Below, piece by piece: positions 1-58,362 of a stretch of DNA of 58,362 nucleotides. The stretch is from a virus, in IMG/VR virus record IMGVR_UViG_3300047469_000377, positions 1 to 58,362 of that record; one strand, written 5' to 3'. Within the stretch, counting starts at the first letter, position 1. Each line of letters starts with the position of its first letter. The notes under the pieces were generated by a model. That model had not been told where the DNA came from, ran no database searches, and saw nothing but the letters and a program-made list of their open reading frames with translations. The position numbers and the translations under genes are program-made.

Positions 1-279
1 CTAGGCCTCGGCCTCATCCAGAGCATCGCCGATCAACTCAACGAGCGCTTCATCGAAACTCATCTCGCCGTTTGCCGCGTACCTGTTGACCCGGTCTGTG
101 AGGGTAGTTGGAAGGGTGAGCGTCAACAGCCGGACCTCACTGGTCGTTATCGCGGGGGCCCAACGCTTGGCGCAAAGCACGCAGCGCGGGATCCCGTCGC
201 TGGTGTCGCCGGTGAAGCGGTGCGGCTCGCCACCAAACCCCGCTCCGCAGGCCTCTCCGGTTCTCGCGTAGTCGCTCAT
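1..279 (-). CDS. Small protein with Cys pair and RHH-like C-terminus
   Basis: This 92-residue protein is the last gene of the leftward early operon, and its stop codon lies on the first bases of the window. Residues 33-36 are CVLC, with another Cys at position 11, so a small metal site is possible. The C-terminal half begins LTLTLPTTLTDRVNRY and continues with two acidic helices, which recalls a ribbon-helix-helix DNA-binding fold, but this is only a pattern impression. The start overlaps the upstream stop by ATGA, which supports the call. I do not recognise the family. Confidence 0.7.
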   Translation of the reverse strand: MSDYARTGEACGAGFGGEPHRFTGDTSDGIPRCVLCAKRWAPAITTSEVRLLTLTLPTTLTDRVNRYAANGEMSFDEALVELIGDALDEAEA

Positions 280-530
280 GGCTTCGGCTCGTACTCGACG
301 ATGATGCCGGCGGGATTGATCGCCGGATCCTTAGCGACCGGTATGCCGAGAAGCCGCTCGACATCATCAACGTCGAAGGTCAGGGCAGCGCTATCCAGGC
401 CTGCCGCTGCCTCAAGGTGCTTGCGGGTTTCCGTGCCGAGGTTGACGAGAACCGGCCGCTGCCCGCGCCGAGCCTCACGGGCAAGATCGGTGCGCAGGGC
501 CTCGACGATTTCAGCTGCATTCGTTGGCAT
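276..530 (-). CDS. Hypothetical protein, 84 aa
   Basis: This is a small acidic protein of unknown function. It starts MPTNAAEIVEALRTDLAREA, which should be helical, and has no membrane segment or Cys motif. A GAGGAG ribosome-binding sequence lies just upstream of the ATG at 530. Its stop overlaps the start of the next gene by 4 bases. It sits two to three genes downstream of the integrase and is presumably co-transcribed with it. Confidence 0.7.
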   Translation of the reverse strand: MPTNAAEIVEALRTDLAREARRGQRPVLVNLGTETRKHLEAAAGLDSAALTFDVDDVERLLGIPVAKDPAINPAGIIVEYEPKP

Positions 531-533
531 GGT

Positions 534-626
534 TCACTCCTCGGATCCGCTCTTCGACCCGAGCGACCATGTGGCGCCAGGCCCCAACGGACATCGTCTC
601 CACGCTTCGCCAAAGCTTCGGCTCAT
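534..626 (-). CDS. Possible 30-aa ORF between two operon genes
   Basis: A 30-codon frame starts with an ATGA overlap on the stop of the 623-1102 gene and ends 3 bases before the ATG of the next gene; its last codons contain that gene's GAGGAG ribosome-binding site. The spacing fits the rest of the operon, but the peptide (MSRSFGEAWRRC...) has no recognisable feature. A second frame (ATG at 594, stop at 511) is equally possible. It may simply be a spacer. Confidence 0.25.
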   Translation of the reverse strand: MSRSFGEAWRRCPLGPGATWSLGSKSGSEE

Positions 627-1102
627 GACGCGTCCTCAAACTGGATGTCGAGAAACTTCCACCCGCCTCCGAGCACGGGAGTCGGCGTGCCGGTCCAGGA
701 AAGGGCCCGCTTCCCGCCAAACTGCAGCTTCCAGTGCGGTCCGAAGGTCCTAGACAGGACGTGCGCCTCGATACCGTCGAAGAAACAAGACTTGGATCCG
801 TCGGGCTCAACCTCGGGCCGACACTCAACGACGGACATGAACTCGGTGAGGGCGTCGGCGCGCTCACCGTTGTATAGAATCGCTCCTCGGTAACCGGCGC
901 GCGCGACAGCATCTTCGATATCATCCGGCTCGATAGGTTGAACCTCGTCGACCTCGATGCCCAGCTGACCGAGGACTTCGTCCAGCACATGCCCAGCGCC
1001 ACGGTGGTCAAGCCCAGATGGGCCGATGTGATAGCCGGCGAGTTCCTGGATCTTCTCGACAAGCCTGGTCCGCGCTGCGTCGTCGATGGTGATCTTGATC
1101 AT
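623..1102 (-). CDS. Hypothetical protein downstream of integrase, 159 aa
   Basis: The protein starts MIKITIDDAARTRLVEKIQE and ends in FEDAS. The ATG at 1102 overlaps the integrase stop by ATGA, which decides the start; the longer open frame upstream runs antisense-like through integrase and is not credible. The middle is acidic (EVDEVQPIEPDDIEDAVARA) and the C-terminal part is Trp- and Gly-rich. No family is recognised. Its place next to int suggests co-expression with the recombination genes, but nothing in it says it takes part. Confidence 0.75.
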   Translation of the reverse strand: MIKITIDDAARTRLVEKIQELAGYHIGPSGLDHRGAGHVLDEVLGQLGIEVDEVQPIEPDDIEDAVARAGYRGAILYNGERADALTEFMSVVECRPEVEPDGSKSCFFDGIEAHVLSRTFGPHWKLQFGGKRALSWTGTPTPVLGGGWKFLDIQFEDAS

Positions 1103-2331
1103 GCGATCTTCTCGGCGTTGAGGATGAGCCCGCGCTTGGCCTGGGCGTTCCAGGCGACCTCGTTGTCGCGGGGCAGATAGGTGCTCAGGATCTGCTCGAC
1201 CGAGCCGATCTTGTGGCCGGTGATCGAGGCGATCTCGGGAACGGTGCATCCGGCCCGGGCCATCTGGACGACGCAGCTGTGGCGCAGGGCCCGCACCTGC
1301 AGCTTGCGCGCCGTCTCCGGCGCGGCCACGATCGCCCGCTCGCAGAGGTCGGCGAACAGATGGCCGAGGCGCTGCTCCGGGAACGGGCGGCCGGTGGCGG
1401 CGTCGCGGAACAGATAGAAGCTGTCGTCGCTCTCGCATGCCCGCAGGACGGCCCTGAGGCGCGCGCTGATGGGGATCGTGACATAGGCGTCGGTCTTGTC
1501 CTGCCAGAAGCGAAACACGCCCTGGGCGGCGTCGTACTCGGGCGCCTTCTTTCCGGCCTTCCAGTCGTTGGTCCAGCGGAAGAGGCGCACATCGGTCAGG
1601 CGCTGGCCGATCTCCCATTCGGTGAGCAGGAGCGCGGCGAGGCCCGGCTGGCCCAGGGCCGCCGCGGCGAAGGCGTAGAACTCGACGTCAGCCGGTTCCC
1701 AGATCGTCACCCGGCTCCTGGGCGCGGCCATCTTGATGTTCGCGGCCGGGTTCTTCTCGATCCACTCCAGCCGCACCGCATGGTCGAGGAGCATCTTCAG
1801 CACGATCTTGATGTGGCGCCGTGTCGTGGGCCGGTCGTCGTAGAGGGCGAGGAACTTCTCGATCTTGTCGTAGCTGATGGTCGAGACCAGGGGATCGCCG
1901 CGGCTGGCCGACCAGTCCTCGAGCAAACCGGCATGATAGGCGTAGCCCTTCTGCGTGCGCGGCTTCCCGTCCTTGAACCGCTGGCTTTGCTGCCAGGACC
2001 TGTTGAGCGTGGGGAGATCGCGGCGCTCGACGAAGCCGCCCATGCGATCGCCCTTCAGGCGGCGATAGAGTTCGGCCGCGCCCTCGCGGATCCGGCGCAC
2101 CTCGTCGGCGTCGTCGAGGTTGCCGACTCGCTTACCTTCGAGGGGTAGCGGGGTTAGAGGCAGCCAGCCGGAGGGGAGGAGTCGATGCGGCACCTGGAAG
2201 AACACGCGAAACGTTCCGTCCTTGCGCGGGCGCAGGGTGACGTACTTTCCGAGCTCGAGCGTCACGGATGGCATCGGGGTCGACGTCCCATTCGTCGCGG
2301 ACTGCGACGGCGGCGGTGGTTGGGTCGGCAT
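1099..2331 (-). CDS. int: Tyrosine recombinase (phage integrase)
   Basis: This is a site-specific recombinase that should insert and excise the phage chromosome at att sites. The 410-residue frame has an N-terminal arm-type region, a core-binding region at about 120-200 and a catalytic domain at about 210-390. Visible active-site residues are R244 (GQRLTDVRLFRW), K279 in the hairpin before YVTIPIS, R350, H373 in ITGHK and Y385 in STYLP. The usual His three residues before the second Arg (HxLR) is Arg347 here (RALRHS). The first 200 bases overlap the HTH gene upstream. An internal ATG at 2274 (Met20) is an alternative start; neither start has a strong ribosome-binding site. Confidence 0.93.
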   Translation of the reverse strand: MPTQPPPPSQSATNGTSTPMPSVTLELGKYVTLRPRKDGTFRVFFQVPHRLLPSGWLPLTPLPLEGKRVGNLDDADEVRRIREGAAELYRRLKGDRMGGFVERRDLPTLNRSWQQSQRFKDGKPRTQKGYAYHAGLLEDWSASRGDPLVSTISYDKIEKFLALYDDRPTTRRHIKIVLKMLLDHAVRLEWIEKNPAANIKMAAPRSRVTIWEPADVEFYAFAAAALGQPGLAALLLTEWEIGQRLTDVRLFRWTNDWKAGKKAPEYDAAQGVFRFWQDKTDAYVTIPISARLRAVLRACESDDSFYLFRDAATGRPFPEQRLGHLFADLCERAIVAAPETARKLQVRALRHSCVVQMARAGCTVPEIASITGHKIGSVEQILSTYLPRDNEVAWNAQAKRGLILNAEKIA

Positions 2332-2521
2332 CCTGCTTCATCCCCAGGGCTTTGAGAACCGCATCGCGGTCAAAGATATCTTCCCGCCCGTGATCGATCG
2401 GGCCCGGCATGCGGCCGGCGCGGCGTTCCCGCCACAGCTTGGTGACGCCGTAGCGGGCCAGCCCCAGGACCTCCGACGTCGTGATGCGCGGGCCCAGCTG
2501 CTCGGGAAGGACGGGCTTCAT
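2132..2521 (-). CDS. Excisionase-like / MerR-AlpA-type HTH protein
   Basis: The protein is 129 residues from the ATG at 2521, which overlaps the preceding stop by ATGA; an in-frame ATG at 2533 is less likely. Residues around ITTSEVLGLARYGVTKLWRE, followed by IFDRDAVLKALGM, look like the winged HTH of small excisionase and AlpA-type proteins that bend att DNA and bias integrase towards excision. The last 66 codons overlap integrase in another frame and are basic and Pro-rich, so the functional part is probably the first 65 residues. Assignment as Xis is by fold impression and by position next to int. Confidence 0.65.
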   Translation of the reverse strand: MKPVLPEQLGPRITTSEVLGLARYGVTKLWRERRAGRMPGPIDHGREDIFDRDAVLKALGMKQDADPTTAAVAVRDEWDVDPDAIRDARARKVRHPAPAQGRNVSRVLPGAASTPPLRLAASNPATPRR

Positions 2522-3138
2522 GGCGCGGACCACGGCATCGCGACCCGCTCGCCCAAGGTCATCATCAGCGGATCGTAGCTGTAGACCGGCGCGTCGTCGG
2601 GGATGCGGTGGAGGCCGCGGGCGAGTACGTGCTTAGGCGCCGGGTTGTCGCCGCCGGTGACACCGAAGGCGATCGTGCGGCCGACGCCGACCGATTGTTC
2701 GATCGCGCCCAGCACATCGAGCATCAGGCCTGGCTTGTCGCCAATGAAGGCGTTTCCGCCGTTGCCCCAGCCGCAAAGCCACAGGCTCGCATGATGGGCG
2801 TGGGCGGTGATCTCCTGGACGTTCCGGTCGAGCAGATCGCTTTCCAGTTCGTTCTTCGTTTGCCCACGGCCGCAGGCCGCCCAAAGGCGAGCCCGGGCGA
2901 TAGAGGGGCTCGACGAACGGTAGGGAACGAGGTTGGCCCAGATCGTGCCGCCGAATCCCCACCGGCGCGCAAACCCGTTGAAGCGCGTGAACGAAGGGTC
3001 CGTCTTGAACTCGCCAGCGTCACTCGGGTTCATGCCGAGATAGCCGATCAACGGCGCGTCGCTCCAACGTTCGATCAGGATGAAGCGAGCGCCGAGACAC
3101 GCGATCTCGGCACGGCCCTGGTTGAAGAGGTCAGACAT
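2518..3138 (-). CDS. DUF1643 family protein
   Basis: The 206-residue protein carries the DUF1643 pattern: GYLGMNPSDAGEFKTDPSF, then FARRWGFGG and ANLVPYRSSSP. Members of this family are common in phages and in bacterial mobile DNA; their biochemical role is not established. The gene overlaps its upstream neighbour by 8 bases. It is one of several single-domain proteins in the early-left operon that probably act on nucleic acid or host metabolism during takeover, which is inference. Confidence 0.8.
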   Translation of the reverse strand: MSDLFNQGRAEIACLGARFILIERWSDAPLIGYLGMNPSDAGEFKTDPSFTRFNGFARRWGFGGTIWANLVPYRSSSPSIARARLWAACGRGQTKNELESDLLDRNVQEITAHAHHASLWLCGWGNGGNAFIGDKPGLMLDVLGAIEQSVGVGRTIAFGVTGGDNPAPKHVLARGLHRIPDDAPVYSYDPLMMTLGERVAMPWSAP

Positions 3139-3649
3139 GGCTGGGCTCCTCGGCTCTTGCCCTCAGCTGCTCGATCGTGACATCGGGCAGCGGGTCACGC
3201 CTGATGATGCGCAGCGCCAGCTTCCGGTCTTCGGCGGCGCGCTTCAGGTTCTCGATCTCGTATTCAGCCGCCTCAAGACGGGCCAAGGCTGATCGGGCGG
3301 TCAGGCGAGCCTCGGCCGCCTCCCGCCGCCTGGCGATGGCTTCAGCGCGCAGCGCGTCCAGTTCCACGGCGACGGCATCGCGCGCACCCTGGGTCAGGCC
3401 CGCCTCGCGGCATAGAGCGGCAGTCAGCAGCCCGGCCCGCGTGCCGCGAAACTCGATATTGTCCTCGCGGTGGTCCGCCGGCGCGGGGATCCGCTCGACC
3501 AGACCCTTGCGCTCGAGGGCCGCCATCATGTTGGCGGTGTAGTCGGGCGCCGAGCCCTCATCGAGCATGGCCAGGGCCGAGACCTGGTTGCGGGTTAGGG
3601 TCAGCGAGAAGGCGCCGGAGGTGGCGTATTCGGAGAAGCGATCGTTCAT
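3131..3649 (-). CDS. Winged-helix plus coiled-coil protein
   Basis: In this 172-residue protein, residues about 15-60 (LTRNQVSALAMLDEGSAPDY... ALERKGLVERI) look like a MarR-type winged helix. Residues about 85-150 are rich in Ala, Arg and Glu with heptad character (LDALRAEAIARRREAAEARL), a likely coiled coil for dimerisation. It may be a DNA-binding regulator. The start is fixed by the tight 4-base overlap with the preceding gene. No named family is recognised. Confidence 0.7.
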   Translation of the reverse strand: MNDRFSEYATSGAFSLTLTRNQVSALAMLDEGSAPDYTANMMAALERKGLVERIPAPADHREDNIEFRGTRAGLLTAALCREAGLTQGARDAVAVELDALRAEAIARRREAAEARLTARSALARLEAAEYEIENLKRAAEDRKLALRIIRRDPLPDVTIEQLRARAEEPSHV

Positions 3650-3936
3650 GCTTCACCCGGCGCGTTGGAGACGGGCACGACCTCGAGGCGGTAGCCCTTC
3701 ATCCGCCTGAAGAGCTCGCCGCGGGCGTAGTTTTCAAGCGCATCGGCGATGGCGTCATGACAGTAGTCACGGAAGAACTTCGCCAGGGCAGCCTGCTTGG
3801 CGCGATAGGTCTGGCCTTCGGCGACCGTGTTGCCGCCGGCCGACTGCCGTTCGAAGTCCGCCGCGCTGGCCAGCACTTCACCCGTCGGGCCAATGACGAC
3901 GGCGACCATTCCGGAGATTTTGGTGGCCTTAGTCAT
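3646..3936 (-). CDS. Hypothetical protein, 96 aa
   Basis: A small soluble protein with a hydrophobic strand near the N-terminus (MVAVVIGPTGEVLAS), followed by a charged helical region (RAKQAALAKFFRDYCHDAIAD). ATGA and overlap spacing on both sides place it inside the operon. There is no Cys cluster, membrane span or recognised motif. Confidence 0.7.
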   Translation of the reverse strand: MTKATKISGMVAVVIGPTGEVLASAADFERQSAGGNTVAEGQTYRAKQAALAKFFRDYCHDAIADALENYARGELFRRMKGYRLEVVPVSNAPGEA

Positions 3937-4241
3937 GCGTCACACGCCGGCAGTATCTTCAGATCCACGTCGCAGCCGATCGCTTGCTTCAGCGCGTCGG
4001 AGACCGCCGAGACGTCGAGCGCGAATGCGGTCTCGCCGCCCTCGGTGACGTTGATCGTCGCGCGCAGGGTGGGGGTGCGGAACAGCGCACGCGGCAGGAT
4101 GGTCCGGCACGACATCGCCCGCTCGTTGCGGGCCAGGGCCGGTTCACCGCGCGAGAAGCGCATGCCGCCGGCGTCATCGAACACGAGCCAGAAGCTGTAG
4201 TCGATCTTTGCGGCCGTGACGGAGCTGTAGCGCGGGCTCAT
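3933..4241 (-). CDS. Hypothetical protein, 102 aa
   Basis: The sequence alternates predicted strands (IDYSFWLVFDDAGGMRFSRG, LRATINVTEGGETAFALDVS) and looks like a compact beta-rich protein. Two Cys residues lie near the C-terminus (IGCDVDLKILPACDA). It overlaps both neighbours by 4 bases. The function is unknown. Confidence 0.7.
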   Translation of the reverse strand: MSPRYSSVTAAKIDYSFWLVFDDAGGMRFSRGEPALARNERAMSCRTILPRALFRTPTLRATINVTEGGETAFALDVSAVSDALKQAIGCDVDLKILPACDA

Positions 4242-4645
4242 GACGGGATTTCCTCCTGAGGGGCTTCGCGCGATGGAATCGGGTAGCCGAACACGGGGAA
4301 GAGGCCGAGCAGCGCGTCGGCTGCGCCGCCCGACATCGCGCGCATCGTCGGCGTCGGCGCGTTCTCCGCCTCGGACCGATACCAGGCCCAGCGCTTCTCG
4401 AGCGTCCTGCGCGGTGACATCAGGGCGTTGACCTGGGAGGCCTCCGCCGGAGACGGCGTGACGCGATCGCCGAGGAACGCGGTGATCTCGTCGGCAACGA
4501 CGAAGGCCGCCTGCGACCAGGTCGCGCAGCCCACCGGGTGCATCTGGTCTTCGTCGCTCAGCAGCGGCAGGATCCGGCGCAGGAGGTCGTCGACCTGGAT
4601 GCTGCGGATCGCGCGCGCGGCTTCGATGACCTCGGCACGGCTCAT
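4238..4645 (-). CDS. Hypothetical protein, 135 aa
   Basis: A mostly helical protein starting MSRAEVIEAARAIRSIQVDD. It contains one Cys within HPVGCATWSQAAFVV and an aromatic run KRWAWYRSEAENAP. The C-terminus (FPVFGYPIPSREAPQEEIPS) is probably unstructured. It is embedded in the operon with 4-base overlaps. No family is recognised. Confidence 0.7.
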   Translation of the reverse strand: MSRAEVIEAARAIRSIQVDDLLRRILPLLSDEDQMHPVGCATWSQAAFVVADEITAFLGDRVTPSPAEASQVNALMSPRRTLEKRWAWYRSEAENAPTPTMRAMSGGAADALLGLFPVFGYPIPSREAPQEEIPS

Positions 4646-4890
4646 GAGCGACCCTCGACTTCCAGATCCTTCAGGCGCAGTTCGGCCAGCCGTTCCTTGG
4701 CGCGCTCGAAGATGAGGTCGAGGACCGGTTCATCGCCGCCCAGCTTGATGACCATCATGGCGACGCCGACCATGACGCTCTCGGCGACGATGATCAGGTC
4801 GATGGCCGTTCCGCCGGATTCGAGGATGGGCTTGCAGATGGCCCTCAGGCCGGCGGCCGAGGCCGCGTCGTGGGCTTCGGACTTGTTCAT
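4642..4890 (-). CDS. Hypothetical protein, 82 aa, with hydrophobic helix
   Basis: The start is the ATG at 4890, overlapping the upstream stop by ATGA. The centre (AIDLIIVAESVMVGVAMMVI) is a 20-residue hydrophobic stretch that may be a membrane helix or a buried amphipathic helix, and it is followed by a charged helix ending in a run of Glu and Arg. No known family is seen. Confidence 0.65.
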   Translation of the reverse strand: MNKSEAHDAASAAGLRAICKPILESGGTAIDLIIVAESVMVGVAMMVIKLGGDEPVLDLIFERAKERLAELRLKDLEVEGRS

Positions 4891-5465
4891 GCGGCACCCG
4901 CCAGAAGACCTGAGCGGCTGTCGATGATCCCGACGGCACAGGCGCGCCAGAGCAGGACGTCGACGGTCGCGACCTTGAAGCCGCTGTCGACGGCGAGACG
5001 CTCGCATAGAGCCTGAGCGGTGCAGCCGGCATGGTCGGCCAGGCGCTGCAGGTGGACGTCAGGCTTAGCGACCTGGGCCCCGAAGTTCTTGGCCAGATGA
5101 TATTTCGTGATCTTGCCGATGTAGGGCAGGCCGCCGCAGAACTCGACCAAGTCAGCGGTGGTCTGCAGATCAGCATAAAGCTGGGCCCGTTCGTTCCAGA
5201 TCTTGTCGATCGCTTTGGACTTGCCGACGTTGCGCAAGCCGTCGAAGGCCGGACGGCCGGCATCGAGTGCGGCCATGACGCGGTCGTAGATCTTGCGCGC
5301 CGTGGCGAACTTCATGCCGCCGTTGCAGATCACGAAGATCGCCTCCTGGGCGAAGTCCTCGGCCGTCGCCGGCATGGTGATCGCCTCCGACCACGCGATG
5401 TCGTCGTCGCCCCATTCGGTTTGCAGGAGGCGGTCGACCACCAGTTTGAAATCGGCCGGGCTCAT
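4887..5465 (-). CDS. HhH-GPD-like DNA glycosylase-fold protein
   Basis: The 192-residue protein contains a helix-hairpin-helix-like stretch LPYIGKITKYHLAKNFG (about 113-129) followed by PDVHLQRLA (about 135-143). This is the layout of HhH-GPD base-excision glycosylases, in which the Asp after the hairpin is catalytic; here that would be Asp136. The N-terminal half (FAQEAIFVICNGGMKFATAR) matches the usual helical bundle. A role in repairing or editing modified bases is plausible beside the phage methyltransferases, but this is a fold-level reading without a family name. Confidence 0.55.
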   Translation of the reverse strand: MSPADFKLVVDRLLQTEWGDDDIAWSEAITMPATAEDFAQEAIFVICNGGMKFATARKIYDRVMAALDAGRPAFDGLRNVGKSKAIDKIWNERAQLYADLQTTADLVEFCGGLPYIGKITKYHLAKNFGAQVAKPDVHLQRLADHAGCTAQALCERLAVDSGFKVATVDVLLWRACAVGIIDSRSGLLAGAA

Positions 5466-6346
5466 GCTGTCACCGTCTTAGCGATGGGTGTGAAGCGATC
5501 CGTCGACCGGTCGGCCGGCGAGATGCTGCCCTGTTCGCGCCAGAGGCCAAGGGGCGAGAGGTCCAAGCCCAGGATGCGGAACGGCATCAGTAGGCGATAG
5601 CTGCCGTTGTGCAGTCGCCAATAGCGGAGGCCGCCATAGTAGTTCGGGCCGTAGAAGAGATCGGGATTGAACACCGGCGGTCTGTGTTTCAGGCTGCGCC
5701 ACCAACCGCGAAGGGTCCGCCACTCTCGCGCCAGCTTGGAATATAGGGGCTCTGCGGCGGCGGTGGTCTTGGCCCAGACGAGGACAGCCTCGAACTGCCA
5801 GCGGGTGTCGGGCGGATAGCTGTAGCGGATGCTGTCGCCATCGCTGAGCATGTAGGCGCGTTCGGCGGAAAACTCGGTGTCCTCGCGCAGCAGCTTCGCC
5901 ACGCGCATGTGGTCGGTGACCTTGTTGGCGTCGAACTTCTCCCACGACGCCAGCCAGGTGTCGCTGTAGCGCTTGCAGATCGCCGTCCACAGCGTCCGCG
6001 AGCCATAGCGCATCTCCTCGTCAGCCGAGCGGATGAGATCCCGCACCGTCGCCTCGCGGTCGTACTCGGTCTTGGCCGCTGACTTCCCGGTGAGATAGTC
6101 GTAGTCGCACTCGGCGATGAACCGCGCCGCTTCCCAAGGGCCGTGCCAGAAGTCGTTCGGGCCCCTATAGACGATCTCGCCCAGCTGACCGGTAAGAACC
6201 ACGGCGCCGGGCGTCCAGGTGACGCGGTAGCGGTAGCCGCTGTCCTTCGGCGAGACCCACCAGCAGAAGCCCGGGCCGCGCTTGATCGTCGGCTCGGCCA
6301 GCGAAGTGGCCGCCATCTTCTGAATGTCGAGGTGTTGATCACCCAT
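5462..6346 (-). CDS. Hypothetical protein, 294 aa, aromatic-rich
   Basis: I place the start at the ATG at 6346, which has a GAGG site 8 bases upstream; a TTG at 6358 is in frame but less likely. The protein is unusually rich in Trp and Tyr (FYGPNYYGGLRYWRLHNGSY). The N-terminal half includes strands typical of a small beta domain (YRYRVTWTPGAVVLTGQLGE), followed by helices with many charged residues. It has no membrane span and the family is unknown. The neighbouring genes at 6355 and 4887 are co-directional. Confidence 0.7.
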   Translation of the reverse strand: MGDQHLDIQKMAATSLAEPTIKRGPGFCWWVSPKDSGYRYRVTWTPGAVVLTGQLGEIVYRGPNDFWHGPWEAARFIAECDYDYLTGKSAAKTEYDREATVRDLIRSADEEMRYGSRTLWTAICKRYSDTWLASWEKFDANKVTDHMRVAKLLREDTEFSAERAYMLSDGDSIRYSYPPDTRWQFEAVLVWAKTTAAAEPLYSKLAREWRTLRGWWRSLKHRPPVFNPDLFYGPNYYGGLRYWRLHNGSYRLLMPFRILGLDLSPLGLWREQGSISPADRSTDRFTPIAKTVTA

Positions 6347-6354
6347 GGCGCGCC

Positions 6355-6819
6355 TCAATAATAGCTGTCGCCGTCGCTCTCGATCGAGAAGCGTAGGCGG
6401 GAGGGGTTGAAGTGGAGGGACCAGGCCGACCAGCCGTAGCCGTCGCGGCGGACGTCCCAGAAGGCCAGGTCGTAATCGCCGAACCCGCCGTGACTTTTGC
6501 GGTTGAGCAGGATGGCGACAGTGCAGCCGAGGCGGAGGCCTAGACGGCTGACCCCAGGCACGCTGGCTAGATCGCCGCCCATCCCATGGTCAGCAGGCTC
6601 TGCCGTCTGGACCGGCGCCGTCCAGAGATGACGCAGCGCCTTGAAGTTCTGCCAGCGCCGTTCGCGGGCACGGTATTCCCACTCCGCCGCCCAGGCTGCA
6701 TCCTCGATCGGCTTCCAGACCTGATCGTAGGCGCGGTCGTAACGCGACCAGGTCAGGCCATGCTTGGCCTCGAGCCCGTTGATCTTGGCGTCCAGCGCTG
6801 CGATGCGGGCGGCGATCAT
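6355..6819 (-). CDS. Hypothetical protein, 154 aa
   Basis: The start is set at the ATG at 6819, overlapping the upstream stop by ATGA, with GGAAGG ten bases before it; an ATG at 6828 is also possible. Residues 1-60 form a likely coiled-coil or helical hairpin (ARIAALDAKINGLEAKHGLT), then come beta strands ending in LRFSIESDGDSYY. It is rich in Trp like its downstream neighbour, so the two may function as a pair (inference). Confidence 0.7.
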   Translation of the reverse strand: MIAARIAALDAKINGLEAKHGLTWSRYDRAYDQVWKPIEDAAWAAEWEYRARERRWQNFKALRHLWTAPVQTAEPADHGMGGDLASVPGVSRLGLRLGCTVAILLNRKSHGGFGDYDLAFWDVRRDGYGWSAWSLHFNPSRLRFSIESDGDSYY

Positions 6820-7298
6820 TGGCGCCATGCCTTCCAGTCCCACGCCGCGGCGTCGTCGCGGAGTTCGGGCGCCGGCGGGGCCGGTCGAGGGCGCTCGTTG
6901 ATCTGATCCATGTCCCACTCAAGCCGTTCGAACATCGCGGCCATGAGGAACTCGACGCGCTGGGACACCCACTGGTGATCGAAGGCCGTCGGTGCGGAGC
7001 CGCGCGTCATGATCGTTTCGCGCTGCTCGGTCAGGGGCACGGTGACGCCGCAGACGACGTAGCCGACCGCAGGACCGCCGCGTTCACGAAGTTCGCGCTG
7101 TAGGCGCCGGCCTTCCTTCTCCGAGATCGTCACGATGCGGTGGTCGGACGTGATCTCGCGCAGCATGCGGCTCGATCGACCCGATCTGCGCGAGGCCAGA
7201 AGGTAGGATGCCAGAGCAGCGGCCAGGGCGGCGCGCAGACGCTCGACCTCGTCATAGGGCCCGAACACCGGCTTGCGGTCGGTTCGCAGGTCAAGCAT
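6816..7298 (-). CDS. Hypothetical protein, 160 aa
   Basis: A charged helical protein beginning MLDLRTDRKPVFGPYDEVER. A mid-region of basic and acidic residues (ISEKEGRRLQRELRERGG) precedes a strand (VGYVVCGVTVPL). The C-terminal tail is Pro-rich (RPRPAPPAPELRDD). The stop overlaps the next start by ATGA. No family is recognised. Confidence 0.65.
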   Translation of the reverse strand: MLDLRTDRKPVFGPYDEVERLRAALAAALASYLLASRRSGRSSRMLREITSDHRIVTISEKEGRRLQRELRERGGPAVGYVVCGVTVPLTEQRETIMTRGSAPTAFDHQWVSQRVEFLMAAMFERLEWDMDQINERPRPAPPAPELRDDAAAWDWKAWRQ

Positions 7299-7980
7299 GG
7301 GGCACCCGCTTGAACTCGACGGCCCAAACCCACGGATCGCTGTTCCAGGCGTCTACCCCGTTGATGTCCATCCAGAGGAGAGCGAAGGCGGTACGGCCGG
7401 GGCAGGTTGCCCTGGGCACCCCCATGAAGCCGCTCCAGACCGTGTCTCCTAGGCTGGCATGGCGCACGCCTTCGGCGAGCCCCTCCGCGTCGGTGATCGA
7501 TTGGACGCGCTCGACGGTGACGCTGATGATTTGCAGTTGGATGCGGGATGCCCAGCGCGGCATGTGGATGCTGGGCCGGCCGCTCTCGACCCGGCCCCTG
7601 AACACGCCGACCCCTGTGGTCCGATCACCTTCGACCTTCCGCGTCGCGCCGTTGGCGAGGTAGCGGATGGTTGGGCCGATCAGCTCTTGGTAGTCACGCT
7701 CGTGGGGTTCGCACGGTTCATGGCGCTGCACGGCCCAGGCTTCCCGGACCCAGAGCTGATGGCCTGCAGCGCCGTAAGGGCACCGCACCGAGACCTCTTC
7801 GCCAGAGGCGACGCGGAAGATTGCAATCGCGACACCGTCGACACCGACGCTCATCCGCAGAAACTCGGCGGTGGTGAGGTCGTAGTGGCGGTGCTTGATG
7901 ATGCGCCGCGTCTTGGTCTTCAGGTCGTCCAGGATGGCCAGCACCATAGGCGCGCTGAACAGGAGCGGTTTCTCACGCAC
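7291..7980 (-). CDS. ASCH-like phage protein
   Basis: The 229-residue protein begins KPLLFSAPMVLAILDDLKTKTRRIIK (residues 4-29), the hallmark opening of a widespread phage family with an ASCH/PUA-like beta-barrel. It continues with LWVREAW, then a stretch around IHMPRWASRIQLQIISV that ends in a strand with RVQSITDAEGLAEG. ASCH domains resemble RNA-binding PUA domains and some hydrolyse modified nucleosides; some phage members are annotated as 'morphogenetic'. Here the early-operon location argues for an early role, perhaps on RNA or nucleosides, rather than virion assembly. It overlaps the DUF5131 gene by 8 bases. Confidence 0.75.
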   Translation of the reverse strand: MREKPLLFSAPMVLAILDDLKTKTRRIIKHRHYDLTTAEFLRMSVGVDGVAIAIFRVASGEEVSVRCPYGAAGHQLWVREAWAVQRHEPCEPHERDYQELIGPTIRYLANGATRKVEGDRTTGVGVFRGRVESGRPSIHMPRWASRIQLQIISVTVERVQSITDAEGLAEGVRHASLGDTVWSGFMGVPRATCPGRTAFALLWMDINGVDAWNSDPWVWAVEFKRVPHA

Positions 7981-9079
7981 GGGCGATCTCCGGCAGTTGG
8001 CGGACTCTCAGGTCCTGCGGCCACTCGGCCATGTCGCCGCCCTTGCGATCACGCAGGCGGATGCGGCAGGGCGCGCCCTGGTAGTCTTCGCGGAAGCGGT
8101 TGATGTCGTGATCGACATCGGCCGGGTCGATGTTCGGCCATTCGTGGGGCTCGCAGCCCTCGAAGCCGACGTCGTTGCGATCGGTGACGACAGCGCCCAG
8201 CTGCTTGACGAAGACCGGCGTTCCGGACCGCTCACACTGGCGGACGATGCTGCGGACGTGGGGCGTCCAGGTCTGGCGCGCCTTGGGCCCGCTCTCGCCG
8301 CCGACGATCACCCAGTCGAGACGACGATAGCCATCACGGCGCGGTGGTCCGTTGATGACCATGCGGCCCTTACCGCCGCAGGTGTGACACTTGCCCTTCG
8401 GCCAGCGGCCGAGGATGCCGGTTCCGCCGCAGAGGTCGCAGTGATCGGTGCGGAAGTCGAGGTCGATGCCGTCCAGCAGGGGCTCGGCCGACAGGAATCG
8501 GGGGCCGAAGCCATGGCAGTCGAAGAAGGCATCGCGCCGGGCGTCATACTGCTCCTGGTTCTCGGCCGAGAAGCCCAGCCAGATATGGTCCTTGAACCAG
8601 AGATCATGCAGCGGCGGTTGGTCGGGGGCGATCGCCGCCATGGCGGCGCGGATCGCTGCGCTGCGGACGCCTGCCGATGGACCCGGCTGTCCCAGATATT
8701 CTGCCATCCGCGCCGGGCGCTTGGTCAGGATCTGATAGGTGTGCTGGCGGGCCAGCAGCATGACCGCGAAGATCCGGTCGACCACGTCGAAGGGGACGTC
8801 GTCGTGGAAGAGATCGCTCATGCTGTTGACGAAGATCACCCTGGGCTTCTTCCAGCGCAGCGGCTGGGTGACGATGCTGTCGGGCGCGACGTTGACCTGG
8901 CCCGTCCAGACCGCCCCGGCCTTGGTCTTCTGAACCGTGCCGGCGTAGTGGCCGACGCCCATGGCAGTCAGGCGCCCGGCCATCTTCATGGCGTAGCAGT
9001 TGGTGCAGCCTGGGCTGACGATGCTGCAACCGACGATCGGGTTCCAGGTCGAGCCGGTCCATTCGATCTTGCTGGTCAA
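7973..9079 (-). CDS. DUF5131 (phage Gp37/Gp68 family) protein
   Basis: The 368-residue protein opens with IEWTGSTWNPIVGC and has Cys at 18, 25 and 28 (C-x6-C-x2-C), the signature of the phage Gp37/Gp68 (DUF5131) family. That cluster suggests a metal or iron-sulfur site in a TIM-barrel-like fold. Later motifs KPRVIFVNSMSDLFH, ILTKRPARM and DWVIVGGESG are also typical. An inserted zinc-ribbon at about 213-238 has two CxxCxGxG-like units, resembling a DnaJ zinc finger. The family's reaction is not established; a nucleic-acid or tRNA modification role is often suspected. Confidence 0.85.
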   Translation of the reverse strand: MTSKIEWTGSTWNPIVGCSIVSPGCTNCYAMKMAGRLTAMGVGHYAGTVQKTKAGAVWTGQVNVAPDSIVTQPLRWKKPRVIFVNSMSDLFHDDVPFDVVDRIFAVMLLARQHTYQILTKRPARMAEYLGQPGPSAGVRSAAIRAAMAAIAPDQPPLHDLWFKDHIWLGFSAENQEQYDARRDAFFDCHGFGPRFLSAEPLLDGIDLDFRTDHCDLCGGTGILGRWPKGKCHTCGGKGRMVINGPPRRDGYRRLDWVIVGGESGPKARQTWTPHVRSIVRQCERSGTPVFVKQLGAVVTDRNDVGFEGCEPHEWPNIDPADVDHDINRFREDYQGAPCRIRLRDRKGGDMAEWPQDLRVRQLPEIARA

Positions 9080-9657
9080 GGGCGTAGCTCCTTGAAGCGG
9101 CGCTCGAACAAGATGCAGGCTGCATAGGGTCCGACCGGACGGATCGTGGCCTCCCAGGGCTCGAAGTCATCGAGCCCATTCCAGTTGTCCCCGGACCCGC
9201 TGGTCAGATCACGTTGCTCCGTGCGCAAGGCTCGGAGGTCAGCGTGCTTGACGGACGGATGCAGCGGCGTCGCGATGTCGAAGTGGGCGAAAATGGCCGC
9301 CTCGACACGCTTCTCGATGACCTTGTAGTCGGGACACAGCTGCTTGAGCGGACCCACCATGTCGCCGACGTAGGCTTCAGCCGCGTCATGCATCAGCCCG
9401 GCGAAGGCGTGCTCGGGCGGGACGAGACGCGAGACAAGAACGCTGTGCTGAGCGACCGAATAGAAGCCGTCGCCGTAGCTGGCCTGCCCGCCAAACCGGC
9501 AGGTGTTCGACAGGCCGCGGGCGATGTCCTTGATGCGGATGTCGGATCGCTCGGGGTTGATGAAGTCGAAGTAGCCGCCGCCGGCGAGGGTGATCGTCGC
9601 GCCCAGAACACCGGGCTTGTCTTCGAGACGGGCGCGGAGGTTGTCGGTAGTGGTCAC
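9076..9657 (-). CDS. HD-domain phosphohydrolase (YfbR-like)
   Basis: The protein is 193 residues from a GTG at 9657, chosen because GGGAG lies seven bases upstream; the longer frame has no such site. The HD metal-binding ligands are visible as H71 (SVAQHSVLVSRLV), H90-D91 (GLMHDAAEAYVGD) and Asp130 in VKHADLRAL. The arrangement matches YfbR-type 5'-nucleotidases that dephosphorylate deoxynucleoside monophosphates. In a phage early operon it could adjust nucleotide pools for DNA synthesis or base replacement. Family-level confidence is good; substrate is inferred. Confidence 0.8.
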   Translation of the reverse strand: MTTTDNLRARLEDKPGVLGATITLAGGGYFDFINPERSDIRIKDIARGLSNTCRFGGQASYGDGFYSVAQHSVLVSRLVPPEHAFAGLMHDAAEAYVGDMVGPLKQLCPDYKVIEKRVEAAIFAHFDIATPLHPSVKHADLRALRTEQRDLTSGSGDNWNGLDDFEPWEATIRPVGPYAACILFERRFKELRP

Positions 9658-9659
9658 GG

Positions 9660-10480
9660 TCAGGCTCCCGCCTCGGCCAGAGCCGGGGCGTCCAAGAGGG
9701 AAGGGAGGGGTGTGAGATCGATCGTGACCGGCAGCCACTTGGCCAGGTCCGCCTTGATCTGTTCGAAGTTGACCGGATGCTGGGCTCGAAAGTCAGGCAT
9801 CGCGGGATCGGCGACCCAGCGGCCTTCACCGATCGGCTTGATCCAGGTGTGGATCCAGCGGCGGTAATCGATGTCCAGGGCCTTGAAGTCGGCGCGGGTG
9901 ACGTAGCCCCGAGCCTGAAGGATCACAGCGATCTTGATCGCCTTGACCTTCCATGTGGTCAGCTTCACGGGGCCAGATGCGCCGGCGGCGACATCGGGGA
10001 TCCAGTCCGGCAGCGGGTGTCGTTGATCGGGGCAGCGATCCGGCCAGGACTGATGCGAGAACTCGTCATTGTCGTGCCAGCTGTCGATGACCGTGGGCAG
10101 GGCGGGCCTGAAGGCCGGGCCCTTCCAGCGACCCCAGGTCTCAGGCTTCCAGCCGGTGATGATGACGACGCCGAGACGGCGGGCGATCGCGGCGAGACCG
10201 TTGACGGCCTTCGCGCCGGGAACAAGCACGGCCCAGCAGTCGGGACCGGTGCCGGAGCCATAGGCATGATCATGCTCGAGGGTCTGGCAGAGCACCTTGA
10301 CGTTCAAGGAAAGCTTGGCCTCGACGCCGATCTGGAAGCCGTCTTCGGGGCGGACGAGCAGGATGTCCCACTCAGCCGTCTCTGCGTAGGCAGTCCATCC
10401 GTGGTGAGCCGCCCAGGCGATGAAGTCCGCAGCCAGGGCGGCTTCGGTTTCCCATACTGGGCTGAGCGGCTCGCGGCGCA

Positions 10481-10481
<1 letters not shown>
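9660..10481 (-). CDS. PD-(D/E)XK nuclease-like protein
   Basis: The start is the ATG at 10481, coupled to the upstream stop as TGATG. Of 273 residues, about 30-70 carry an endonuclease-like core: AETAEWDILLV with Asp39, then IGVEAKLSLNVKVLCQTL with Glu54-Ala-Lys56 and Gln66. This is the D...ExK pattern of restriction-endonuclease-fold proteins. The C-terminal half (residues about 175-230) contains KIAVILQARGYVTRADFKAL, a winged-helix-like segment, then aromatic residues. It may be a DNA nuclease or a degenerate member that only binds DNA; no experimental family name is claimed. Confidence 0.6.
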
Positions 10482-11257
<776 letters not shown>

Positions 11258-11294
11258 CGGTCAGATCCTCGGATGATGGTTTCGAAAAGTTAGG

Positions 11295-12245
11295 TCAGAC
11301 AGGGGCCGTCTCGGGCGGCATCCAGGCGACGATCCCGCAGAGGGTCTTGGCGTTGGCCAGGATCTCGGCGATCTGCTCGTCGGTGTAGGTCGCCGACGCC
11401 GCGAAGAGGGTGACCGTGCCGGGCCCGGCGTGTTCTTCGTCATCATCGACGACGACGTGGTCGCACTCGATCTGCTGGCCAGCCTGCAACTTGCCACCGG
11501 TCGGATGGGCGCAGTCGGCATGGCAATCGACGTCGGTGTAGGGAAAACAGACGTCGCCGGGCCGGACGGCCTTGCCGCAGCCTTCACAGAGGGGCGGGAA
11601 GGCGCGGCGTTCCGAATGATCCAGCAACTCGACCCAGGCCCGCAGCTCGGCGAGCACGACGCTGCGCGGCACCTTCGGGCCCAGCAGATCCAGGCGATAG
11701 TCTTCGGCCCCGAGGCGGTGGACCAGCATGCTGATCGTGGCCGTCGCGGACTCGCGCCAGAAGCGACGCTCATCCTCGAGCGCGAGATAATCGGCGCTGG
11801 GAACTGCGGTGTCTTCGGGAGTCTTGTGGAGCGCAACGAGCGGCCCAGCCTCCGCTGCGCCGGCAACGCTGATCGGCTGCTCGGCGATGCCGGCGGCCGT
11901 CATCCAGCGTTCGCGCAGGGCAGGCGAGGCGGTCGGCCAGAGGTTGGCGCTGTGGTAGGCGTCGCACATGGCCTCCGCCATGCGCCGGCGACGGTGGTCG
12001 GCGGGGAAGGCCGCCTTGAACAGGCTGTCCTTGCCGTCGAAGTGGGCTGTGATCGCGCCGGTCGACAACTGCGCCTCGGTGGCGATCTGGCGCATCGTGA
12101 TCAGGGTGAAGCCGTGCTTTAGGAACAGCTTCGCCGCCGCGGCGAGAACGGCCTCGCGCGTCGCGGCGGCCATGTCGGCGCGGGTGATGCGGACCACGTC
12201 GCACGCTTGGGTCGGCTCGGCCGTGGCCGTGATCGGCAGGGACAT
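11295..12245 (-). CDS. TetR-type HTH fused to a Cys-rich phage domain
   Basis: Residues about 28-80 are a clear TetR-family DNA-binding domain: TREAVLAAAAKLFLKHGF, then TMRQIATEAQLSTGAITAHF and GKDSLFKAAF. The usual TetR ligand-binding helical domain is not obvious. Instead residues about 150-215 are helical (LLGPKVPRSVVLAELRAWVELL) and are followed by a Cys-rich segment, with CEGCGKAVRPGDVCF and CHADCAHP, that looks like a zinc site. The protein may be a regulator whose sensor is a metal-binding module. A 37-base gap separates it from the next gene downstream. Confidence 0.75.
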   Translation of the reverse strand: MSLPITATAEPTQACDVVRITRADMAAATREAVLAAAAKLFLKHGFTLITMRQIATEAQLSTGAITAHFDGKDSLFKAAFPADHRRRRMAEAMCDAYHSANLWPTASPALRERWMTAAGIAEQPISVAGAAEAGPLVALHKTPEDTAVPSADYLALEDERRFWRESATATISMLVHRLGAEDYRLDLLGPKVPRSVVLAELRAWVELLDHSERRAFPPLCEGCGKAVRPGDVCFPYTDVDCHADCAHPTGGKLQAGQQIECDHVVVDDDEEHAGPGTVTLFAASATYTDEQIAEILANAKTLCGIVAWMPPETAPV

Positions 12246-12246
12246 A

Positions 12247-12525
12247 TCAGTCGGCTCCGTGGATGAGGTCGCGCAGCCGGTCGGCGCGCGCGGGATCGGG
12301 GATGGGCAGGACGAGACGGGCGGACATGCCGTCGGCGGCGGCCTCGACCTTCCAGACGCCGGCCAGGTCGAGGGCGCGGAGATCGCGCACCGCGTCGGCC
12401 ATGCGGCTCAGGGCCTTGTCGCGCGACGCCTCGGCGCGGGCCTCCGCCTCGCGCTTGGCCAGGGCCATGCGCTCGACATCGCCAATGGTGACGAACTCGC
12501 GGGTCTGGTGGGGTATCGCGGACAT
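12247..12525 (-). CDS. Hypothetical protein, 92 aa
   Basis: The ATG at 12525 is coupled to the upstream stop (TGATG), which decides the start over a longer open frame. The N-terminal half is a charged, probably coiled-coil helix (MALAKREAEARAEASRDKAL). The C-terminal half contains strands VWKVEAAADG and ARLVLPIPDP. No family is recognised; it is probably a small dimeric protein. Confidence 0.65.
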   Translation of the reverse strand: MSAIPHQTREFVTIGDVERMALAKREAEARAEASRDKALSRMADAVRDLRALDLAGVWKVEAAADGMSARLVLPIPDPARADRLRDLIHGAD

Positions 12526-12830
12526 CAGGTCAGCGCCGGCAGGGTGACGATGACGGCGCGGCGCAGGAACGGTCCGGCGCAGACGCCGCCCGCATAGAGA
12601 TGCCCGGCGCGCGTGGCGTGGAAGGTGTAGCCCCGGCCGCCCTTGGGGCAGACGAACCGATCGGTGCGGTCCAGGGCCACGACGGTGAAGCCGGTGCGCT
12701 CCAGCGCGCCCTCGGCCACCGTCCTGAAGACGCTGCGAGTGCACGCGCTGATCAGGAGCCAGAACAGGATGGCCATCAGGATTGCCATCAGGATTGCCGT
12801 GCCGAACGCCTTGAACTCACGACGGTTCAT
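12525..12830 (-). CDS. Small membrane protein with MAIL repeat in its TM helix
   Basis: The start is the ATG at 12830 (ATGA overlap), giving 101 residues. MNRREFKAFG precedes a single hydrophobic helix (ILMAILMAILFWLLISAC), so the N-terminus is probably cytoplasmic and the rest periplasmic. The rest includes three more Cys residues, counting FVCPKGGRGYTF and GGVCAGPFL. The helix is built from a 12-base tandem repeat coding for Met-Ala-Ile-Leu. The role is unknown; early phage membrane proteins often affect superinfection or host physiology. Confidence 0.65.
   Translation of the reverse strand: MNRREFKAFGTAILMAILMAILFWLLISACTRSVFRTVAEGALERTGFTVVALDRTDRFVCPKGGRGYTFHATRAGHLYAGGVCAGPFLRRAVIVTLPALT
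12766..12798. repeat. 12-base tandem repeat inside a TM segment
   Basis: There are about 2.75 copies of a 12-base unit (AGGATGGCCATC, then AGGATTGCCATC, then AGGATTGCC) on the plus strand, coding on the minus strand for the repeated Met-Ala-Ile-Leu of the 12525-12830 protein. Gain or loss of a unit would change the length of the membrane helix by four residues without a frameshift. Confidence 0.85.
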
Positions 12831-13045
12831 GGCTGGATCTCCGAAAGCAGCTCGTCGATCAGGACGCGCGCGCAGCGCAGTTGCTCGGCGCGGGTGAGTT
12901 GGGTGGTCGCAGCGGTGATCCCCGGGCAGACCTTGGCTGCCTCGGCCCACGCGCCGGCGACGACCTGCAGCGGGGCTGGTAGGTCGATGGCGCTGAGCAG
13001 GATGGCGGCGGCTTGGCGCTGCCGGGGATCAACCGCGTCGGCCAT
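12827..13045 (-). CDS. Hypothetical protein, 72 aa
   Basis: A small helical protein starting MADAVDPRQRQAAAILLSAI, with two Cys residues (AKVCPGI and LRCARVL). It is linked to both neighbours by overlaps (ATGA below, TGATG above). There is no membrane segment long enough to be certain. Unknown family. Confidence 0.65.
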   Translation of the reverse strand: MADAVDPRQRQAAAILLSAIDLPAPLQVVAGAWAEAAKVCPGITAATTQLTRAEQLRCARVLIDELLSEIQP

Positions 13046-13293
13046 CAGGCCGTCGCCTGGATCGGGGCGATGGTTCCGGTGGAGCCGGCCATGTTGCGCG
13101 GGGCCTTGCCGCCCTTCGCGCCGGCCTGGGCCGCGAGGCCGGGGCGGGTGCTGAAGCTGCGCTTGTCGGACGGCACGTTGGAGCCGCCCTTCCGGGCGAT
13201 CTCGGTGCGCTTCTCCGGGCTCATCGACGCGAAGCCGCGACGGCTCTTGGCCTTGGGCGCCGACGGGTCGGCGGTGGGATTGGTCGTCATCAT
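13045..13293 (-). CDS. KGG-motif (stress-induced-type) small basic protein
   Basis: The 82-residue protein contains the repeated pattern RRGFASMSPEKRTEIARKGG and then QAGAKGGKAP, matching the KGG-repeat family seen in bacterial stress-induced proteins such as GsiB-like and fungal Con-10-like proteins. It is probably intrinsically disordered and hydrophilic. Such genes are frequent passengers in phages; the molecular role is unknown. It lies directly downstream (53 bases) of the SciP-like gene. Confidence 0.75.
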   Translation of the reverse strand: MMTTNPTADPSAPKAKSRRGFASMSPEKRTEIARKGGSNVPSDKRSFSTRPGLAAQAGAKGGKAPRNMAGSTGTIAPIQATA

Positions 13294-13346
13294 GCGCGGA
13301 TCCTTTTCGGTTGCGCGGTGGTGGAGAGGTGGAAGGCGGCCCGCTG

Positions 13347-13574
13347 CTAGGTCAGGACCTGCAGCTTGGTGATCGCCAGACCGTGCTGACCGTGCTTGCG
13401 GTGCCGGTCGTTCCAGGTGACGAGCTCATCTAGCGAGAGGTCGTGGGCCTGGGTGACTTGGTCGATCGTCACTTCGTGACGGCGCAGCCCCAGGATGACG
13501 GCGGCCTTGCGGCCCGGCGTCCAGCGGGCGACCGGGGCCAGAAGCTCGGCGGCGACGGGTGAGAGCCGGACCAT
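13347..13574 (-). CDS. SciP-like (DUF1153) putative CtrA inhibitor
   Basis: The 75-residue protein matches the DUF1153/SciP pattern: RWTPGRKAAVILGLRR (17-32), then DLSLDELVTWNDRHRKHGQHGL (split here at 45-58 and 59-66), then ITKLQ (68-72). SciP in Caulobacter is a small HTH protein that binds CtrA and blocks its transcriptional activity in newborn cells. Conserved landmarks kept here are the R-W and R-K-A of helix one, the L-S-x-x-E-x-x-x-W of the HTH, and the H-G-x-x-G-L / T-x-x-Q end. It lacks the usual N-terminal tail, so it is slightly shorter than host SciP (about 90 aa). The start is coupled by TGATG to the preceding membrane-protein gene. Phage control of CtrA is an inference. Confidence 0.82.
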   Translation of the reverse strand: MVRLSPVAAELLAPVARWTPGRKAAVILGLRRHEVTIDQVTQAHDLSLDELVTWNDRHRKHGQHGLAITKLQVLT

Positions 13575-13804
13575 CAGACGCCACCGGCGAGGCGGTGAGC
13601 GCCGACCTGGGCCATCAGCACCAGGAAGGTGACGAGGGCGGCGGCGCGGGCGCCGTTGTCGAGCCGGTCCCAGACCGACGTGACGCGAAGGCGGGTCGGT
13701 CGCCGCACGGCGCGGCGGACGTAGACGATCGCCAGGACGCCGAGACCGATGATCCAGGCGGCGATCAGTCCAAAGATGATGATGTCGGCGGTGGTCTTGC
13801 TCAT
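13574..13804 (-). CDS. Two-helix small membrane protein
   Basis: Two hydrophobic segments are visible in 76 residues: DIIIFGLIAAWIIGLGVLAI near the N-terminus and AAALVTFLVLMAQVGA near the C-terminus, joined by a basic loop (RRAVRRPTRLRVTS). This fits a small inner-membrane hairpin protein. It is directly coupled upstream of the SciP-like gene. The function is unknown. Confidence 0.65.
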   Translation of the reverse strand: MSKTTADIIIFGLIAAWIIGLGVLAIVYVRRAVRRPTRLRVTSVWDRLDNGARAAALVTFLVLMAQVGAHRLAGGV

Positions 13805-13890
13805 GACGGATCGATCCCCGTTACGGCGGTGAAGGCGCGGAGAAGGGCGACGGCGGCCGCGTAGAGGGCCGGGAGCCAGACGGCGTTCAT
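13801..13890 (-). CDS. 29-aa hydrophobic micro-protein
   Basis: A 29-codon frame from the ATG at 13890 (ATGA overlap with the upstream gene) to a stop at 13801 (ATGA overlap with the downstream start). It encodes MNAVWLPALYAAAVALLRAF followed by TAVTGIDPS, a likely single membrane or amphipathic helix. Exact overlap on both sides is the same signature as the verified-looking neighbours, so it is probably translated. Confidence 0.6.
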   Translation of the reverse strand: MNAVWLPALYAAAVALLRAFTAVTGIDPS

Positions 13891-14237
13891 GACTTCACCG
13901 GGTGAAGCTGAACGACCTTGGCGTCTCTGCCGTCGTCGGTGTCGTCAGCCGCCTCTTGCTCGGCGGCGCGCGCCAGGTTCACGCTGTCGATCGCCCGATG
14001 CATGATGGCGCCGAGCTTCTCGAGGCCGCCGCCCAAGTCGTTGAGGCTCTCGGCCAGTTGGATCATCGTCAGCGGCGTGGTCAGGTCCGCGAGCCGCGAC
14101 ATCGGCAGCGTGATCATGATCTTGCCGCCGTCGCCCTTGGGCGGGCCCAGGCATATCAGGACGTCATCGCCGGTCCGGCAGATGGTCATCTGATCGGCGT
14201 CGGTCAGATGGACCATGGTGATGACCTTGGGGCTCAC
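13887..14237 (-). CDS. Hypothetical protein, 116 aa
   Basis: The N-terminal part is beta-rich (VITMVHLTDADQMTICRTGD, VLICLGPPKGDGGKIMITLP) and the C-terminal part is helical and acidic (LARAAEQEAADDTDDGRDAK). There is no membrane span and no recognised family. It overlaps both neighbours by 4 bases. Confidence 0.65.
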   Translation of the reverse strand: MSPKVITMVHLTDADQMTICRTGDDVLICLGPPKGDGGKIMITLPMSRLADLTTPLTMIQLAESLNDLGGGLEKLGAIMHRAIDSVNLARAAEQEAADDTDDGRDAKVVQLHPVKS

Positions 14238-14611
14238 GGCTGACCGCCGATCTCAGCCCGGGCGCGGCGGATCATCCCGAATGTGATGCCGCTCGGCGGA
14301 TGGCTGATGTCTTCGTCGTCCGGCTCGTCGACCATGCTCGGCCCGGCGAAGCGCTGCTCGCAGGCGGCGACAAGTTCCTCGACGGCCGGCATGGCCTTGT
14401 CGGCGGCCGGCGCGATGACGGCTAGCGTCATGCCTGCGTCGAGGATCGCGACTCTAGGCGTGAACCCCCAGTGTTCCGTCGCCGCCTGCAGCGCAGCCTT
14501 GATGTTCTGATGTTCAGCCGTCGAGACCGATCGCGCGAGAGTCAGGACGAATAGATCGTCAGGCCCCGCGCGCACCGCCTGCAGCAGACCGATGTCGGCG
14601 AGCGCCGTCAC
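14234..14611 (-). CDS. Hypothetical protein, 125 aa (GTG start)
   Basis: The start is GTG at 14611, overlapping the stop of the preceding small gene as GTGA. The sequence contains strands and helices (DDLFVLTLARSVSTAEHQNI, FTPRVAILDAGMTLAVIAPA) and an acidic stretch VDEPDDEDISH. Unknown family; soluble. Confidence 0.65.
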   Translation of the reverse strand: MTALADIGLLQAVRAGPDDLFVLTLARSVSTAEHQNIKAALQAATEHWGFTPRVAILDAGMTLAVIAPAADKAMPAVEELVAACEQRFAGPSMVDEPDDEDISHPPSGITFGMIRRARAEIGGQP

Positions 14612-14781
14612 AGGCCCAGACCCTTGATGGCGCCGAAGACGATCAGGAAGGCGAACAGGGCGATCAGCCAGCCGTCGTGCGGCAGGTCATCGATCGCGGA
14701 GACCGGCGGCTCATCGTCAAATTCAGCATCGAGCCGGGGATCGTACGTCGCGGCGTGGCGCGAAGGCGGGCGGGGGCTCAA
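14608..14781 (-). CDS. 57-aa single-TM protein (TTG start)
   Basis: A frame from TTG at 14781 (TTGA overlap with the upstream stop) to 14608. The N-terminal 35 residues are acidic and Pro-rich (PRLDAEFDDEPPVSAIDDLP) and the C-terminal end is hydrophobic (WLIALFAFLIVFGAIKGLGL), a C-terminal membrane anchor. The unusual start is supported by the precise coupling on both sides. Confidence 0.6.
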   Translation of the reverse strand: MSPRPPSRHAATYDPRLDAEFDDEPPVSAIDDLPHDGWLIALFAFLIVFGAIKGLGL

Positions 14782-15116
14782 TGGACCAAGTCCAGCGCGT
14801 CATAGACGGCCCTGATCGTCTGGCCGACCGTGGTGAGGCCCTCGACCACACCCTCGGCGAACGTGAACCCGCCGATGTTTTCCAGTTCGATCGACACCTC
14901 GATGTAGTCGAGGTCGACGCCCAGCGGTGCATCATCGGCGGGCAGGGGGCCGAAGGGCTCGCGACCGTAGTGCTCGAAGGCGTCGGCGAGGACCCGGCGC
15001 ACCAGGGCGGCCAGAGCTTCGGGATCGCGCAGCAACGCCTCGCGGCGCGCCTCTATCGCGCAGGGCGCGAGGAGGGCGGCGTTGGCGGTCTGGGCGGTGG
15101 TTTCGATCTGGCGCAT
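14778..15116 (-). CDS. First gene of the early-left operon, 112 aa
   Basis: The start at the ATG at 15116 is chosen because GGAG lies 6 bases upstream; the longer open frame runs back through the operators and is not credible. It starts MRQIETTAQTANAALLAPCA, is helical at first (EARREALLRDPEALAALVRR), and then acidic with strands (GVDLDYIEVSIELENIGGF). As the first gene after the repressed promoter it is likely made early and in quantity. The function is not recognised. Confidence 0.75.
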   Translation of the reverse strand: MRQIETTAQTANAALLAPCAIEARREALLRDPEALAALVRRVLADAFEHYGREPFGPLPADDAPLGVDLDYIEVSIELENIGGFTFAEGVVEGLTTVGQTIRAVYDALDLVH

Positions 15117-15143
15117 GGCCGGCTCCGTCTTGGTGACGGGAGT

Positions 15144-15172
15144 AAGTGTGCACGCGTGCACGTACTCGTCAA
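15144..15172 (-). promoter_or_regulatory. Putative early-left promoter (PL)
   Basis: On the minus strand TTGACG (15172-15167) is a good -35 element, and a weak -10 (ACACTT or CACACT) lies 16-17 bases downstream around 15150-15144. The 15148-15161 palindrome fills the spacer, as expected if repressor binding blocks RNA polymerase. The transcript would start about 20 bases before the ATG at 15116. Confidence 0.55.
15148..15161. promoter_or_regulatory. Operator palindrome GTGCACGCGTGCAC (copy 1)
   Basis: A perfect 14-base palindrome lies between the -35 and -10 of the leftward promoter. An identical copy is found 33 bases away and another in the repressor/Cro intergenic region. Confidence 0.85.
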
Positions 15173-15180
15173 GGCGGAAT

Positions 15181-15194
15181 GTGCACGCGTGCAC
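15181..15194. promoter_or_regulatory. Operator palindrome GTGCACGCGTGCAC (copy 2)
   Basis: A second identical palindrome, 33 bases (about three helical turns) from copy 1 centre to centre, so bound dimers would lie on the same face of the DNA and could cooperate. A GTGCAC half-site follows at 15216-15221, near the start of the rightward 15244 gene. Confidence 0.85.
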
Positions 15195-15243
15195 TTTGTC
15201 GCATCGAAACGCGCGGTGCACAGTACTTCAGGCGGAGGGCAGG

Positions 15244-15744
15244 ATGGACCAAGCGAGCGACGGGGCAGGGCGCGCCCAGGAGATTGATGCGCTCGAGCAG
15301 CGGCTCTCGGAGTTGCGCGCTGCGCAAGGGCCTGGTCTGGGCGCGATGCCGCCGGCGCCCAGAAGCATGGCTGGGCCGGTGATCCTGACCGTGCTGGCCG
15401 TGGTCGGTGTGGCGGCCTGGCTCTGGATAGAGTCGGGCGCCGGTGCGGGCTCGACGCCCGCGGAAGAAAGCATGACGGCTGCAGCAAGTCCCGAGTTCAT
15501 CGTCACGCTGGGGCAGGGCCAGCAGCGCAGAAGCTACACGCATTACCCCGTGACGGTCCGAAACCTGAGCGGTAAGGACCAAGACTACATATTCGGCGAG
15601 TGCCTATTTTACTCGACGGCCGGAGACCTTGTGTACCGTTCGCCAATCATGTGGCGCGCGGTTCCAGATCGAGGTGTTGCGGGCGAAAGCATCGGCGTGG
15701 AGGCGGGCTACGCGCGATACCAGTGCAGGGCCTGGGCCCGCTGA
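15244..15744 (+). CDS. Membrane-anchored protein in the immunity region
   Basis: The 166-residue protein has a good ribosome-binding site (GGAGGGCAGG before the ATG). A short coiled-coil (IDALEQRLSELRAAQG) is followed by one membrane helix (PVILTVLAVVGVAAWLWIES) and a C-terminal domain likely outside the cytoplasm (SYTHYPVTVRNLSGKDQDYI). It lies alone on the plus strand between the left promoter and the convergent repressor gene and is flanked by operators, so it may be expressed in the lysogen or at induction. Lysogenic conversion or superinfection exclusion is possible; no family is recognised. Confidence 0.75.
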   Translation: MDQASDGAGRAQEIDALEQRLSELRAAQGPGLGAMPPAPRSMAGPVILTVLAVVGVAAWLWIESGAGAGSTPAEESMTAAASPEFIVTLGQGQQRRSYTHYPVTVRNLSGKDQDYIFGECLFYSTAGDLVYRSPIMWRAVPDRGVAGESIGVEAGYARYQCRAWAR

Positions 15745-15748
15745 GTAG

Positions 15749-16126
15749 TCAGCCCGCCGAGAACTTGCGGGCCAGCTCGTTGAACAGAGCGCGCTGTTGC
15801 TCTTCCGAGGCCTGGAGCACGTCCGCGATGTAGTCCCTAACTTCAGGCGCGGCATCCCGCGTCAGCGGCTCGTTGACGGCCACCGCGGCCCGGCGGAGGC
15901 CCTCGGGTATCGCGTTCCCCGTCCGCTCTGAAAAGCCGAGAAGGGCGAGGTAGCCGATCGTATTGGTCCCTGCCAGCGCGCGACTGACGGTCCACCTGGT
16001 CACGCCGAGGGCGTCAGCTGCTTGCTGATGGTTCCAGCCTTCTTGGGCCATCACCGACTTCAGGTAGCGGCTGATCTCTTCCCGGTATTGCGCGACGGCG
16101 CTGGATTTCGTGGCGGGTGCGGTCAT
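15749..16126 (-). CDS. Xre-family repressor (CI-like)
   Basis: The 125-residue protein has an HTH at about 33-53 (NHQQAADALGVTRWTVSRAL) in a Xre/lambda-type helical domain and a helical C-terminal part (SEEQQRALFNELARKFSAG). There is no peptidase domain, so it is not of the self-cleaving LexA type. I start at the ATG at 16126 because CATAAT lies 7 bases upstream in the -10 position; the longer frame runs over operators. Position opposite a Cro-like gene across shared operators identifies it as the likely immunity repressor. Confidence 0.8.
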   Translation of the reverse strand: MTAPATKSSAVAQYREEISRYLKSVMAQEGWNHQQAADALGVTRWTVSRALAGTNTIGYLALLGFSERTGNAIPEGLRRAAVAVNEPLTRDAAPEVRDYIADVLQASEEQQRALFNELARKFSAG

Positions 16127-16139
16127 GGCCAGCATTATG
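16127..16139 (-). promoter_or_regulatory. Repressor promoter (PRM-like), -10 adjacent to ATG
   Basis: CATAAT (16139-16134 on the minus strand, 5 of 6 matches to TATAAT) ends 7 bases before the repressor ATG, so transcription would begin at or next to the start codon. No good -35 is present; instead GTGCAC-type sites at 16164-16185 lie just upstream, as in promoters activated by their own repressor. Confidence 0.55.
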
Positions 16140-16171
16140 GCAAACCCAGGCCCAAGCTGCGCTGTGCAGCT

Positions 16172-16185
16172 GTGCACAAGTGCAT
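16172..16185. promoter_or_regulatory. Imperfect operator GTGCACAAGTGCAT
   Basis: A diverged copy of the operator; it keeps the GTGCAC left half and a GTGCA right half (with CAT instead of CAC). A further GTGCAGCTGTGCAC arrangement overlaps it at 16164-16177. A weaker site next to a perfect one (16197-16210) is the usual arrangement for graded repressor/Cro occupancy. Confidence 0.65.
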
Positions 16186-16187
16186 CA

Positions 16188-16215
16188 TTGACAAAGGTGC
16201 ACGCGTGCACATACT
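16188..16215 (+). promoter_or_regulatory. Rightward switch promoter (PR-like)
   Basis: Consensus TTGACA (16188-16193), a 16-base spacer, then CATACT (16210-16215). The perfect palindrome at 16197-16210 fills the spacer. The cro-like ATG at 16222 is only 7 bases past the -10, so the mRNA should start on the AUG. Confidence 0.75.
16197..16210. promoter_or_regulatory. Operator palindrome GTGCACGCGTGCAC (copy 3)
   Basis: Identical to the two copies at the left promoter; occupies the -35/-10 spacer of the rightward promoter, so bound repressor would exclude RNA polymerase. Confidence 0.85.
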
Positions 16216-16221
16216 GCGCTC

Positions 16222-16446
16222 ATGCACAGTTCCTCGCCCTCCGAAGCGGTCGTCGCTCCCGAAGTCATCGAGTTGGAGGCCTTCGCGGCTGACAACGGCG
16301 TGCCGATGCCGGAAGCGCTGGCCCATGCGGGCGTCGCCAAGACGACCTATTGGCGCTGGCGTCATGCTGGAACCGAGCCTCACACGCCGACCCTCAGAAA
16401 ACTGAAGTCGTCGATCAGCGTGCTCAGCGAGGCGAGGGCGTCGTGA
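16222..16446 (+). CDS. Cro-like HTH protein
   Basis: The 74-residue protein has an HTH-like segment at about 30-48 (PEALAHAGVAKTTYWRWRHA) and a basic C-terminal helix. It is divergent from the Xre repressor and shares the operator region with it. The promoter spacing suggests a leaderless mRNA with no ribosome-binding site. The role as a Cro-type antagonist is inferred from size and position. Confidence 0.75.
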   Translation: MHSSSPSEAVVAPEVIELEAFAADNGVPMPEALAHAGVAKTTYWRWRHAGTEPHTPTLRKLKSSISVLSEARAS

Positions 16447-16447
16447 G

Positions 16448-16909
16448 CTATCGCACGGGGTTCTCGCATCGCTCGGTGCAAACCGCGCACCGGGCCCGAA
16501 CCGCCAGCGGGATCTCGAACGCCGCCATCGCTGGCGCTGCGCCAATCCCTGTTGCGAACAGCTTGGCTGCGGCGGCACACAGCGGCGATCCGATCGGCGC
16601 CAAGCTGTCCAGCACGCGCGAGATCTTGAAATACACCGCGCGGCGCCGGTGCCGATCGGCAGCTGGCGAAACCGGGGCCGGCCAGCGATCGACGCTGCTG
16701 TTCAGCGCTGCCTGCACGCGCCCATGCAGCGCCGCGACCGGCGATGAAACGCCGTCCGCGCGCGCCGAACCACTTGAAGTCTCCTGTGATGGAGATTGCT
16801 TGCTGTCGCGTGCCCCGCCCCCGGGGTCGCTCCGCACACCGTACATCACATATCTGACGTCTATCGCGCGTCTTGGCATTACCACCCCCATGGGTAGCAA
16901 TGCGGTCAC
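16448..16909 (-). CDS. Doubtful ORF convergent with the Cro-like gene
   Basis: A 153-codon frame that ends with a small Cys motif (ARCAVCTERCENPVR). The last 90 codons show strong G/C preference at third positions, as in the genuine genes, but the first 60 do not, so the true start is probably downstream of 16790 or the frame is a remnant. No ribosome-binding site or family is recognised. The opposite strand is also open across here, so this is the least certain gene-sized call in the window. Confidence 0.35.
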   Translation of the reverse strand: MTALLPMGVVMPRRAIDVRYVMYGVRSDPGGGARDSKQSPSQETSSGSARADGVSSPVAALHGRVQAALNSSVDRWPAPVSPAADRHRRRAVYFKISRVLDSLAPIGSPLCAAAAKLFATGIGAAPAMAAFEIPLAVRARCAVCTERCENPVR

Positions 16910-16924
16910 GGCGCAGCTTTGGCG

Positions 16925-17173
16925 TCAAGTGGGTGGTAAGGAAAACATTAACTCCCGCGCGAGTCGGTCGACCCATTCGGCCTCGGCGGTGAGCGCTTCG
17001 CGCGAGGCCTCGTCCGCGCTTCCCTGCGCGATGAAGGCCGCAGCCGTGCGCTGTAGCGATGCGGCGAAGTGGTCGCGTTGGGCGGGGCCCAGCGTGTCCG
17101 CGAAGGCAGTCGTGATGATCCCGATCGCCCAAAATCCTGGGCCCGGGGTAGGCGTCTCTAAAGCTTCGTTCAT
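16925..17173 (-). CDS. Hypothetical protein, 82 aa
   Basis: A plausible small soluble protein: GFWAIGIITTAFADTLGPAQ, then a helical Ala/Arg/Glu-rich part (SADEASREALTAEAEWVDRL). It lies on the minus strand just upstream of the switch region, separated from the next minus gene by 135 bases that contain a perfect inverted repeat. No family is recognised. It could be read together with the 17309-17572 gene. Confidence 0.6.
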   Translation of the reverse strand: MNEALETPTPGPGFWAIGIITTAFADTLGPAQRDHFAASLQRTAAAFIAQGSADEASREALTAEAEWVDRLARELMFSLPPT

Positions 17174-17226
17174 GCCCGTTGTCTATCGCAACGGCCACGC
17201 TTCTACGCGCGGGAAGAATGGTTACC

Positions 17227-17252
17227 GCATGCGACACTATGTCGTCGCATGC
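17227..17252. repeat. Perfect 9-bp inverted repeat
   Basis: GCATGCGAC (17227-17235) and GTCGCATGC (17244-17252) are separated by 8 bases. The element lies 54 bases upstream of the 16925-17173 start, between two leftward genes. No T-run follows, so an operator or RNA hairpin is more likely than a terminator. Confidence 0.7.
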
Positions 17253-17308
17253 CGGTTGCGCGGCGCGGAAATACCCGCCGCCACAAGGCTTTCGCGCCAC
17301 CTGGGCGG

Positions 17309-17572
17309 TCATCGGATTGCCGGATCCACCGAGGGCAGCAGGATTGCCTGGGCCAGGTCGAGCCAGTCTCCCCGCGCAAGCACCTCGCGGATCTCATTGA
17401 TCGTCGACGCCGTCGCCTCATCCAGCGGAACGGTCGTCGACAAGAGCGGTCGGTTCCCCAAGAGCCGGCCGCTCGCCTCCCGCCCAAGCGGGCGCCCCCC
17501 GGTAACTGGCCCCGGCGTCGAGGCTTCGGCTTCCGCCGTCGGGGCCGTCCTTTCCGGTCGCTCGCTGTCCAT
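17309..17572 (-). CDS. Hypothetical protein, 87 aa
   Basis: The N-terminal 45 residues are Pro/Glu/Gly-rich and probably disordered (ERPERTAPTAEAEASTPGPV). The C-terminal part (LDEATASTINEIREVLARGD, then WLDLAQAILLP) should be helical. Third-position G/C bias supports coding on this strand rather than on the opposite one. It is divergent from the rightward operon starting at 17663. Confidence 0.6.
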   Translation of the reverse strand: MDSERPERTAPTAEAEASTPGPVTGGRPLGREASGRLLGNRPLLSTTVPLDEATASTINEIREVLARGDWLDLAQAILLPSVDPAIR

Positions 17573-17580
17573 GGCCGTCC

Positions 17581-17655
17581 GTCCTCACTCAACTGAGGAC
17601 ATCCTGCGGCATCGGGTCGCACCGCGCGCCCCAAATGTCAGAACTCAAATTGGGG
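17581..17655. promoter_or_regulatory. Inverted repeats in the divergent control region
   Basis: Between the leftward 17309-17572 gene and the rightward 17663 gene lie two palindromic elements: GTCCTCA/TGAGGAC (17581-17587 and 17594-17600, 6-base loop) and CCCCAA/TTGGGG (17629-17634 and 17650-17655). They differ from the GTGCAC operators, so a second regulator may act here. I see no convincing -35/-10 pair. Confidence 0.5.
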
Positions 17656-17662
17656 ACGTCGC

Positions 17663-18148
17663 ATGAGCGGCTTCAAACCCTACAAGCCGCGCCAGCCGGG
17701 CACGATCTACAAGGTCATCGAGACCGCGTTCGATCAGGCCGGCGGCCTCGACGTGGTCGCCGACCTGATCGATGAGACGCGGGACTGGTGCTACTCGGCC
17801 GCCGATCCGAACCGCGAGCGTCGCCAAGCCGCCTCCCTGACCTACTCCCACGTTCGCACCATGACGCGGGCGGGCCTGGGCGTCGTGGCCTTCGCCGAGG
17901 AACTGGCCACCCTGGCCGGCGGCGTCTTCATGCCGCTGAACATCGCCATCACCGATCCCGAGCTGCAGGGCGCCCTGGCCAAGTACTCGCTGGAGAGCGG
18001 CCAGGCGATCGCCGAGATCATCAACCGCGCCGCCGATGGCAAGTTCGATGCGCCGGACGCCACGGCGGCCCTCCCCGAGATCGATGACGCCCTGCGCGCC
18101 CTGATGGTGGTGCGGGCCTTCGCCGTGCGCGTCGCCGGGTCCGGCTGA
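17663..18148 (+). CDS. Possible CII/CP76-type regulator
   Basis: The first gene of the rightward operon, 161 residues, starting MSGFKPYKPRQPGTIYKVIE. The stretch IYKVIETAFDQAGGLDVVAD followed by LIDETRDWCYSAADPNRERR recalls the phage regulatory protein CII (CP76) family, which has an HTH with a 'stepwise helices plus Asn-Pro' pattern. The rest is helical (QAASLTYSHVRTMTRAG). The position just downstream of the switch also fits an early regulator, but similarity is weak by eye. Confidence 0.55.
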   Translation: MSGFKPYKPRQPGTIYKVIETAFDQAGGLDVVADLIDETRDWCYSAADPNRERRQAASLTYSHVRTMTRAGLGVVAFAEELATLAGGVFMPLNIAITDPELQGALAKYSLESGQAIAEIINRAADGKFDAPDATAALPEIDDALRALMVVRAFAVRVAGSG

Positions 18149-18217
18149 CGCCGCACAAAACACGGTTCGGCGACAACGTGAGAGCGCCGGGGTTCAGTTT
18201 CATCGGGAGGGGCATTC

Positions 18218-18484
18218 ATGTCCGACGACAACGCACATGCCGACGTCCTCAACAGCACGGCCCAGGGCCAGCTGAAGAGCGTCATCGAACGCATCGAACG
18301 CCTCGAGGTCGAGAAGGCCGAGATCTCCGAGCAGATCAAGGAAGTCTACAACGAGGCCAAGGGCAACGGCTTCGACGTCAAGGTCCTGCGCAAGGTGGTG
18401 CGGATCCTGAAGCAGGATCGCGCCAAGCGTCAGGAAGAGGATGCCATCCTCGACCTCTACCTCTCCGCCGTCGGTGCGGTCTGA
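18218..18484 (+). CDS. gapR: GapR-like (DUF2312/UPF0335) DNA-binding protein
   Basis: The 88-residue protein is a near-canonical DUF2312 member: DVLNSTAQGQLKSVIERIER, then a coiled coil VEKAEISEQIKEVYNEAKG, FDVKVLRKVVRILKQDRAKR and EEDAILDLYLSAVG. Caulobacter GapR is an essential nucleoid-associated protein that encircles overtwisted DNA ahead of replication and transcription and stimulates topoisomerases. Length and key basic residues match the host protein along its whole length. It is the second gene of the replication operon, consistent with a role in coping with fork-generated supercoils in phage DNA, or in altering host nucleoid organisation. The 18149-18217 gap contains no other gene. 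Confidence 0.92.
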   Translation: MSDDNAHADVLNSTAQGQLKSVIERIERLEVEKAEISEQIKEVYNEAKGNGFDVKVLRKVVRILKQDRAKRQEEDAILDLYLSAVGAV

Positions 18485-18774
18485 TGGCGCTTGGCTATAT
18501 CGACGTCGCGCCGGATTTCCTGGACGCCTTCCTCGCCGCCCTCCCGCCGACCATCAAGATCGTCGGCACCATGTCGAGCAACGTCTTTGCCGTGCCCTCG
18601 TGCCGGTTCTCGATCGACGTTGTCGGCCATGCCGCGCCGTGGGGTCGATGGACGTGCGAGATCAGCACGACGCTGACCGCCAAGACCTTCGCGTTCAAGC
18701 CGCCGCAAGGCGTCTGGTCCGCCGACCTGCCCAATGAGCCTGAGTTCGCAGGCGGCAATCGGGGGGAGGGCTGA
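18484..18774 (+). CDS. Hypothetical protein, 96 aa
   Basis: Coupled to gapR by TGATG. Beta-rich: TIKIVGTMSSNVFAVPSCRF, then WTCEISTTLTAKTFAFKPPQ. The C-terminus EFAGGNRGEG is probably flexible. No family is recognised. Confidence 0.7.
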   Translation: MALGYIDVAPDFLDAFLAALPPTIKIVGTMSSNVFAVPSCRFSIDVVGHAAPWGRWTCEISTTLTAKTFAFKPPQGVWSADLPNEPEFAGGNRGEG

Positions 18775-18776
18775 CC

Positions 18777-19223
18777 ATGGCCGTCCGCCTGAAGGACCTC
18801 CCCGCCAAGATCCAGGCGCTGGCGCTTGCCGCAGGCGTGAAGCCCGACAAGCCGAAGTCGAAGTTCGGGAACAAGCCGATCACCGTCGATGGTGTCTGGT
18901 TCCAATCGACCAAGGAAGCCCAGCGGGTTCAGTCGCTCAAGCAGCTGGAGCGGGCCGGGGTGATCAAGGACCTGACGCTGCAGCGACCGTTTCCGATCGT
19001 GGTGACCAACAAGATCACCGGCGTCGAGACGACCGTCGGCGTCTACAAGGCCGACGCCGACTACGTGATCGTTGATCCCCGCCGCGCGCCGATCATCGGG
19101 CGCAAGGCCGGCGACTGGATCGTCGAGGACGTGAAGTCCGAGGCTACGGCCGGCGGCGAGGCCTATCGCCTCCGCAAGAAGCTGGTCGCGGCAATCCACG
19201 GCGTCGAAGTGGTGGAGGTCTGA
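18777..19223 (+). CDS. DUF1064 PD-(D/E)XK-type nuclease
   Basis: The 148-residue protein follows the DUF1064 pattern: KFGNKPITVDGVWFQSTKEA (E47), then LKQLERAGVIKDLTLQRPFP, KADADYVIVD (D93/D95) and WIVEDVKSEAT (E117-D-V-K120), then YRLRKKL. This is the restriction-endonuclease-like fold with the acidic-Lys catalytic core. Phage members are thought to act as junction or flap-type nucleases in recombination or replication; the precise substrate is unknown. Located three bases after the preceding stop in the replication operon. Confidence 0.85.
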   Translation: MAVRLKDLPAKIQALALAAGVKPDKPKSKFGNKPITVDGVWFQSTKEAQRVQSLKQLERAGVIKDLTLQRPFPIVVTNKITGVETTVGVYKADADYVIVDPRRAPIIGRKAGDWIVEDVKSEATAGGEAYRLRKKLVAAIHGVEVVEV

Positions 19224-19224
19224 G

Positions 19225-20136
19225 ATGGCCGTGTCCGCCGAGCTCAACGCCCAGGCCGCGATGTTGCGCAGCCAGGGCCTGACCTATCCCCAGATCGGCG
19301 CCGCGATCGGTCTGCACCACGACCAGGTGCGCCGCACGCTGCGCAGCGGGCCCAGCCCGGCCAGCTGGTGGACGCCGGAGCGCGACGCCGAGGCGGCACG
19401 CCTCTACCAGGCCGGCGAGACCCTGTCCGACGTCGCGGCGCAGATGGCGGCGCCCAGCAAGAGCGCGGTGATGTGCCGTCTCCGCCGGCTCGGCGTGGTG
19501 AGGTCCGAAGAGATCAACGTGGCGAACCGCGCCAGCAGCGGCCACCGAGCCGCGGCACGCACCAATGGCGGCAAGTCGTCCGACCTGGCGTGGTGGACCC
19601 CGGCGCGCGACGCCGAGGCCGCGCGGCTGCTGCTGTCAGGCATGGCTTTCGCCGTGATCGCACGGACCCTCGGCGCGACCAGCAAAAACGCGGTTATCGG
19701 TCGCATGCACCGGCTCGGCGTCAAGCGGCCGAAAGCGAGCCCGCCCGTCGCGATCGCCCCCGTCGTGCGGATCGCCGCGCCGCGCCCCGCGCCGACCCCG
19801 CGCCCCGCGCCGACCCCGCGCCCCGCGCCGACGGCGACCCCGAAGCCGAGCAGCTGGCGCGAGCCGGTGGTCAAGCTGGTCAGCGATCGCCCCGCGCTGG
19901 CCGTGGCCGCCGCCTTCGCGCCGCCGAACCCGAAGCCGTTCGAAGAGCGCCTCCGCTCGCAGTGCGCCTGGCCCATCGATCAGGTCGACGGGTCGATGCT
20001 GGCCTGCTGCGAGCCGATCAGCGGCCAACGGTGGTGCGCCCATCACACGGTGATCGGCTCGCGCCCGGCGCGGACGCCGAAAAAAACGCCGTTCCAGCGC
20101 CGGGCCGGCGGTTTCGACTTCCGGAGGCTGGCGTAA
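19225..20136 (+). CDS. GcrA-like regulator with three HTH units
   Basis: The 303-residue protein is a GcrA-family regulator with an expanded N-terminus. An HTH-like unit at 11-40 (AMLRSQGLTYPQIGAAIGLH) precedes two GcrA-type units beginning WWTP at 48-91 and 123-166 (ATSKNAVIGRMHRLGVKRP). A repeated Pro-Ala linker (RPAPTPRPAPTP, about 187-203) follows, then a Cys/His domain QCAWPI (C247) ... ACC (C261-262) ... WCAHH (C271, H273). Host GcrA has one HTH and a C-terminal domain that contacts sigma-70, and it favours GANTC-methylated promoters. Function on phage or host promoters is inferred. Confidence 0.85.
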   Translation: MAVSAELNAQAAMLRSQGLTYPQIGAAIGLHHDQVRRTLRSGPSPASWWTPERDAEAARLYQAGETLSDVAAQMAAPSKSAVMCRLRRLGVVRSEEINVANRASSGHRAAARTNGGKSSDLAWWTPARDAEAARLLLSGMAFAVIARTLGATSKNAVIGRMHRLGVKRPKASPPVAIAPVVRIAAPRPAPTPRPAPTPRPAPTATPKPSSWREPVVKLVSDRPALAVAAAFAPPNPKPFEERLRSQCAWPIDQVDGSMLACCEPISGQRWCAHHTVIGSRPARTPKKTPFQRRAGGFDFRRLA

Positions 20137-20837
20137 TGGTCACGTCCCGCAACCCGGAACGCGCGGCCGCGGCCCAGAAGCTGCGGGCCCAAGGGCTTAC
20201 GATCGAGGCGATCGGCGATCGGCTGACCCTTAGCACCAGCGCGGTGCGCCGACACATCGGGGGCATCTCCACCCCGCGCGGCGGCACACCCTGGGACGAC
20301 GTCCGGGTCGAGTTGCTGAAGAAGCTATGGCGCGAAGGTTTCAGCGGATCTCAGGCGGCCAAGATGATCGGCGGCGTGTCCCGCTGCGCCGTCATCGCCA
20401 AGGTCCATCGCCTCGGTCTCACCCGCAGCGCCGATCTCAACTCGGCCCAGCATGGCCGCGCCGGCAATTCGCCGGGCGCCAAGGCGGCACGGAAGACGCT
20501 GTCGACTCCGCGTCCCACTCAGCCGGCCCCGCGCCGGGTTCCGGCGGCGGCGGCGACCGAGGCGTCGACGGCGCTGCGGCCCGGCCCGACCTTGGCGCCT
20601 GCCCCCATCGAGTTGGCGCCGAGCCCGCTGTCGGTGAACGCACTGCCCTTCATGGAGCGGGGGGCCAAGCAGTGCGCCTGGCCGATCGAGATCGACGGCG
20701 AGATGAAGGCCTGCTGTGACCCCGTGGTCAGCAAGGGCTGGTGCGCCGTTCACTTGAAGCGCGGAACGGTGCCGACCCCGCCGCGCATGAAGGACACCCA
20801 CGCCTGGGCGAAGAACACCGCGAGGCGGTTCGCATGA
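20136..20837 (+). CDS. Second GcrA-like regulator
   Basis: Starts on the last base of the preceding stop (TAATG). In 233 residues, an extra HTH (8-40, LRAQGLTIEAIGDRLTLSTS) precedes a canonical GcrA domain at 51-95: WDDVRVELLKKLWREGFSGS, then AAKMIGGVSRCAVIAKVHRL. The linker is Pro/Ala-rich, followed by QCAWPI (C190), KACC (C203-204) and WCAVH (C213, H216). This copy is closer to host GcrA than its neighbour. Both have an identical layout, so a local duplication followed by divergence is likely. Confidence 0.87.
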   Translation: MVTSRNPERAAAAQKLRAQGLTIEAIGDRLTLSTSAVRRHIGGISTPRGGTPWDDVRVELLKKLWREGFSGSQAAKMIGGVSRCAVIAKVHRLGLTRSADLNSAQHGRAGNSPGAKAARKTLSTPRPTQPAPRRVPAAAATEASTALRPGPTLAPAPIELAPSPLSVNALPFMERGAKQCAWPIEIDGEMKACCDPVVSKGWCAVHLKRGTVPTPPRMKDTHAWAKNTARRFA

Positions 20838-21127
20838 ATCGCCGCGAGACCTTCGTCGTCAACAAGATCGACGGTGACGCCGAGCGCGCCGCCCGCAAGG
20901 GCGCGATGCGGGAGATCGCCCTGGACGCCGTCGCCGGCGCGATGCGCGAGTTCGTCGATCCCAACGACCGCAGCGAACTGGCCCGCGAGCTCTGCAGCGC
21001 CTCGGCCATCACCGCTGTGTCAGCCTGTGGCGCGACCTCGACGGCCAGTCACCTGGCCAAGCTGTCCGGCCAGGTGTTCCGCGCCGGTGACGACGTGACC
21101 CTGCAGCAGAAGAGGAGGGGGCGTTGA
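20834..21127 (+). CDS. Hypothetical protein, 97 aa
   Basis: ATGA overlap with the GcrA-like gene. A charged helical protein (MNRRETFVVNKIDGDAERAA) with Ala/Ser-rich C-terminal half (ASAITAVSACGATSTASHLA) and a basic end. The last codons contain the AGGAGG site for the following gene. No family is recognised. Confidence 0.65.
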   Translation: MNRRETFVVNKIDGDAERAARKGAMREIALDAVAGAMREFVDPNDRSELARELCSASAITAVSACGATSTASHLAKLSGQVFRAGDDVTLQQKRRGR

Positions 21128-21693
21128 GAGATCTCATCAACTTCGCCCGTCGCGACGTCGCCAATTACCTCGCGACCCAGCACGGCGACGCGCCCGACGC
21201 CAGCAAGGCCGAGGTCATGGTCGCCGCTGCTGAAATGGTCATCGGCCTGCCGTACGAGATGGGCGGCAACGGCTGGCTCAACTCGATCGACGGTTACGGG
21301 TTCATCCGCTGGTGCGTCCGCGCCGCCGAGGCATGGGTCCCCCGCCTCGGTCTCCGCTTCCACCGCGAGATCGCTTGTGCGTCGGTCTCCCGCAGCAAGT
21401 TCGCCAGCCTGACCGGAGAGCCGGACGCCGACCAGATCCTGCCCTACATCGAGGCGTGGGGCCTGCAGCGGGTCAACGAGATCCATCCGATCAAGACCCA
21501 GCCGGGCGACATCGTGCTCTCGCTGGGTAACGGTCCCGGCGCCGTGATCGTCATGCAGGGCAGCGACCATCCCGAGGGCGAACTGGTCGCCGGGATCTGG
21601 TGTCAGAGCAGCCCCCAGATCCGGGCCGATGCCGGAGTGGGCCGCAGCCGGGTCCGCGTCTATCGCTGGCCGTCGGCCAGGGCGGTGGTCTGA
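21124..21693 (+). CDS. NlpC/P60-like fold, catalytic Cys apparently lost
   Basis: A TTG at 21124 is the start, chosen because AGGAGGGGGCG sits immediately upstream; 189 residues. The segment YEMGGNGW, then SIDGYGFIRW (55-64), followed by TQPGDIVLS (125-133) has the layout of NlpC/P60 papain-like domains, where DCSG(F) carries the nucleophilic Cys and PGD(I/L) follows. Here the DC-S-G is DGYG, so the nucleophile is Gly57. Without the Cys it is unlikely to cleave peptidoglycan. It may bind cell wall or amide substrates, or be non-enzymatic. The early-operon location also argues against an endolysin. Confidence 0.55.
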   Translation: MRDLINFARRDVANYLATQHGDAPDASKAEVMVAAAEMVIGLPYEMGGNGWLNSIDGYGFIRWCVRAAEAWVPRLGLRFHREIACASVSRSKFASLTGEPDADQILPYIEAWGLQRVNEIHPIKTQPGDIVLSLGNGPGAVIVMQGSDHPEGELVAGIWCQSSPQIRADAGVGRSRVRVYRWPSARAVV

Positions 21694-21965
21694 TGGCCGA
21701 GGCGACCAAGCCCATCGACACCGTGACGGTGCACCGTACGGCGATCGCTGAGATTTTCGCAGAGGCTGACCGCCGTGCGAACGCAGGCGAGCCCAACGGG
21801 ACGCCGGCCCAGTTCGAGGGCGAGAGCGATTCCGCGTTCCACCTCCGCGCCGCCGACACCTTCATCCACATCGCCTGCGAACACGCTGCAGGCGGGCCCT
21901 GGTTCCCCGGCATCACGGGCCTGCACGCGAAACAGCGTTCTGAAGCGGCGGAGCCCGTGCTGTGA
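21693..21965 (+). CDS. Hypothetical protein, 90 aa
   Basis: Starts ATG at 21693, coupled to the preceding stop (TGATG). Mostly helical with polar residues (AIAEIFAEADRRANAGEPNG, FHLRAADTFIHIACEHAAGG). No recognised family. The stop overlaps the GTG start of the cytosine methyltransferase. Confidence 0.65.
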   Translation: MAEATKPIDTVTVHRTAIAEIFAEADRRANAGEPNGTPAQFEGESDSAFHLRAADTFIHIACEHAAGGPWFPGITGLHAKQRSEAAEPVL

Positions 21966-22651
21966 CCCGGCCGCTTCTACTCGATCTCTTTTGCAAGGCC
22001 GGCGGCGCCGCGCAGGGCTACTACGATGCCGGGTTTGAGGTTGTCGGCGTCGATATCGAGCCGCAGCCGCGCTACCCGTTCGAGTGCATCCGAAGCGATG
22101 CGATGGCCCTCGACTGCGACTTTCTTGAACGCTTTGCGGCCTTTCACGCCAGCCCGCCCTGCCAGGGTTACAGCGCGATGCGCCATGCACCCGGCGCAAG
22201 AGGTGCGCCAAAGCTGATCCGACCCGTGCGGCAGATGCTGCGCGCCACAGGGCGGCCCTACATCATCGAGAACGTCGAGCAGGCCAGGATCGACATGATC
22301 CGTCCTGTAGCGCTTTGCGGGTCCATGTTCGGTCTCGGCGCCGAGGGGCACCAGTTGCGCCGGCATCGTCTGTTCGAGAGCAACATCCCCATCACCGCCC
22401 CGCGCCCGTGCGCTCATGCGTCGCCGGTTATCGGCGTCTATGGCGGACATGCTCGGCGCCGCGGCGCGGCTCACGGCGGTCGCGGGACGCGCGACGTCTG
22501 GATCGGCGGGCACAAGGGCGCGGCCAGCCTAGCGCTAGGCATCGACTGGATGACGCTCGAAGAACTGTCGGAGTCGATCCCGCCCGCCTTCACGAAGCAC
22601 CTCGGTGCGCAGCTGCTCGAGCACTTGGCCCAAAGCGCGAGGGCCGCATGA
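21962..22651 (+). CDS. C5-cytosine DNA methyltransferase
   Basis: The 229-residue protein starts with GTG at 21962 (GTGA overlap). Motif I is LLLDLFCKAGGAAQGY (5-20), motif IV has the catalytic Cys67 in ASPPCQGYS, motif VI is IIENV (101-105), motif VIII QLRRHR (131-136), and a motif X-like FTKHLGAQL lies at the end. This is the Dcm/HhaI fold but short: only about 50 residues lie between motifs VIII and X, so target recognition is minimal. It probably protects phage DNA against restriction or marks it; no partner restriction enzyme is nearby, so it looks like an orphan. Confidence 0.9.
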   Translation: MTRPLLLDLFCKAGGAAQGYYDAGFEVVGVDIEPQPRYPFECIRSDAMALDCDFLERFAAFHASPPCQGYSAMRHAPGARGAPKLIRPVRQMLRATGRPYIIENVEQARIDMIRPVALCGSMFGLGAEGHQLRRHRLFESNIPITAPRPCAHASPVIGVYGGHARRRGAAHGGRGTRDVWIGGHKGAASLALGIDWMTLEELSESIPPAFTKHLGAQLLEHLAQSARAA

Positions 22652-22863
22652 GCGAGATCGAACGCGCCCTCAGGGTCGACGCCGGCATCCGCGCCGGGAT
22701 CTCGACCGCTGCCGCCCTGCAGATCGAACGCGCCCGCGCCGGTAGCGCCTTGCGCGAGATCTATCTGCTCGCCGGCGAGGCCGCGCTCGACGCCGTCATC
22801 ATCGCCCTGCGCCGTGAAGCGGTGGTCGGCCATCCCCCTATCGTTGGAGACCTGACGCCGTGA
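22648..22863 (+). CDS. Hypothetical protein between methyltransferases, 71 aa
   Basis: ATGA overlap with the cytosine methyltransferase and GTGA overlap with the following adenine-type methyltransferase. Helical and Ala-rich (AGISTAAALQIERARAGSAL, ALDAVIIALRREAVVG). Could be a small partner of one of the methyltransferases; no motif is recognised. Confidence 0.65.
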   Translation: MSEIERALRVDAGIRAGISTAAALQIERARAGSALREIYLLAGEAALDAVIIALRREAVVGHPPIVGDLTP

Positions 22864-23666
22864 CCTCCTTTTCCCGCGTCGAGACGATCGGCGACTCCAC
22901 GCTTTACTTGGGTGATGCGCTTGCCGTGATGCAGGCCGTGCCCAGCGTGAAGGCCCGCGCGCTGATCTCCGACCCACCGTATTGCTCCGGCGGGTTCACC
23001 GAGGCCGCCAAGCGATCGGCGAAGGGGCAGGGCCTCCGGTCCGAAACCTTGCGCGAAAGCGACTGGTTCGGCGGCGACAACATGACGTCCGCCGGTCTGC
23101 AATGGATGCTGCGGTCGATCGCCGTCGCCTTCAAGGGCCACGCCTTGGCCGAGGACTGCACCGCCAGCTTCTTCGCCGACTGGCGCATGGTGCCGCTGCT
23201 TGCCACGGCCATCGAGAGCGCGGGGCTGCGCTATCAGGGCATGCCGGTCTGGGACAAGCAGGCCGCGGGCCTGGGGACCGGCTTCCGGGCCCAGCACGAG
23301 TGCATCATGCACTTCTCGATCGACACCCCGCGCTATCACTCCAAGAGCTACGGCAACGTGATCCGCGCGCCTCGCATGTCGTCCGACCGCGACCATCCCA
23401 CCGAGAAGCCGGTCATGCTGATGGCCGCCCTGGTCGATGTGCAGACCGAGCCGGGCTCGCTGGTGCTGGATCCGTTCATGGGATCGGGCAGCACGGGCGT
23501 CGCGGCCGTGGGCATGGGGCGCCGCTTCGTCGGAATAGAGCATGACCCGGTTCACTTCGACACAGCCTGTCGCCGGATCGAGGCGGCTTACAACCAGCCG
23601 CGCCTTTTCGCCGAGCCCCCCCCCCGGTCCGTCCAGCCGTCCATGTTCGCGGACGGTGCGGCATGA
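22860..23666 (+). CDS. Beta-class DNA methyltransferase (DPPY)
   Basis: The 268-residue protein starts GTG at 22860. Motif IV is DPPY (38-41), the target-recognition region is about 65-160, then HPTEKP (179-184) and motif I DPFMGSGSTGVAA (204-216) with EHD (227-229) following. The order (IV before I) puts it in the beta class, to which CcrM also belongs; DPPY commonly indicates N6-adenine methylation. It ends ...PPPRSVQPSMFADGAA, encoded through a run of 10 C. The sequence specificity cannot be read from the sequence. Confidence 0.88.
   Translation: MTSFSRVETIGDSTLYLGDALAVMQAVPSVKARALISDPPYCSGGFTEAAKRSAKGQGLRSETLRESDWFGGDNMTSAGLQWMLRSIAVAFKGHALAEDCTASFFADWRMVPLLATAIESAGLRYQGMPVWDKQAAGLGTGFRAQHECIMHFSIDTPRYHSKSYGNVIRAPRMSSDRDHPTEKPVMLMAALVDVQTEPGSLVLDPFMGSGSTGVAAVGMGRRFVGIEHDPVHFDTACRRIEAAYNQPRLFAEPPPRSVQPSMFADGAA
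23616..23625 (+). repeat. C10 homopolymer in the methyltransferase C-terminus
   Basis: Ten consecutive C (after GAG, before GGTCC) encode the start of the EPPPRS tail, 14 codons before the stop. Runs of this length slip during replication; a change of one base alters only the last dozen residues. The paralogue downstream has the same feature at the same position. Confidence 0.9.
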
Positions 23667-23709
23667 TCCGGCATCGGCCCCCCCTCAAACTTAACTGTGG
23701 CGTGGCGGC

Positions 23710-24450
23710 ATGAGCCGGATCGAGATTATCGGCGACGCCACGCTGTATCTCGGCGACTGCCGCGAAGTCTTGCCTACGCTGGGTGAAGTCGATGCGGTGG
23801 TCACAGACCCGCCGTTCGGAATGTCGTTTCAGTCGAATTTTCGCGGACAGCAGCACGCCAAGATCGCGAACGATGACGATGTCGGCCTGTTGCAATGGGC
23901 TTGTGAAATCCCGGTTCGCCACAGCCGCTATGTCTTCTGCCGGTGGGATAACATCCGGGACGTGCCAAAGCCAAAGAGCCTGGTGACGTGGGTCAAGAAC
24001 AACTGGTCCATGGGCGACCTGGAGCATGAGCACGCCCGGCAAACTGAGGTTGCCTGCTTCTATCCCGGCCCAGACCATCGCTTCCCCCGCGGTCGCCCGA
24101 CGGACGTGATCGAGGCTGCTCGGACCGGGAACAACTTCCATCCCACCGAGAAGCCAGTCGCGCTCATGGAGGCGATGATCCGATGGACGGAAGGGCGAGT
24201 GCTAGACCCGTTCATGGGATCGGGAACGACCGGGGTCGCATGCTCGCTGCTGTCACGGCCCTTCATCGGTTGTGAAGTCGACGAGAGCTATTTTGATACC
24301 GCCTGCCGGCGCATCGAAGAGGCGTTTAAGCAGCCGCGCCTTATGATCGAGCCCCCCCCCCCCGGCCGTTCAGCCATCCATGTTCTCGGACGGTGCGGCA
24401 TGAACCGGGTTCGGAACCTCGCTCCATATGAATATTGCGAGGCGGCCTGA
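23710..24450 (+). CDS. Beta-class DNA methyltransferase (DPPF), frameshifted tail
   Basis: The 246-residue protein is a paralogue of its upstream neighbour. Motif IV is DPPF (33-36), followed by HPTEKP (144-149), DPFMGSGTTGVA (166-177) and CEVDESYF. Its shared end (QPRL, then PPP) runs into 12 C. In the frame read here the tail becomes GRSAIHVLGRCG... and stops in a TGATG overlap with dnaB. In the alternative frame after the C-run the DNA reads AVQPSMFSDGAA and stop (24365-24403), almost identical to the paralogue's VQPSMFADGAA. The C-run has therefore shifted this gene's tail by one base. The catalytic core is unaffected. Confidence 0.88.
   Translation: MSRIEIIGDATLYLGDCREVLPTLGEVDAVVTDPPFGMSFQSNFRGQQHAKIANDDDVGLLQWACEIPVRHSRYVFCRWDNIRDVPKPKSLVTWVKNNWSMGDLEHEHARQTEVACFYPGPDHRFPRGRPTDVIEAARTGNNFHPTEKPVALMEAMIRWTEGRVLDPFMGSGTTGVACSLLSRPFIGCEVDESYFDTACRRIEEAFKQPRLMIEPPPPGRSAIHVLGRCGMNRVRNLAPYEYCEAA
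24352..24363 (+). repeat. C12 homopolymer with evidence of slippage
   Basis: Twelve C after GAG encode PPPP. Eleven C would restore the paralogue-like ending AVQPSMFSDGAA; twelve put the gene in a frame that ends on the dnaB start. This is the longest homopolymer I noticed in the window. Confidence 0.9.
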
Positions 24451-25976
24451 TGGACGATGCTGGAACCTTCGCGCCGGAGCGCCATGGTCTGGGCGGTGGT
24501 CAGGTCGCTGAAGCCGTGCCGGCGGCGCTGCCGCACAACCTCGAGGCGGAACATGCCCTGCTGGGCATCCTGCTCTACGACAACGGGCCGTATGAGCGCT
24601 GCGGGGCCTTGCGTCCCGACCAGTGGTTCGAGCCCTTCCACGGCTTCCTCTACTCGGCCATCGAGACCGCGATCCGCAAGGGCCAGGTGGCCGAACCGAT
24701 CACGCTGCACAAGCTGTGTGAGTCCGGGCCCATGGCGGCCGCCTATGAAGAGCTCGGCGGCGTCCGCTACCTCGCCGACCTGGTCGATCGCGCCCCGCCG
24801 GCCAGCAACGCCCGCGACTACGCCAGCCAGATCATCGACGAGCACAAGCGCCGTGAGGTGATCCGCGTCGGCGGCGCCATGATCACGGCCGCCAAGAGCC
24901 GAGATCTCGACATCAGCGCCGACGATATCGTCGAGACCGCCGAGGCCGAGCTCTACGGCGTCGCCGAGCATGCCCAGGGGCAAGGCGGCTTCATCACCTT
25001 CAGCACCGCCCTGACCGGCGCCATCGGCCAAGCGGCGGAGGCGTACGGCCGCGAGGGCGGCCTCTCCGGCATCGCCACCGGCCTGATCGATCTGGACCGC
25101 AAGACCGGCGGTCTCCACGGCTCCGACCTCATCGTGTTGGCCGGGCGGCCCAGCATGGGCAAGACGGCCCTGGCGACCAACATCGCCTTCAACGTTGCCA
25201 AGAACTACGCCTTCGAGATGCAGCCCGACGGCACGAAGAAGACCGTCCAGGGCGGCATCGTCGCGTTCTACTCCCTCGAGATGAGCGCCGAGCAGTTGGG
25301 TCTGCGGATCCTGGCCGACGCCGCCGGCGTGCCCAGCGATCGGATCCGCCGCGGCGAGATCGACGCCCGCGAGTTCGGTCTCATCCGCGACGCGGCCCAG
25401 GAGATCCAGGACGCCCCGCTCTACGTCGACGCGACCGGCGGCCTCACCCTGGCCCAACTGACCGCCAGGGCCCGTCGCCTGAAGCGCCAGCACGGTCTGG
25501 ACCTGATCATCGTCGACTACCTGCAGCTCGTCACCGTTCCCGGCTACGGCGGCGGACAGCGCGTCCAGGAGGTCAGCGCCATCACGGTGGGCCTGAAGGC
25601 CCTGGCCAAGGAGCTCGCCTGCCCGATCATCGCGCTGTCGCAGCTGTCCCGCCAGGTCGAGCAGCGCGAGGACAAGCGGCCCCAGCTGAGCGATCTGCGG
25701 GAGTCCGGTTCGATCGAGCAGGACGCCGACATGGTCTGGTTCGTCTACCGTGAAGCCTATTACGTCGGCCGCGCCGAGCCCCGCCCCGGCACGCCGGAGC
25801 ATACCGCCTGGCAGGACGAGATGGACGCCGTGGCCGACCTGGCCGAGCTCATCATCGGCAAGCAGCGTCACGGCCCGATCGGCACCGTGCGCCTCGACTT
25901 CACCGCCGACACCACCCGCTTCCACAACGCAGCGCCTAGCAGCGCGGCGCCTAACAGTTTCAATCGGGGAGATTGA
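24450..25976 (+). CDS. dnaB: Replicative DNA helicase DnaB
   Basis: 508 residues from the ATG at 24450 (TGATG overlap, GAGG 7 bases upstream; a TTG at 24435 is less likely). The N-terminal domain carries PHNLEAEHALLGILLYDNGP, the classical DnaB opening. The RecA-like C-terminal domain has Walker A GRPSMGKTALA (about 232), FYSLEMSAEQL (H1a-like), Walker B LDLIIVDYLQL (about 350) and ALSQLSRQVEQREDKRPQLS, then DLRESGSIEQDADMV. It should unwind phage DNA at the fork together with the next gene. Full-length and intact; similar in size to host DnaB. Confidence 0.93.
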   Translation: MDDAGTFAPERHGLGGGQVAEAVPAALPHNLEAEHALLGILLYDNGPYERCGALRPDQWFEPFHGFLYSAIETAIRKGQVAEPITLHKLCESGPMAAAYEELGGVRYLADLVDRAPPASNARDYASQIIDEHKRREVIRVGGAMITAAKSRDLDISADDIVETAEAELYGVAEHAQGQGGFITFSTALTGAIGQAAEAYGREGGLSGIATGLIDLDRKTGGLHGSDLIVLAGRPSMGKTALATNIAFNVAKNYAFEMQPDGTKKTVQGGIVAFYSLEMSAEQLGLRILADAAGVPSDRIRRGEIDAREFGLIRDAAQEIQDAPLYVDATGGLTLAQLTARARRLKRQHGLDLIIVDYLQLVTVPGYGGGQRVQEVSAITVGLKALAKELACPIIALSQLSRQVEQREDKRPQLSDLRESGSIEQDADMVWFVYREAYYVGRAEPRPGTPEHTAWQDEMDAVADLAELIIGKQRHGPIGTVRLDFTADTTRFHNAAPSSAAPNSFNRGD

Positions 25977-25981
25977 TTTCC

Positions 25982-27097
25982 ATGGCCCGTATTAGATCCG
26001 TCCACCCCGCATTGTTCACCGACGAGGCCTGGGTCTCCTGCTCGCTCGCCGCCCGGCTGCTGATCATCGGCCTCTGGACCGACGCCGACGATCAAGGCGT
26101 CTTCGAGTGGCGGTCCCTGCAGATCAAGATGCGGATCTATCCGGCCGACATGGTCGACGTTTCCGTCCTGCTGGACGAGCTCGCCGCCGCCGGCATCATC
26201 AAGGCCTTCGAGGTCGAGGGTAAGCGCTACGGCGCCGTGAAGAACTTCCGTAAAGCCCAGCGCCCTAAGAAGCCCAACGCCATCCACCCGCTCCCCGCGG
26301 CCCTGATCGACTACGTCGGCCGTCCCGGCAAGGGGGGAACCGGTACCGAACTCGAAGGCGATGAAGGTGACCCAGTTCCTCCCGGAGGAGGAAGCGACCC
26401 ATCCTTAAAGGGTGGTGAGTTCGGAACCGGTACGGAACCTGTTCCCCACTCGTCCGGTACCGGTGGGGAAAAGTTGAATCAGATGGAGGATGGAGGGGAG
26501 GGTAGAGTAGAGGAAGACTCCCCCCCTACCCCCCCTCCGGTGGGGCGAGACGACAGCGAGGCGTACCGAAAGGCCATGGCGGCCTATCCGGAGCGCGGTC
26601 ACGTCCACACCAAGCCGGATGCCGCCCAGACCGAATGGCTGGCCGCCGCTGGTGAGATCGACGCCTTCGACCCGGCCAACGATCCCGAGCTGGTGCTGCT
26701 GGCCTGCGTCGAGGCGTACTCGGCGCGGCTGAATGCTGGCCACACCGGCGTTCCGGGCTTCCAGACCTGGCTGCGCAAGGGGCAGTGGAAGGTCTGGCTG
26801 CCGACCGTGACCAAGGCCACCGGCGCCGATCCCGCCAAGCCCCAGCCCTGGGCGGGCCCCGCCGCGATCTGGGACGCTGTCGTCGAGCACGCCGGCAAGC
26901 ACCTGCCGCTGCGGGGCGCGACCGCCGAGGACTACGCCGCCAGCTGGTTGGGCGTCACGACCTGGCAGGACATGCCCACCAAGGCCGTGCGAGCCCGAAG
27001 CGGCGTTGTCGCCGACCGGCTGAAGCACGACGTCGGCCAGGTGCTGGCGGACCTCGGCGTCGCGGTGATCCACGATCGCAAGGTGGCGGCGGCATGA
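25982..27097 (+). CDS. O-like phage replication protein (wHTH)
   Basis: The ATG at 25982 is preferred over TTG at 25973 because GGGGAG is about 10 bases upstream. The N-terminal 100 residues follow the phage replication-initiator pattern: RIRSVHPALFTDEAWVSCSL, then LLIIGLWTDADDQGVFEWRS, YGAVKNFRKAQRPKKPN (a winged helix). A low-complexity linker (about 113-185, Gly/Pro/Ser/Thr) follows, and the C-terminal half contains helices with Trp-rich segments (GFQTWLRKGQWKVWLPTVTK). By analogy with lambda O and related proteins it should bind the phage origin and load the adjacent DnaB. The origin itself is not recognised here. Confidence 0.75.
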   Translation: MARIRSVHPALFTDEAWVSCSLAARLLIIGLWTDADDQGVFEWRSLQIKMRIYPADMVDVSVLLDELAAAGIIKAFEVEGKRYGAVKNFRKAQRPKKPNAIHPLPAALIDYVGRPGKGGTGTELEGDEGDPVPPGGGSDPSLKGGEFGTGTEPVPHSSGTGGEKLNQMEDGGEGRVEEDSPPTPPPVGRDDSEAYRKAMAAYPERGHVHTKPDAAQTEWLAAAGEIDAFDPANDPELVLLACVEAYSARLNAGHTGVPGFQTWLRKGQWKVWLPTVTKATGADPAKPQPWAGPAAIWDAVVEHAGKHLPLRGATAEDYAASWLGVTTWQDMPTKAVRARSGVVADRLKHDVGQVLADLGVAVIHDRKVAAA

Positions 27098-27399
27098 CCG
27101 AGGAACGGAACCCAGACCTCACCGCCAGCCGCACCGAGATCATCACCCATCCGCTGTCAGCGCACCAAGGCGAGATCGGCTACGACCTGTTCGATTCCCT
27201 GAGCGTCCTGGGCAAGACGATCAGGGTCACGCTCGACGGGGTGGAGATCCACGAGGTCATATCCACCGACCCGGAGCGCGGCACGCTTGTCCGCTACGTC
27301 ACCGACGAGAAGGGCGACATCACGCTCAACGCCAGCCGCGAGGAAGCTCTCACCGAGACCCTGACCGGCCAGGTCATCGTGGAGGCCTACAACGCATGA
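27094..27399 (+). CDS. Hypothetical protein, 101 aa
   Basis: ATGA overlap with the replication protein. Beta-strands alternate with acidic segments (IRVTLDGVEIHEVISTDPER, GTLVRYVTDEKGDITLNASR). Soluble; no family is recognised. Overlaps the next gene by 4 bases. Confidence 0.7.
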   Translation: MTEERNPDLTASRTEIITHPLSAHQGEIGYDLFDSLSVLGKTIRVTLDGVEIHEVISTDPERGTLVRYVTDEKGDITLNASREEALTETLTGQVIVEAYNA

Positions 27400-27704
27400 A
27401 CGCCATAGCCTCCCGCACCTCGCCCGCCACCTGCATCGTCATCGGCTGCCGTAGGACCGGTAAGCCTCGTGAAGCCAATGGCGAGTTCATCTGCACCACC
27501 CACCTGAAGGCCTGCCCTAGCGCCGATCTCACCAAGCACGCGGAAGCCGCATCCGCCCTGAAGGCCATCTCGGCCAGGTACGAACTCAGGGGAGGGGATA
27601 AGGCGCCTGTCGTGAGAGCGGAGATCAGGGAGATCAACGCATGGCGCACGCTTCGCACCTTCATCGCCGGCCACTTCGGCATCCAGACCAAGGGGGATGC
27701 ATGA
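27396..27704 (+). CDS. Small protein with Cys/His motif
   Basis: 102 residues; TCIVIGCRRTGKPREANGEF then ICTTHLKACP give C-x4-C and C-x3-H-x3-C, a plausible zinc site. The C-terminal half is helical and basic. It could bind nucleic acid. No named family. Confidence 0.65.
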   Translation: MNAIASRTSPATCIVIGCRRTGKPREANGEFICTTHLKACPSADLTKHAEAASALKAISARYELRGGDKAPVVRAEIREINAWRTLRTFIAGHFGIQTKGDA

Positions 27705-28234
27705 CCCGCCCAACGATCAGATCCCAAGTAGGGCCCCTAACGGCCCTGCAGCATCACGCCGTGATCTACACCCGCGCCAAGACAGCCATGATGGCCGCGG
27801 TTGAGGTCGCGATCATCTCCCACGAATGGCTATCGGTCCTGCGGGCGGTGGTTGAAGCTGACGGCGTGGAACGCCCGGCCCAAGTCGCGGCCTTCTCGAA
27901 GGCGGTGGTTGAAGCCGATGCGGCGCTTGCCGCCGCTGTGACCATCTGGCGCGAAGAGCTGCTGACGCTTCACCGCGCCGCCTTGTCACTGGGCGGTGGT
28001 CCTCTGTTGGCGGTGGTCGGAAAGCCAACGACCCGGCTGATCGCCGCGGCGCGGGGCTACGTCGAGGCCAAGGCCGACATCGACAGCCACGCCGGGCCGT
28101 TCAACGGCATCACCTATTCAGCCCTCATCGCCAGCTGGCGCGGCGCCATGAAGGACCTGGACGCGGCGGCCAAGGCCTACGCCGGCTCTGTCGACCTCGC
28201 CGCCGCCCTCACCACTCCCGATAGCGAGGCATAG
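27701..28234 (+). CDS. Helical hypothetical protein, 177 aa
   Basis: Ala-rich helical protein from the ATG at 27701 (ATGA overlap). Segments AKTAMMAAVEVAIISHEWLS and LRAVVEADGVERPAQVAAFS suggest a multi-helix bundle. A short repeat of AVVEADGVE / AVVEADAAL is visible. No recognisable family. Confidence 0.65.
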   Translation: MTRPTIRSQVGPLTALQHHAVIYTRAKTAMMAAVEVAIISHEWLSVLRAVVEADGVERPAQVAAFSKAVVEADAALAAAVTIWREELLTLHRAALSLGGGPLLAVVGKPTTRLIAAARGYVEAKADIDSHAGPFNGITYSALIASWRGAMKDLDAAAKAYAGSVDLAAALTTPDSEA

Positions 28235-28237
28235 ACC

Positions 28238-28540
28238 ATGGGGGAGAACGAAATCCCGGTCATGGATGACCCGCTTGGCAAGCATTGGGATCAGCCGCGC
28301 GACATCAGATCAGCGCCGATGGACGAAGCCCACGTCATCTTACGGCCCGATCAGGCGGTAGGCCTCTGCAACTACGACCGCACGCTCCCATCAGGCGTCT
28401 ATCCCGGCAAGTGCTGGCGACGGCGCGAGACCAAGCCCGACCGCGACATGCTGGTCTGGTACGGCGCGGAAACGCCGGATGGCAAGTGCCCGATCTTGAT
28501 GCGCGACATGCTGATCATCATCCCCAACCCGGAGGCATAG
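28238..28540 (+). CDS. Hypothetical protein, 100 aa
   Basis: Opens MGENEIPVMDDPLGKHWDQP, then IRSAPMDEAHVILRPDQAVG and a beta-rich end (MLVWYGAETPDGKCPILMRD). Trp, Asp and Pro are common. Soluble. A good start after a 3-base gap. No family is recognised. Confidence 0.65.
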   Translation: MGENEIPVMDDPLGKHWDQPRDIRSAPMDEAHVILRPDQAVGLCNYDRTLPSGVYPGKCWRRRETKPDRDMLVWYGAETPDGKCPILMRDMLIIIPNPEA

Positions 28541-28543
28541 ACC

Positions 28544-29749
28544 ATGGCTGAGACCCTGGAACCCCACGTCCAAAAGGCGGTGGATGATCTGACGCGCTGG
28601 ATTTGCACCATCCCCGCCAAGTTCGACGGGCGCGAAAACCGCACGTTCGAACAGATCGCCGCGTCGGCCGCCGCGCTGATCCTCGGCGAGCTCAAGCGCG
28701 CCCGCACCCCCTCGCCACCCCCGGCCCCCTCTGACGCGATGGTGGAGGCGGCGGCGCGAGCCTATGTCGAGGACGCGGCGGAAAAGGCGGTGATGGCCGG
28801 AACGCTGACCTATCGCGGCTCCTACCGGGAAGCGGTCGGCAACACCGTCGAGGAGAACTGGCTCAAGTACGTCGGCGAGGCGAAGAAGATCCTCACCGCC
28901 GCCCTTGCCGAAGGGGAGAAGCCCGCGCCGGGTGGTCGGAAAAGCCTCTCTTGCACGAACCCATGGTGCGGATCGGGCCGGCTGTGCGGCCATTGCGAGG
29001 CAGCCCCATCGGTTCCCGACGCCGCTAGACGGCCTGAGCAAGAGCAGAAGACCGACGACCTCGCAGAGAACCCTTACGAGGCGTGCTTGCGCCGGGCGGT
29101 CGAGCCGTTCCTGCAATGGCTGGAGAACCGCGAATGCTCGGCCGGCGGCGTCCAAGACGTGCGCGAGGGCCTGATAGGCGTCGAGGACGTCTTGCCGGAC
29201 ACCAACATAGTCGCGGGCGCTCCATTGCGCAGCGCGCCAGAGGACGCCCTGACGTTCGGGCATCTGCGCCGTCTTCGGGACGCGTACGAGGGCCGGCCGG
29301 TTGACGAGCCCGCCCTCTACGCCGCCCCCACGCCGCCGACAGCGACCTTGTGCGGATCGGCCGAGTGTTTGGCGACCTGCGACGAGAGCCGGGTTCACGC
29401 CAGATGTCCCGCTTCGACGCCAGGAGTGAGCCCCGCTCGGGTGATGTCGATCATCTTCGATGCGAAACAGAGGATCATCGACTGCGAAGACGCGACCAAC
29501 CAGATCATCGCCCTGTTCAACGGAGCGCCACCGACAGCGGGCGGGTGGAAGCCGGATAGGGAGCGTGTCGCCGAAAAGGTCATCAAGGCCGCCCGCAACA
29601 TGCCGCGCCAAACACCGAAGCCGGGCGGATGCTCTACGGTCCACGATTTCCAGATCGAAGCTGGCACCGTCTGGGCGCTCGACAAGGCGCTGACCGAGTA
29701 CGACGCCATCCTCTCGCTGCCGTCCACCCTTGAGGGAGGGGGAAATTAA
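28544..29749 (+). CDS. Large hypothetical protein, 401 aa
   Basis: N-terminal helices (residues 1-60, HVQKAVDDLTRWICTIPAKF), Pro-rich linker, then a helical middle (VEAAARAYVEDAAEKAVMAG), a compact Cys segment (CTNPWCGSGRLCGHC, about 145-159) that may be a zinc ribbon, and a C-terminal helical region (EVLR-like, KPDRERVAEKVIKAARNMPR). The protein looks mosaic, with modules from several phage families, and contains further Cys (LCGSAECLATCDE). The function is unknown. It lies in a run of accessory genes after dnaB. Confidence 0.6.
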   Translation: MAETLEPHVQKAVDDLTRWICTIPAKFDGRENRTFEQIAASAAALILGELKRARTPSPPPAPSDAMVEAAARAYVEDAAEKAVMAGTLTYRGSYREAVGNTVEENWLKYVGEAKKILTAALAEGEKPAPGGRKSLSCTNPWCGSGRLCGHCEAAPSVPDAARRPEQEQKTDDLAENPYEACLRRAVEPFLQWLENRECSAGGVQDVREGLIGVEDVLPDTNIVAGAPLRSAPEDALTFGHLRRLRDAYEGRPVDEPALYAAPTPPTATLCGSAECLATCDESRVHARCPASTPGVSPARVMSIIFDAKQRIIDCEDATNQIIALFNGAPPTAGGWKPDRERVAEKVIKAARNMPRQTPKPGGCSTVHDFQIEAGTVWALDKALTEYDAILSLPSTLEGGGN

Positions 29750-29750
29750 G

Positions 29751-30050
29751 ATGAGTGTTCATCCCGGATCGGAGGATAGGCCCTGCGGCGAGCAGCCTGA
29801 CCAGACCGTGATTGCGACGGCTGCGCTCGCCCCTGAAAGCTTTATCGCAGCCGTGGCCGCGATAGAGTTCCACGACGACAACGGTGGCCCATACGCCCTG
29901 AATTACGCCGTGACGAACACGCTGCACGGGCGCGGTTCGCTGGACAAAGTAACGCGCCGAACGGTGGCGAGCGCTATTCGCACCCTTCAGGCCGTGATCC
30001 GCGAGGCTCAGACGCTCCACGCCGCCGCCAAGGCTGGAGACCCCGCATGA
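29751..30050 (+). CDS. Hypothetical protein, 99 aa
   Basis: Start at the ATG at 29751 with a purine-rich site (GGGAGGGGGAAATTAAG). Sequence PESFIAAVAAIEFHDDNGGP then helical VTRRTVASAIRTLQAVIREA. Soluble; unknown family. Confidence 0.65.
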   Translation: MSVHPGSEDRPCGEQPDQTVIATAALAPESFIAAVAAIEFHDDNGGPYALNYAVTNTLHGRGSLDKVTRRTVASAIRTLQAVIREAQTLHAAAKAGDPA

Positions 30051-30316
30051 CCAAGCTGACCGACGAACAGCGCGAGCTGCTGTCCGCCCTGGCTGAAGGC
30101 GCTCGGATCATCCACGCCCAAGACGGCGATTGCGCTTGGATCTCGCCGCGCCGAGATGAACCCCGCTGGAACGACCTAAATTGGCATGACATGCGAGTTC
30201 TGCGCGGGGCTGGGTTGATCGGCGACGAGGACGACGGAGACGACGAAAGCCGCTTTCACCCGGCCGAGGTGATTACGACCGCCGGCCGCCTCGCCCTTCA
30301 GCAGGGGAAGGGGTGA
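30047..30316 (+). CDS. Hypothetical protein, 89 aa
   Basis: ATGA overlap. Starts MTKLTDEQRELLSALAEGAR, then WHDMRVLRGAGLIGDEDDGD; resembles a small winged-helix-like module with an acidic loop, but too little to name. The stop overlaps the next start (TGATG). Confidence 0.65.
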   Translation: MTKLTDEQRELLSALAEGARIIHAQDGDCAWISPRRDEPRWNDLNWHDMRVLRGAGLIGDEDDGDDESRFHPAEVITTAGRLALQQGKG

Positions 30317-30435
30317 TGGGCGCTGCAATCATCTGCGCTGGAGCCCTGATCATGCTGGGGCTTTGCGAGGTCGCCAAGGAAATAAAAAGCCTGACGACCA
30401 CCCTCCGCCAGCAGCAGGAGGGCGACCATGTCTAA
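30316..30435 (+). CDS. 39-aa single-TM micro-protein
   Basis: ATG at 30316 coupled by TGATG. MGAAIICAGALIMLGLCEVA is a single hydrophobic helix, followed by a polar tail (KEIKSLTTTLRQQQEGDHV). The stop at 30435 overlaps the next ATG at 30428 by 8 bases. Coupling at both ends supports translation. Confidence 0.6.
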   Translation: MGAAIICAGALIMLGLCEVAKEIKSLTTTLRQQQEGDHV

Positions 30436-30631
30436 CCCCTTCGAAATCCTGCAAGAGCCCAACACGGTTCACCTCAACATGCTACGCGGCGGGATTGCCA
30501 AGCTGACCCCGGCACACATCGGCCACCTCTACCGTGGCGAAGAGGCCCGCGCGGTCGTGCGCGAAGTGATGCGTCAGAACCCGGAAATGTTCGATGAGGG
30601 CGATCTAGGACCGGTCCACTCGAAGCCCTAG
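30428..30631 (+). CDS. Hypothetical protein, 67 aa
   Basis: Starts MSNPFEILQEPNTVHLNMLR, followed by a helical, charged region (YRGEEARAVVREVMRQNPEM). Small, soluble, no Cys. Unknown. A 32-base non-coding gap follows. Confidence 0.6.
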   Translation: MSNPFEILQEPNTVHLNMLRGGIAKLTPAHIGHLYRGEEARAVVREVMRQNPEMFDEGDLGPVHSKP

Positions 30632-30705
30632 CGCTACAATAACGGCTGTGGCACGTTCCGCCCTTGGTTTCCGTGAGCGGGTCAACGCCCGTATTGGACA
30701 AGCAC

Positions 30706-31362
30706 ATGCAGCGGTACGCGAAGAAGAGTGTTGCAGGTCGCCCGGCGGCGCCACAGCCCTCTAAGGCTAAGCTGAGCGCCCTAGAGTTTCCGCCTGGCCC
30801 GAAGCAGGTCTTGCATGTCGGCTGCGGCATCCGACGCCCAGGTCAGCTGGCTGGACCCTTCGAAAATGCTGACTGGACCGAGGTTCGCCTCGACATCGAT
30901 AGCGCCGTGAACCCTGACATCGTGGGCGACATCCGCGATATGGCCGGCGTTTCGGACGACTCGTATGATGCGGTGTGGTCATCCCACAATATCGAGCATC
31001 TCTATGCTCACGAAGTCCCGCTAGCGATGCGAGAATTCTACAGAGTTCTGAAGCCGGGCGGCTATCTGCTACTGACTTGTCCCGACCTTCAAAGCGTCTG
31101 CGCGCTGATTGCCGCCGGGAAGATCGACAGCCCGGCCTACACCGTGCAGTCAGGACCGATCATGCCCACGGACATCATCTACGGCTTCGGAAAGGCGCTG
31201 GAACGCGGCGATGTGTTTATGCAGCACAAGACCGGCTTCACCCGCAAGACGATGGTCGCGCTGATCTCTGACGCCGGCTTCGAGCGAGCCGAGTGCGTCG
31301 CCGGCGCGAAGTTTGATCTATGGGCGTCGGGCCGCCGACCGGCCGCCGCTGGTGCAGCTTAG
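30706..31362 (+). CDS. Class I SAM-dependent methyltransferase
   Basis: The Rossmann core is visible: QVLHVGCGIRRPGQL (motif I), VRLDIDS, IVGDIRDM, SYDAVWSSHNIEHLY and the FYRVLKPGGYLLLTCPD hallmark of the Methyltransf_11 type. I start at the ATG at 30706 (218 residues); an in-frame TTG at 30664 would add 14 residues, and neither has a clear ribosome-binding site. The substrate is unknown; such genes in phages can act on DNA bases, surface sugars or small molecules. More AT-rich codons than its neighbours suggest recent acquisition. Confidence 0.75.
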   Translation: MQRYAKKSVAGRPAAPQPSKAKLSALEFPPGPKQVLHVGCGIRRPGQLAGPFENADWTEVRLDIDSAVNPDIVGDIRDMAGVSDDSYDAVWSSHNIEHLYAHEVPLAMREFYRVLKPGGYLLLTCPDLQSVCALIAAGKIDSPAYTVQSGPIMPTDIIYGFGKALERGDVFMQHKTGFTRKTMVALISDAGFERAECVAGAKFDLWASGRRPAAAGAA

Positions 31363-31472
31363 CCTCAGCGGGGCGTGGCAAGATATCCCGTGACAAGCCG
31401 CGCGAAACTGCTCAACTCGGATTAGGCGTCGGTCCGAAGCCTTGGCTTCGGCCAGGTCATTCGGGGACCCAC

Positions 31473-32564
31473 ATGCCTTCATTCCAAACTTCGGCCGCTC
31501 AGCGGCTGTCCGTCACGGCGCGCGGCGTCGTTGTGCCTCTGCTTTCGCAGCTCAACCGCCACCACTGGGATGATCTCGGCCTGGCGGTGTTGAGTGCGGC
31601 CGACGGCAACACCAACGCCGAGCGCTACCTGCTTGACAGGGTCGAGGCCGACCTGGGCGTCACCGCCCATGACCGCCTTGTCGCCGACCATGGTCGCGAC
31701 GTTGTGGTCGGCCAGCATTGCGCCATTGATCGACCGAGGCGCGTTCGCGCTCGCACGGGCAAGAAGGCCCAGGATCCTGGTGTGTTCACGAAGAACGACC
31801 TGATCGCCATCGCCGCCGCCGAGCGGCTGATCCGCAATTCATCGCCGGCCAAACAGGAAGATGGCCGTGAGGCGCTGCAGCGGATCGTCGATCGACGAGA
31901 GGCAAGGATCTTGGCAGCGCGCGCCGCGACGGCTGAGGCCGAGGCGACGGCCCTGGCCGATCTCCGCGACCAGTCCGTCCAGAAGCGTCGCGACGGCCGA
32001 CTCCGTCGCGTCGACGGGCTGGAGCTGCTGCGGACGTCAGGCGCGCTCTCCGATTTCGGCCATCGCTGCGCCCAGCGCTACGGCGACCTCTACAAAGCCA
32101 CACAACCGCGTTCTACGTATCGCAGCTGCCTGGCCGAGCAGGGCGCGATTGTCATCGATCAGCGGAGCGACGCTGAGATGGCGACCGCTGAACAAGCGGC
32201 CAAGGAGCGCGCACTCGCCGCGCGGACCATGCGCCGGGCGATCGACCGCATGGTCATCACCGCGACGTCGGCCAAGGCGTTGCTGATCCTGCAGCAGGTA
32301 GCAGGCGAGGGCGCCACCGTCGCCAGCCTTTCGAGCAGCGGACCGATCAGAACCGTGTTTCGCCGCGAGGTTATCGCCGCGATCGCCGTGCTTGAGGTTG
32401 TCTATTCGCCGCGCCCGGTTGTGGCGGAACCTGTCGGTGACGCCGGCAGCGTGGCGCACGTCCCCAACACGCCTCGTCGAAGGGTGTCTGAAACCACGAT
32501 ACTCGTCGACGAAAACAACGAGTTCGTCCGAGAAATCGTCCGCCTTCTGCCGGTGCATCGCTAA
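31473..32564 (+). CDS. Possible late-gene regulator (Q/DUF6456-like)
   Basis: The start at the ATG at 31473 (GGGGA upstream) is chosen over a much longer open frame. 363 residues: GLELLRTSGALSDFGHRCAQ, then RYGDLYKATQPRSTYRSCLA and near the C-terminus ALLILQQVAGEGATVASLSS. This arrangement, an alphaproteobacterial DUF6456-like central core plus an HTH-like end, and its place just upstream of the structural genes, would suit a late regulator. The assignment is weak and based on position and pattern only. Confidence 0.5.
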   Translation: MPSFQTSAAQRLSVTARGVVVPLLSQLNRHHWDDLGLAVLSAADGNTNAERYLLDRVEADLGVTAHDRLVADHGRDVVVGQHCAIDRPRRVRARTGKKAQDPGVFTKNDLIAIAAAERLIRNSSPAKQEDGREALQRIVDRREARILAARAATAEAEATALADLRDQSVQKRRDGRLRRVDGLELLRTSGALSDFGHRCAQRYGDLYKATQPRSTYRSCLAEQGAIVIDQRSDAEMATAEQAAKERALAARTMRRAIDRMVITATSAKALLILQQVAGEGATVASLSSSGPIRTVFRREVIAAIAVLEVVYSPRPVVAEPVGDAGSVAHVPNTPRRRVSETTILVDENNEFVREIVRLLPVHR

Positions 32565-32605
32565 GTATGCTGGGGTGTGGTGCACGGTTTCGACTAGGAC
32601 AAAAG

Positions 32606-32630
32606 AAGGCGCCTTGACGAGAGGCGCCTT
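32606..32630 (+). terminator. Hairpin AAGGCGCCT/AGGCGCCTT
   Basis: A perfect 9-bp stem (32606-32614 with 32622-32630) and 7-base loop, followed by ACAGCGCATTTT. The T-run is short and displaced, so it is either a weak intrinsic terminator for the early-right operon or a structured RNA element. Confidence 0.5.
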
Positions 32631-32660
32631 ACAGCGCATTTTAAGGACGGTCCACAAAAC

Positions 32661-32695
32661 CGCCCCGACAACGCCCTGGCCTCCCAGCCGGGGCG
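32661..32695 (+). terminator. Hairpin CGCCCCG/CGGGGCG followed by TTTCG
   Basis: A 7-bp G+C stem with a 21-base loop (32661-32667, 32689-32695) then TTTCGCGTTT. A likely intrinsic terminator or attenuator at the end of the early-right transcript. Confidence 0.55.
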
Positions 32696-32842
32696 TTTCG
32701 CGTTTCCGCCGGGGAAACTGCGTCTGGACCTCAGCCATCCCTGCCTCTGCCTTGAGGCAGTTCAGCCCCCTCAGCCTTACACCCCGGGTTGAGGCGGGCA
32801 CACCGCGTCCGGCGGATCCGGTCCAACAAGAAGGAAGAGACG

Positions 32843-33085
32843 ATGAACGTCCAAGCCAAGTTCTTTTGCAGCGAGATCAAGCACGCCGCCGTCCCCGGTA
32901 GCGAGCCGTTCGCGACTGTCGTCCTGTCGCCGGTGTTCGGCAGCTACGGCGACGGCAAGGTCAACGAGACCTGGGCCAAGTACACGCCATGCGGCAAGAT
33001 TGAGATGGGCATTACCAACCCCGCCGCGATCGAGGCCTTCGAACTGGGTAAGGCCTACCTCATCACCTTCACGCCGGCCGAGTAG
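32843..33085 (+). CDS. Hypothetical protein, 80 aa
   Basis: Start at the ATG at 32843 (AAGGAAGAG nearby). Strands FATVVLSPVFGSYGDGKVNE, TWAKYTPCGKIEMGITNPAA, then FELGKAYLITFTPAE. A compact soluble beta protein. It stands alone between the intergenic hairpins and the packaging genes, which suggests conservation in this phage type. No named family. Confidence 0.7.
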   Translation: MNVQAKFFCSEIKHAAVPGSEPFATVVLSPVFGSYGDGKVNETWAKYTPCGKIEMGITNPAAIEAFELGKAYLITFTPAE

Positions 33086-33310
33086 GCCGACCCGAGATCA
33101 TCAGCGGCGTGGACGGACACGCACGAAACAGCAGCGCGGGATACGGCCGCTCGCCTTCAGACCCGGTCCTTGTTTCGCATCGACCGCGCTGTTGGTAGGA
33201 GAGTCGTCCTCGGAAGGCCCGCTAGCCGGTATCAAGCCCGGCCTGATGACCATCATCGCCCGCCTCCGACAGCCGCACACGTCCCCGCTTATGGCTCAGT
33301 CCTGGCGCGC
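33086..33310. other. 225 bases without a convincing gene
   Basis: Short frames are present on both strands but none has a ribosome-binding site plus a credible protein. One 22-codon frame (ATG at 33246) overlaps the following small frame by ATGA. I assign nothing here. Confidence 0.5.
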
Positions 33311-33496
33311 ATGATCGCGAGCGGGCGATACCTTGACCAGCTTTGCGACCCAGCAGCACCCCGACATGGCCCCCCGACCATGACGCTGCTGGGTCGTGAG
33401 GACATCGGAGATCCGCCCATGCAGATCCTCGCCGGCCTCACCATCCTTATCCACTTCGCCGCCTTCGCTCTCCTGTCCTGTCTCGATCCGCGCTGA
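33311..33496 (+). CDS. Possible small C-tail membrane protein
   Basis: A 61-codon frame whose last 25 residues (MQILAGLTILIHFAAFALLS) form one membrane helix. The stop overlaps the HNH-gene ATG as TGATG. An internal ATG at 33419 with GGAG eight bases upstream may be the true start, giving a 25-residue membrane peptide. Either way translation coupling to the HNH gene is likely. Confidence 0.4.
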   Translation: MIASGRYLDQLCDPAAPRHGPPTMTLLGREDIGDPPMQILAGLTILIHFAAFALLSCLDPR

Positions 33497-33885
33497 TGGC
33501 GCGCCCTGACAGGCGCAGCGCAGAGGCCACCGAGTATCGAAAGCTCTACAACAAGCGGCAATGGCGCGAGACGCGCGCCCGTCACCTGGGTGGTGAGCCG
33601 CTGTGTCGCATGTGCCTAGCCGTCGGGCTGATCAACGACGGCAGCCGCCGCATGGACGGATCCGTGCAGACCGATCGCCGCAGGATCTTCCTGGTCTGCG
33701 ACCACATCGAGCCTCACCGCGGCGACGTCGTGAAGTTCTTCGCTGGGCCGTTCCAGACGCTCTGCCCTGATCACCATGACATCGTGAAGCAGCAGATCGA
33801 GGTGCGCGGCTACATCGCCGGCACGGACCTGGCCGGAAGGCCGATCGACCCAGCTCACCCCTGGAATCGACCACGCCAGGCCTGA
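33496..33885 (+). CDS. HNH endonuclease next to terminase
   Basis: 129 residues. CRMC (C37, C40) and CPDHH (C90, H93, H94) frame a zinc-finger-type HNH site; VCDHIEPHRGDV (C68, D69, H70) carries the general-base His. In HK97-type phages a HNH nuclease encoded beside the terminase is needed for cos cleavage and packaging. The gene ends 170 bases before the small terminase, with the candidate cos region in between. Confidence 0.88.
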   Translation: MARPDRRSAEATEYRKLYNKRQWRETRARHLGGEPLCRMCLAVGLINDGSRRMDGSVQTDRRRIFLVCDHIEPHRGDVVKFFAGPFQTLCPDHHDIVKQQIEVRGYIAGTDLAGRPIDPAHPWNRPRQA

Positions 33886-34055
33886 AAAGCGACATTTGCG
33901 AGCCGATTGCACTGGACATCGCCGAAACCTGCCGAGGGGGAGGGGGGGTAAAATCCCCACGAACCTTCGAGCTAAAGACCGGCGGGGTAACTGCATTCGC
34001 ACTGAGACCAGTTTCGAAACAAAAAGTTGGGGGCCCCCCGTAGGGGGGATGGCGC
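33886..34055. other. Candidate cos/packaging region
   Basis: A 170-base non-coding stretch between HNH and terminase genes. It has G-runs (GAGGGGGAGGGGGGGTAAAA, around 33934-33953), a later GGGGGCCCCC palindrome (34029-34038) and GTAGGGGGG. This G-rich plus palindrome arrangement just before the small terminase of HNH-type phages is where I would expect cos. The cut site is not visible from sequence alone. Confidence 0.5.
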
Positions 34056-34493
34056 ATGAAGGCGGTCCCAGGAACTGGCAGCATCATCGAGGAGCCCCAC
34101 TGGCGGCTGCTCCTGAGCGATGACCTCGAGGTCGAAGCGGCGACCGAGTACTGGCGTTTGGTGTCGAACGAGCTGCGCGATCGCACGCTGCTGGCGGCGG
34201 TGAACAGCCACGCCGTTCGCCGCTTGGTGCTGGCCTATCTGATGTTCGATCGCGCGAGCCGCGACGTGCTGGAGAACGGCGGCGTTCTGAAGCCTCGCCG
34301 GGGGAACAGCAAGGCCATCGCCCGGGCCAACCCGAGCGTCGCGATCATGCGCAACGCCGACCACGACGCCACGCTGCTCGAGGCTGAGCTCGGCATCTCG
34401 CCGCGCCGTCGCGAAGGCGCGGCCAAGGTCGCGAGTGGTGGCCAGAGAACCAGGGCCGCCGACAGCTATCTGAAGCCGATCGCCAAGAGATAG
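34056..34493 (+). CDS. terS: Terminase small subunit (P27-like)
   Basis: 145 residues. The helical middle (LEVEAATEYWRLVSNELRDR) and the C-terminal ELGISPRRREGAAKV are typical of P27-type small terminases, which bind the packaging site and load the large subunit. It lies directly after the G-rich region and 30 bases before terL. Start at the ATG at 34056 after a GGGGGGATGG stretch. Confidence 0.85.
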   Translation: MKAVPGTGSIIEEPHWRLLLSDDLEVEAATEYWRLVSNELRDRTLLAAVNSHAVRRLVLAYLMFDRASRDVLENGGVLKPRRGNSKAIARANPSVAIMRNADHDATLLEAELGISPRRREGAAKVASGGQRTRAADSYLKPIAKR

Positions 34494-34523
34494 GTCAGCG
34501 CGTCAACGCGGTGAGGTGCGCCG

Positions 34524-36341
34524 TTGGCCAAGAAACCACGCCGCGCAGTCTCGGATCCGACCACGCAGTGGGCCGAGGATGTCGTCGCAGGGCGGATCAT
34601 CAGCGGCGAGTTCGCGATCGCCGCGGCCCGCCGGCATCTGAGGGATCTCGAAGAGGGCCATAAGCGCGGCCTGGTGTGGAAGCCGGAGAAGGCTGCTCAT
34701 GCGCTGGGGTTCTTCCCAGCTGTTCTGTCGATCACTGCCGGAGCGAAGGCCGGCGAGCCGTTCAACCCGCTGCCATGGCATGCGTTCGTTATCGGATCGC
34801 TGTTCGGATGGCATCTGGATTCTGGCCGCCTGCGGTTCCGCCGGGCCTGGCTCGAGACCGGGAAAGGCCAGGCCAAGTCGCCGCTTATGGCGGCCATCGG
34901 GCTCTACCTGCTCGGGTTCTACGGTGTCCGCCGCGCTGAAATCTACGCCATCGGCCAGGACCGTCGGACCGCGAACGTGCTGTTCAACGACGCCGTGGCG
35001 ATGGCGAAGGCCCCGATCCCGGGCGGCGACGATGATGACACGCTGGAGAAGCGGGAAGAGGTCATCATCCGGGGCGAAGGCGACAACGCCTGGAAGATCG
35101 AGCACATCGACAGCGGGTCGAAGTTCCAGAGCCTGGCCAACGGCGACGCGATTTCAGGCCCCCGCCCGACGGCGGTGTTGGCCGACGAGATTCACGAGTT
35201 CAAGTCGAACGCATCGATCGAGACCTGGCAGCGCGCGATCGCGAAGATGCCTGGCGATGCGATGATGATCCTGGGCACCAACACGCCGGCCAGCACGCAG
35301 CTGGTCGGCACCGGCTACAGCGAGTTCTTCCAGAAGGTTCTCAAGGACGAGGTCAACGACGACGAGGCCTTCGCCTTCATCGCCCGCGTTGACAAGGCTG
35401 ATCGCGAAACGGTGTTCGATAATCCGGAGTGCTGGAAGAAGGCGCTGCCGGCGCTGGGAATCACGTTCCCGATGCAGAACATCCTCGGCGAGGTGAACAC
35501 CGCGCGGGTGCTGCTCTCGACGGCGATGTCGGTCAAGCGCCTGTACTTCGGGATCCCGACGGGTTCGGTGGACTTCTGGATCGACGAGGAGGCGTGGGTC
35601 CGGGTCCAGGGTCAAGTGAACCCCGACGACTTCCGAGGCTGTCCCTGCTGGGCTGCGCTCGACCTGTCGCAGAAGAATGACCTGACCGCCCTGACCGTGG
35701 TCTGGCTGAAGGACGGCAAGCTCTTCGCGAAGACTTGGTATTGGACGACGCGCCCAGGCTTGGCTGATCGGTCCCGCAAGGAGTCGACCAAGTACGAGGA
35801 ATGGGCCGAGGACGGCCAGTACCTCACCGCTCTCGACAGCAAGACGGTCGACAAGACCTTCGTCGCCGCCCAACTGAAGGCGATCTGCGCCGAGCACGAC
35901 ATGCAGTGCCTAGCCTTCGACCCGGCTGGTATCGCGGATTTCGAGAAGGCCTGTGGCGAGATCGGCTTACCGGTCTGGCGCTGGAAGGGGCCAAAGGAAC
36001 CCGAAGGTTCTGGCCTCAAACTGATCGTGCACGCGCAAGGTACGCTGGTCCGGTTCGAGGACAAGCAGCTCTGCATGCCGCGGTCTATCGAGAAGTTCGA
36101 AGACAAGATCCTACTGGACGACATCGTCATCGACAGTTCGCCGGTGACCTACATGTGCGCGGGCAACGCCAAGGTCATCGCCGATGGCCAGAACAACCGG
36201 GCCTTCGACAAGAAGAACTCGCGAGGACGTATCGACGGCCTGGTGACGATTGCCATGGCTGTCGGCGCCGCGACGTATTCGCCCGACGCGGCTGATCCGG
36301 ACACCATTCCGGATGACTACGAAATGAAGGTGTGGGGGTGA
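34524..36341 (+). CDS. terL: Terminase large subunit
   Basis: 605 residues from a TTG at 34524 with GAGGTG just upstream. The ATPase has a Walker A variant ETGKGQAKS (111-119) and Walker B TAVLADEIHEF (216-226). The C-terminal nuclease half begins near CWAALDLSQKNDLTAL. This is the HK97/P27-type motor that cuts concatemers and drives DNA into the prohead. Intact and full length. It starts 30 bases after terS and overlaps the next gene (TGATG). Confidence 0.93.
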   Translation: MAKKPRRAVSDPTTQWAEDVVAGRIISGEFAIAAARRHLRDLEEGHKRGLVWKPEKAAHALGFFPAVLSITAGAKAGEPFNPLPWHAFVIGSLFGWHLDSGRLRFRRAWLETGKGQAKSPLMAAIGLYLLGFYGVRRAEIYAIGQDRRTANVLFNDAVAMAKAPIPGGDDDDTLEKREEVIIRGEGDNAWKIEHIDSGSKFQSLANGDAISGPRPTAVLADEIHEFKSNASIETWQRAIAKMPGDAMMILGTNTPASTQLVGTGYSEFFQKVLKDEVNDDEAFAFIARVDKADRETVFDNPECWKKALPALGITFPMQNILGEVNTARVLLSTAMSVKRLYFGIPTGSVDFWIDEEAWVRVQGQVNPDDFRGCPCWAALDLSQKNDLTALTVVWLKDGKLFAKTWYWTTRPGLADRSRKESTKYEEWAEDGQYLTALDSKTVDKTFVAAQLKAICAEHDMQCLAFDPAGIADFEKACGEIGLPVWRWKGPKEPEGSGLKLIVHAQGTLVRFEDKQLCMPRSIEKFEDKILLDDIVIDSSPVTYMCAGNAKVIADGQNNRAFDKKNSRGRIDGLVTIAMAVGAATYSPDAADPDTIPDDYEMKVWG

Positions 36342-36496
36342 TGATGCTCGAGATCGTCCGCACCATCATGGCGCTCGTCGGCCTAGTAATGATCTTTTCC
36401 GGCCTCGCTCTGGTCTCACTGGCCCTCGCGATCACGACCGTCGGCGCAATCCTCCTGGTGGCGTCGATCGCGTCGGTCTGGATGGCCAAGACATGA
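36341..36496 (+). CDS. 51-aa double-TM micro-protein between terL and portal
   Basis: ATG at 36341, coupled by TGATG to terL; its stop overlaps the portal ATG at 36493 (ATGA). MALVGLVMIFSGLALVSLAL and AITTVGAILLVASIASVW are two hydrophobic segments. Small membrane proteins in this position are common in HK97-like phages; the role is unknown. Confidence 0.65.
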   Translation: MMLEIVRTIMALVGLVMIFSGLALVSLALAITTVGAILLVASIASVWMAKT

Positions 36497-37818
36497 TCGG
36501 CGTTACGCAGCTTTTACGCGGATCCTCTGCGAGCTCGCAGACTGACCAACGGTCCGGAGCCTCGGACCCCAAGTCTTTCCTGCTCGACATGCTGGGCGGT
36601 CAAATGACGGCAACCGGCATGCGGGTCGGCCCGGCCGAGGCACTGACGGTGCCAGGGATCTCTGCATGTACGCAGGTGATCTCGGACGACATGGCCAAGA
36701 CGCCGCTTCGCCTCTATCGCCGGGTGAAGGGTGGCGGGCGAGTGCGCGCCGAGGACCATCAGGTCTACCGTCTGCTGAAGGATCATCCTGCGCCGTGGCT
36801 GACGTCCTACGCTTGGCGCCGCGCTCTATTCCAGTCGATGGCCCTGACCGGCAATAGCTACGCCCGACCTCGCCGAGACGCCTTTGGCGTCGTCGATCGC
36901 GTCACCAACCTCAAGACACGGCAGATTACGCATCGCTGGGCCGATGACGGCGAGCCGTTCTTCGATCTGCAGTTGGCGGGCGGCGGGCGGCTCAGCGGTC
37001 TTGGCTATCAAGATATCGTCCACCATCACTACCGTGGCTCGACTGAGTACGGAGAAAACGGCGGGATCTACGGATGCTCGCCTTTGGCGACACATAAGGA
37101 GACAATCGGGCTCGCGATCGCGACCGAGGCTTTCGCCGCGAAGTTCTTCAAGAACGGTGCTCGCCCGTCCGCGGTCATCGAGACCGACAAGACCTTCACG
37201 AACGACGAAGTGGCCAACCGCATGCGCCGCCAGGTCGAGAATATTCTCGGCGGCGTCGACAATGCGGGGAAGGTGGCGATCCTTGAGCTCGGCCTGAAGC
37301 TGAAGCAATGGTCGGTAAACAACAACGACGCCCAACTGGTCGAGCTTCGAAAGCAGCAAGCCGCCGATATAGCGACGATGTGGCGGGTTCCGCCGCATAA
37401 AATCGGCATTTTGGACAAGGCGACGTTCAGCAACATCGAACACCAATCGATGGAGTACGTCACCGATACTCTGATGCCGCTGGCCGCTATGTCGGAACAG
37501 CAGCTGGAGATCGCGCTGCTCTCGGAGAGCGAGCAAGAGGAATACTTCATCGAGTACGACCTCGATGGCCTGCTGCGCGGCGATCTGGCTAGTCGCTATC
37601 GCGCTTACGCGATTGGCCGCCAATGGGGCTGGCTGTCGGCGGACGATATCCTGGCCAAGGAAAATCAGAACGCACTGCCCGATGGCAAGGGCCAGATCTA
37701 CCTCACGCCGATCAACATGGCCCCAGCCGGTGAAGATCCGTCGAAGGAAGATCCGGCGGCCGATGACGGTCCAGACCGCAGCCGAAACCGCCCAGCACCC
37801 GATCAACTGCCGGCCTAG
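36493..37818 (+). CDS. Portal protein (HK97-like)
   Basis: 441 residues. GISACTQVISDDMAKTPLRL, then HPAPWLTSYAWRRALFQSMA, GNSYARPRRD and VVELRKQQAADIATMWRVPP (partly split) follow the HK97 portal plan. Twelve copies form the DNA entry ring at one capsid vertex. The C-terminal tail is Pro/Asp-rich and probably disordered. Starts by ATGA overlap. Confidence 0.92.
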   Translation: MIGVTQLLRGSSASSQTDQRSGASDPKSFLLDMLGGQMTATGMRVGPAEALTVPGISACTQVISDDMAKTPLRLYRRVKGGGRVRAEDHQVYRLLKDHPAPWLTSYAWRRALFQSMALTGNSYARPRRDAFGVVDRVTNLKTRQITHRWADDGEPFFDLQLAGGGRLSGLGYQDIVHHHYRGSTEYGENGGIYGCSPLATHKETIGLAIATEAFAAKFFKNGARPSAVIETDKTFTNDEVANRMRRQVENILGGVDNAGKVAILELGLKLKQWSVNNNDAQLVELRKQQAADIATMWRVPPHKIGILDKATFSNIEHQSMEYVTDTLMPLAAMSEQQLEIALLSESEQEEYFIEYDLDGLLRGDLASRYRAYAIGRQWGWLSADDILAKENQNALPDGKGQIYLTPINMAPAGEDPSKEDPAADDGPDRSRNRPAPDQLPA

Positions 37819-37832
37819 CTGAGAGAACCCCC

Positions 37833-38720
37833 ATGACCACTCGCGCCTTCCAAGCGCTCACGGCCGAGCCGTGGGCGATCGAACCTTCATGGCTGCCGCT
37901 TCTCGCCGCCATGGCGATGCGAGAACAGCCGACCATCAAGCCCGACCCGACTTGGGCGGCGCACAACATCGACATCTACGCCGGCCCGAACGCCAAGAAG
38001 ATGGAAGGCGCACGCTACGCAACGGTGACCGCTGAGGGCGTCGCCATGATCCCGGTGTTCGGCCCGATCTTCCCCCGGGCGAACATGCTTACCGAGGTGT
38101 CAGGCGCCACGACCGCCCAGGGCTTGCTCGCTGACTACCGCATGGCGCTGGCTCATCCCGAAGTCGGGGCGACGATGGTGATCATGGACACGCCCGGCGG
38201 CGCCGTCACGGGCATCGCGGCTCTCGCCGACGCCTTCTGGACTGGGCGCCGGCAGAAGCCCCTGGCGGTGCATGTGCTTGGCAATATGGCGTCGGCTGGG
38301 CTCTGGCTCGGCAGCCAAGGATCGACGATCACGATCGACCGAACCTCGTCGATCGGATCGTTGGGCGTCCTGGCCGGCATGTCGAAGCAGGTCGAACCTG
38401 ACGCCAGCGGGAATATGGCGTTCGACATCGTGTCGTCGAACGCCCCGAACAAGCGCGTCGATCCCAGCACCGAGGAAGGCACCGCCGAGATTCGCTCGAT
38501 GCTCGACGCGATCGAAGAGCAGTTCATCAACGACGTGGCGCGCGGCCGCGGGACCACGGTCGCCCGCGTCAAGGCCGACTTCGGCCAGGGCGGCGTGAAG
38601 GTAGGCGCGGCCGCCGTCGCCGCCGGCATGGCCGACAAGGTCACCAGTTTCGAGGCCGCCTATCGGGACGTCGCCAATGGCGTCGCCAACGCGCGAAAGC
38701 TCGCGCGCCTGAAGGCCTGA
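37833..38720 (+). CDS. Head maturation protease (S49/SppA-like)
   Basis: 295 residues. VIMDTPGGAVTGI and NMASAGLWLGS (Ser154) match the S49 ClpP-fold peptidases; SSNAPNKRVDP provides Lys207, completing the Ser-Lys dyad. TSSIGSLGVL is also typical. It processes the prohead scaffold and capsid delta domain. Located between portal and capsid, as in HK97-type phages with an SppA-like protease. Confidence 0.92.
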   Translation: MTTRAFQALTAEPWAIEPSWLPLLAAMAMREQPTIKPDPTWAAHNIDIYAGPNAKKMEGARYATVTAEGVAMIPVFGPIFPRANMLTEVSGATTAQGLLADYRMALAHPEVGATMVIMDTPGGAVTGIAALADAFWTGRRQKPLAVHVLGNMASAGLWLGSQGSTITIDRTSSIGSLGVLAGMSKQVEPDASGNMAFDIVSSNAPNKRVDPSTEEGTAEIRSMLDAIEEQFINDVARGRGTTVARVKADFGQGGVKVGAAAVAAGMADKVTSFEAAYRDVANGVANARKLARLKA

Positions 38721-38790
38721 ACCCATTCCCTAGGCGAAGGCCAGGGATTCACCCGGGGGCATAGCCCTCAACGCGGACCAGGAGGTATTT

Positions 38791-40107
38791 ATGTCCCGCG
38801 ATCTCGCCAGCCTTCGCCAAGCGCGGGCTACGGCCTACCAGCGCATGACCGATCTTCAGACGACGGCCAACACCGAAAACCGAGCGTTCACCGGCGATGA
38901 GCAGACCGCATTCGACGCCGCGGCGTCGGATGTGGAGGGTCTCGACACCCGCATCCGCTCGGCGGAGCGCATCAATCAGTTGCGCGCTTCGACCGCCATC
39001 ACGTCGACCGCCAGCGAAGACGCCGGCGCGGAGGGCGATCGCGACGCGCCGGCCGCCCGGACTTCGCCGCAGGCGCGGACTGCTGTCGAGCCCGGCATCA
39101 TGTTTGCCCAAACGGTCCGTGCCTTGGTGCTGGGCAAGGGGGATATGTCGGCATCGGCCAAGTTCGCCGCCGAGACGTGGGGCGAGCGCTACGATGTGAC
39201 CGCTGCTCTGCAGGCGAACGACAACTCGGCCGGCGGCTTCCTCGTGCCCGGCCACTTCTCGGCCGAGATGATCAGCCTGCTGCGGCCGCGCACCATCGTT
39301 CGCCGGAATGCTCGTGAAGTTCCGCTGGTCGGCGGCAAGGACACGATGCCGGTGGTCGAAAGCGGCTCGGCGGCCTACTACATCGGCGAGGGCTCGGACA
39401 TCCAGACCAGCGAACCGACCTTCGGTTCGCTGACCTTTGTCGAGCGCGAGATCGCCGCGATCGTGCCGATCTCGAACAAGCTGCTGCGCCACGGCGCCGT
39501 GAACGTCGACATGATGGTTCGCGATGACATGGTCGGCGGCTTCGCCCAAGCCGAGGATGCCGCCTTCATGCGCGGCAATGGTGTCGGCGCCGCCCCGAAG
39601 GGGTTGCGCTATCTCGCGGCCTTCACCGTCGACGCCAACGGGTCGGTCAGCGTCGCCAACATCGACGCCGATGCGCGCAAGCTGATCAACGCCCTGACCC
39701 TGTACGACATCCCGATGACCAACGTCCGCTGGACGATGAGCCCGCGGGTGTTCGGCTACCTGCAGGACCTGCGCGACGGCAACGGCAACAAGGTCTATCC
39801 GGGCCTGGAACTGGCCACGCCGGTCTGGAAGGGCTTCCCCGTCGAGCAAAGCACCGCGATCCCGATCAACCTGGGCAGCGGCACCGAAAGCGAGGTCGGC
39901 CTGATCGACTTCGGCGAGGCCGTCATCGCCGACACCTTCCAGGTGCGGATCGATGTCAGCGACTCGGCGTCGTACAAGGTCAACGGCAGCTTGGTCTCGG
40001 CGTACTCCCGCAACCAGACCTTGATCCGCGCGGTCGCCGCCCACGACTTCGGTCTGCGGCGCTCCCGCGCCGCCGCCTTCCTGACCGCGGTGACCTGGGG
40101 CGGCTAG
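38791..40107 (+). CDS. Major capsid protein (HK97 fold)
   Basis: 438 residues with a strong AGGAGG site. Residues 1-100 are helical and charged (delta-domain scaffold: ARATAYQRMTDLQTTANTEN, RAFTGDEQTAFDAAASDVEG) and likely removed by the S49 protease. The mature part starts around 105-135; QANDNSAGGFLVP, then VPISNKLLRHGAVNVDMMV and GLIDFGEAVIADTFQVRIDV are classical. A 70-base gap precedes the gene. Confidence 0.94.
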   Translation: MSRDLASLRQARATAYQRMTDLQTTANTENRAFTGDEQTAFDAAASDVEGLDTRIRSAERINQLRASTAITSTASEDAGAEGDRDAPAARTSPQARTAVEPGIMFAQTVRALVLGKGDMSASAKFAAETWGERYDVTAALQANDNSAGGFLVPGHFSAEMISLLRPRTIVRRNAREVPLVGGKDTMPVVESGSAAYYIGEGSDIQTSEPTFGSLTFVEREIAAIVPISNKLLRHGAVNVDMMVRDDMVGGFAQAEDAAFMRGNGVGAAPKGLRYLAAFTVDANGSVSVANIDADARKLINALTLYDIPMTNVRWTMSPRVFGYLQDLRDGNGNKVYPGLELATPVWKGFPVEQSTAIPINLGSGTESEVGLIDFGEAVIADTFQVRIDVSDSASYKVNGSLVSAYSRNQTLIRAVAAHDFGLRRSRAAAFLTAVTWGG

Positions 40108-40211
40108 CGCGCCTCATCCCATCGGGCGCGCCGACGCTCTTCCATGACATCGCGCACATGCGCAAGGCGACCGCTCCGGCGGGCAGTCGCCGCACTTGAT
40201 GGAGACATCCT

Positions 40212-40664
40212 ATGTCTGGACTTTCCCGCAATCCCGCATCGGACATGTACGCTATGTACGTGGGCGCTGCGGTGGCCGCCACCGCCGGTGGCACGGGCGA
40301 CGCGACCGTCGCTGTCAGCACCGCGATCGATCTGACCGCGCTGCCCGATCGCTTCGAGGCGATCGCTTTCACGATCGCCGCCACCACGACCCTGGCAGCG
40401 ACGAAGTCTCTGACCGTGGCCGGCAAGATCGAAACGAGCGCCGATAACACCAACTGGTCGGACCTGACGGCGTCGGCCACGCTCCTGACCCTGTCGAGCA
40501 CGCCGGGCGGCACCGTGACCGGCGCCGCCGTCGTTGACGGTTCGCTGGAGTATGCGCTGCGCTACGTGCGCCTGAGCATCACTCCCGACCTGTCGGCGAC
40601 CGGCACCGACACGGCCAGCATTCTGCGCACGGCCGTCCTTACCGGTCGCCGTCACCAGACCTAA
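40212..40664 (+). CDS. Putative head decoration or structural protein
   Basis: 150 residues, Thr/Ala-rich beta-type sequence (VAATAGGTGDATVAVSTAID, FTIAATTTLAATKSLTVAGK). It lies directly after the capsid gene, where decoration proteins are encoded. No family is recognised. Starts ATG at 40212 with GGAGAC upstream. Confidence 0.6.
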   Translation: MSGLSRNPASDMYAMYVGAAVAATAGGTGDATVAVSTAIDLTALPDRFEAIAFTIAATTTLAATKSLTVAGKIETSADNTNWSDLTASATLLTLSSTPGGTVTGAAVVDGSLEYALRYVRLSITPDLSATGTDTASILRTAVLTGRRHQT

Positions 40665-40676
40665 GCGCCAGCCGCC

Positions 40677-40701
40677 GGGCCGATCGCAGTGCGATCGGCC
40701 C
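40677..40701 (+). terminator. Strong 11-bp hairpin in the head operon
   Basis: GGGCCGATCGC/GCGATCGGCCC with a 3-base AGT loop (40677-40687, 40691-40701). No T-run follows, so it more likely acts as an attenuator or as an mRNA-stabilising 3' end after the capsid/decoration genes than as a simple intrinsic terminator. Confidence 0.6.
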
Positions 40702-40733
40702 ACACGCCAGCTCCAAAAAGCAGGATGCAGACC

Positions 40734-41120
40734 ATGGCCAAGAAGGTTGTGTTCGTCCGTTACACCCAACCCTACAACATCGGCGAAGCCGCTACGTTCG
40801 AAGACGATCGCGCGGCGGCTTACGTCAAGGCCGGCGACGCCGAGTACGAGAAGTCTGGTCTCGGCGCTATACCTCTCGATTGGGCCAAGCTGAAGGGTCC
40901 GGAGAAGATCGCCCTCGCCAAGGCGATCCTTGGCGGTGAGGGCGACCTCAATCCCAAGGAAGCGACGGCGATCATCCAGGAAGAGGTTGACCGCCGCGCT
41001 GCGGAGGTTTTGGCCCTCGAAGGCCAGACCGAAGGCCAGACCGAAGGCCAGACCGAAGGCCAGACCGAAGGCCAGACCGAAGGCCAGACCGAAGGCCAGA
41101 CCGAAGGCCAGGGCGCCTAA
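40734..41120 (+). CDS. Structural protein with EGQT repeats
   Basis: 128 residues from ATG at 40734 (AGGA 8 bases upstream). The globular part (VVFVRYTQPYNIGEAATFED, then YVKAGDAEYEKSGLGAIPLD) is typical of small head proteins next to the connectors. The C-terminal end is seven EGQT tetrapeptides plus EGQGA. The repeat is hydrophilic and probably extends from the particle. The family is not recognised. Confidence 0.7.
   Translation: MAKKVVFVRYTQPYNIGEAATFEDDRAAAYVKAGDAEYEKSGLGAIPLDWAKLKGPEKIALAKAILGGEGDLNPKEATAIIQEEVDRRAAEVLALEGQTEGQTEGQTEGQTEGQTEGQTEGQTEGQGA
41019..41111. repeat. 12-base tandem repeat encoding EGQT
   Basis: Seven perfect GAAGGCCAGACC units plus a partial unit. Units are identical at the nucleotide level, showing recent or ongoing amplification; each change in copy number adds or removes four residues. 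Confidence 0.95.
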
Positions 41121-41123
41121 GCC

Positions 41124-41699
41124 GTGGGTGTCCGCGTCGTCGTCGCGCCCACCTGGCCGCTGGTCGAGATGGAGGCGCTGAAGCTGCACCTTCGGGTCGA
41201 CGACGACGATGGCGATGCCTTGATTGAAATCTATGCACTCGCAGCCAGCGAGAAGATCGACGGCCCGGTCGGCGACCTCGGACATGCGTTCGGCATTCAG
41301 GACCTGGAGCTGACGCTCGCCAACTTCGACCGCTGCGGCGTCGAGTTGCCGTATCCGCCCCTCCGCGAAATCCTGAGCCTGACCTATTTCGACCAGGCGG
41401 GCGTTGAGCAGGAACTGGATCCGACCGTCCTGATCGTGACGGTGGAGGCCGACCATGCGGTGATCCGTATGCCGCCCGACGAGGATTTCCCCGCAGTTCA
41501 AAGTCGCCCCGACGCCATCAAGATCGTGTTCCGCGCCGGTTACGACGTCATCCCAGCCGGGGCGCAGGCCGCGATCATGCTAATGGTTGGCGACCTCTAT
41601 GAGAACCGCGAGACGGTCGGCAGTGCGCTGACCGAAATTCCAATGAGCATGACCGTCACCCGTCTGCTCGGTCGTTACCGCCACGCCGTGATCGCCTAG
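41124..41699 (+). CDS. Head-tail connector (gp6-like)
   Basis: 191 residues starting at GTG 41124. EALKLHLRVDDDDGDALIEI followed by YALAASEKI is the opening of the gp6-like head-tail connector family. AGAQAAIMLMVGDLYENRET is also typical. It attaches to the portal after packaging. Two genes later comes the head-closure protein. Confidence 0.85.
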   Translation: MGVRVVVAPTWPLVEMEALKLHLRVDDDDGDALIEIYALAASEKIDGPVGDLGHAFGIQDLELTLANFDRCGVELPYPPLREILSLTYFDQAGVEQELDPTVLIVTVEADHAVIRMPPDEDFPAVQSRPDAIKIVFRAGYDVIPAGAQAAIMLMVGDLYENRETVGSALTEIPMSMTVTRLLGRYRHAVIA

Positions 41700-41734
41700 C
41701 GCGCGGCAACCCCCTTCATCAACAGGAGGCCGAT

Positions 41735-42235
41735 ATGGGCCTGAAGCTGGAAATCTTGGCGTCGATCATCGGCGTCGTCACCAAGGCCAACGACCTCACT
41801 TCGGTGGAGTCGAAGGTCAACAAGGGCAAGAAGCTGAAGCTGGTCACCGGCACCGGCTCCGGCCAGGCCGACCTTCACTTCGCCGACACGCGCACGCTGA
41901 CGGCCTCGAGCAGCGAGGACCTGGATCTGGCCGGCGGCCTGACCGATCCGTTCGGCGCGGCTCTGACCTTCGTCAAGATCAAGGCGATCCTGATCGTGGC
42001 GGCGGCGGGCAACGCGAACGACGTCGTGATCGGCGGCGCGGCGTCGAACGCCTTCGTGGGCCCTTTCGCCGACGCCACCGACAAGATTAAGGTTCATCCC
42101 GGCGGCACGCTGCTGCTGTCCGACCCCGTCGGCTGGACCGTGACGGCCGCGACGTCGGACCTGCTGAAGGTCGCGAACGGCGGATCCGGCACGCCGGTGA
42201 CCTACGACATCATCCTGGTCGGCGCGAGCGCCTAG
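41735..42235 (+). CDS. Structural protein of unknown family, 166 aa
   Basis: Good AGGAGG upstream. Beta-rich (KGKKLKLVTGTGSGQADLHF, GTLLLSDPVGWTVTAATSDL), with Gly/Ala/Thr. It lies between the connector and the head-closure gene and may be another decoration or neck protein. A similar composition to the 40212 protein is noted but no clear homology by eye. Confidence 0.65.
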   Translation: MGLKLEILASIIGVVTKANDLTSVESKVNKGKKLKLVTGTGSGQADLHFADTRTLTASSSEDLDLAGGLTDPFGAALTFVKIKAILIVAAAGNANDVVIGGAASNAFVGPFADATDKIKVHPGGTLLLSDPVGWTVTAATSDLLKVANGGSGTPVTYDIILVGASA

Positions 42236-42238
42236 GTC

Positions 42239-42577
42239 ATGGGCGCCGGCAAGTATGATCACCGCCTCGACTTGCTGGCGCCGACATCGACGAAAGACGG
42301 CCGTGGGGGCGACGAGACGACCTATGCCTCGGTGGGCAAGGTCTGGGCGGAACGCACCGACATCCGCGACGCCGAACGCGTCGAGGCCGCCCAGGTCGGC
42401 CTGACTGTCACCGCGCGGTTCGTCGTCCGCTCGTCGAGCACCACTCGACAGCTGGACGGGACCTGGCAGCTGGAATGCCGGGGCTTGCGGTACTCGATCA
42501 CCGGACTGAAGGACCTTGGCCGGAACGAAGAGCGGGAGATCACGGCTGCCGCCTTGAAGGTCGCCGTAGTCCCGTGA
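42239..42577 (+). CDS. Head-closure / head-tail joining protein
   Basis: 112 residues. GKYDHRLDLLAPTSTKDGRG, then VGKVWAERTDIRDAERVEA and RYSITGLKDLGRNEEREIT (partly) match the phage head-tail joining (Gp7/SPP1 gp16) family. Starts ATG at 42239; its stop overlaps the next GTG (GTGA). Confidence 0.85.
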   Translation: MGAGKYDHRLDLLAPTSTKDGRGGDETTYASVGKVWAERTDIRDAERVEAAQVGLTVTARFVVRSSSTTRQLDGTWQLECRGLRYSITGLKDLGRNEEREITAAALKVAVVP

Positions 42578-43182
42578 AGAACCGCGTTCCGGTCTTCGGC
42601 CTGAAGGAACTGGATCGCAACCTTAGTCTGCTGTCCCGCGCCGCTGCAAAGGGCGTCCTGAAGCGGGTTCTGCTCAAGGCGGCGCGGCCCATGGTCGAGA
42701 CCGCCAGGGACCTGGCGCCGAAGGACAAGGGCGATCTGGCGGCGTCGATCGACGCCTCGACGAAGTTCAAGAACGACGGCGGCAGCGCGGCGTTCGCCAA
42801 GGCCATGAAGGATGGTCTGGGCCGTGACATGGCGGTGCAGGCCAAGCGAGACGCACTGCGCGCGAACGGTGGTGGCAGCTTCGCCGTCATCGCCGTCGGC
42901 CCGTCGGTCAAGCACCCAGAGGCGCACTTCCCAGAGTACGGGACGGCGCCCCACGACATCGTCACCAAGAAGCCCGGCGGCCGCTTGGCGTTCGTCGACG
43001 AGGGTCAGTCGTTCCGGCCCAGCATCGTTCACCACCCGGGGTCGCTGCCGACCCCGTACATGCGCCCCGCCTTCGAGCAGAAGGCCCCCGCGGCGATGTC
43101 GATCATCAAGGCCGAACTCGGCGCCGAGATCAGCAAGACCGTCGCCCGGTTGGAGCGCCGCAGGATCAAGAGGGGAGGCTGA
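42574..43182 (+). CDS. Neck protein (HK97 gp10-like)
   Basis: 202 residues from a GTG at 42574. LKELDRNLSLLSRAAAKGVL, then KRVLLKAARPMVETARDLAP and a run ending KDKGDLAASI are typical of the HK97 gp10 family, as are GTAPHDI and PYMRPAFEQ. It helps join head and tail. The longer open frame upstream overlaps the previous gene and is rejected. Confidence 0.85.
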   Translation: MKNRVPVFGLKELDRNLSLLSRAAAKGVLKRVLLKAARPMVETARDLAPKDKGDLAASIDASTKFKNDGGSAAFAKAMKDGLGRDMAVQAKRDALRANGGGSFAVIAVGPSVKHPEAHFPEYGTAPHDIVTKKPGGRLAFVDEGQSFRPSIVHHPGSLPTPYMRPAFEQKAPAAMSIIKAELGAEISKTVARLERRRIKRGG

Positions 43183-43183
43183 G

Positions 43184-43594
43184 ATGGAAGAAGCCTTCCG
43201 GACCTTCCTGCTGGCCAACGCGGCCGTTGTCGCCGTGGTTGGCGACCGCATCGCCTGGGACGCCCTGCCGCGCGCGGACGCCCTGCCGGCGGTCACCCTG
43301 CCGGCGGTCACCCTGCACCTGGTCAGCGGCGGCCGCAGCTACACCGTCAAGGGCCGCAGCACGCTGCGCGGCCCGACCGTGCAGATCAACTGCTGGGGCA
43401 GCTCGTCGAAGCAGGCCGGCGATCTGGCCGAGCTGATCGTCGAGGCCTGCGATGTGCCGGCCGGAACCATCAAGGGCGTGTTCGTCGTCGCCGAGCGCGG
43501 CGACTGGCGCAAGGGCGACGGCCCTCGCAGCGACGGCGCCCGCGACTTCTACCACGCCGGCCTGGACGTCCGGGTCTGGTTCAAACCAGCCTAA
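43184..43594 (+). CDS. Tail completion/terminator (DUF3168)
   Basis: 136 residues. MEEAFRTFLLANAAVVAVVG, then RADALPAVTLPAVTLHLVSG and a typical C-terminal strand (YHAGLDVRVWF) fit the DUF3168/gp17 tail terminator. A direct 15-base duplication (LPAVT twice) is inside the gene. Located between neck and tail tube, as usual. Confidence 0.85.
   Translation: MEEAFRTFLLANAAVVAVVGDRIAWDALPRADALPAVTLPAVTLHLVSGGRSYTVKGRSTLRGPTVQINCWGSSSKQAGDLAELIVEACDVPAGTIKGVFVVAERGDWRKGDGPRSDGARDFYHAGLDVRVWFKPA
43283..43312. repeat. 15-base direct duplication in DUF3168 gene
   Basis: CTGCCGGCGGTCACC occurs twice in tandem, coding LPAVT-LPAVT. Identical copies suggest a recent in-frame duplication of a beta-strand segment. 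Confidence 0.9.
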
Positions 43595-43606
43595 CAGGAG
43601 GATCGT

Positions 43607-44038
43607 ATGGCTGAATCCGAGGCCATGATTGGCTATCTGTCGAAAATCGAGGTCGAAGACGCCGCTGGCTCCGGCGTGTGGGTCGAACTGGGCGAGGTGA
43701 CCGACATCACGCCGCCCAGCGACAGCGTCGACGTCATCGACGTCACGCACATGAGCAGCCCCGACTCGACCCGCGAATTCATCGCGGGCCTGACCGATCC
43801 CGGCGAAGTCAGCATCGACATGAACTGGGTTCCCGGTTCGATCACCGACGAGTTCATCCGGGACTGGCGTTCCTCGCGCGAGCGTCGGAGCACGCGGATC
43901 ACCTTCCCCAACGACGTCACCTGGTTGTTCTCGGCGTTCGTCACCGGCCACACGCCGGCCGTGCCGAACGAGGACAAGCTGACCTCGACCCTGACCGCCA
44001 AGGTCACGTCCAGCACCGTCACCGGCGTCGCCGCCTAA
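43607..44038 (+). CDS. Major tail tube protein
   Basis: 143 residues. EVTDITPPSDSVDVIDVTHM, then SPDSTREFIAGLTDPGEVSI and RITFPNDVTWLFSAFVTG are typical of a family of tail tube proteins. It forms the tail's inner tube over the tape measure. A close paralogue is encoded at 51585-52067. An AGGAGG site is upstream. Confidence 0.9.
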   Translation: MAESEAMIGYLSKIEVEDAAGSGVWVELGEVTDITPPSDSVDVIDVTHMSSPDSTREFIAGLTDPGEVSIDMNWVPGSITDEFIRDWRSSRERRSTRITFPNDVTWLFSAFVTGHTPAVPNEDKLTSTLTAKVTSSTVTGVAA

Positions 44039-44056
44039 GCGTCGAGCCGGCCAAGG

Positions 44057-44080
44057 GCCGGAGCGGGAAACCGTTCCGGC
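44057..44080 (+). terminator. Hairpin with GAAA tetraloop
   Basis: Ten pairs (one G.U) GCCGGAGCGG/CCGTTCCGGC enclose GAAA (44067-44070), a GNRA tetraloop. It separates the highly expressed tail tube gene from the tail chaperone. No T-run follows, so an mRNA processing or stability element is more likely than termination. Confidence 0.6.
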
Positions 44081-44111
44081 CAGAGACTTGCCGAACCCCC
44101 AAGGATCCCCC

Positions 44112-44567
44112 ATGCCGAACCCTATCAAGGGCGAGGTCGCCTTCACGTCCGGCGGCCAGGTCTACACGCTCGTCTACAACTTCGACGCCCTGGTCGTACT
44201 CGAGGATCGCTTCGACAAATCGGTCGATGAGATCATCGCATACCTCGCCCGCAACCGCCGCGTGAAGAACCTTGCGGCCGCCCTGCACCCCGGTCTGCTC
44301 GCGCACCATCCGGACGTCACCGAAGCCCAAGCCGGCGCCCTGATGATGGGTATCGAGGACGGCAAAACGCCGTTCGAGTTGATCACCGATGGCATCACCG
44401 CCGCGTTCCCGAAACGCGCCGACGTGGACGACAAGGACGGGGAGGGCGCCGACGGCCCCCCGGCCGTGGCGCCGGCGGAAAGCCCGGCGGCGGATGGGAT
44501 TACGAGCACCTCTTCTCAGTCTGGTGCGAGCTCGCCCTCGGACCCGCCGACGACTTCTGGCGTCTGA
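44112..44567 (+). CDS. Tail assembly chaperone, N-terminal (G-like)
   Basis: 151 residues from ATG 44112. EVAFTSGGQVYTLVYNFDAL, then VLEDRFDKSVDEIIAYLARN is the opening typical of phage/GTA tail assembly chaperones. HHPDVTEAQAGALMMGIEDG follows, and the C-terminus is a low-complexity acidic/Ser/Pro tail. The tail overlaps, in another frame, a conserved second part (44456-44851), implying a -1 programmed frameshift. Confidence 0.8.
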   Translation: MPNPIKGEVAFTSGGQVYTLVYNFDALVVLEDRFDKSVDEIIAYLARNRRVKNLAAALHPGLLAHHPDVTEAQAGALMMGIEDGKTPFELITDGITAAFPKRADVDDKDGEGADGPPAVAPAESPAADGITSTSSQSGASSPSDPPTTSGV

Positions 44568-44851
44568 CGCCGCGCCTGTTCGATCTCGCCGTCGGCGGCA
44601 AGGTCAGAGCGGAACAGAAAGCCCGTGACGATCGCGCCTGGCTGGCCTGGCACATCGCCTACCTGCCGAAAATGAAGCGCGCCGTGCGCCTGTCGGACCT
44701 GCTGGGCATCAAGAAGAAGCCTCGCCAGGCCAAGGCCCCGAGCCAGCTTCAGGCCATCGCCATGCAGTGGCACCGCGCCCTGACGCGAAAACCCGCCAAG
44801 CCGCCGCCCGCCACGACCCCCAAACGACAGGAGCCGAAACATGGGCGTTGA
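44456..44851 (+). CDS. Tail assembly chaperone, T-like extension (-1 frame)
   Basis: After C CCC CCG (44456-44462, with zero-frame codons GGC CCC CCG) a -1 slip opens a 130-codon frame. It reads GGGWDYEHLFSVWCELALG, then PADDFWRLTPRLFDLAVGGK (the 'FWRLTPREL'-like motif of chaperone second parts), and KMKRAVRLSDLLGIKKKPRQ. It stops at 44851, overlapping the tape measure ATG. No convincing independent start is present, so it is probably made as a fusion with the 44112 protein, like lambda gpGT. Confidence 0.7.
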   Translation, partial: PPGRGAGGKPGGGWDYEHLFSVWCELALGPADDFWRLTPRLFDLAVGGKVRAEQKARDDRAWLAWHIAYLPKMKRAVRLSDLLGIKKKPRQAKAPSQLQAIAMQWHRALTRKPAKPPPATTPKRQEPKHGR

Positions 44852-47800
44852 AGCCGTCGGTAACCTGCGCGCCTTCCTGGGCCTGGACAGCGCCGAGTTC
44901 GAAACCGGCCTGAAGAAGTCCGCGAAGTCGGGTGGCAAGTTCGCGCTTGATCTGAACAAGGGCATGGGCTCGGCGCTCAAGGACATCGAGAGCCGCCTGT
45001 ACGGCACTTCGCGGTCCGCTGGTGTCGCCGGTAACGCCTTGGCCGGCGCGGGTCTGGCCGGCGCGGCCGCCGGCGCGGCGATCGTCGCGGCGTTCACCGG
45101 CGCCCGCTCGGCGATGATGTTCGCCGACGACATCTCCGATGTGGCCAACCGCTTCAAGGTGACGACGGACTATCTGCAGGAGCAGCGGTTTATCGTCCAC
45201 GCTCTGGGCGGCGACTACAAGGACGCTGACAAGGCGCTCGAGGGCTTCCAGTCGGCGTTCGGCGCGGCCCGCGCGGGACTGACGGCCAAGGCGGTGAAGC
45301 CGTTCACGGCCCTGGGACTGGACCCCAAGAACTTCGGGTCGGTCCAGGAAGCCTTGATCGCGGTCACCAACAAGGTTGCGAACCTGAAGAACGCGGCCGA
45401 GCAGGCGGCGATCGCCGACAAGCTCGGCTTGTCGGCCATGTTGCCCGCCCTTCGCGAGGGTTCGGCCGCGATGGAGGACCTTCGCCAGAAGGCCCATGAC
45501 CTCGGCTACGTGATGGACGCCGAGCTCATCGAGAAGGCCGGTTCGGCGAACGACAAGTTCGAGGACCTGACGGCCATTCTAGACGTCCAGTTCAAGTCGG
45601 CGATGGTCAGCGCGGTTCCGCTGATCATGAGCGTGACCGGCGCGCTGGTCGACGGCGTCGAGGCCGCGAGCAACTTCGCCGAGCAATTGGCCAGCGTGTC
45701 CGACTGGCTGGGCAAATTCAGCAAGACGACGCTGAGCGGCGAAGTTGTCCAGACCGACCGCGAGAGGCTGTTCGGTCAGATGATGAACCCCGGCAAGGCC
45801 GGCGGGGGGCGATCGAACGTCAACATGGCGAGGCAGGGACAGGTCAAGGCCCCGGCCGCCCTGCAGGTCTCTGCCCAGGCCATGCAAGCGATGTTCGGCG
45901 TGCCGAAGACCGAGCCGAAGGGGACGCTGAACGCGACCGGCGGCGGTGGGAAGGACAAGTCGGCACAGATCGCCGCCGCGAGCGCCGAAGCGATCGCTCA
46001 GGCGTCCAAGGACGAACTCGCCGCGCGCATGGCGCTGACCGGCGACATCGCCAAGCTCGGCGCGCTGCGCCTGGCTGAGATCGGCGCCGAGACCAAGCGC
46101 GAGACCGAGCGCCTCTCCGCCGCCGCCAAGGACAAGAAGATCACCGCGGCCGCAGCTCAGACGGCGATCACCTCGATCGAGGCCGCCGCCGTCAGCAAGC
46201 GGCTGCTGGCCAGCCGCGAGACCGAGGAGCAACTGGCCAGCGCCGCCCTGGGCCGCGAGCAGGACACCGCCCGGATCCGCGACCAGATCGCGTCGATCGA
46301 CGCATCGTTCGCCCGCTCCGCCACCGAGCGCAACAACATCGAGATGGCGCAGCTGAGCGCGCGCCAGGCGATGGACCGCAAGGTTCAGAACCAGGATCTG
46401 GCGCAGCAGGTCTCGCGCGGCGAGATCACCGAGGCTCTGGCATTCGAAGCGAAGTTCGCGACCCAGGCCCTGCAGATCGCCCAGCGGCGCGAGCAGGAGC
46501 AGAAGGCCGCCGCCGCGGTCGAGGCCGAAGCCAACACCCGCGCCGAAAGCGCCTTGGAAATCCAGATCGACGGCCTGGCCATCCAGGCTGACCAGGCCAA
46601 GACGAGCGCGGAGCGCCGCGACCTCGACGCCAGGATTCTGGAGCTGCAGCAGGAGCTCGAGCGACTGAAGTTGCAAGAGGTCATCGCGTCGGCCCAGTCG
46701 ACCGACCTCGAGAAGTCGATCGCCCGGTCGCGGCTTGCGATGCTGGACGCGACCAAGAAGTCGGCGAAGGAAAAGTCGGTCGAGGTGATGGAGGGCGCGT
46801 TCGCAGACGCCGGCAACGCCGTCGACGACATGGTGCGCGCCTTCGAGAGCAACGATTGGAACGGTGCGTTCAAGGGCGTGATGGAGGCGGTCAAGGCCGT
46901 CGAGATCGCCTTCGGCAAGGGCGGCCTGGAAGGCAAGATCGGCGCGGTCGCCGGGATCGTCAGCGCGATCGGTTCGGCCCTGGGCGGCTCGACCGGCTCG
47001 GCGCTGTCCGGCGCCGCCAGCGGCGCCATGATGGGCATGCAGCTTGGCGGGCCCGTCGGCGCGGCCGTCGGCGCCGTCGCCGGCGGTCTGGCCAGCTTGT
47101 TCGGTAGCAGCAAGGCCAAGAAGAAGGCGAAGAAGGCGGCGGCAGCCCAAGCGGCCGCTGACGCCGCTGCAGCGGCGAAGGCCGAGGCCGACCAGATCCG
47201 CGCTCTCGAGATCGCCAAGATGCGCGCCGGCGGTAACGAGGCCGGGGCTACGGCGGCCGAGCAGTCGGACATCCTGGCCGGCATGAGCGCTGCGGCCCAG
47301 GCCCTGCAGAAAGAGGTCTGGGCCTTGGAGGCGGCGTCGGAAGCCGCCGTCGATGCCGCAGAGCACGCCGCCAAGATCCGAACGCTCGAGATCGCGTTGA
47401 TGCGCGCCACTGGCGACGCGGCCGGCGCTGAACTGGCCGAGCGCGAAGACCTGCTCAAGACCATGAGCGAGACCGAACAACAACTTCAGCGCCAGGTCTG
47501 GGCGCAGGAGGACCTGGCGGCCGCCGCCAAGGAGGCCGCAGACGCCCTGAGCGAAGCGACGGACCGCGCCATGAGCGGCATCGAGACCGCTCGCGATGAC
47601 GTCGCGGCCGCCTACGACCGTGAGGCCTCCGCGCTGGAGCAGCGGTCGCAGGACCTGAAGTCGTTCGCCGAGAACATCCGCGCCTTCATGGGCGGCCTGG
47701 AAGACGGCTTGTCGACCACGCAATCCTACGCCGAGGCCCAGGCGCGGTTCAGCAAGACCTTGGGCGCGGCGTCGCTGGGCGACCCCGGCGCCCAGGCCGA

Positions 47801-48539
47801 CTTCCAGTCCGCCGCCGAAAGCTTCCTGGGCGCGTCGAAGGACAACGCCCAGACGCGCGAGGATTACCTGCGCGACATCGCCAAGGTGAAGGCGGGATCC
47901 GACAAGGTCGCGTCCGTCGCCGAGCGCAACGCGACGATCGCCGATCAGCAGCTCGCCGAACTGACCAAGCAGGTCGCGGGCATCCTGGGCGTGAACGAAA
48001 GCGTCCAGTCGGTTGAGGCCGCGATCGCTGCCCTGACCCGCGCCTTCGGCAACTACACCGCCGTGTCGGGCCAGCAGTTGGGCGCGAACCCCTCGGCCAA
48101 CGCGGCGCTCGCCGCGGCGACCGGGTATCGCGGCGACTTCGGCACCGGCGGCTTTCAGGCGTGGATCGAGCAGCAGGACGAAAGCACCAAGGCGATCGCG
48201 CGCCGCGTGCTGACGCAGTTCGGCCAGACCCAGCGCATCGGGTTCAAGACCGGCGGCAGCTTCAAGGTCGGCGGCTTCGGCGGCACCGACAGCCAGCTGA
48301 CCCAGATCAACACCAGCCCGGGCGAGATGATCAACGTCAGCAAGCGCGACGTGATGGATGACGCCGCATCGGGCATTGACGCCCTGCTTGTCGAGTTCCA
48401 GGCGCTCAACCGGCGCCAGGAACAGGTGATCGTCAACACAGGCTCAATGGCGCGCCAACTGGCGACCTTCAAGAAGAACGGTCTCTACGTGCGCGGCGAG
48501 GATCCCGACCTGCCGCTGCCGGTCTCGGTGTCGGCCTGA
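44841..48539 (+). CDS. Tail tape measure protein
   Basis: 1232 residues. Opens GNLRAFLGLDSAEFETGLKK, the tape-measure start; long coiled-coil regions; two hydrophobic segments, near 60-90 and 706-753 (Gly/Ala/Met-rich). A tandem repeat of about 60 residues lies at about 783-838 and 843-898 (IRALEIAKMRAGG..., IRTLEIALMRATG...). The extended length sets the tail length; at about 1.5 angstrom per residue this would be roughly 180 nm. The last 60 residues contain Gly-rich segments typical of the tail-tip end. Confidence 0.93.
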   Translation: MGVEAVGNLRAFLGLDSAEFETGLKKSAKSGGKFALDLNKGMGSALKDIESRLYGTSRSAGVAGNALAGAGLAGAAAGAAIVAAFTGARSAMMFADDISDVANRFKVTTDYLQEQRFIVHALGGDYKDADKALEGFQSAFGAARAGLTAKAVKPFTALGLDPKNFGSVQEALIAVTNKVANLKNAAEQAAIADKLGLSAMLPALREGSAAMEDLRQKAHDLGYVMDAELIEKAGSANDKFEDLTAILDVQFKSAMVSAVPLIMSVTGALVDGVEAASNFAEQLASVSDWLGKFSKTTLSGEVVQTDRERLFGQMMNPGKAGGGRSNVNMARQGQVKAPAALQVSAQAMQAMFGVPKTEPKGTLNATGGGGKDKSAQIAAASAEAIAQASKDELAARMALTGDIAKLGALRLAEIGAETKRETERLSAAAKDKKITAAAAQTAITSIEAAAVSKRLLASRETEEQLASAALGREQDTARIRDQIASIDASFARSATERNNIEMAQLSARQAMDRKVQNQDLAQQVSRGEITEALAFEAKFATQALQIAQRREQEQKAAAAVEAEANTRAESALEIQIDGLAIQADQAKTSAERRDLDARILELQQELERLKLQEVIASAQSTDLEKSIARSRLAMLDATKKSAKEKSVEVMEGAFADAGNAVDDMVRAFESNDWNGAFKGVMEAVKAVEIAFGKGGLEGKIGAVAGIVSAIGSALGGSTGSALSGAASGAMMGMQLGGPVGAAVGAVAGGLASLFGSSKAKKKAKKAAAAQAAADAAAAAKAEADQIRALEIAKMRAGGNEAGATAAEQSDILAGMSAAAQALQKEVWALEAASEAAVDAAEHAAKIRTLEIALMRATGDAAGAELAEREDLLKTMSETEQQLQRQVWAQEDLAAAAKEAADALSEATDRAMSGIETARDDVAAAYDREASALEQRSQDLKSFAENIRAFMGGLEDGLSTTQSYAEAQARFSKTLGAASLGDPGAQADFQSAAESFLGASKDNAQTREDYLRDIAKVKAGSDKVASVAERNATIADQQLAELTKQVAGILGVNESVQSVEAAIAALTRAFGNYTAVSGQQLGANPSANAALAAATGYRGDFGTGGFQAWIEQQDESTKAIARRVLTQFGQTQRIGFKTGGSFKVGGFGGTDSQLTQINTSPGEMINVSKRDVMDDAASGIDALLVEFQALNRRQEQVIVNTGSMARQLATFKKNGLYVRGEDPDLPLPVSVSA

Positions 48540-49435
48540 TGTTCACGCTGATCCGCCCCGCCGCGATCCCGCTGGCCGCCCTGACCGACAGCAATGTCGC
48601 CGAGACCATCACGCTCTATTCTGGCGGCGCCAGCTACGACACGGGCGAAACGGCCCGGATCGATGGCGCTAACGGCGCGCGCTATTACGAAAGCTTGGTC
48701 GACGACAACTCGGGCAACCCGGTCACGGACACCACCAAATGGATCGACCGCGGCCCGACCAATCGCTGGAAGGCGCTGGACGGGTCGACCACGTCACAAA
48801 CCTTGAACGCCGAGTCGATCGAATACGAGTTCGTCGCCGCCGGGCGCGCCGACAGCGTGGCGGTGTTCAACGTCGACGCGGCCTCGTTACGGGTCAAGCA
48901 GACGACACCTGGTGGAACAGTGGTGTTCGATGAGACCATCAGTCTGGTGTCGACGAGCGGCATTACCGATTGGTGGGCCTGGCTCTTCGAGCCGATCGAG
49001 CGCGCCACCAAGAAGGTGGTGTTCGGCCTGAAGCCCTATGTCGACGCCACCATCACCGTGACCCTGGCGTCGCCGGGCGGTGTGGCGGCCTGCGGCCTGA
49101 TCGTCGCCGGGCAATCCAAGGGGCTGGGCGGCACGCGGTGGGGCGGGTCCTTCGGCATCGACGACTTCAGCGTCAAGGGCAAGGACGAGTTCGGCAATAG
49201 CGGCGTCGTCGAGCGCGCCTTCGCCGACCGTGCCGGCTTCACGGTTTGGGTCAACGACGCTCACCTCGACAACACAGGCAACCTGCTCACCCGCTATCGC
49301 GCCACCCCGATCGTCTGGGTCGGCGATCCGACCCGCTCTTCCACCGTCGTCTACGGCTGGCCGGAGACCTGGAACATGGAGTTCCAGGAAGGCGGCGAGA
49401 ACCTTCTTTCCATTGACCTTGGGGGTCTGACCTGA
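48539..49435 (+). CDS. Tail-tip/minor tail protein
   Basis: 298 residues, TGATG-coupled after the tape measure. Beta-rich, with SGGASYDTGETARIDGANGA and YYESLVDDNSGNPVTDTTKW resembling a carbohydrate-binding module (W...Y..G..V pattern), then AWLFEPIERATKKVVFGLKP. It should belong to the baseplate or tip. A specific family (Dit or other) is not recognised. Confidence 0.7.
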   Translation: MFTLIRPAAIPLAALTDSNVAETITLYSGGASYDTGETARIDGANGARYYESLVDDNSGNPVTDTTKWIDRGPTNRWKALDGSTTSQTLNAESIEYEFVAAGRADSVAVFNVDAASLRVKQTTPGGTVVFDETISLVSTSGITDWWAWLFEPIERATKKVVFGLKPYVDATITVTLASPGGVAACGLIVAGQSKGLGGTRWGGSFGIDDFSVKGKDEFGNSGVVERAFADRAGFTVWVNDAHLDNTGNLLTRYRATPIVWVGDPTRSSTVVYGWPETWNMEFQEGGENLLSIDLGGLT

Positions 49436-50310
49436 TGCCCGCTCCTACCTTCACGCCCATGCCCCCGGCGCCGTCCCGCCAGACCGACGGGGAGGCCGCT
49501 TACGTGCCGAAGGCCGACGCCTGGGCGGATGCCGTCCCTGTGGCCGGCGCTGAGATGCAGGCGATCGGGGAATATTGCCAGGAGCGGGCCGAATACATCG
49601 ACACCGCCGTGGCTGACGCCGATGCGATGCTCGACGATAAGCTGGCCAGCGCCGGCTATATCGGCACGTCGACGGACACCCTGGCGATCGGATCCGGCGC
49701 CAAGTCCCTGACCATCGAAGAGGATCTCTCTTTCCGTGACGGTTCGTGGGTGCAGTTCGTCGATGCGGCAAACGCCGCGAACTACATGTACCTGCGCGCG
49801 AACTACAATCCCTCGACCGGTGTGATCTCCGGCACGGTGGCCGCTGACGCGTTTGTGGGATCGGGCAGCAAGAGTTCCTGGATCGTGCAGTTGACCGGCC
49901 CAGCCGGTCCGGCGCGCGCCCTGGCTACGGCCGCCGAGGTGCTGGCCGGCGCCAACGCGAGCAAGGCGGTGTCGCCGGAGGCGCTCGCGCTGAGCCAGGA
50001 ACCCATCGCCGCCACCGTGACGGGTGGGCAGACGCCCGATTGCAGCAACAGCAAGATCTTCGACTGGCTGCTGAGCGGGAGCATTACGCTGAACCCGCCC
50101 TCGGCCACCCTGAACGGCGCATCGGGTCTGATCTACATGAAGCAGCCGTCGTCCGGCGGCCCATATACCTTGACGCGCAACGCCGCGGTGAAAAAGGCCG
50201 CAGATCTGAATCTGACGCTGTCGGTCAGCGCCAACAAGGTCGACGTGCTGGCCTGGGCCATTCGCGGCGGCGTGATGGAGATCATCGGTTTCCAACGGGA
50301 CGTCAGCTGA
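49435..50310 (+). CDS. Tail fibre-like protein
   Basis: 291 residues. N-terminal FTPMPPAPSRQTDGEAAYVP and a Trp-containing attachment-like region, a helical hinge (EYCQERAEYIDTAVADADAM), then repetitive beta sequence (IGTSTDTLAIGSGAKSLTIE, TGVISGTVAADAFVGSGSKS). A likely fibre component that attaches to the tip. The gene overlaps the previous one and the next by 1-4 bases. Confidence 0.65.
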   Translation: MPAPTFTPMPPAPSRQTDGEAAYVPKADAWADAVPVAGAEMQAIGEYCQERAEYIDTAVADADAMLDDKLASAGYIGTSTDTLAIGSGAKSLTIEEDLSFRDGSWVQFVDAANAANYMYLRANYNPSTGVISGTVAADAFVGSGSKSSWIVQLTGPAGPARALATAAEVLAGANASKAVSPEALALSQEPIAATVTGGQTPDCSNSKIFDWLLSGSITLNPPSATLNGASGLIYMKQPSSGGPYTLTRNAAVKKAADLNLTLSVSANKVDVLAWAIRGGVMEIIGFQRDVS

Positions 50311-51038
50311 TGCGATCAGTGGCGGCGTTGGTCATGGGCGGCGGCTTCTCGATGGCCGCGAGCTCGATCTGGCTCGACCCCTCCGACCTCTCGACCCTGC
50401 GCCAGGAGATCACCGGCGCCAGCGCGACGACGGCGGTGGCCGTCGGTGACCCGGTCGGGTCCATGCTGAACCGCGGCGTCATCGGTGAATGGCTCACGGC
50501 GCCGAGCACCGGCGCCCGGCCCATCCTGCGGATGGACGGCAGCGGACGGTTCTATCTCGAGTTCGACGGCGTCAATGACACCCTGGTGTTCACCTCGGCG
50601 CAGATGGCGGCGATTGTGGGCGGCCCATATGCGATCTTCGCAGCATGGCTCCTACGCGACGGCGACAGCCCCACGGGGTCAAACCGATTTGTGATCGGGT
50701 CAGGAACGGGCGGCGTCCGTGTCGGCTGGGCTTTTCCAAATGTCTTGGTCTTCAACGACCTGGAGAGCGATGGGCTGTCCGGGGAGAGCGACACCGACAA
50801 GCATGTGATGACCGCGATCCAGAGCACGAGTGGACGCTATGTGCACGAGAGCGCGGACATCAGCGTGAATGATGCCGACACGACCTACCTTGCCTCGGTC
50901 GCCGATCTGGCGCTTTCGCGCCGTAGCACGGCTTTCAGCCAGTCGGATCTCTACGGCATGGTGATCCAGGCCGGATCGATCGATGCAGACTTCCAGGCGG
51001 CTGTTGAGCTGCGACTGGCCCAGGCCATCGGCCTCTAA
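50310..51038 (+). CDS. Tail protein with LamG-like domain
   Basis: 242 residues from ATG 50310 (TGATG). ILRMDGSGRFYLEFDGVNDT, then YAIFAAWLLRDGDSPTGSNR and beta strands to LSRRSTAFSQSDLYGMVIQA suggest a concanavalin/LamG-like jelly roll common in fibre and spike proteins. A host-surface binding role is likely. The start is coupled; the longer frame upstream is rejected. Confidence 0.65.
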   Translation: MRSVAALVMGGGFSMAASSIWLDPSDLSTLRQEITGASATTAVAVGDPVGSMLNRGVIGEWLTAPSTGARPILRMDGSGRFYLEFDGVNDTLVFTSAQMAAIVGGPYAIFAAWLLRDGDSPTGSNRFVIGSGTGGVRVGWAFPNVLVFNDLESDGLSGESDTDKHVMTAIQSTSGRYVHESADISVNDADTTYLASVADLALSRRSTAFSQSDLYGMVIQAGSIDADFQAAVELRLAQAIGL

Positions 51039-51059
51039 CCATCACCAAAGGATATCGGT

Positions 51060-51524
51060 ATGGACCTGGCGATCGTGATCGGCGACGAGCCTCCAATCGC
51101 ATGCGCCTTCGGGCGTGAAATCCGCCTCGGCGAGGAGTTCGTCGAATACGACACCGCGATGATTTGGTCGGAGGAAGAGCGGAACGCGCGCGGCCTGTTC
51201 ACGATCGTTCCCGCCGCCCCGCCACCGGCGGGGCAGGTGATCGCCAGCCTGGCGCTGGAGTGCTTCGAGGGCGGCGTGCGTCGCGTGGCGACCTATCAGC
51301 AGGCCGCACCGACGCGGCGCCTGATCCCGAAGTCGGTGATCCAGGAACGCTTGATCGACGCCGATCTGCTGGACGATGTGTTCGAGGCGCTCGAGGCCAA
51401 CCGCGTCGCCTATGTCCGGTGGTTCGCACCGAACCATCCGAACGTGTTCGCCGACGACGAAGCGATGGTGCAGCTGCTTACCGCCGTCGGCGCCGACGTT
51501 GCCGCGATCACCGCGCCGGCCTGA
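51060..51524 (+). CDS. Hypothetical tail-region protein, 154 aa
   Basis: Starts ATG at 51060 (after AAAGGATATCGG). ALECFEGGVRRVATYQQAAP, then VIQERLIDADLLDDVFEALE. Could be a small fibre chaperone or assembly protein. No family is recognised. Confidence 0.6.
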   Translation: MDLAIVIGDEPPIACAFGREIRLGEEFVEYDTAMIWSEEERNARGLFTIVPAAPPPAGQVIASLALECFEGGVRRVATYQQAAPTRRLIPKSVIQERLIDADLLDDVFEALEANRVAYVRWFAPNHPNVFADDEAMVQLLTAVGADVAAITAPA

Positions 51525-51552
51525 TCACCCCAACCTCCGCAGCGCGGGGTGA
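51525..51552 (+). terminator. Hairpin TCACCCC/GGGGTGA
   Basis: A 7-bp stem (51525-51531, 51546-51552) with a 14-base loop between the 154-aa gene and the second tail-tube gene. No T-run; an attenuator or processing hairpin is possible. Confidence 0.5.
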
Positions 51553-51584
51553 CCGCGGCTCGTCCAGAATAGCAAGGAGGTCCC

Positions 51585-52067
51585 ATGGCCGATTCAGGCG
51601 CCATGATCGGCTATCACTCAAGGATCGAATTCGAGACGGCGGCAGGGACCGACGCTTTCGTCGACCTGGCCGAGGTCACCGATATCACCCCGCCGGCCGA
51701 CAGTGTCGATGTCGTCGATGTCACGCACGGGGCAAGCCCAGACTCGACGCGCGAGGCGATCCCCGGTCTGACGGATCCCGGCGAAATCAGCCTGGAGATG
51801 AACTTCATCCCCGGCGCCAACGGTGACGCCTACATCCGGGCGTGGCGGGCAGCGCGTGACCGCCGGAAGGTCCGCATCACCTTCCCAAACGATATCATCT
51901 GGACCTTTACCGCCTTCGTGACGGGTTACACCCCAGCGACGCCAAACGAAGACAAGCTGACCGCGACCCTGACCTGCAAGGTCAGCGGGTCGGCGATCAC
52001 CAGCAACGCCGGTGACGGATCTTTGGACTTCGGCATCAACGGAAATCCCCTCCTAACCCTTATCTAA
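51585..52067 (+). CDS. Second tail-tube paralogue
   Basis: 160 residues with a strong AAGGAGG site. It aligns without gaps along almost its whole length with the 43607-44038 tail tube protein (GEVTDITPP/AEVTDITPP, SPDSTREFIAGLTDPGEVSI/SPDSTREAIPGLTDPGEISL, ITFPND), roughly 60-65 % identical by eye, but carries a different C-terminus. It lies among fibre genes, 7.5 kb from the first copy. It may form a special tail segment, tip adaptor or minor tube component. Confidence 0.85.
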   Translation: MADSGAMIGYHSRIEFETAAGTDAFVDLAEVTDITPPADSVDVVDVTHGASPDSTREAIPGLTDPGEISLEMNFIPGANGDAYIRAWRAARDRRKVRITFPNDIIWTFTAFVTGYTPATPNEDKLTATLTCKVSGSAITSNAGDGSLDFGINGNPLLTLI

Positions 52068-52078
52068 CGGAGCACACC

Positions 52079-52855
52079 ATGCACATTCGCAGCCTGCGGG
52101 CGGCGGTCGCCCTGGCCGCCGCCCTTTTCATGTCCGGCGCGGCCCTGGCCGACAACCTGGTCGTGAAGGACGCCAACGGTGCGACGAAGTCGACGGCCAC
52201 CAAGACGATCGGCGGCGTCGAGTTCCCCAAGCACATCACCGCGGACTCGACCGGCGCGATCATCGACCCGGCGACGTCGGGCGCCCAGGCGACGACGAAC
52301 ACCAAGCTCGACACCCTGATCACCAATACGGCCGCCGCGACGCCGGCCGGCACCAACGCGATCGGCGACGTCGGTTCCGCCAGCTTCTCGGTGAACTGCA
52401 GCACCCTGACGCTGCCGGGCACGGGTGGCGCCTATGCCAGTGGCGACCTGGCGGCCAACAGCGCCACGGCCGGATCCGTCACGCCGCTCTCGTGCGTGGT
52501 CGCCCGCTATTCCGGCGGCCCGATCTCGGTGACCAAGGCCCGGGTTCTGACGAGCACGACGGGGCTGACGAACGCCAGCTTCAGGGTGCACGCCTACACG
52601 TCGAGCCCGACCGTGACGAACGGCAACGACGGCGTCTTCCTGAGCACGGCCAGCGGCCACTTCTGCCGCCTCGACGTCACCGTCGACCTCGCCTTCAGCG
52701 ACGGGGCCGAGGGGCTGGGCGAACCGACGTCGGGATCGACTTGCACGCGGGTGCTGTCGGCCACGCAGACAATCTACGTCCTGGTCGAAGCGCGAGCGGC
52801 TTACGCCTGGACCGCGGCGCAGACCCTGGTCGTGACCTTGGAGGGTTACAACTGA
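52079..52855 (+). CDS. Protein with Sec signal peptide in the fibre region
   Basis: 258 residues. The N-terminus MHIRSLRAAVALAAALFMSG then AALADN is a classical signal peptide with an ALA cleavage site. The mature part is beta/Thr/Ser-rich with Cys (VNCSTLTLPGTGGAYASGDL, SGHFCRLDVTVDLAF). A signal peptide is unusual for a tail protein; it could be a periplasmic or exported moron or a receptor-mimic. A good ribosome-binding site (GGAG) precedes it. Confidence 0.7.
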   Translation: MHIRSLRAAVALAAALFMSGAALADNLVVKDANGATKSTATKTIGGVEFPKHITADSTGAIIDPATSGAQATTNTKLDTLITNTAAATPAGTNAIGDVGSASFSVNCSTLTLPGTGGAYASGDLAANSATAGSVTPLSCVVARYSGGPISVTKARVLTSTTGLTNASFRVHAYTSSPTVTNGNDGVFLSTASGHFCRLDVTVDLAFSDGAEGLGEPTSGSTCTRVLSATQTIYVLVEARAAYAWTAAQTLVVTLEGYN

Positions 52856-53025
52856 TGCCGTCTCCCGCACTTCGCAAAGTCGTCGTCACCCCCAACCATC
52901 CCACGGGTGTGGGGGCTCCCGCTGGCTTCGGCTTCCTGCGGATCGGCTCGCCGGGGTCCTCCCAACTCGTTCGCATCGGAGCTGACACCTCCGCTGCGCG
53001 CATCCTAATCCCGACTGGAGCCTGA
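52855..53025 (+). CDS. Small protein before the tail spike, 56 aa
   Basis: ATG at 52855 (TGATG). RKVVVTPNHPTGVGAPAGFG, then FLRIGSPGSSQLVRIGADTS. Small beta-type protein; stop is 3 bases before the tail spike. A small fibre-attachment or trimerisation peptide is possible. Confidence 0.65.
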   Translation: MPSPALRKVVVTPNHPTGVGAPAGFGFLRIGSPGSSQLVRIGADTSAARILIPTGA

Positions 53026-53027
53026 TC

Positions 53028-55124
53028 ATGGCGGACCTCTACACCAGCACGCCCGCCGACCTGGCGGCCATCCAGAATGCTCTCGGCATCACGCCATCGG
53101 TCGCGCCGCCCGCTTCTCCGCAGGCAAACCAGATTTGGCTGAGCAAGAGCTTGGAGAAGCTCGGCGTGTCCGACTCCGCGTCTGATCGGATGCCTCTCGG
53201 CCTGGGCGGCCAAGAACAGACGGTCTGGATCTATAACGGCTACCTCTATAACCTCTACACCGGCGGCACGCGCCAAGTCATCCGGGTCCCACTGACCGCC
53301 GACCCCCTTGAATCCGTCCACTTCTATGGGACGGTTTCAGGTTCGCTGCTGACAGTCTCAGAGCCCGGCGCTGGGTCCGTTGTCTCGCCGGACAAGGGCG
53401 GCCCGATCAAGCCTGGAATGACGCTACAGGTCGGTATCGGTGCGGTCATTCAGCCCTATGGGACGGCGAGCACGACGGGCACCGGAGGTGTGGGCACCTA
53501 TAAGCTGGATCAAGTCCCCGGCGACGTGGCCGCGCCAATCACCCTGGCCTGTAACTGGTGGAGCGTGCCGTTCCTCGCGATTGGCTCCGGTCGCGGCGGC
53601 TTCGCGAACTCGGCTGCGCACGGCGCGACCTACGTGGAGGGCGATAACCTCTACGACTACTTTGTAGACCTGACGGGCGTGTCCGTGAACGCCACCTGGG
53701 CCAGCGGCGCGACCACGATTACGATTAACTCCATCACGGGCTCCGAGCCGATCCTGCCGGGCATGCCCATTACGTTGGCGGCAAGCTCGGGCACGCGCCC
53801 CACCGGCATCCCGGCCGGAACGCTGATCGGTTCTCAGGTCTCGGGCACGCCCAACGGGGCCGGGGTCTATAACCTGGTCACCGGATCGTCTTTCCCCGTC
53901 CTGACCACTGCCGCCACGACGACGGCGCTCGGTACCTCCGTGGCCATTCTGCTGGGCGCTCAAGCTCTGCGGATGGCCACGTCGACCAAAGCGAACGCCA
54001 TGACCGCTTGGGTGACGCAACCTGTGATCATCGCGCCGGCCGCCCGCGACGCTATCGGCAACAACGGGACCGGCAACGGCAACCCGTGGGTGATCAAGGT
54101 TGGCTCAACGTACTATCTCTTCCTCGAGTATTTTCAGTTCAACACCTTCCCGGTTGAAGGCTCAACGCTGTCTTGGCAGACCTCGCTGTGGTCGGCCGCT
54201 TCGCCGTCCGGCCCATTCTCAGTGGTGATTCCGCAACTGACTACGCTGCGGCCGACGCCGAACGCCTCCGTTTCCCACGTCCGGCCATACCTTGAAGCCG
54301 CGACTGGACAATATGTGGCGTATTTCCACAGCCAGCCGTGGGGGCGGGTGCTGCCGTCTGATCTTTATCGGGCGACGATCCCGATCGCAGACATCGCCAC
54401 CGACAAATGGACTCTGACGAACAACAAGGGTCCGATCATGAAGCGCCGGCATATTTGGGAGGTCGACCAAGTCGCCGACTGCGACGCCATCGAAATGCCC
54501 GATGGCTCGCATATCTTGTTCTACACGGCCGCCGACAACGCCGCGCCGAGCGAGTTCCACATCATGGGCACTCGCATGTTCCCGATGCCGCAGCAGCGCT
54601 CCAGCGGAAGATGGGTGGATGCTATCGGCGGGATCGAGCGGCAGCTTCAGCCAAACGACCAGCTCGGCCTGAAGGCTCTCAGCATCGACGCCGCCAAGAC
54701 GCCCCCCGCGAGGACATCCGACGTCTGGACGCAAACGGTTGCCACCGCTGCGCTCGGAAACGGCGTTCTCGTCAGCAACGGCGTGACGGGCAACTATGCG
54801 AGCTGGACCCTGGGGGCGCTGTGGCCCGGCTCATATCGGGTCACGATCCTCTATCGGAAAGGGCCGGATGGTGGTGAGATCTATCCAACCATGAGCGAGA
54901 GCGGCGCTGGCTCGTTGTGGCCGGTCAACCCGGTTGGGACGTTGTTCGTCGACAGTTATGCGGCATCGCTGAGTGAGAACAATGTCGCGACGTTCGACTT
55001 CATCATGCTCGGAACCGAGCCATTTCCCCGTCAGATCCGGTTCTTTTCCAACACGAAACATGCGTCTTCGACCGGGTATATGATCGGCCTTACCCAGGTG
55101 TCGATCATCAAGACGTCGAAGTAA
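53028..55124 (+). CDS. Tail spike/fibre with beta-propeller-like glycosidase fold
   Basis: 698 residues. A short N-terminal repeat (DLYTSTPADLAAIQNALGIT) that looks like a phage-attachment part, then extended beta sequence. The middle has NPWVIKVGSTYYLFLEYFQF, then YLEAATGQYVAYFHSQPWGR and MPDGSHILFYTAADNAAPSE, the 'DPxVxxxGTYYLF(Y)' pattern of five-bladed propeller (GH43-like) glycosidases. Likely degrades or binds host surface polysaccharide. Last gene of the tail module; the strand reverses after it. Confidence 0.75.
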   Translation: MADLYTSTPADLAAIQNALGITPSVAPPASPQANQIWLSKSLEKLGVSDSASDRMPLGLGGQEQTVWIYNGYLYNLYTGGTRQVIRVPLTADPLESVHFYGTVSGSLLTVSEPGAGSVVSPDKGGPIKPGMTLQVGIGAVIQPYGTASTTGTGGVGTYKLDQVPGDVAAPITLACNWWSVPFLAIGSGRGGFANSAAHGATYVEGDNLYDYFVDLTGVSVNATWASGATTITINSITGSEPILPGMPITLAASSGTRPTGIPAGTLIGSQVSGTPNGAGVYNLVTGSSFPVLTTAATTTALGTSVAILLGAQALRMATSTKANAMTAWVTQPVIIAPAARDAIGNNGTGNGNPWVIKVGSTYYLFLEYFQFNTFPVEGSTLSWQTSLWSAASPSGPFSVVIPQLTTLRPTPNASVSHVRPYLEAATGQYVAYFHSQPWGRVLPSDLYRATIPIADIATDKWTLTNNKGPIMKRRHIWEVDQVADCDAIEMPDGSHILFYTAADNAAPSEFHIMGTRMFPMPQQRSSGRWVDAIGGIERQLQPNDQLGLKALSIDAAKTPPARTSDVWTQTVATAALGNGVLVSNGVTGNYASWTLGALWPGSYRVTILYRKGPDGGEIYPTMSESGAGSLWPVNPVGTLFVDSYAASLSENNVATFDFIMLGTEPFPRQIRFFSNTKHASSTGYMIGLTQVSIIKTSK

Positions 55125-55164
55125 CCCCACACCGTACTCAAAACAACGTTGCCGAGCACGTCCC

Positions 55165-56391
55165 CTATTCGGACTTGTTCAGCCGGTTCGCGGGATGTGA
55201 AAGCGAGTCGGTTCGGCCGCCTGAAGCGCGAGCCGGTCCGACCCGGAGTAGTTCACTGGTCTTCGCGCCCGCCCAAGCGGCTACTCGCTGGCCAGCATGG
55301 ATGCCCGGGATTTCCACCCAGCGATATGTGACCGCTGAAAGAATGACACTGGCCCCGACCGTGAGTACGGTAACGACTGCCATGGACGCTAATGGATCGA
55401 ACATCAGCAACCCTGCCTTTTCGTTCACGATCGCGGCCACGATGCCGAGGATCGGGAGATGCAGAAGGTAAAGGCTGTACGATATGTCCCCCATCCAAAC
55501 GACCGCTGGATGCCTTAGGAGCGTGAATGGCTTGGGCCAAGAGTGGACGACGCCGACCAGAATGGCAGCGCCGAGCCCTTCTAGCAAAGCTGGTGTTTTA
55601 GCGAAGTAGTTGTCCAGAAATCGAGCGTCGAAAGGCAGGCGGCTAAACCACAGGACGCCAAAGCCTAGAACGCCGAGGAAAGCCGCCACCAGGGGCGGCT
55701 CCGATCGTTTCCGACAAAGCGGCACCAGCACGGTTAGCCATGACCCAAGTGCAAAATAAATGAGATAACGGCTGAAGAAAAATGGGTTTGGATCACAAGC
55801 GGCAAGCACGACCAACATGCCGGTGACCACTGCGAAGATAAGCCGTCGCCGCGCTATCAGCAGTGCAAATATCGGCATCAAGGCCGATGCCAAAATCTCA
55901 ATGAACAGGGTCCATACGGGTATCGCTAGCGGCGTTGATATACCGGCCAGCGTAAGGAACGTCGCGCCTGCGGTGAAGTGGACAAACCTGCGTTCTCTAG
56001 GCCACCACTCGTGTACGATTGCCGGCAGCGGCTGGCCCCAGAACAGCAATGCATAAGCCCCGCCTAGGAGGCAGGCGAACCATAGGGCTGGGTAAATCCG
56101 AAAAGCTCGTCGAACGTAGAAAACGACGACTCGGGCTGTATCCAACTTTGCCGAGTTAAGGGAAAGTGTCAGCACGTAACCGCTGAGCACAAAGAACAGG
56201 ATCACTGCGGCGTGGCCGTTGAACAGCATCTCAGCTGCATACTTCAGGCGCAGATCATAGACGTAATAGAACGAGCAATGGTGCAAAACGACGGTAAGGG
56301 CTGCTAGCCCTCTGAGCGATTGCATCTCGACGGCGTGCTTGTTGCCTTGGACGGCCCGCGTCGCCGGTTCTACCTGTAGAATGTCTGCCAT
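55165..56391 (-). CDS. Acyltransferase 3 (O-antigen acetylase-like)
   Basis: 408 residues from the ATG at 56391 (GGGGGA 7 bases upstream). The first catalytic-type motif is SLRGLAALTVVLHHCSFYY (R27, H37-38); FFVLSGYVL (66-74) and about ten membrane helices are visible (DISYSLYLLHLPILGIVAAI). This is the OafA/WecH-type family, which adds acetyl groups to lipopolysaccharide or capsule. On the minus strand between tail spike and lysis genes and with more AT-rich codons, it is a classic conversion gene changing the phage receptor in the lysogen (inference). Confidence 0.87.
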   Translation of the reverse strand: MADILQVEPATRAVQGNKHAVEMQSLRGLAALTVVLHHCSFYYVYDLRLKYAAEMLFNGHAAVILFFVLSGYVLTLSLNSAKLDTARVVVFYVRRAFRIYPALWFACLLGGAYALLFWGQPLPAIVHEWWPRERRFVHFTAGATFLTLAGISTPLAIPVWTLFIEILASALMPIFALLIARRRLIFAVVTGMLVVLAACDPNPFFFSRYLIYFALGSWLTVLVPLCRKRSEPPLVAAFLGVLGFGVLWFSRLPFDARFLDNYFAKTPALLEGLGAAILVGVVHSWPKPFTLLRHPAVVWMGDISYSLYLLHLPILGIVAAIVNEKAGLLMFDPLASMAVVTVLTVGASVILSAVTYRWVEIPGIHAGQRVAAWAGAKTSELLRVGPARASGGRTDSLSHPANRLNKSE

Positions 56392-56588
56392 TGTTGATCC
56401 CCCAGCCCAACTTAGGGGGCGGCAGCGCAACTGCCAAGCGAATAGGGTGTTCGTGCGCCTCCCCCACACCCGTACATAATTTGGCGATGCCCCGCCGGAC
56501 GCAGCTCTGAGCGATACTCGCCGAAGGACCGGCGCATGTCGCCGTCCGCCAGCCGAATTTCCAAAGCATCTTTAGAAGGATCCAGACC
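56392..56588. other. Divergent promoter region, acyltransferase/lysis
   Basis: 197 bases without a gene between the two divergent starts. TACATAAT near 56473-56480 is a possible -10; otherwise only AT-richer patches are visible. It should carry a promoter for the acyltransferase, expressed from the prophage, and perhaps one for lysis genes. Confidence 0.45.
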
Positions 56589-56927
56589 ATGGATTACGAC
56601 CTGCGCGCTGTCATGGGCGCGCTGGGCGGAGCGGCCCTTTATGGCTTCGTCCAGTTCGGCGCTCTCGTGAAGAGCGGCCACGCGCCCAGCCTGAGGGACT
56701 ATGGCGACCTGCTGATCAACGTCGCCTGCGCGGTGATGTGCGGCGTCCTGCTGACCATCTTCCTGGCCAAGGTGGTCGCGCCGTTCATCCCGATCGCCGG
56801 TCTGCGCGACACGCAGCTGGTGGGCCTGGTCTTCGGGTCGTTCGGCTGGGAGCTCCTGCCGGTGCTCTACAAGGCCGGCATAAACAAGGCCACCAAGCAG
56901 GCCGCCAAGATCGGGGCGGGCGAATGA
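56589..56927 (+). CDS. Holin-like membrane protein
   Basis: 112 residues. Helices at VMGALGGAALYGFVQFGALV, LLINVACAVMCGVLLTIFLA and LVGLVFGSFGWELLPVLYKA, with a basic tail (KATKQAAKIGAGE). Three spans and position before the endolysin fit a class I holin. Good AGAAGGA site upstream. Confidence 0.7.
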   Translation: MDYDLRAVMGALGGAALYGFVQFGALVKSGHAPSLRDYGDLLINVACAVMCGVLLTIFLAKVVAPFIPIAGLRDTQLVGLVFGSFGWELLPVLYKAGINKATKQAAKIGAGE

Positions 56928-57268
56928 GCGGCGCGGCGCAAATGATCATCGCGGCGGGGCTGCTCGGCGGCGTCGCGATCTGGCTCCGGGCGGCGATGCT
57001 GAAGCCGCAGGCCACGGCCTGGGTGACCGCGCCCAGCATCGTCAGCCTCTCGCTGTCGCTGCTCGGGATCCTGCTCTTGGTGATGGCAATCCACCTCGGC
57101 AAGGTCCGGGGCCGGTTCACCTATGACGAGGCCATGGGCTGGCTGGCAATCATCACGTCGACGATCGCCCTGACCGGCCTGGTCCTGCTGGTCAACCTCT
57201 GGATCCAGCATAGCCGCCCGGCGCCACTGCCGCCTGCCCCCGCAACTCCTAAGGACACGCCGCAATGA
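56924..57268 (+). CDS. Second membrane protein of the lysis cassette
   Basis: 114 residues, ATGA-coupled. Three predicted helices: MIIAAGLLGGVAIWLRAAML, IVSLSLSLLGILLLVMAIHL and AIITSTIALTGLVLLVNLWI, then a Pro-rich tail. It could be the antiholin or a partner holin. The stop overlaps the endolysin ATG. Confidence 0.65.
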   Translation: MSGAAQMIIAAGLLGGVAIWLRAAMLKPQATAWVTAPSIVSLSLSLLGILLLVMAIHLGKVRGRFTYDEAMGWLAIITSTIALTGLVLLVNLWIQHSRPAPLPPAPATPKDTPQ

Positions 57269-57708
57269 GCGCCCTGGGCCGCATCCGATACCTGACCATC
57301 CACTGCGCCGCGACGCCGGCAGGGCGCGAGGTCAGCCCCGAAACGATCGCCCAGTGGGACATCGCGAAGTTCGGGCAGGAGAGCTATCACCACATCATCA
57401 CCCTGGACGGCCAGGCGCACCGGCGCCTGAGCGACAACGTCAAGGGCGCGCACGTCGGCGGCGCCAACACAGGAAACATCGGCGTCTGCTACGTCGGCGG
57501 CATGGACAAGACCAACACCTATGCCAAGGACACCCGGACGCCGGCGCAGGAAGAGGCCCTGTACAAGATCGTCAAGGAGTACCGCGCCCGGTACCCGGAC
57601 ATCATCGTGCGCGGCCACAACGAGTGGCCCGGCGTCGCCAAGGCTTGCCCGTCGTTCCCCGTCTCGGCCTGGCTGAAGGCGCGGGACCTGCAGGCGGGGG
57701 AGGGCTGA
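57265..57708 (+). CDS. N-acetylmuramoyl-L-alanine amidase (endolysin)
   Basis: 147 residues, T7-lysozyme-like Amidase_2. Zinc ligands H13 (LTIHCAAT), H118 (RGHNEW) and C128 (AKACPSF); Lys126 corresponds to the T7 catalytic Lys, and Tyr41 lies in ESYHHII. No signal or membrane anchor, so release depends on the holin. Overlaps the previous stop (ATGA). Confidence 0.93.
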   Translation: MSALGRIRYLTIHCAATPAGREVSPETIAQWDIAKFGQESYHHIITLDGQAHRRLSDNVKGAHVGGANTGNIGVCYVGGMDKTNTYAKDTRTPAQEEALYKIVKEYRARYPDIIVRGHNEWPGVAKACPSFPVSAWLKARDLQAGEG

Positions 57709-57710
57709 CC

Positions 57711-58148
57711 ATGGCCAACCTTCTCGGCTTCATCGTTTCGCCGCTCGGCCGCAAGCTGGGCGCGCTTCTCGCCGTCCTCGTCGCCCTGGCCCTGGTCGGG
57801 CTGACGATCTTCAACGCCGGCGCCGACCACGGCCGCCGTCCCGCCGAGGCGGACCGGGACCGATGGAAGACGACGGCCAAGGACTATCTGCGCGCCGCCC
57901 ATGCCTGGGAGGCCAGCTACCGCGAGGACGCGCGCCTCAGGGGCGAGGAGCGCGAGGAGGCGGTCACCGCGACCAATGCCGCCGCCAAGGCCTGTGACAC
58001 CCGCGTCGCCGCGGCCCGCAAGTCCTCGGCGGCGATCCAATCCATCATCACCAGGGAGACGGTCTATGACCCGAGCCATTGTCCTGTGCGCCGGCCTGTT
58101 GGCATTGAGCGCCTGCGCGACGCGACCGGCCTCGGCCCCGCCGGCTGA
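57711..58148 (+). CDS. Inner-membrane spanin (Rz-like)
   Basis: 145 residues: N-terminal membrane helix (LGALLAVLVALALVGLTIFN) then a charged, coiled-coil periplasmic domain (DRDRWKTTAKDYLRAAHAWE). The nested gene for a lipoprotein and the position after the amidase indicate the i-spanin. Starts ATG at 57711 after GGGGGAGGG. Confidence 0.85.
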   Translation: MANLLGFIVSPLGRKLGALLAVLVALALVGLTIFNAGADHGRRPAEADRDRWKTTAKDYLRAAHAWEASYREDARLRGEEREEAVTATNAAAKACDTRVAAARKSSAAIQSIITRETVYDPSHCPVRRPVGIERLRDATGLGPAG

Positions 58149-58362
58149 GCAGCCCAAGCCCAAGGCGGTCGACGTCCGGATCTGCGCCGACGTCCCCAAG
58201 ATGCCGGGCCTTCCGGACGGCGCCGATCTCGTCCAGCCGGAGACGATCCAGGAGCGCGTCGCGTTCGATCTGTTCATGACGGCCTTCGCCCAGGTCGTCG
58301 ACCAGGCGGTGCAGATGACCGGCCGCGCCGAACTCGCCCGACGACAGAGCTGCAAGCCATGA
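58066..58362 (+). CDS. Outer-membrane lipoprotein spanin (Rz1-like)
   Basis: 98 residues from ATG 58066 (GGGAGA upstream), overlapping Rz by 83 bases in a different frame. The lipobox LSAC (after LLALSAC) predicts cleavage and lipidation at Cys17; the following segment is Pro-rich (RPASAPPAEQPKPKA). It is longer than lambda Rz1 and contains an extra helical C-terminal part. It ends on the last bases of the window. Confidence 0.87.
   Translation: MTRAIVLCAGLLALSACATRPASAPPAEQPKPKAVDVRICADVPKMPGLPDGADLVQPETIQERVAFDLFMTAFAQVVDQAVQMTGRAELARRQSCKP

Follow-up and report, generated by a model that had tools for sequence, protein, structure and literature searches.

Does a tailed phage carry its own version of SciP, and if so, what could the protein do to the CtrA circuit of its host? 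The question arises from a small open reading frame at 13347-13574 of the window, by which we mean the whole 58,362-base virus record analysed here. A sequence-only reading had taken this frame for a SciP-like inhibitor of CtrA that is expressed from an early operon. We asked what the encoded protein is, where else it occurs, how its gene is likely to be controlled, and which of the possible actions on the host fits best.

The DUF1153 protein at 13347-13574

The open reading frame runs from 13574 to 13347 on the minus strand, starts with ATG and comprises 75 codons, while the plus-strand reading of the same interval is interrupted by stops. Its position-specific GC content (0.75/0.42/0.88) is typical of coding DNA, and its ATG shares bases with the stop codon of the preceding ORF (TGATG). 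Positions 27-84 of the 87-position Pfam profile for DUF1153 (PF06627) match the 75-aa protein, with a score of 42.4 bits (cut-off 23.5) and an E-value of 7.6e-11; this is the single DUF1153 match in the whole record. The RW/RKA, LS-x-x-E-x-x-x-W and HG-x-x-GL landmarks named in the sequence-only reading are each present, as R17-W18, R22-K23-A24, L46-S47-x-x-E50-x-x-x-W54 and H61-G62-x-x-G65-L66. The profile score thus bears out the proposed kinship, and the interval almost certainly encodes a DUF1153 homologue. The same reading had remarked on a missing N-terminal tail. Upstream of the ATG the frame continues without a stop, yet neither a start codon nor the VIGPxGxPLTxxDLPP motif of the tail occurs there; therefore, the tail is truly missing. 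According to the AlphaFold2 prediction (six-row alignment, mean pLDDT 84), the protein is all-helical, with helices at residues 6-12, 20-31, 37-44 and 48-66. Its only significant sequence relatives in the PDB are 2oa4 and 2jrt, both NMR structures of DUF1153 proteins, and the same two entries come out on top in a fold search with the predicted structure, with weak E-values (0.36 and 0.51).

Homology to the family does not settle whether the protein is SciP in the strict sense. It has the HTH core of SciP (RW..RKA, LxxxE...W, G..GL), and the VIGPxGxPLTxxDLPP tail is lacking; against the NCBIfam equivalog model for SciP (NF051866) it reaches 44.6 bits, below the cut-off of 100. With this model, the phage proteins described below score 41-64 bits, compared to 122-142 bits for six full-length cellular and plasmid proteins. 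When the cellular and plasmid proteins are trimmed to the phage-like core, they still keep 91-107 bits, whereas the four metagenomic phage proteins score 41-52. The low phage scores are therefore due partly to the loss of the tail and partly to divergence of the core. In the alignments, the C-terminal TRIQ-YR stretch of the phage proteins has diverged as well. Compared with SciP from Caulobacter and other Alphaproteobacteria, the window protein belongs to the same Pfam family, keeps the RW..RKA, L(S/T)xxE...W and HGxxGL core and shares the predicted all-helical HTH fold, but it lacks the tail, its core is diverged (44.6 bits against 122-142 for full-length proteins), and its gene lies in a predicted phage early operon instead of beside ctrA. 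We regard it as a DUF1153 homologue that is no SciP equivalog by the NF051866 test and that may nevertheless act in a SciP-like manner.

The helix-turn-helix could have a different source, as the remnant of an accessory transposase protein of the IS3/IS66 type that is unrelated to SciP. Weak similarities to HTH_Tnp_1 (13.9 bits, below 24.1) and IS66 TnpA (18.5 bits, below 74) would fit such an origin. However, the DUF1153 score is three times as high, no ORF for a transposase partner was seen adjoining the gene, and the coupled gene position is conserved across phages. This origin is disfavoured and seems to us very improbable.

Relatives in phages and other mobile elements

Used alone as a query, the 75-aa protein found no matches in IMG/VR, cultured phages or genome contigs, and a two-sequence alignment found nothing in genome contigs. 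Alignment-based and profile searches recovered four further phages with a tail-less DUF1153 protein, namely G001, G007, G065 and the Erythrobacter phage XM05. Identity to the window protein is 51% in G001 and 42% in G007, the latter being a cousin of the window phage with long synteny and a terminase 75% identical. The DUF1153 gene overlaps the preceding ORF, start codon on stop codon, in G007, G065 and the window; in G001, a two-base gap separates the two. A DUF5131 gene lies downstream of the DUF1153 gene in all four of these phages, and each of them also carries a GcrA homologue. XM05 gave no GcrA match, so that the co-occurrence of GcrA and DUF1153 rests on four of five phages, which are small numbers. 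Since homologues occupy similar locations in three further phages, the gene is not a product of chance; it is real and phage-borne.

The XM05 protein, annotated as hypothetical protein XM05_97, is likewise tail-less and shows the same form in a cultured phage (65 bits). Its resemblance to cellular SciP is closer than that of the window protein, and XM05 is a larger phage (152 kb); XM05_97 alone as a query found no IMG/VR relative, and an alignment of five sequences contained no segment of sufficient conservation to scan with. Most members of the phage group do without the gene, which was found in 1 of 48 relatives by terminase and in 1 of 26 by the conserved 258-aa protein described below, and we therefore consider it accessory. 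In a tree built from the 56-residue core, support is poor, at 27-67% for the nodes that decide where the phage proteins fall, so we claim neither a single nor a multiple origin of the phage forms.

DUF1153 genes also travel on other mobile elements. Three sphingomonad plasmids (L002, L006 and L007) carry one, but unlike the phage proteins these SciP homologues are full length with the tail, and the two that were scanned, L002 and L006, pass the SciP equivalog cut-off. Two of the three plasmids are typed as conjugative and one as mobilizable. Full-length SciP genes in L010/L011 and L012 were considered as phage-borne and rejected: they lie near contig ends and were taken for host flanks, with MnmA-like and LuxR-like genes beside SciP in L012, as in S. 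meliloti, and a DNA ligase gene in L010/L011 (partly recognised by eye). A further full-length SciP of 124 bits is found at 9929-10222 (plus strand) of L013, a prophage contig from an isolate, about 1 kb from the contig end. It is surrounded by small ORFs, three of which match PHROGs families of unknown function, and whether it sits on phage or host DNA is uncertain.

The carrier phage and the leftward operon

The window encodes an integrase (1099-2331, minus strand; phrog_1 integrase, E 1e-24), a DnaB-type helicase, a replication initiator, a terminase, a portal, a major head protein and a tape measure. This combination of integrase, replication and structural genes indicates a temperate tailed phage. 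Rfam and tRNA scans of the window returned nothing, and end repeats of 14 bases or more are absent from it. Its GC content is about 66%, and a stretch of the helicase gene shows 71% nucleotide identity to Caulobacter phage DMCA. The CcrM site GANTC occurs 51 times against 294 expected from dinucleotide shuffles, a five- to six-fold depletion, and is the rarest among eight gapped palindromes of the same make-up, which fits a host with CcrM-type methylation. Together with the GcrA and DUF1153 homologues, the GC content, the DMCA-like helicase stretch and the lack of GANTC suggest that the host is probably an alphaproteobacterium, perhaps of the Caulobacterales. The GcrA homologue (19225-20136, plus strand) is a 303-aa protein with an extra N-terminal HTH; it matches PF07750 with 76.9 bits (cut-off 26.9), aligns to the solved GcrA 7ye1 and stays below the NCBIfam GcrA equivalog cut-off (52 against 280). 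GcrA homologues above cut-off are frequent in related phages, in 8 of 29 and 4 of 26 records. Further along the plus strand, at 21962-24450, three genes stand in a row: an ORF weakly resembling a C5-methylase and two genes for N6/N4 DNA methylases. The latter two (22860-23666 and 23710-24450) were considered as CcrM, an identity that was dropped at 60.8 and 58.2 bits against an equivalog cut-off of 830.

Control of the SciP-like gene can be read from the region upstream of it. The 14-bp palindrome GTGCACGCGTGCAC occurs in exactly three copies in 58 kb, at 15148-15161, 15181-15194 and 16197-16210. One of the two left copies lies within the 16-base spacer of a PL-like promoter (TTGACG-16-CACACT, 15145-15172), the sole such site on the minus strand, and the right copy lies within the spacer of a matching PR-like promoter on the plus strand (TTGACA-16-CATACT, 16188-16215). 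The whole window holds no other site of this promoter shape. Between the two promoters stands a candidate immunity repressor, an HTH protein encoded on the minus strand (15749-16210; phrog_2328 transcriptional repressor, E 3.5e-6, with HTH Pfam matches). Directly behind the PR-like promoter, and divergent from the repressor gene, is a 74-aa ORF (16222-16446, plus strand) that is Cro-like by position only. As judged from these elements, putative PL and PR promoters under one repressor form a lambda-like layout. About 1.6 kb of the leftward run precedes the SciP-like gene; most genes in this run overlap or are closely spaced, and no terminator-like sites were seen on the minus strand between the left promoter and the gene. 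This promoter, operator and repressor anatomy agrees with the early operon of the sequence-only reading and places the SciP-like gene, very probably, in an early-left operon.

The two membrane micro-proteins and the KGG protein named as neighbours in the same reading were also recovered, all on the minus strand. The ORF whose stop overlaps the SciP-like start encodes a 76-aa membrane micro-protein (13574-13804) with a hydropathy peak of 2.8 over 19 residues. A 76-aa hydrophobic ORF takes the same coupled position in G007, although blastp returned no match for it. Downstream of the SciP-like gene follow an 82-aa KGG-repeat protein (13045-13293; PF10685, 28.4 bits against 20.4), a 72-aa ORF with no Pfam match (12827-13045) and the second membrane protein, of about 101 aa (12525-12830; hydropathy peak 2.7), for which a longer ORF matches phrog_902 with E 5e-4. 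The next small protein (12247-12525) has a relative after the SciP-like gene in both G001 (49% over 57 aa by blastp) and G007 (32% over 81 aa). Beyond it, the strand encodes a 316-aa TetR-N-domain protein (11295-12245; PF00440, 46.7 bits against 24), with a relative in the same G007 module (57% over 76 aa), and a 258-aa protein (10481-11257) with a conserved N-terminal part and a tail of YAYADA repeats, which is 66% identical over 148 aa in G007 and has relatives in 26 IMG/VR contigs. The frames overlapping its long tail yield PTPTPT and VGVGVG ORFs. The DUF5131 protein (7973-9079; PF07505, 234 bits) is 42% identical in G001 and 45% in G007, and its G065 copy was recognised by eye.

Possible action on the host CtrA/SciP circuit

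SciP of Caulobacter is reported to contact CtrA, to leave its DNA binding unperturbed and to block the recruitment of RNA polymerase to CtrA-activated promoters (PMC6169604). It also binds GCGAC-type DNA sites located upstream of those for CtrA and acts as a repressor of ctrA itself (PMC4287350). These reports bear on the proposal that the phage protein lowers CtrA activity and thereby relieves the silencing of the replication origin. The second half of this proposal is weak: SciP leaves CtrA on the DNA (PMC6169604), so release of the origin does not follow directly. Lower transcription of ctrA could lift CtrA from the origin, but only indirectly. The first half may apply. The DUF1153/SciP homology is compatible with it; the failed equivalog cut-off, the diverged core and the loss of the tail region discussed below speak against it. 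We hold a specific lowering of CtrA-activated transcription to be possible but somewhat doubtful.

Two loss-of-function suppressor alleles of SciP, T24I and T65A, have been described (PMC4241560, PMC7591256). In S. meliloti SciP, only one pair of threonines is 41 residues apart: T21, which belongs to the tail, and T62, which opens the LTxEEF helix. By this spacing in the S. meliloti protein, and not by the Caulobacter sequence itself, T24I appears to map to the tail that the phage protein lacks, whereas the T65A position is kept as a serine (S47). One could imagine an anti-SciP decoy, in which the tail-less core would bind SciP sites, CtrA or host SciP but could not repress; it would relieve host SciP and leave CtrA-activated genes on in the infected cell. 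All five tail-less phage forms are without the region where T24I appears to map, and the serine kept at the T65A position also counts in favour of a decoy; but the mapping depends on a 41-residue spacing in the S. meliloti protein, and the core changes might abolish binding too. We consider a decoy unlikely.

Early operons often contain small HTH regulators, and the SciP-type HTH might have been retargeted to act without CtrA, on promoters of the phage or on unrelated promoters of the host. The divergence of the core and of the TRIQ-YR stretch would agree with this, as would the lack of any CtrA box (TTAA-N7-TTAA, one mismatch allowed) in the window. On the other hand, the count of SciP motifs (GCGNC-N5-GNCGC/GCGAC type) in the window is not above chance (11 against 14), and the co-occurrence with GcrA in four metagenomic phages points to an interest in steering the cell cycle of the host. 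Retargeting is, in our estimate, also unlikely, though slightly less so than a decoy.

In the most likely reading, the protein is an early regulator through which the phage acts on the CtrA/SciP circuit of its host. The 75-aa protein would be a small HTH protein of the DUF1153 family, tail-less and diverged from SciP. A repressor-controlled, PL-like operon would keep its gene silent in the lysogen and make the protein early, at entry into the lytic programme, a timing that we infer from the operon. The protein would then modulate transcription at promoters controlled by CtrA/SciP in the host, presumably through DNA binding and contact with CtrA, while the phage GcrA homologue from the rightward region would act on sigma-70 promoters. 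As a result, the cell-cycle transcription of the infected cell would be shifted to the advantage of the phage. The lack of a CtrA box and of an excess of SciP motifs in the window and the accessory nature of the gene count against this reading, as do the failed equivalog cut-off, the diverged core and the lost tail. We give about even chances to a role in the CtrA/SciP circuit, and likewise to the whole proposal of a tail-less, diverged SciP homologue that is made early and modulates host cell-cycle transcription. A bolder version, to which we attach a low probability, is a two-part take-over kit, in which GcrA and the tail-less SciP, the latter as a decoy, a dominant-negative or a constitutive form, are freed from the repressor at lytic start. 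That this kit would convert a CtrA co-repressor, so that temperate phages set the state of host cell-cycle transcription, is equally speculative.

Phage links to this circuit have precedents. The phiCbK-like Caulobacter phages carry GcrA homologues (PMC3556154), which are likewise phage-borne homologues of a host cell-cycle regulator, and the window phage has a GcrA as well. SciP is a different regulator, however, one whose targets are CtrA-activated promoters, and the phage version lacks the tail; the word SciP does not occur in that paper. In phages of Alphaproteobacteria that show CtrA-dependent lytic deferment, the phage genome contains sites to which the CtrA of the host binds (PMC9437464). 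That study tested CtrA sites in phage genomes, and SciP figures there only as a binding motif. Both those phages and ours are tied to the host CtrA circuit, but the window phage has no CtrA site and carries a regulator gene instead. None of the open-access papers searched describes a SciP homologue carried by a phage.

That several other phages also carry a SciP relative, three of them in a similar neighbourhood, suggests that these phages interfere with host cell-cycle control. A tail-less form that recurs in phages, mostly in the company of GcrA, would amount to a second target through which phages influence the cell cycle of Alphaproteobacteria. In addition, the natural truncation could show what the tail of SciP does, whether in CtrA contact, repression or protein stability.

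Follow-up and report, generated by a model that had tools for sequence, protein, structure and literature searches.

Tandem GcrA-Family Genes with Added DNA-Binding Heads in a Temperate Phage

Results

Locus and gene neighbourhood

The DNA analysed (58,362 bases, referred to below as the window) is an IMG/VR virus record of a temperate tailed phage with genes for an integrase, a CII-like regulator, DnaB, terminase, portal, protease, capsid and tape measure. Two adjacent open reading frames on the + strand, P0001 (19225..20136, 303 aa) and P0002 (20136..20837, 233 aa), have one base in common at TAATG. A Shine–Dalgarno-like GGAGG (19214–19218) precedes P0001, and GGAGG is also found before P0002 (20123–20127). 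A long frame running across both genes (19368–20837, 489 aa) was discarded as a high-GC artefact, the true start of P0002 being the ATG at 20136.

The pair lies between DnaB and the CII-like gene (17663..18148, +; PHROG 101, 9.6e-7), which is placed near the head of the early operon holding P0001 and P0002. It is bounded directly upstream by a DUF1064/Holliday-junction-resolvase-like gene (18777..19223, +) and directly downstream by a conserved 97-aa gene (20834..21127, +). Phage GcrA genes often adjoin replication genes, with helicases, primases and initiators as the commonest downstream neighbours, and the window is no exception. Just 3′ of the pair, a C5-methyltransferase-like gene and two N6/N4 DNA methyltransferase genes follow one another within the early operon (21962–24450); the first of the latter (22860..23666, +; PF01555, 7.3e-23) shares the operon of the GcrA pair, and the second follows at 23710..24450 (+). 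The terminase gave its best match with Azospirillum phage Cd (43.7%), in which a search for GcrA found none. The host of the window phage is very probably an alphaproteobacterium.

Domain architecture and predicted folds

Both proteins were matched as wholes by the Pfam GcrA profile (PF07750; 76.9 bits for P0001 and 72.9 bits for P0002, gathering cut-off 26.9; E-values of 2.9e-21 and 4.9e-20, above chance). Within the window the profile matched at three places (19369–19563, 19594–20082 and 20292–20753), each above the cut-off and together taking in all three DNA-binding domain (DBD) regions beside the sigma-interacting domains (SIDs). The tandem pair of GcrA-like genes that the first-pass annotation had proposed for 19225–20837 was thereby confirmed.

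P0001 starts with an extra HTH (aa 5–40; 19237..19344, +) that belongs to HTH_23 (Pfam 31.7 bits, cut-off 24.6), followed by DBD1 (aa 48–91; 19366..19497, +; 29.7 bits for the PF07750 match at 19369–19563), DBD2 (aa 123–167; 19591..19725, +; PF07750, 5yiv match with rmsd 0.5), a Pro/Ala-rich linker (about aa 172–228; 19738..19908, +; mostly of low pLDDT and free of helices) and the SID (about aa 236–281; 19930..20067, +; Foldseek matches to 5yix_B and 7ye2_G). P0002 has an HTH_23 unit (aa 7–42; 20154..20261, +; Pfam 27.4 bits, cut-off 24.6), a single DBD (aa 52–96; 20289..20423, +; PF07750, 5yiu match with rmsd 0.4 and 64% identity), a linker and the SID (aa 170–213; 20643..20774, +; AlphaFold2 model and Foldseek match). 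The architecture originally read from the sequence, an extra HTH with two GcrA units in one protein and with one in the other, thus stands, with the correction that the first HTH is HTH_23 and not a recognisable GcrA unit.

Structures were predicted with AlphaFold2 from 65-row alignments of family members. Three trihelical units were obtained for P0001 (helices 5–16/21–28/32–40, 51–62/67–74/79–88 and 126–137/142–149/154–164) and two for P0002; in both proteins pLDDT was high in the HTH/DBD helices, the SID was confident and most of the linker was low. Caulobacter GcrA structures ranked first in Foldseek for both models, with matches to the DBD (5yiu/5yiv, rmsd 0.4–0.5), to the complex of the SID with sigma70 domain 2 (5yix_B) and to the activation complexes 7ye1 and 7ye2. 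Small domains joined by flexible linkers account for the weak E-values of the whole proteins (1.5e-3 and 4.1e-3). P0001 was also aligned, weakly, to bipartite HTH domains that bind composite sites (Tc3 transposase, paired domains). The NCBIfam equivalog sig70cofacGcrA gave 52.3 and 80.1 bits against the 280 needed. Judged by sequence, P0001 and P0002 are members of the GcrA family and not orthologs of the cell-cycle regulator.

The Cys/His motif

The C-terminal Cys/His motif reads CAWPIDQVDGSMLACCEPISGQRWCAHH in P0001 (C247/C261–C262/C271/H274) and CAWPIEIDGEMKACCDPVVSKGWCAVH in P0002. The CAWPI...CC...WCAxH pattern is present as first described, but on sequence comparison it is the ordinary GcrA SID, a hallmark of the family, and not an added feature: its C-W-P, C, C and H all have counterparts in Caulobacter GcrA, and among 65 GcrAs from phages and cells there is little or no variation at the Cys/His positions. 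Both SIDs are of a form typical of phages, marked by a CC pair, a short loop and a preceding stretch such as PFEER or PFMER, and DNA patterns built on this CC-type SID retrieved dozens more proteins of phage origin.

A SID without any DBD was also seen in phage proteins or frames 81–111 aa long (L247:4134-4391(-), L253:4010-4342(-), L254:578-856(+), L262:2650-2958(-), L263:467-709(-) and L280:2797-3075(-)), some in loci cut by contig ends (L247). These are possibly sigma70-occupying proteins.

Recognition helices

The canonical GcrA recognition helix is RNAVIGKVHR, in a DBD fold that also has a conserved W. All DBD models have this fold, and it is the recognition helix that varies: DBD2 of P0001 is near-canonical (KNAVIGRMHR), the DBD of P0002 is host-like except for C33 and A37, and DBD1 of P0001 is the most diverged (KSAVMCRLRR). 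Positions 32/33/37/40, invariant in 110 cellular GcrAs, are K/S/C/R in DBD1, K/N/G/H in DBD2 and R/C/A/H in P0002. DBD1, having lost most recognition-helix residues, may not bind DNA in the manner of GcrA. In L007, L011 and L047, which are phage proteins with more than one DBD, it is likewise the unit distal to the SID that has diverged. The Cys33/Ala37 combination of P0002 also occurs in L007, in its second DBD, a hint of a common altered readout. Such differences between the heads, at positions that never vary in the cellular set, suggest composite sites and not repeats of one site, and the three DBDs more likely read different half-sites. A promoter scan stayed at chance level and identified no promoter or target site.

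Added heads in cells and phages

GcrA was present in 245 of 385 alphaproteobacterial genomes. All 110 cellular loci examined had exactly one DBD, starting 0–6 residues after the Met, and one SID, in agreement with the single HTH ascribed to host GcrA at the outset; odd cellular forms are under-sampled in this set because the 110 loci were best matches. Neither P0001 nor P0002 has such a single DBD at the extreme N-terminus. When a combined HTH+DBD model was run against the 385 genomes, the listed matches were all but confined to the DBD, and most of the few extending into the HTH crossed stop codons, a search that is weak against rare cases because prophages are strain-specific.

Viral architectures were counted over 105 clusters of SID proteins. 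Three DBDs were found in 1 cluster, two in 8, one in 90 and none in 5; the raw two-DBD count of 9 includes P0002, whose N-terminal HTH was scored weakly as a DBD (14.8 bits). The eight two-DBD clusters are P0001, L007, L011, L047, L245, L257, L255 and L232. An N-terminal HTH added to one DBD occurs in P0002 and two other phage clusters, and among the viral loci examined two SID-plus-DBD genes in one locus were found in the window only. No match to P0001 was obtained by tblastn against phages and plasmids, and the HTH+DBD model found no relative across the viral contigs. That P0001 and P0002 are a real GcrA-family variant with added DNA-binding heads is well supported.

Other phage proteins combine such units in further ways. 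In one, a SID is combined with three HTH/GcrA-type units in succession (L309:5179-5931(-)). Two genes adjoining a phage GcrA (L060:5196-5996 and L075:5102-5986) encode a Cys-rich N-terminus, HTH units and a C-terminal unit resembling the GcrA DBD, without SID, and small phage proteins from three loci (L004:5168-5581, L005 and L006) place an HTH before a GcrA DBD, again without SID.

Duplication and origin

The SIDs of P0001 and P0002 were reciprocal best matches among 188 SIDs, and their HTHs align without gaps over 40 aa (0 of 5000 shuffles as good). The match of the post-DBD linkers is weak by itself (170 of 5000 shuffles as good), and a motif after the DBD is possibly common to both. Sequence comparison thus supports the two as paralogs. 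DBD1 and DBD2 of P0001 (24/45 identical) were reciprocal best matches among 212 DBD units, which indicates an internal duplication. The DBD of P0002 is closest to cellular GcrA (32/44); ranked against it, those of P0001 come 188th and 192nd among 211.

Two viral records, L276 (IMGVR_UViG_3300044294_000577) and L335 (IMGVR_UViG_3300033997_000547), surfaced only through the CC-type SID DNA pattern and the conserved downstream gene. Each holds, in the order of the window, the DUF1064 gene (53% identity between window and L276), one HTH-DBD-SID gene, the 97-aa gene (57% identity) and a further shared gene, whereas the window has two GcrA-type genes in the slot. The HTH passes the Pfam cut-off in L335 (28.4 bits) and falls below it in L276. 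The 97-aa marker gene had no match in the 385 alphaproteobacterial genomes. Because the two syntenic relatives hold a single gene between the same flanking genes, the pair is taken to have arisen by duplication; these single genes also make HTH-DBD-SID an established phage form, of which the window would be a duplicated and elaborated version.

The duplication within the phage that the tandem layout had been taken to show is thus upheld as to paralogy, but it may have come before or after the split from these relatives. In a tree the window pair, L276 and L335 group together (95/93) with P0002 outermost (86/81), a placing by which the genes may have duplicated before the single-copy relatives branched off; HTH similarity points the opposite way on P0001 and P0002 as a clade against L276 and L335.

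GANTC avoidance

GANTC occurs 51 times in the phage against 106.7 expected (0.48), the strongest depletion among 16 XYNY'X' sites, followed by TGNCA (0.65). In 20 clear genes it occurs 21 times, compared with 40.0±4.1 after synonymous shuffling. The same avoidance is known from CcrM-bearing alphaproteobacterial genomes (PMC3973325), and the phage therefore looks adapted to a GANTC-methylating host. The avoidance is a general host signature too and is no proof that P0001 or P0002 reads GANTC or m6A. The two phage methyltransferases scored 60.8 and 58.2 bits with the NCBIfam CcrM equivalog (cut-off 830); since they are not CcrM orthologs, GANTC methylation would depend on the host.

Discussion

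Comparison with known systems

Caulobacter crescentus GcrA (PF07750; PDB 5yiu, 5yix, 7ye1, 7ye2) has the same order of DBD, Pro/Ala-rich linker and C-terminal Cys/His SID, and its DBD superposes with rmsd 0.4–0.5. It has one HTH, whereas P0001 and P0002 have three and two N-terminal HTH units, substitutions in the recognition helices, a shorter CC-type SID loop and a place in a phage replication operon. In the literature searched, descriptions of phage GcrA are confined to a single homolog (phiCbK-like phages, PMC3556154). The phage-borne family members of phiCbK-like phages, Synechococcus phage Ssp-JY42 and Rhizobium phage RHph_X2_24 that were examined differ from the window pair in being single genes with one DBD or one divergent N-terminal HTH.

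Brevundimonas phage vB_BgoS-Bajun encodes a protein with two GcrA DBDs (aa 14–58 and 71–115) and a SID (UTC29682.1; L232:988-1695), but as a single gene without HTH_23 and with a canonical rather than CC-type SID. It is annotated only as a GcrA cell cycle regulator and, coming from an isolated phage, is a practical laboratory model. Several HTH/DBD units before a GcrA SID are also found in L007, L011, the L047/L245/L257 group, L255 and L309 (three units), though in other loci, with other units and spacing, and no tandem SID-bearing pair was found there. The closest relatives found remain the genes of L276 and L335, which have the architecture of P0002 and the same flanking genes but one gene instead of two and one DBD.

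Proposed function and alternatives

In Caulobacter, the SID of GcrA binds sigma region 2, the DBD binds methylated promoter DNA and open-complex formation is stimulated (review, PMC7403470). We consider it fairly probable that P0001 and P0002 are duplication-derived early lytic sigma70 cofactors whose HTH array reads a composite site and redirects the host holoenzyme. A mechanism plausible from sequences and models can be outlined. Both proteins would be early products of the CII-to-DnaB replication operon; the SID would dock on region 2 of the host primary sigma factor, the flexible linker would tether it to the N-terminal units, and promoter DNA would be read by the HTH array. The added heads (HTH_23 in both proteins, the second GcrA DBD in P0001) would enlarge the one GcrA site to a composite site, so that the holoenzyme, with transcription activated, could be redirected to phage or selected host promoters. 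An ancestral HTH-DBD-SID gene would have been duplicated to give P0001 and P0002, with the internal DBD duplication added in P0001.

The pair might instead divide the labour, with P0002 activating through its host-like DBD and P0001 mainly occupying sigma region 2, excluding host GcrA and so switching host cell-cycle promoters off. The resemblance of the P0002 DBD to cellular GcrA, the low ranks of the P0001 DBDs against it and the SID-only proteins of other phages fit this arrangement, but P0001 retains a near-canonical DBD2 and all HTH folds, and three heads would be superfluous for a pure decoy; we regard it as unlikely. Small folds of the HTH type are able to form contacts with other proteins. 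The extra units could accordingly serve oligomerisation or protein contacts, or be neutral by-products of duplication, leaving the SID-proximal DBD alone to read DNA. The strong divergence of DBD1 would suit that explanation, which we hold to be rather improbable: HTH-DBD-SID is kept in three separate phages (with the HTH of L335 above and that of L276 below the Pfam cut-off), and eight other clusters of phage proteins also have added heads. The model of the first-pass annotation, several identical heads on an array of spaced m6A GANTC sites, could draw on the tandem DBDs of P0001 and on the GANTC depletion, by which leftover sites may be meaningful, but is very improbable given heads that are unlike at cell-invariant positions, a first HTH from another family and a SID-distal unit diverged in L007, L011 and L047 too.

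Beyond the favoured reading of the pair as early sigma70 cofactors with an HTH array, we suggest tentatively that multi-headed phage sigma70 cofactors could use GcrA tethers with two or three DNA readers to retarget the host holoenzyme to composite, partly methylation-gated promoters, the cell-cycle epigenetic switch of the host thus being captured for lytic timing. GcrA is unusual among activators in riding sigma70 and reading methylated DNA. Phage GcrAs with added heads are natural swaps and fusions that bear on how site choice is built and on whether the ability to read methylation can be retained, lost or combined, and they offer a testable route by which lytic growth may be tied to the host cell cycle.
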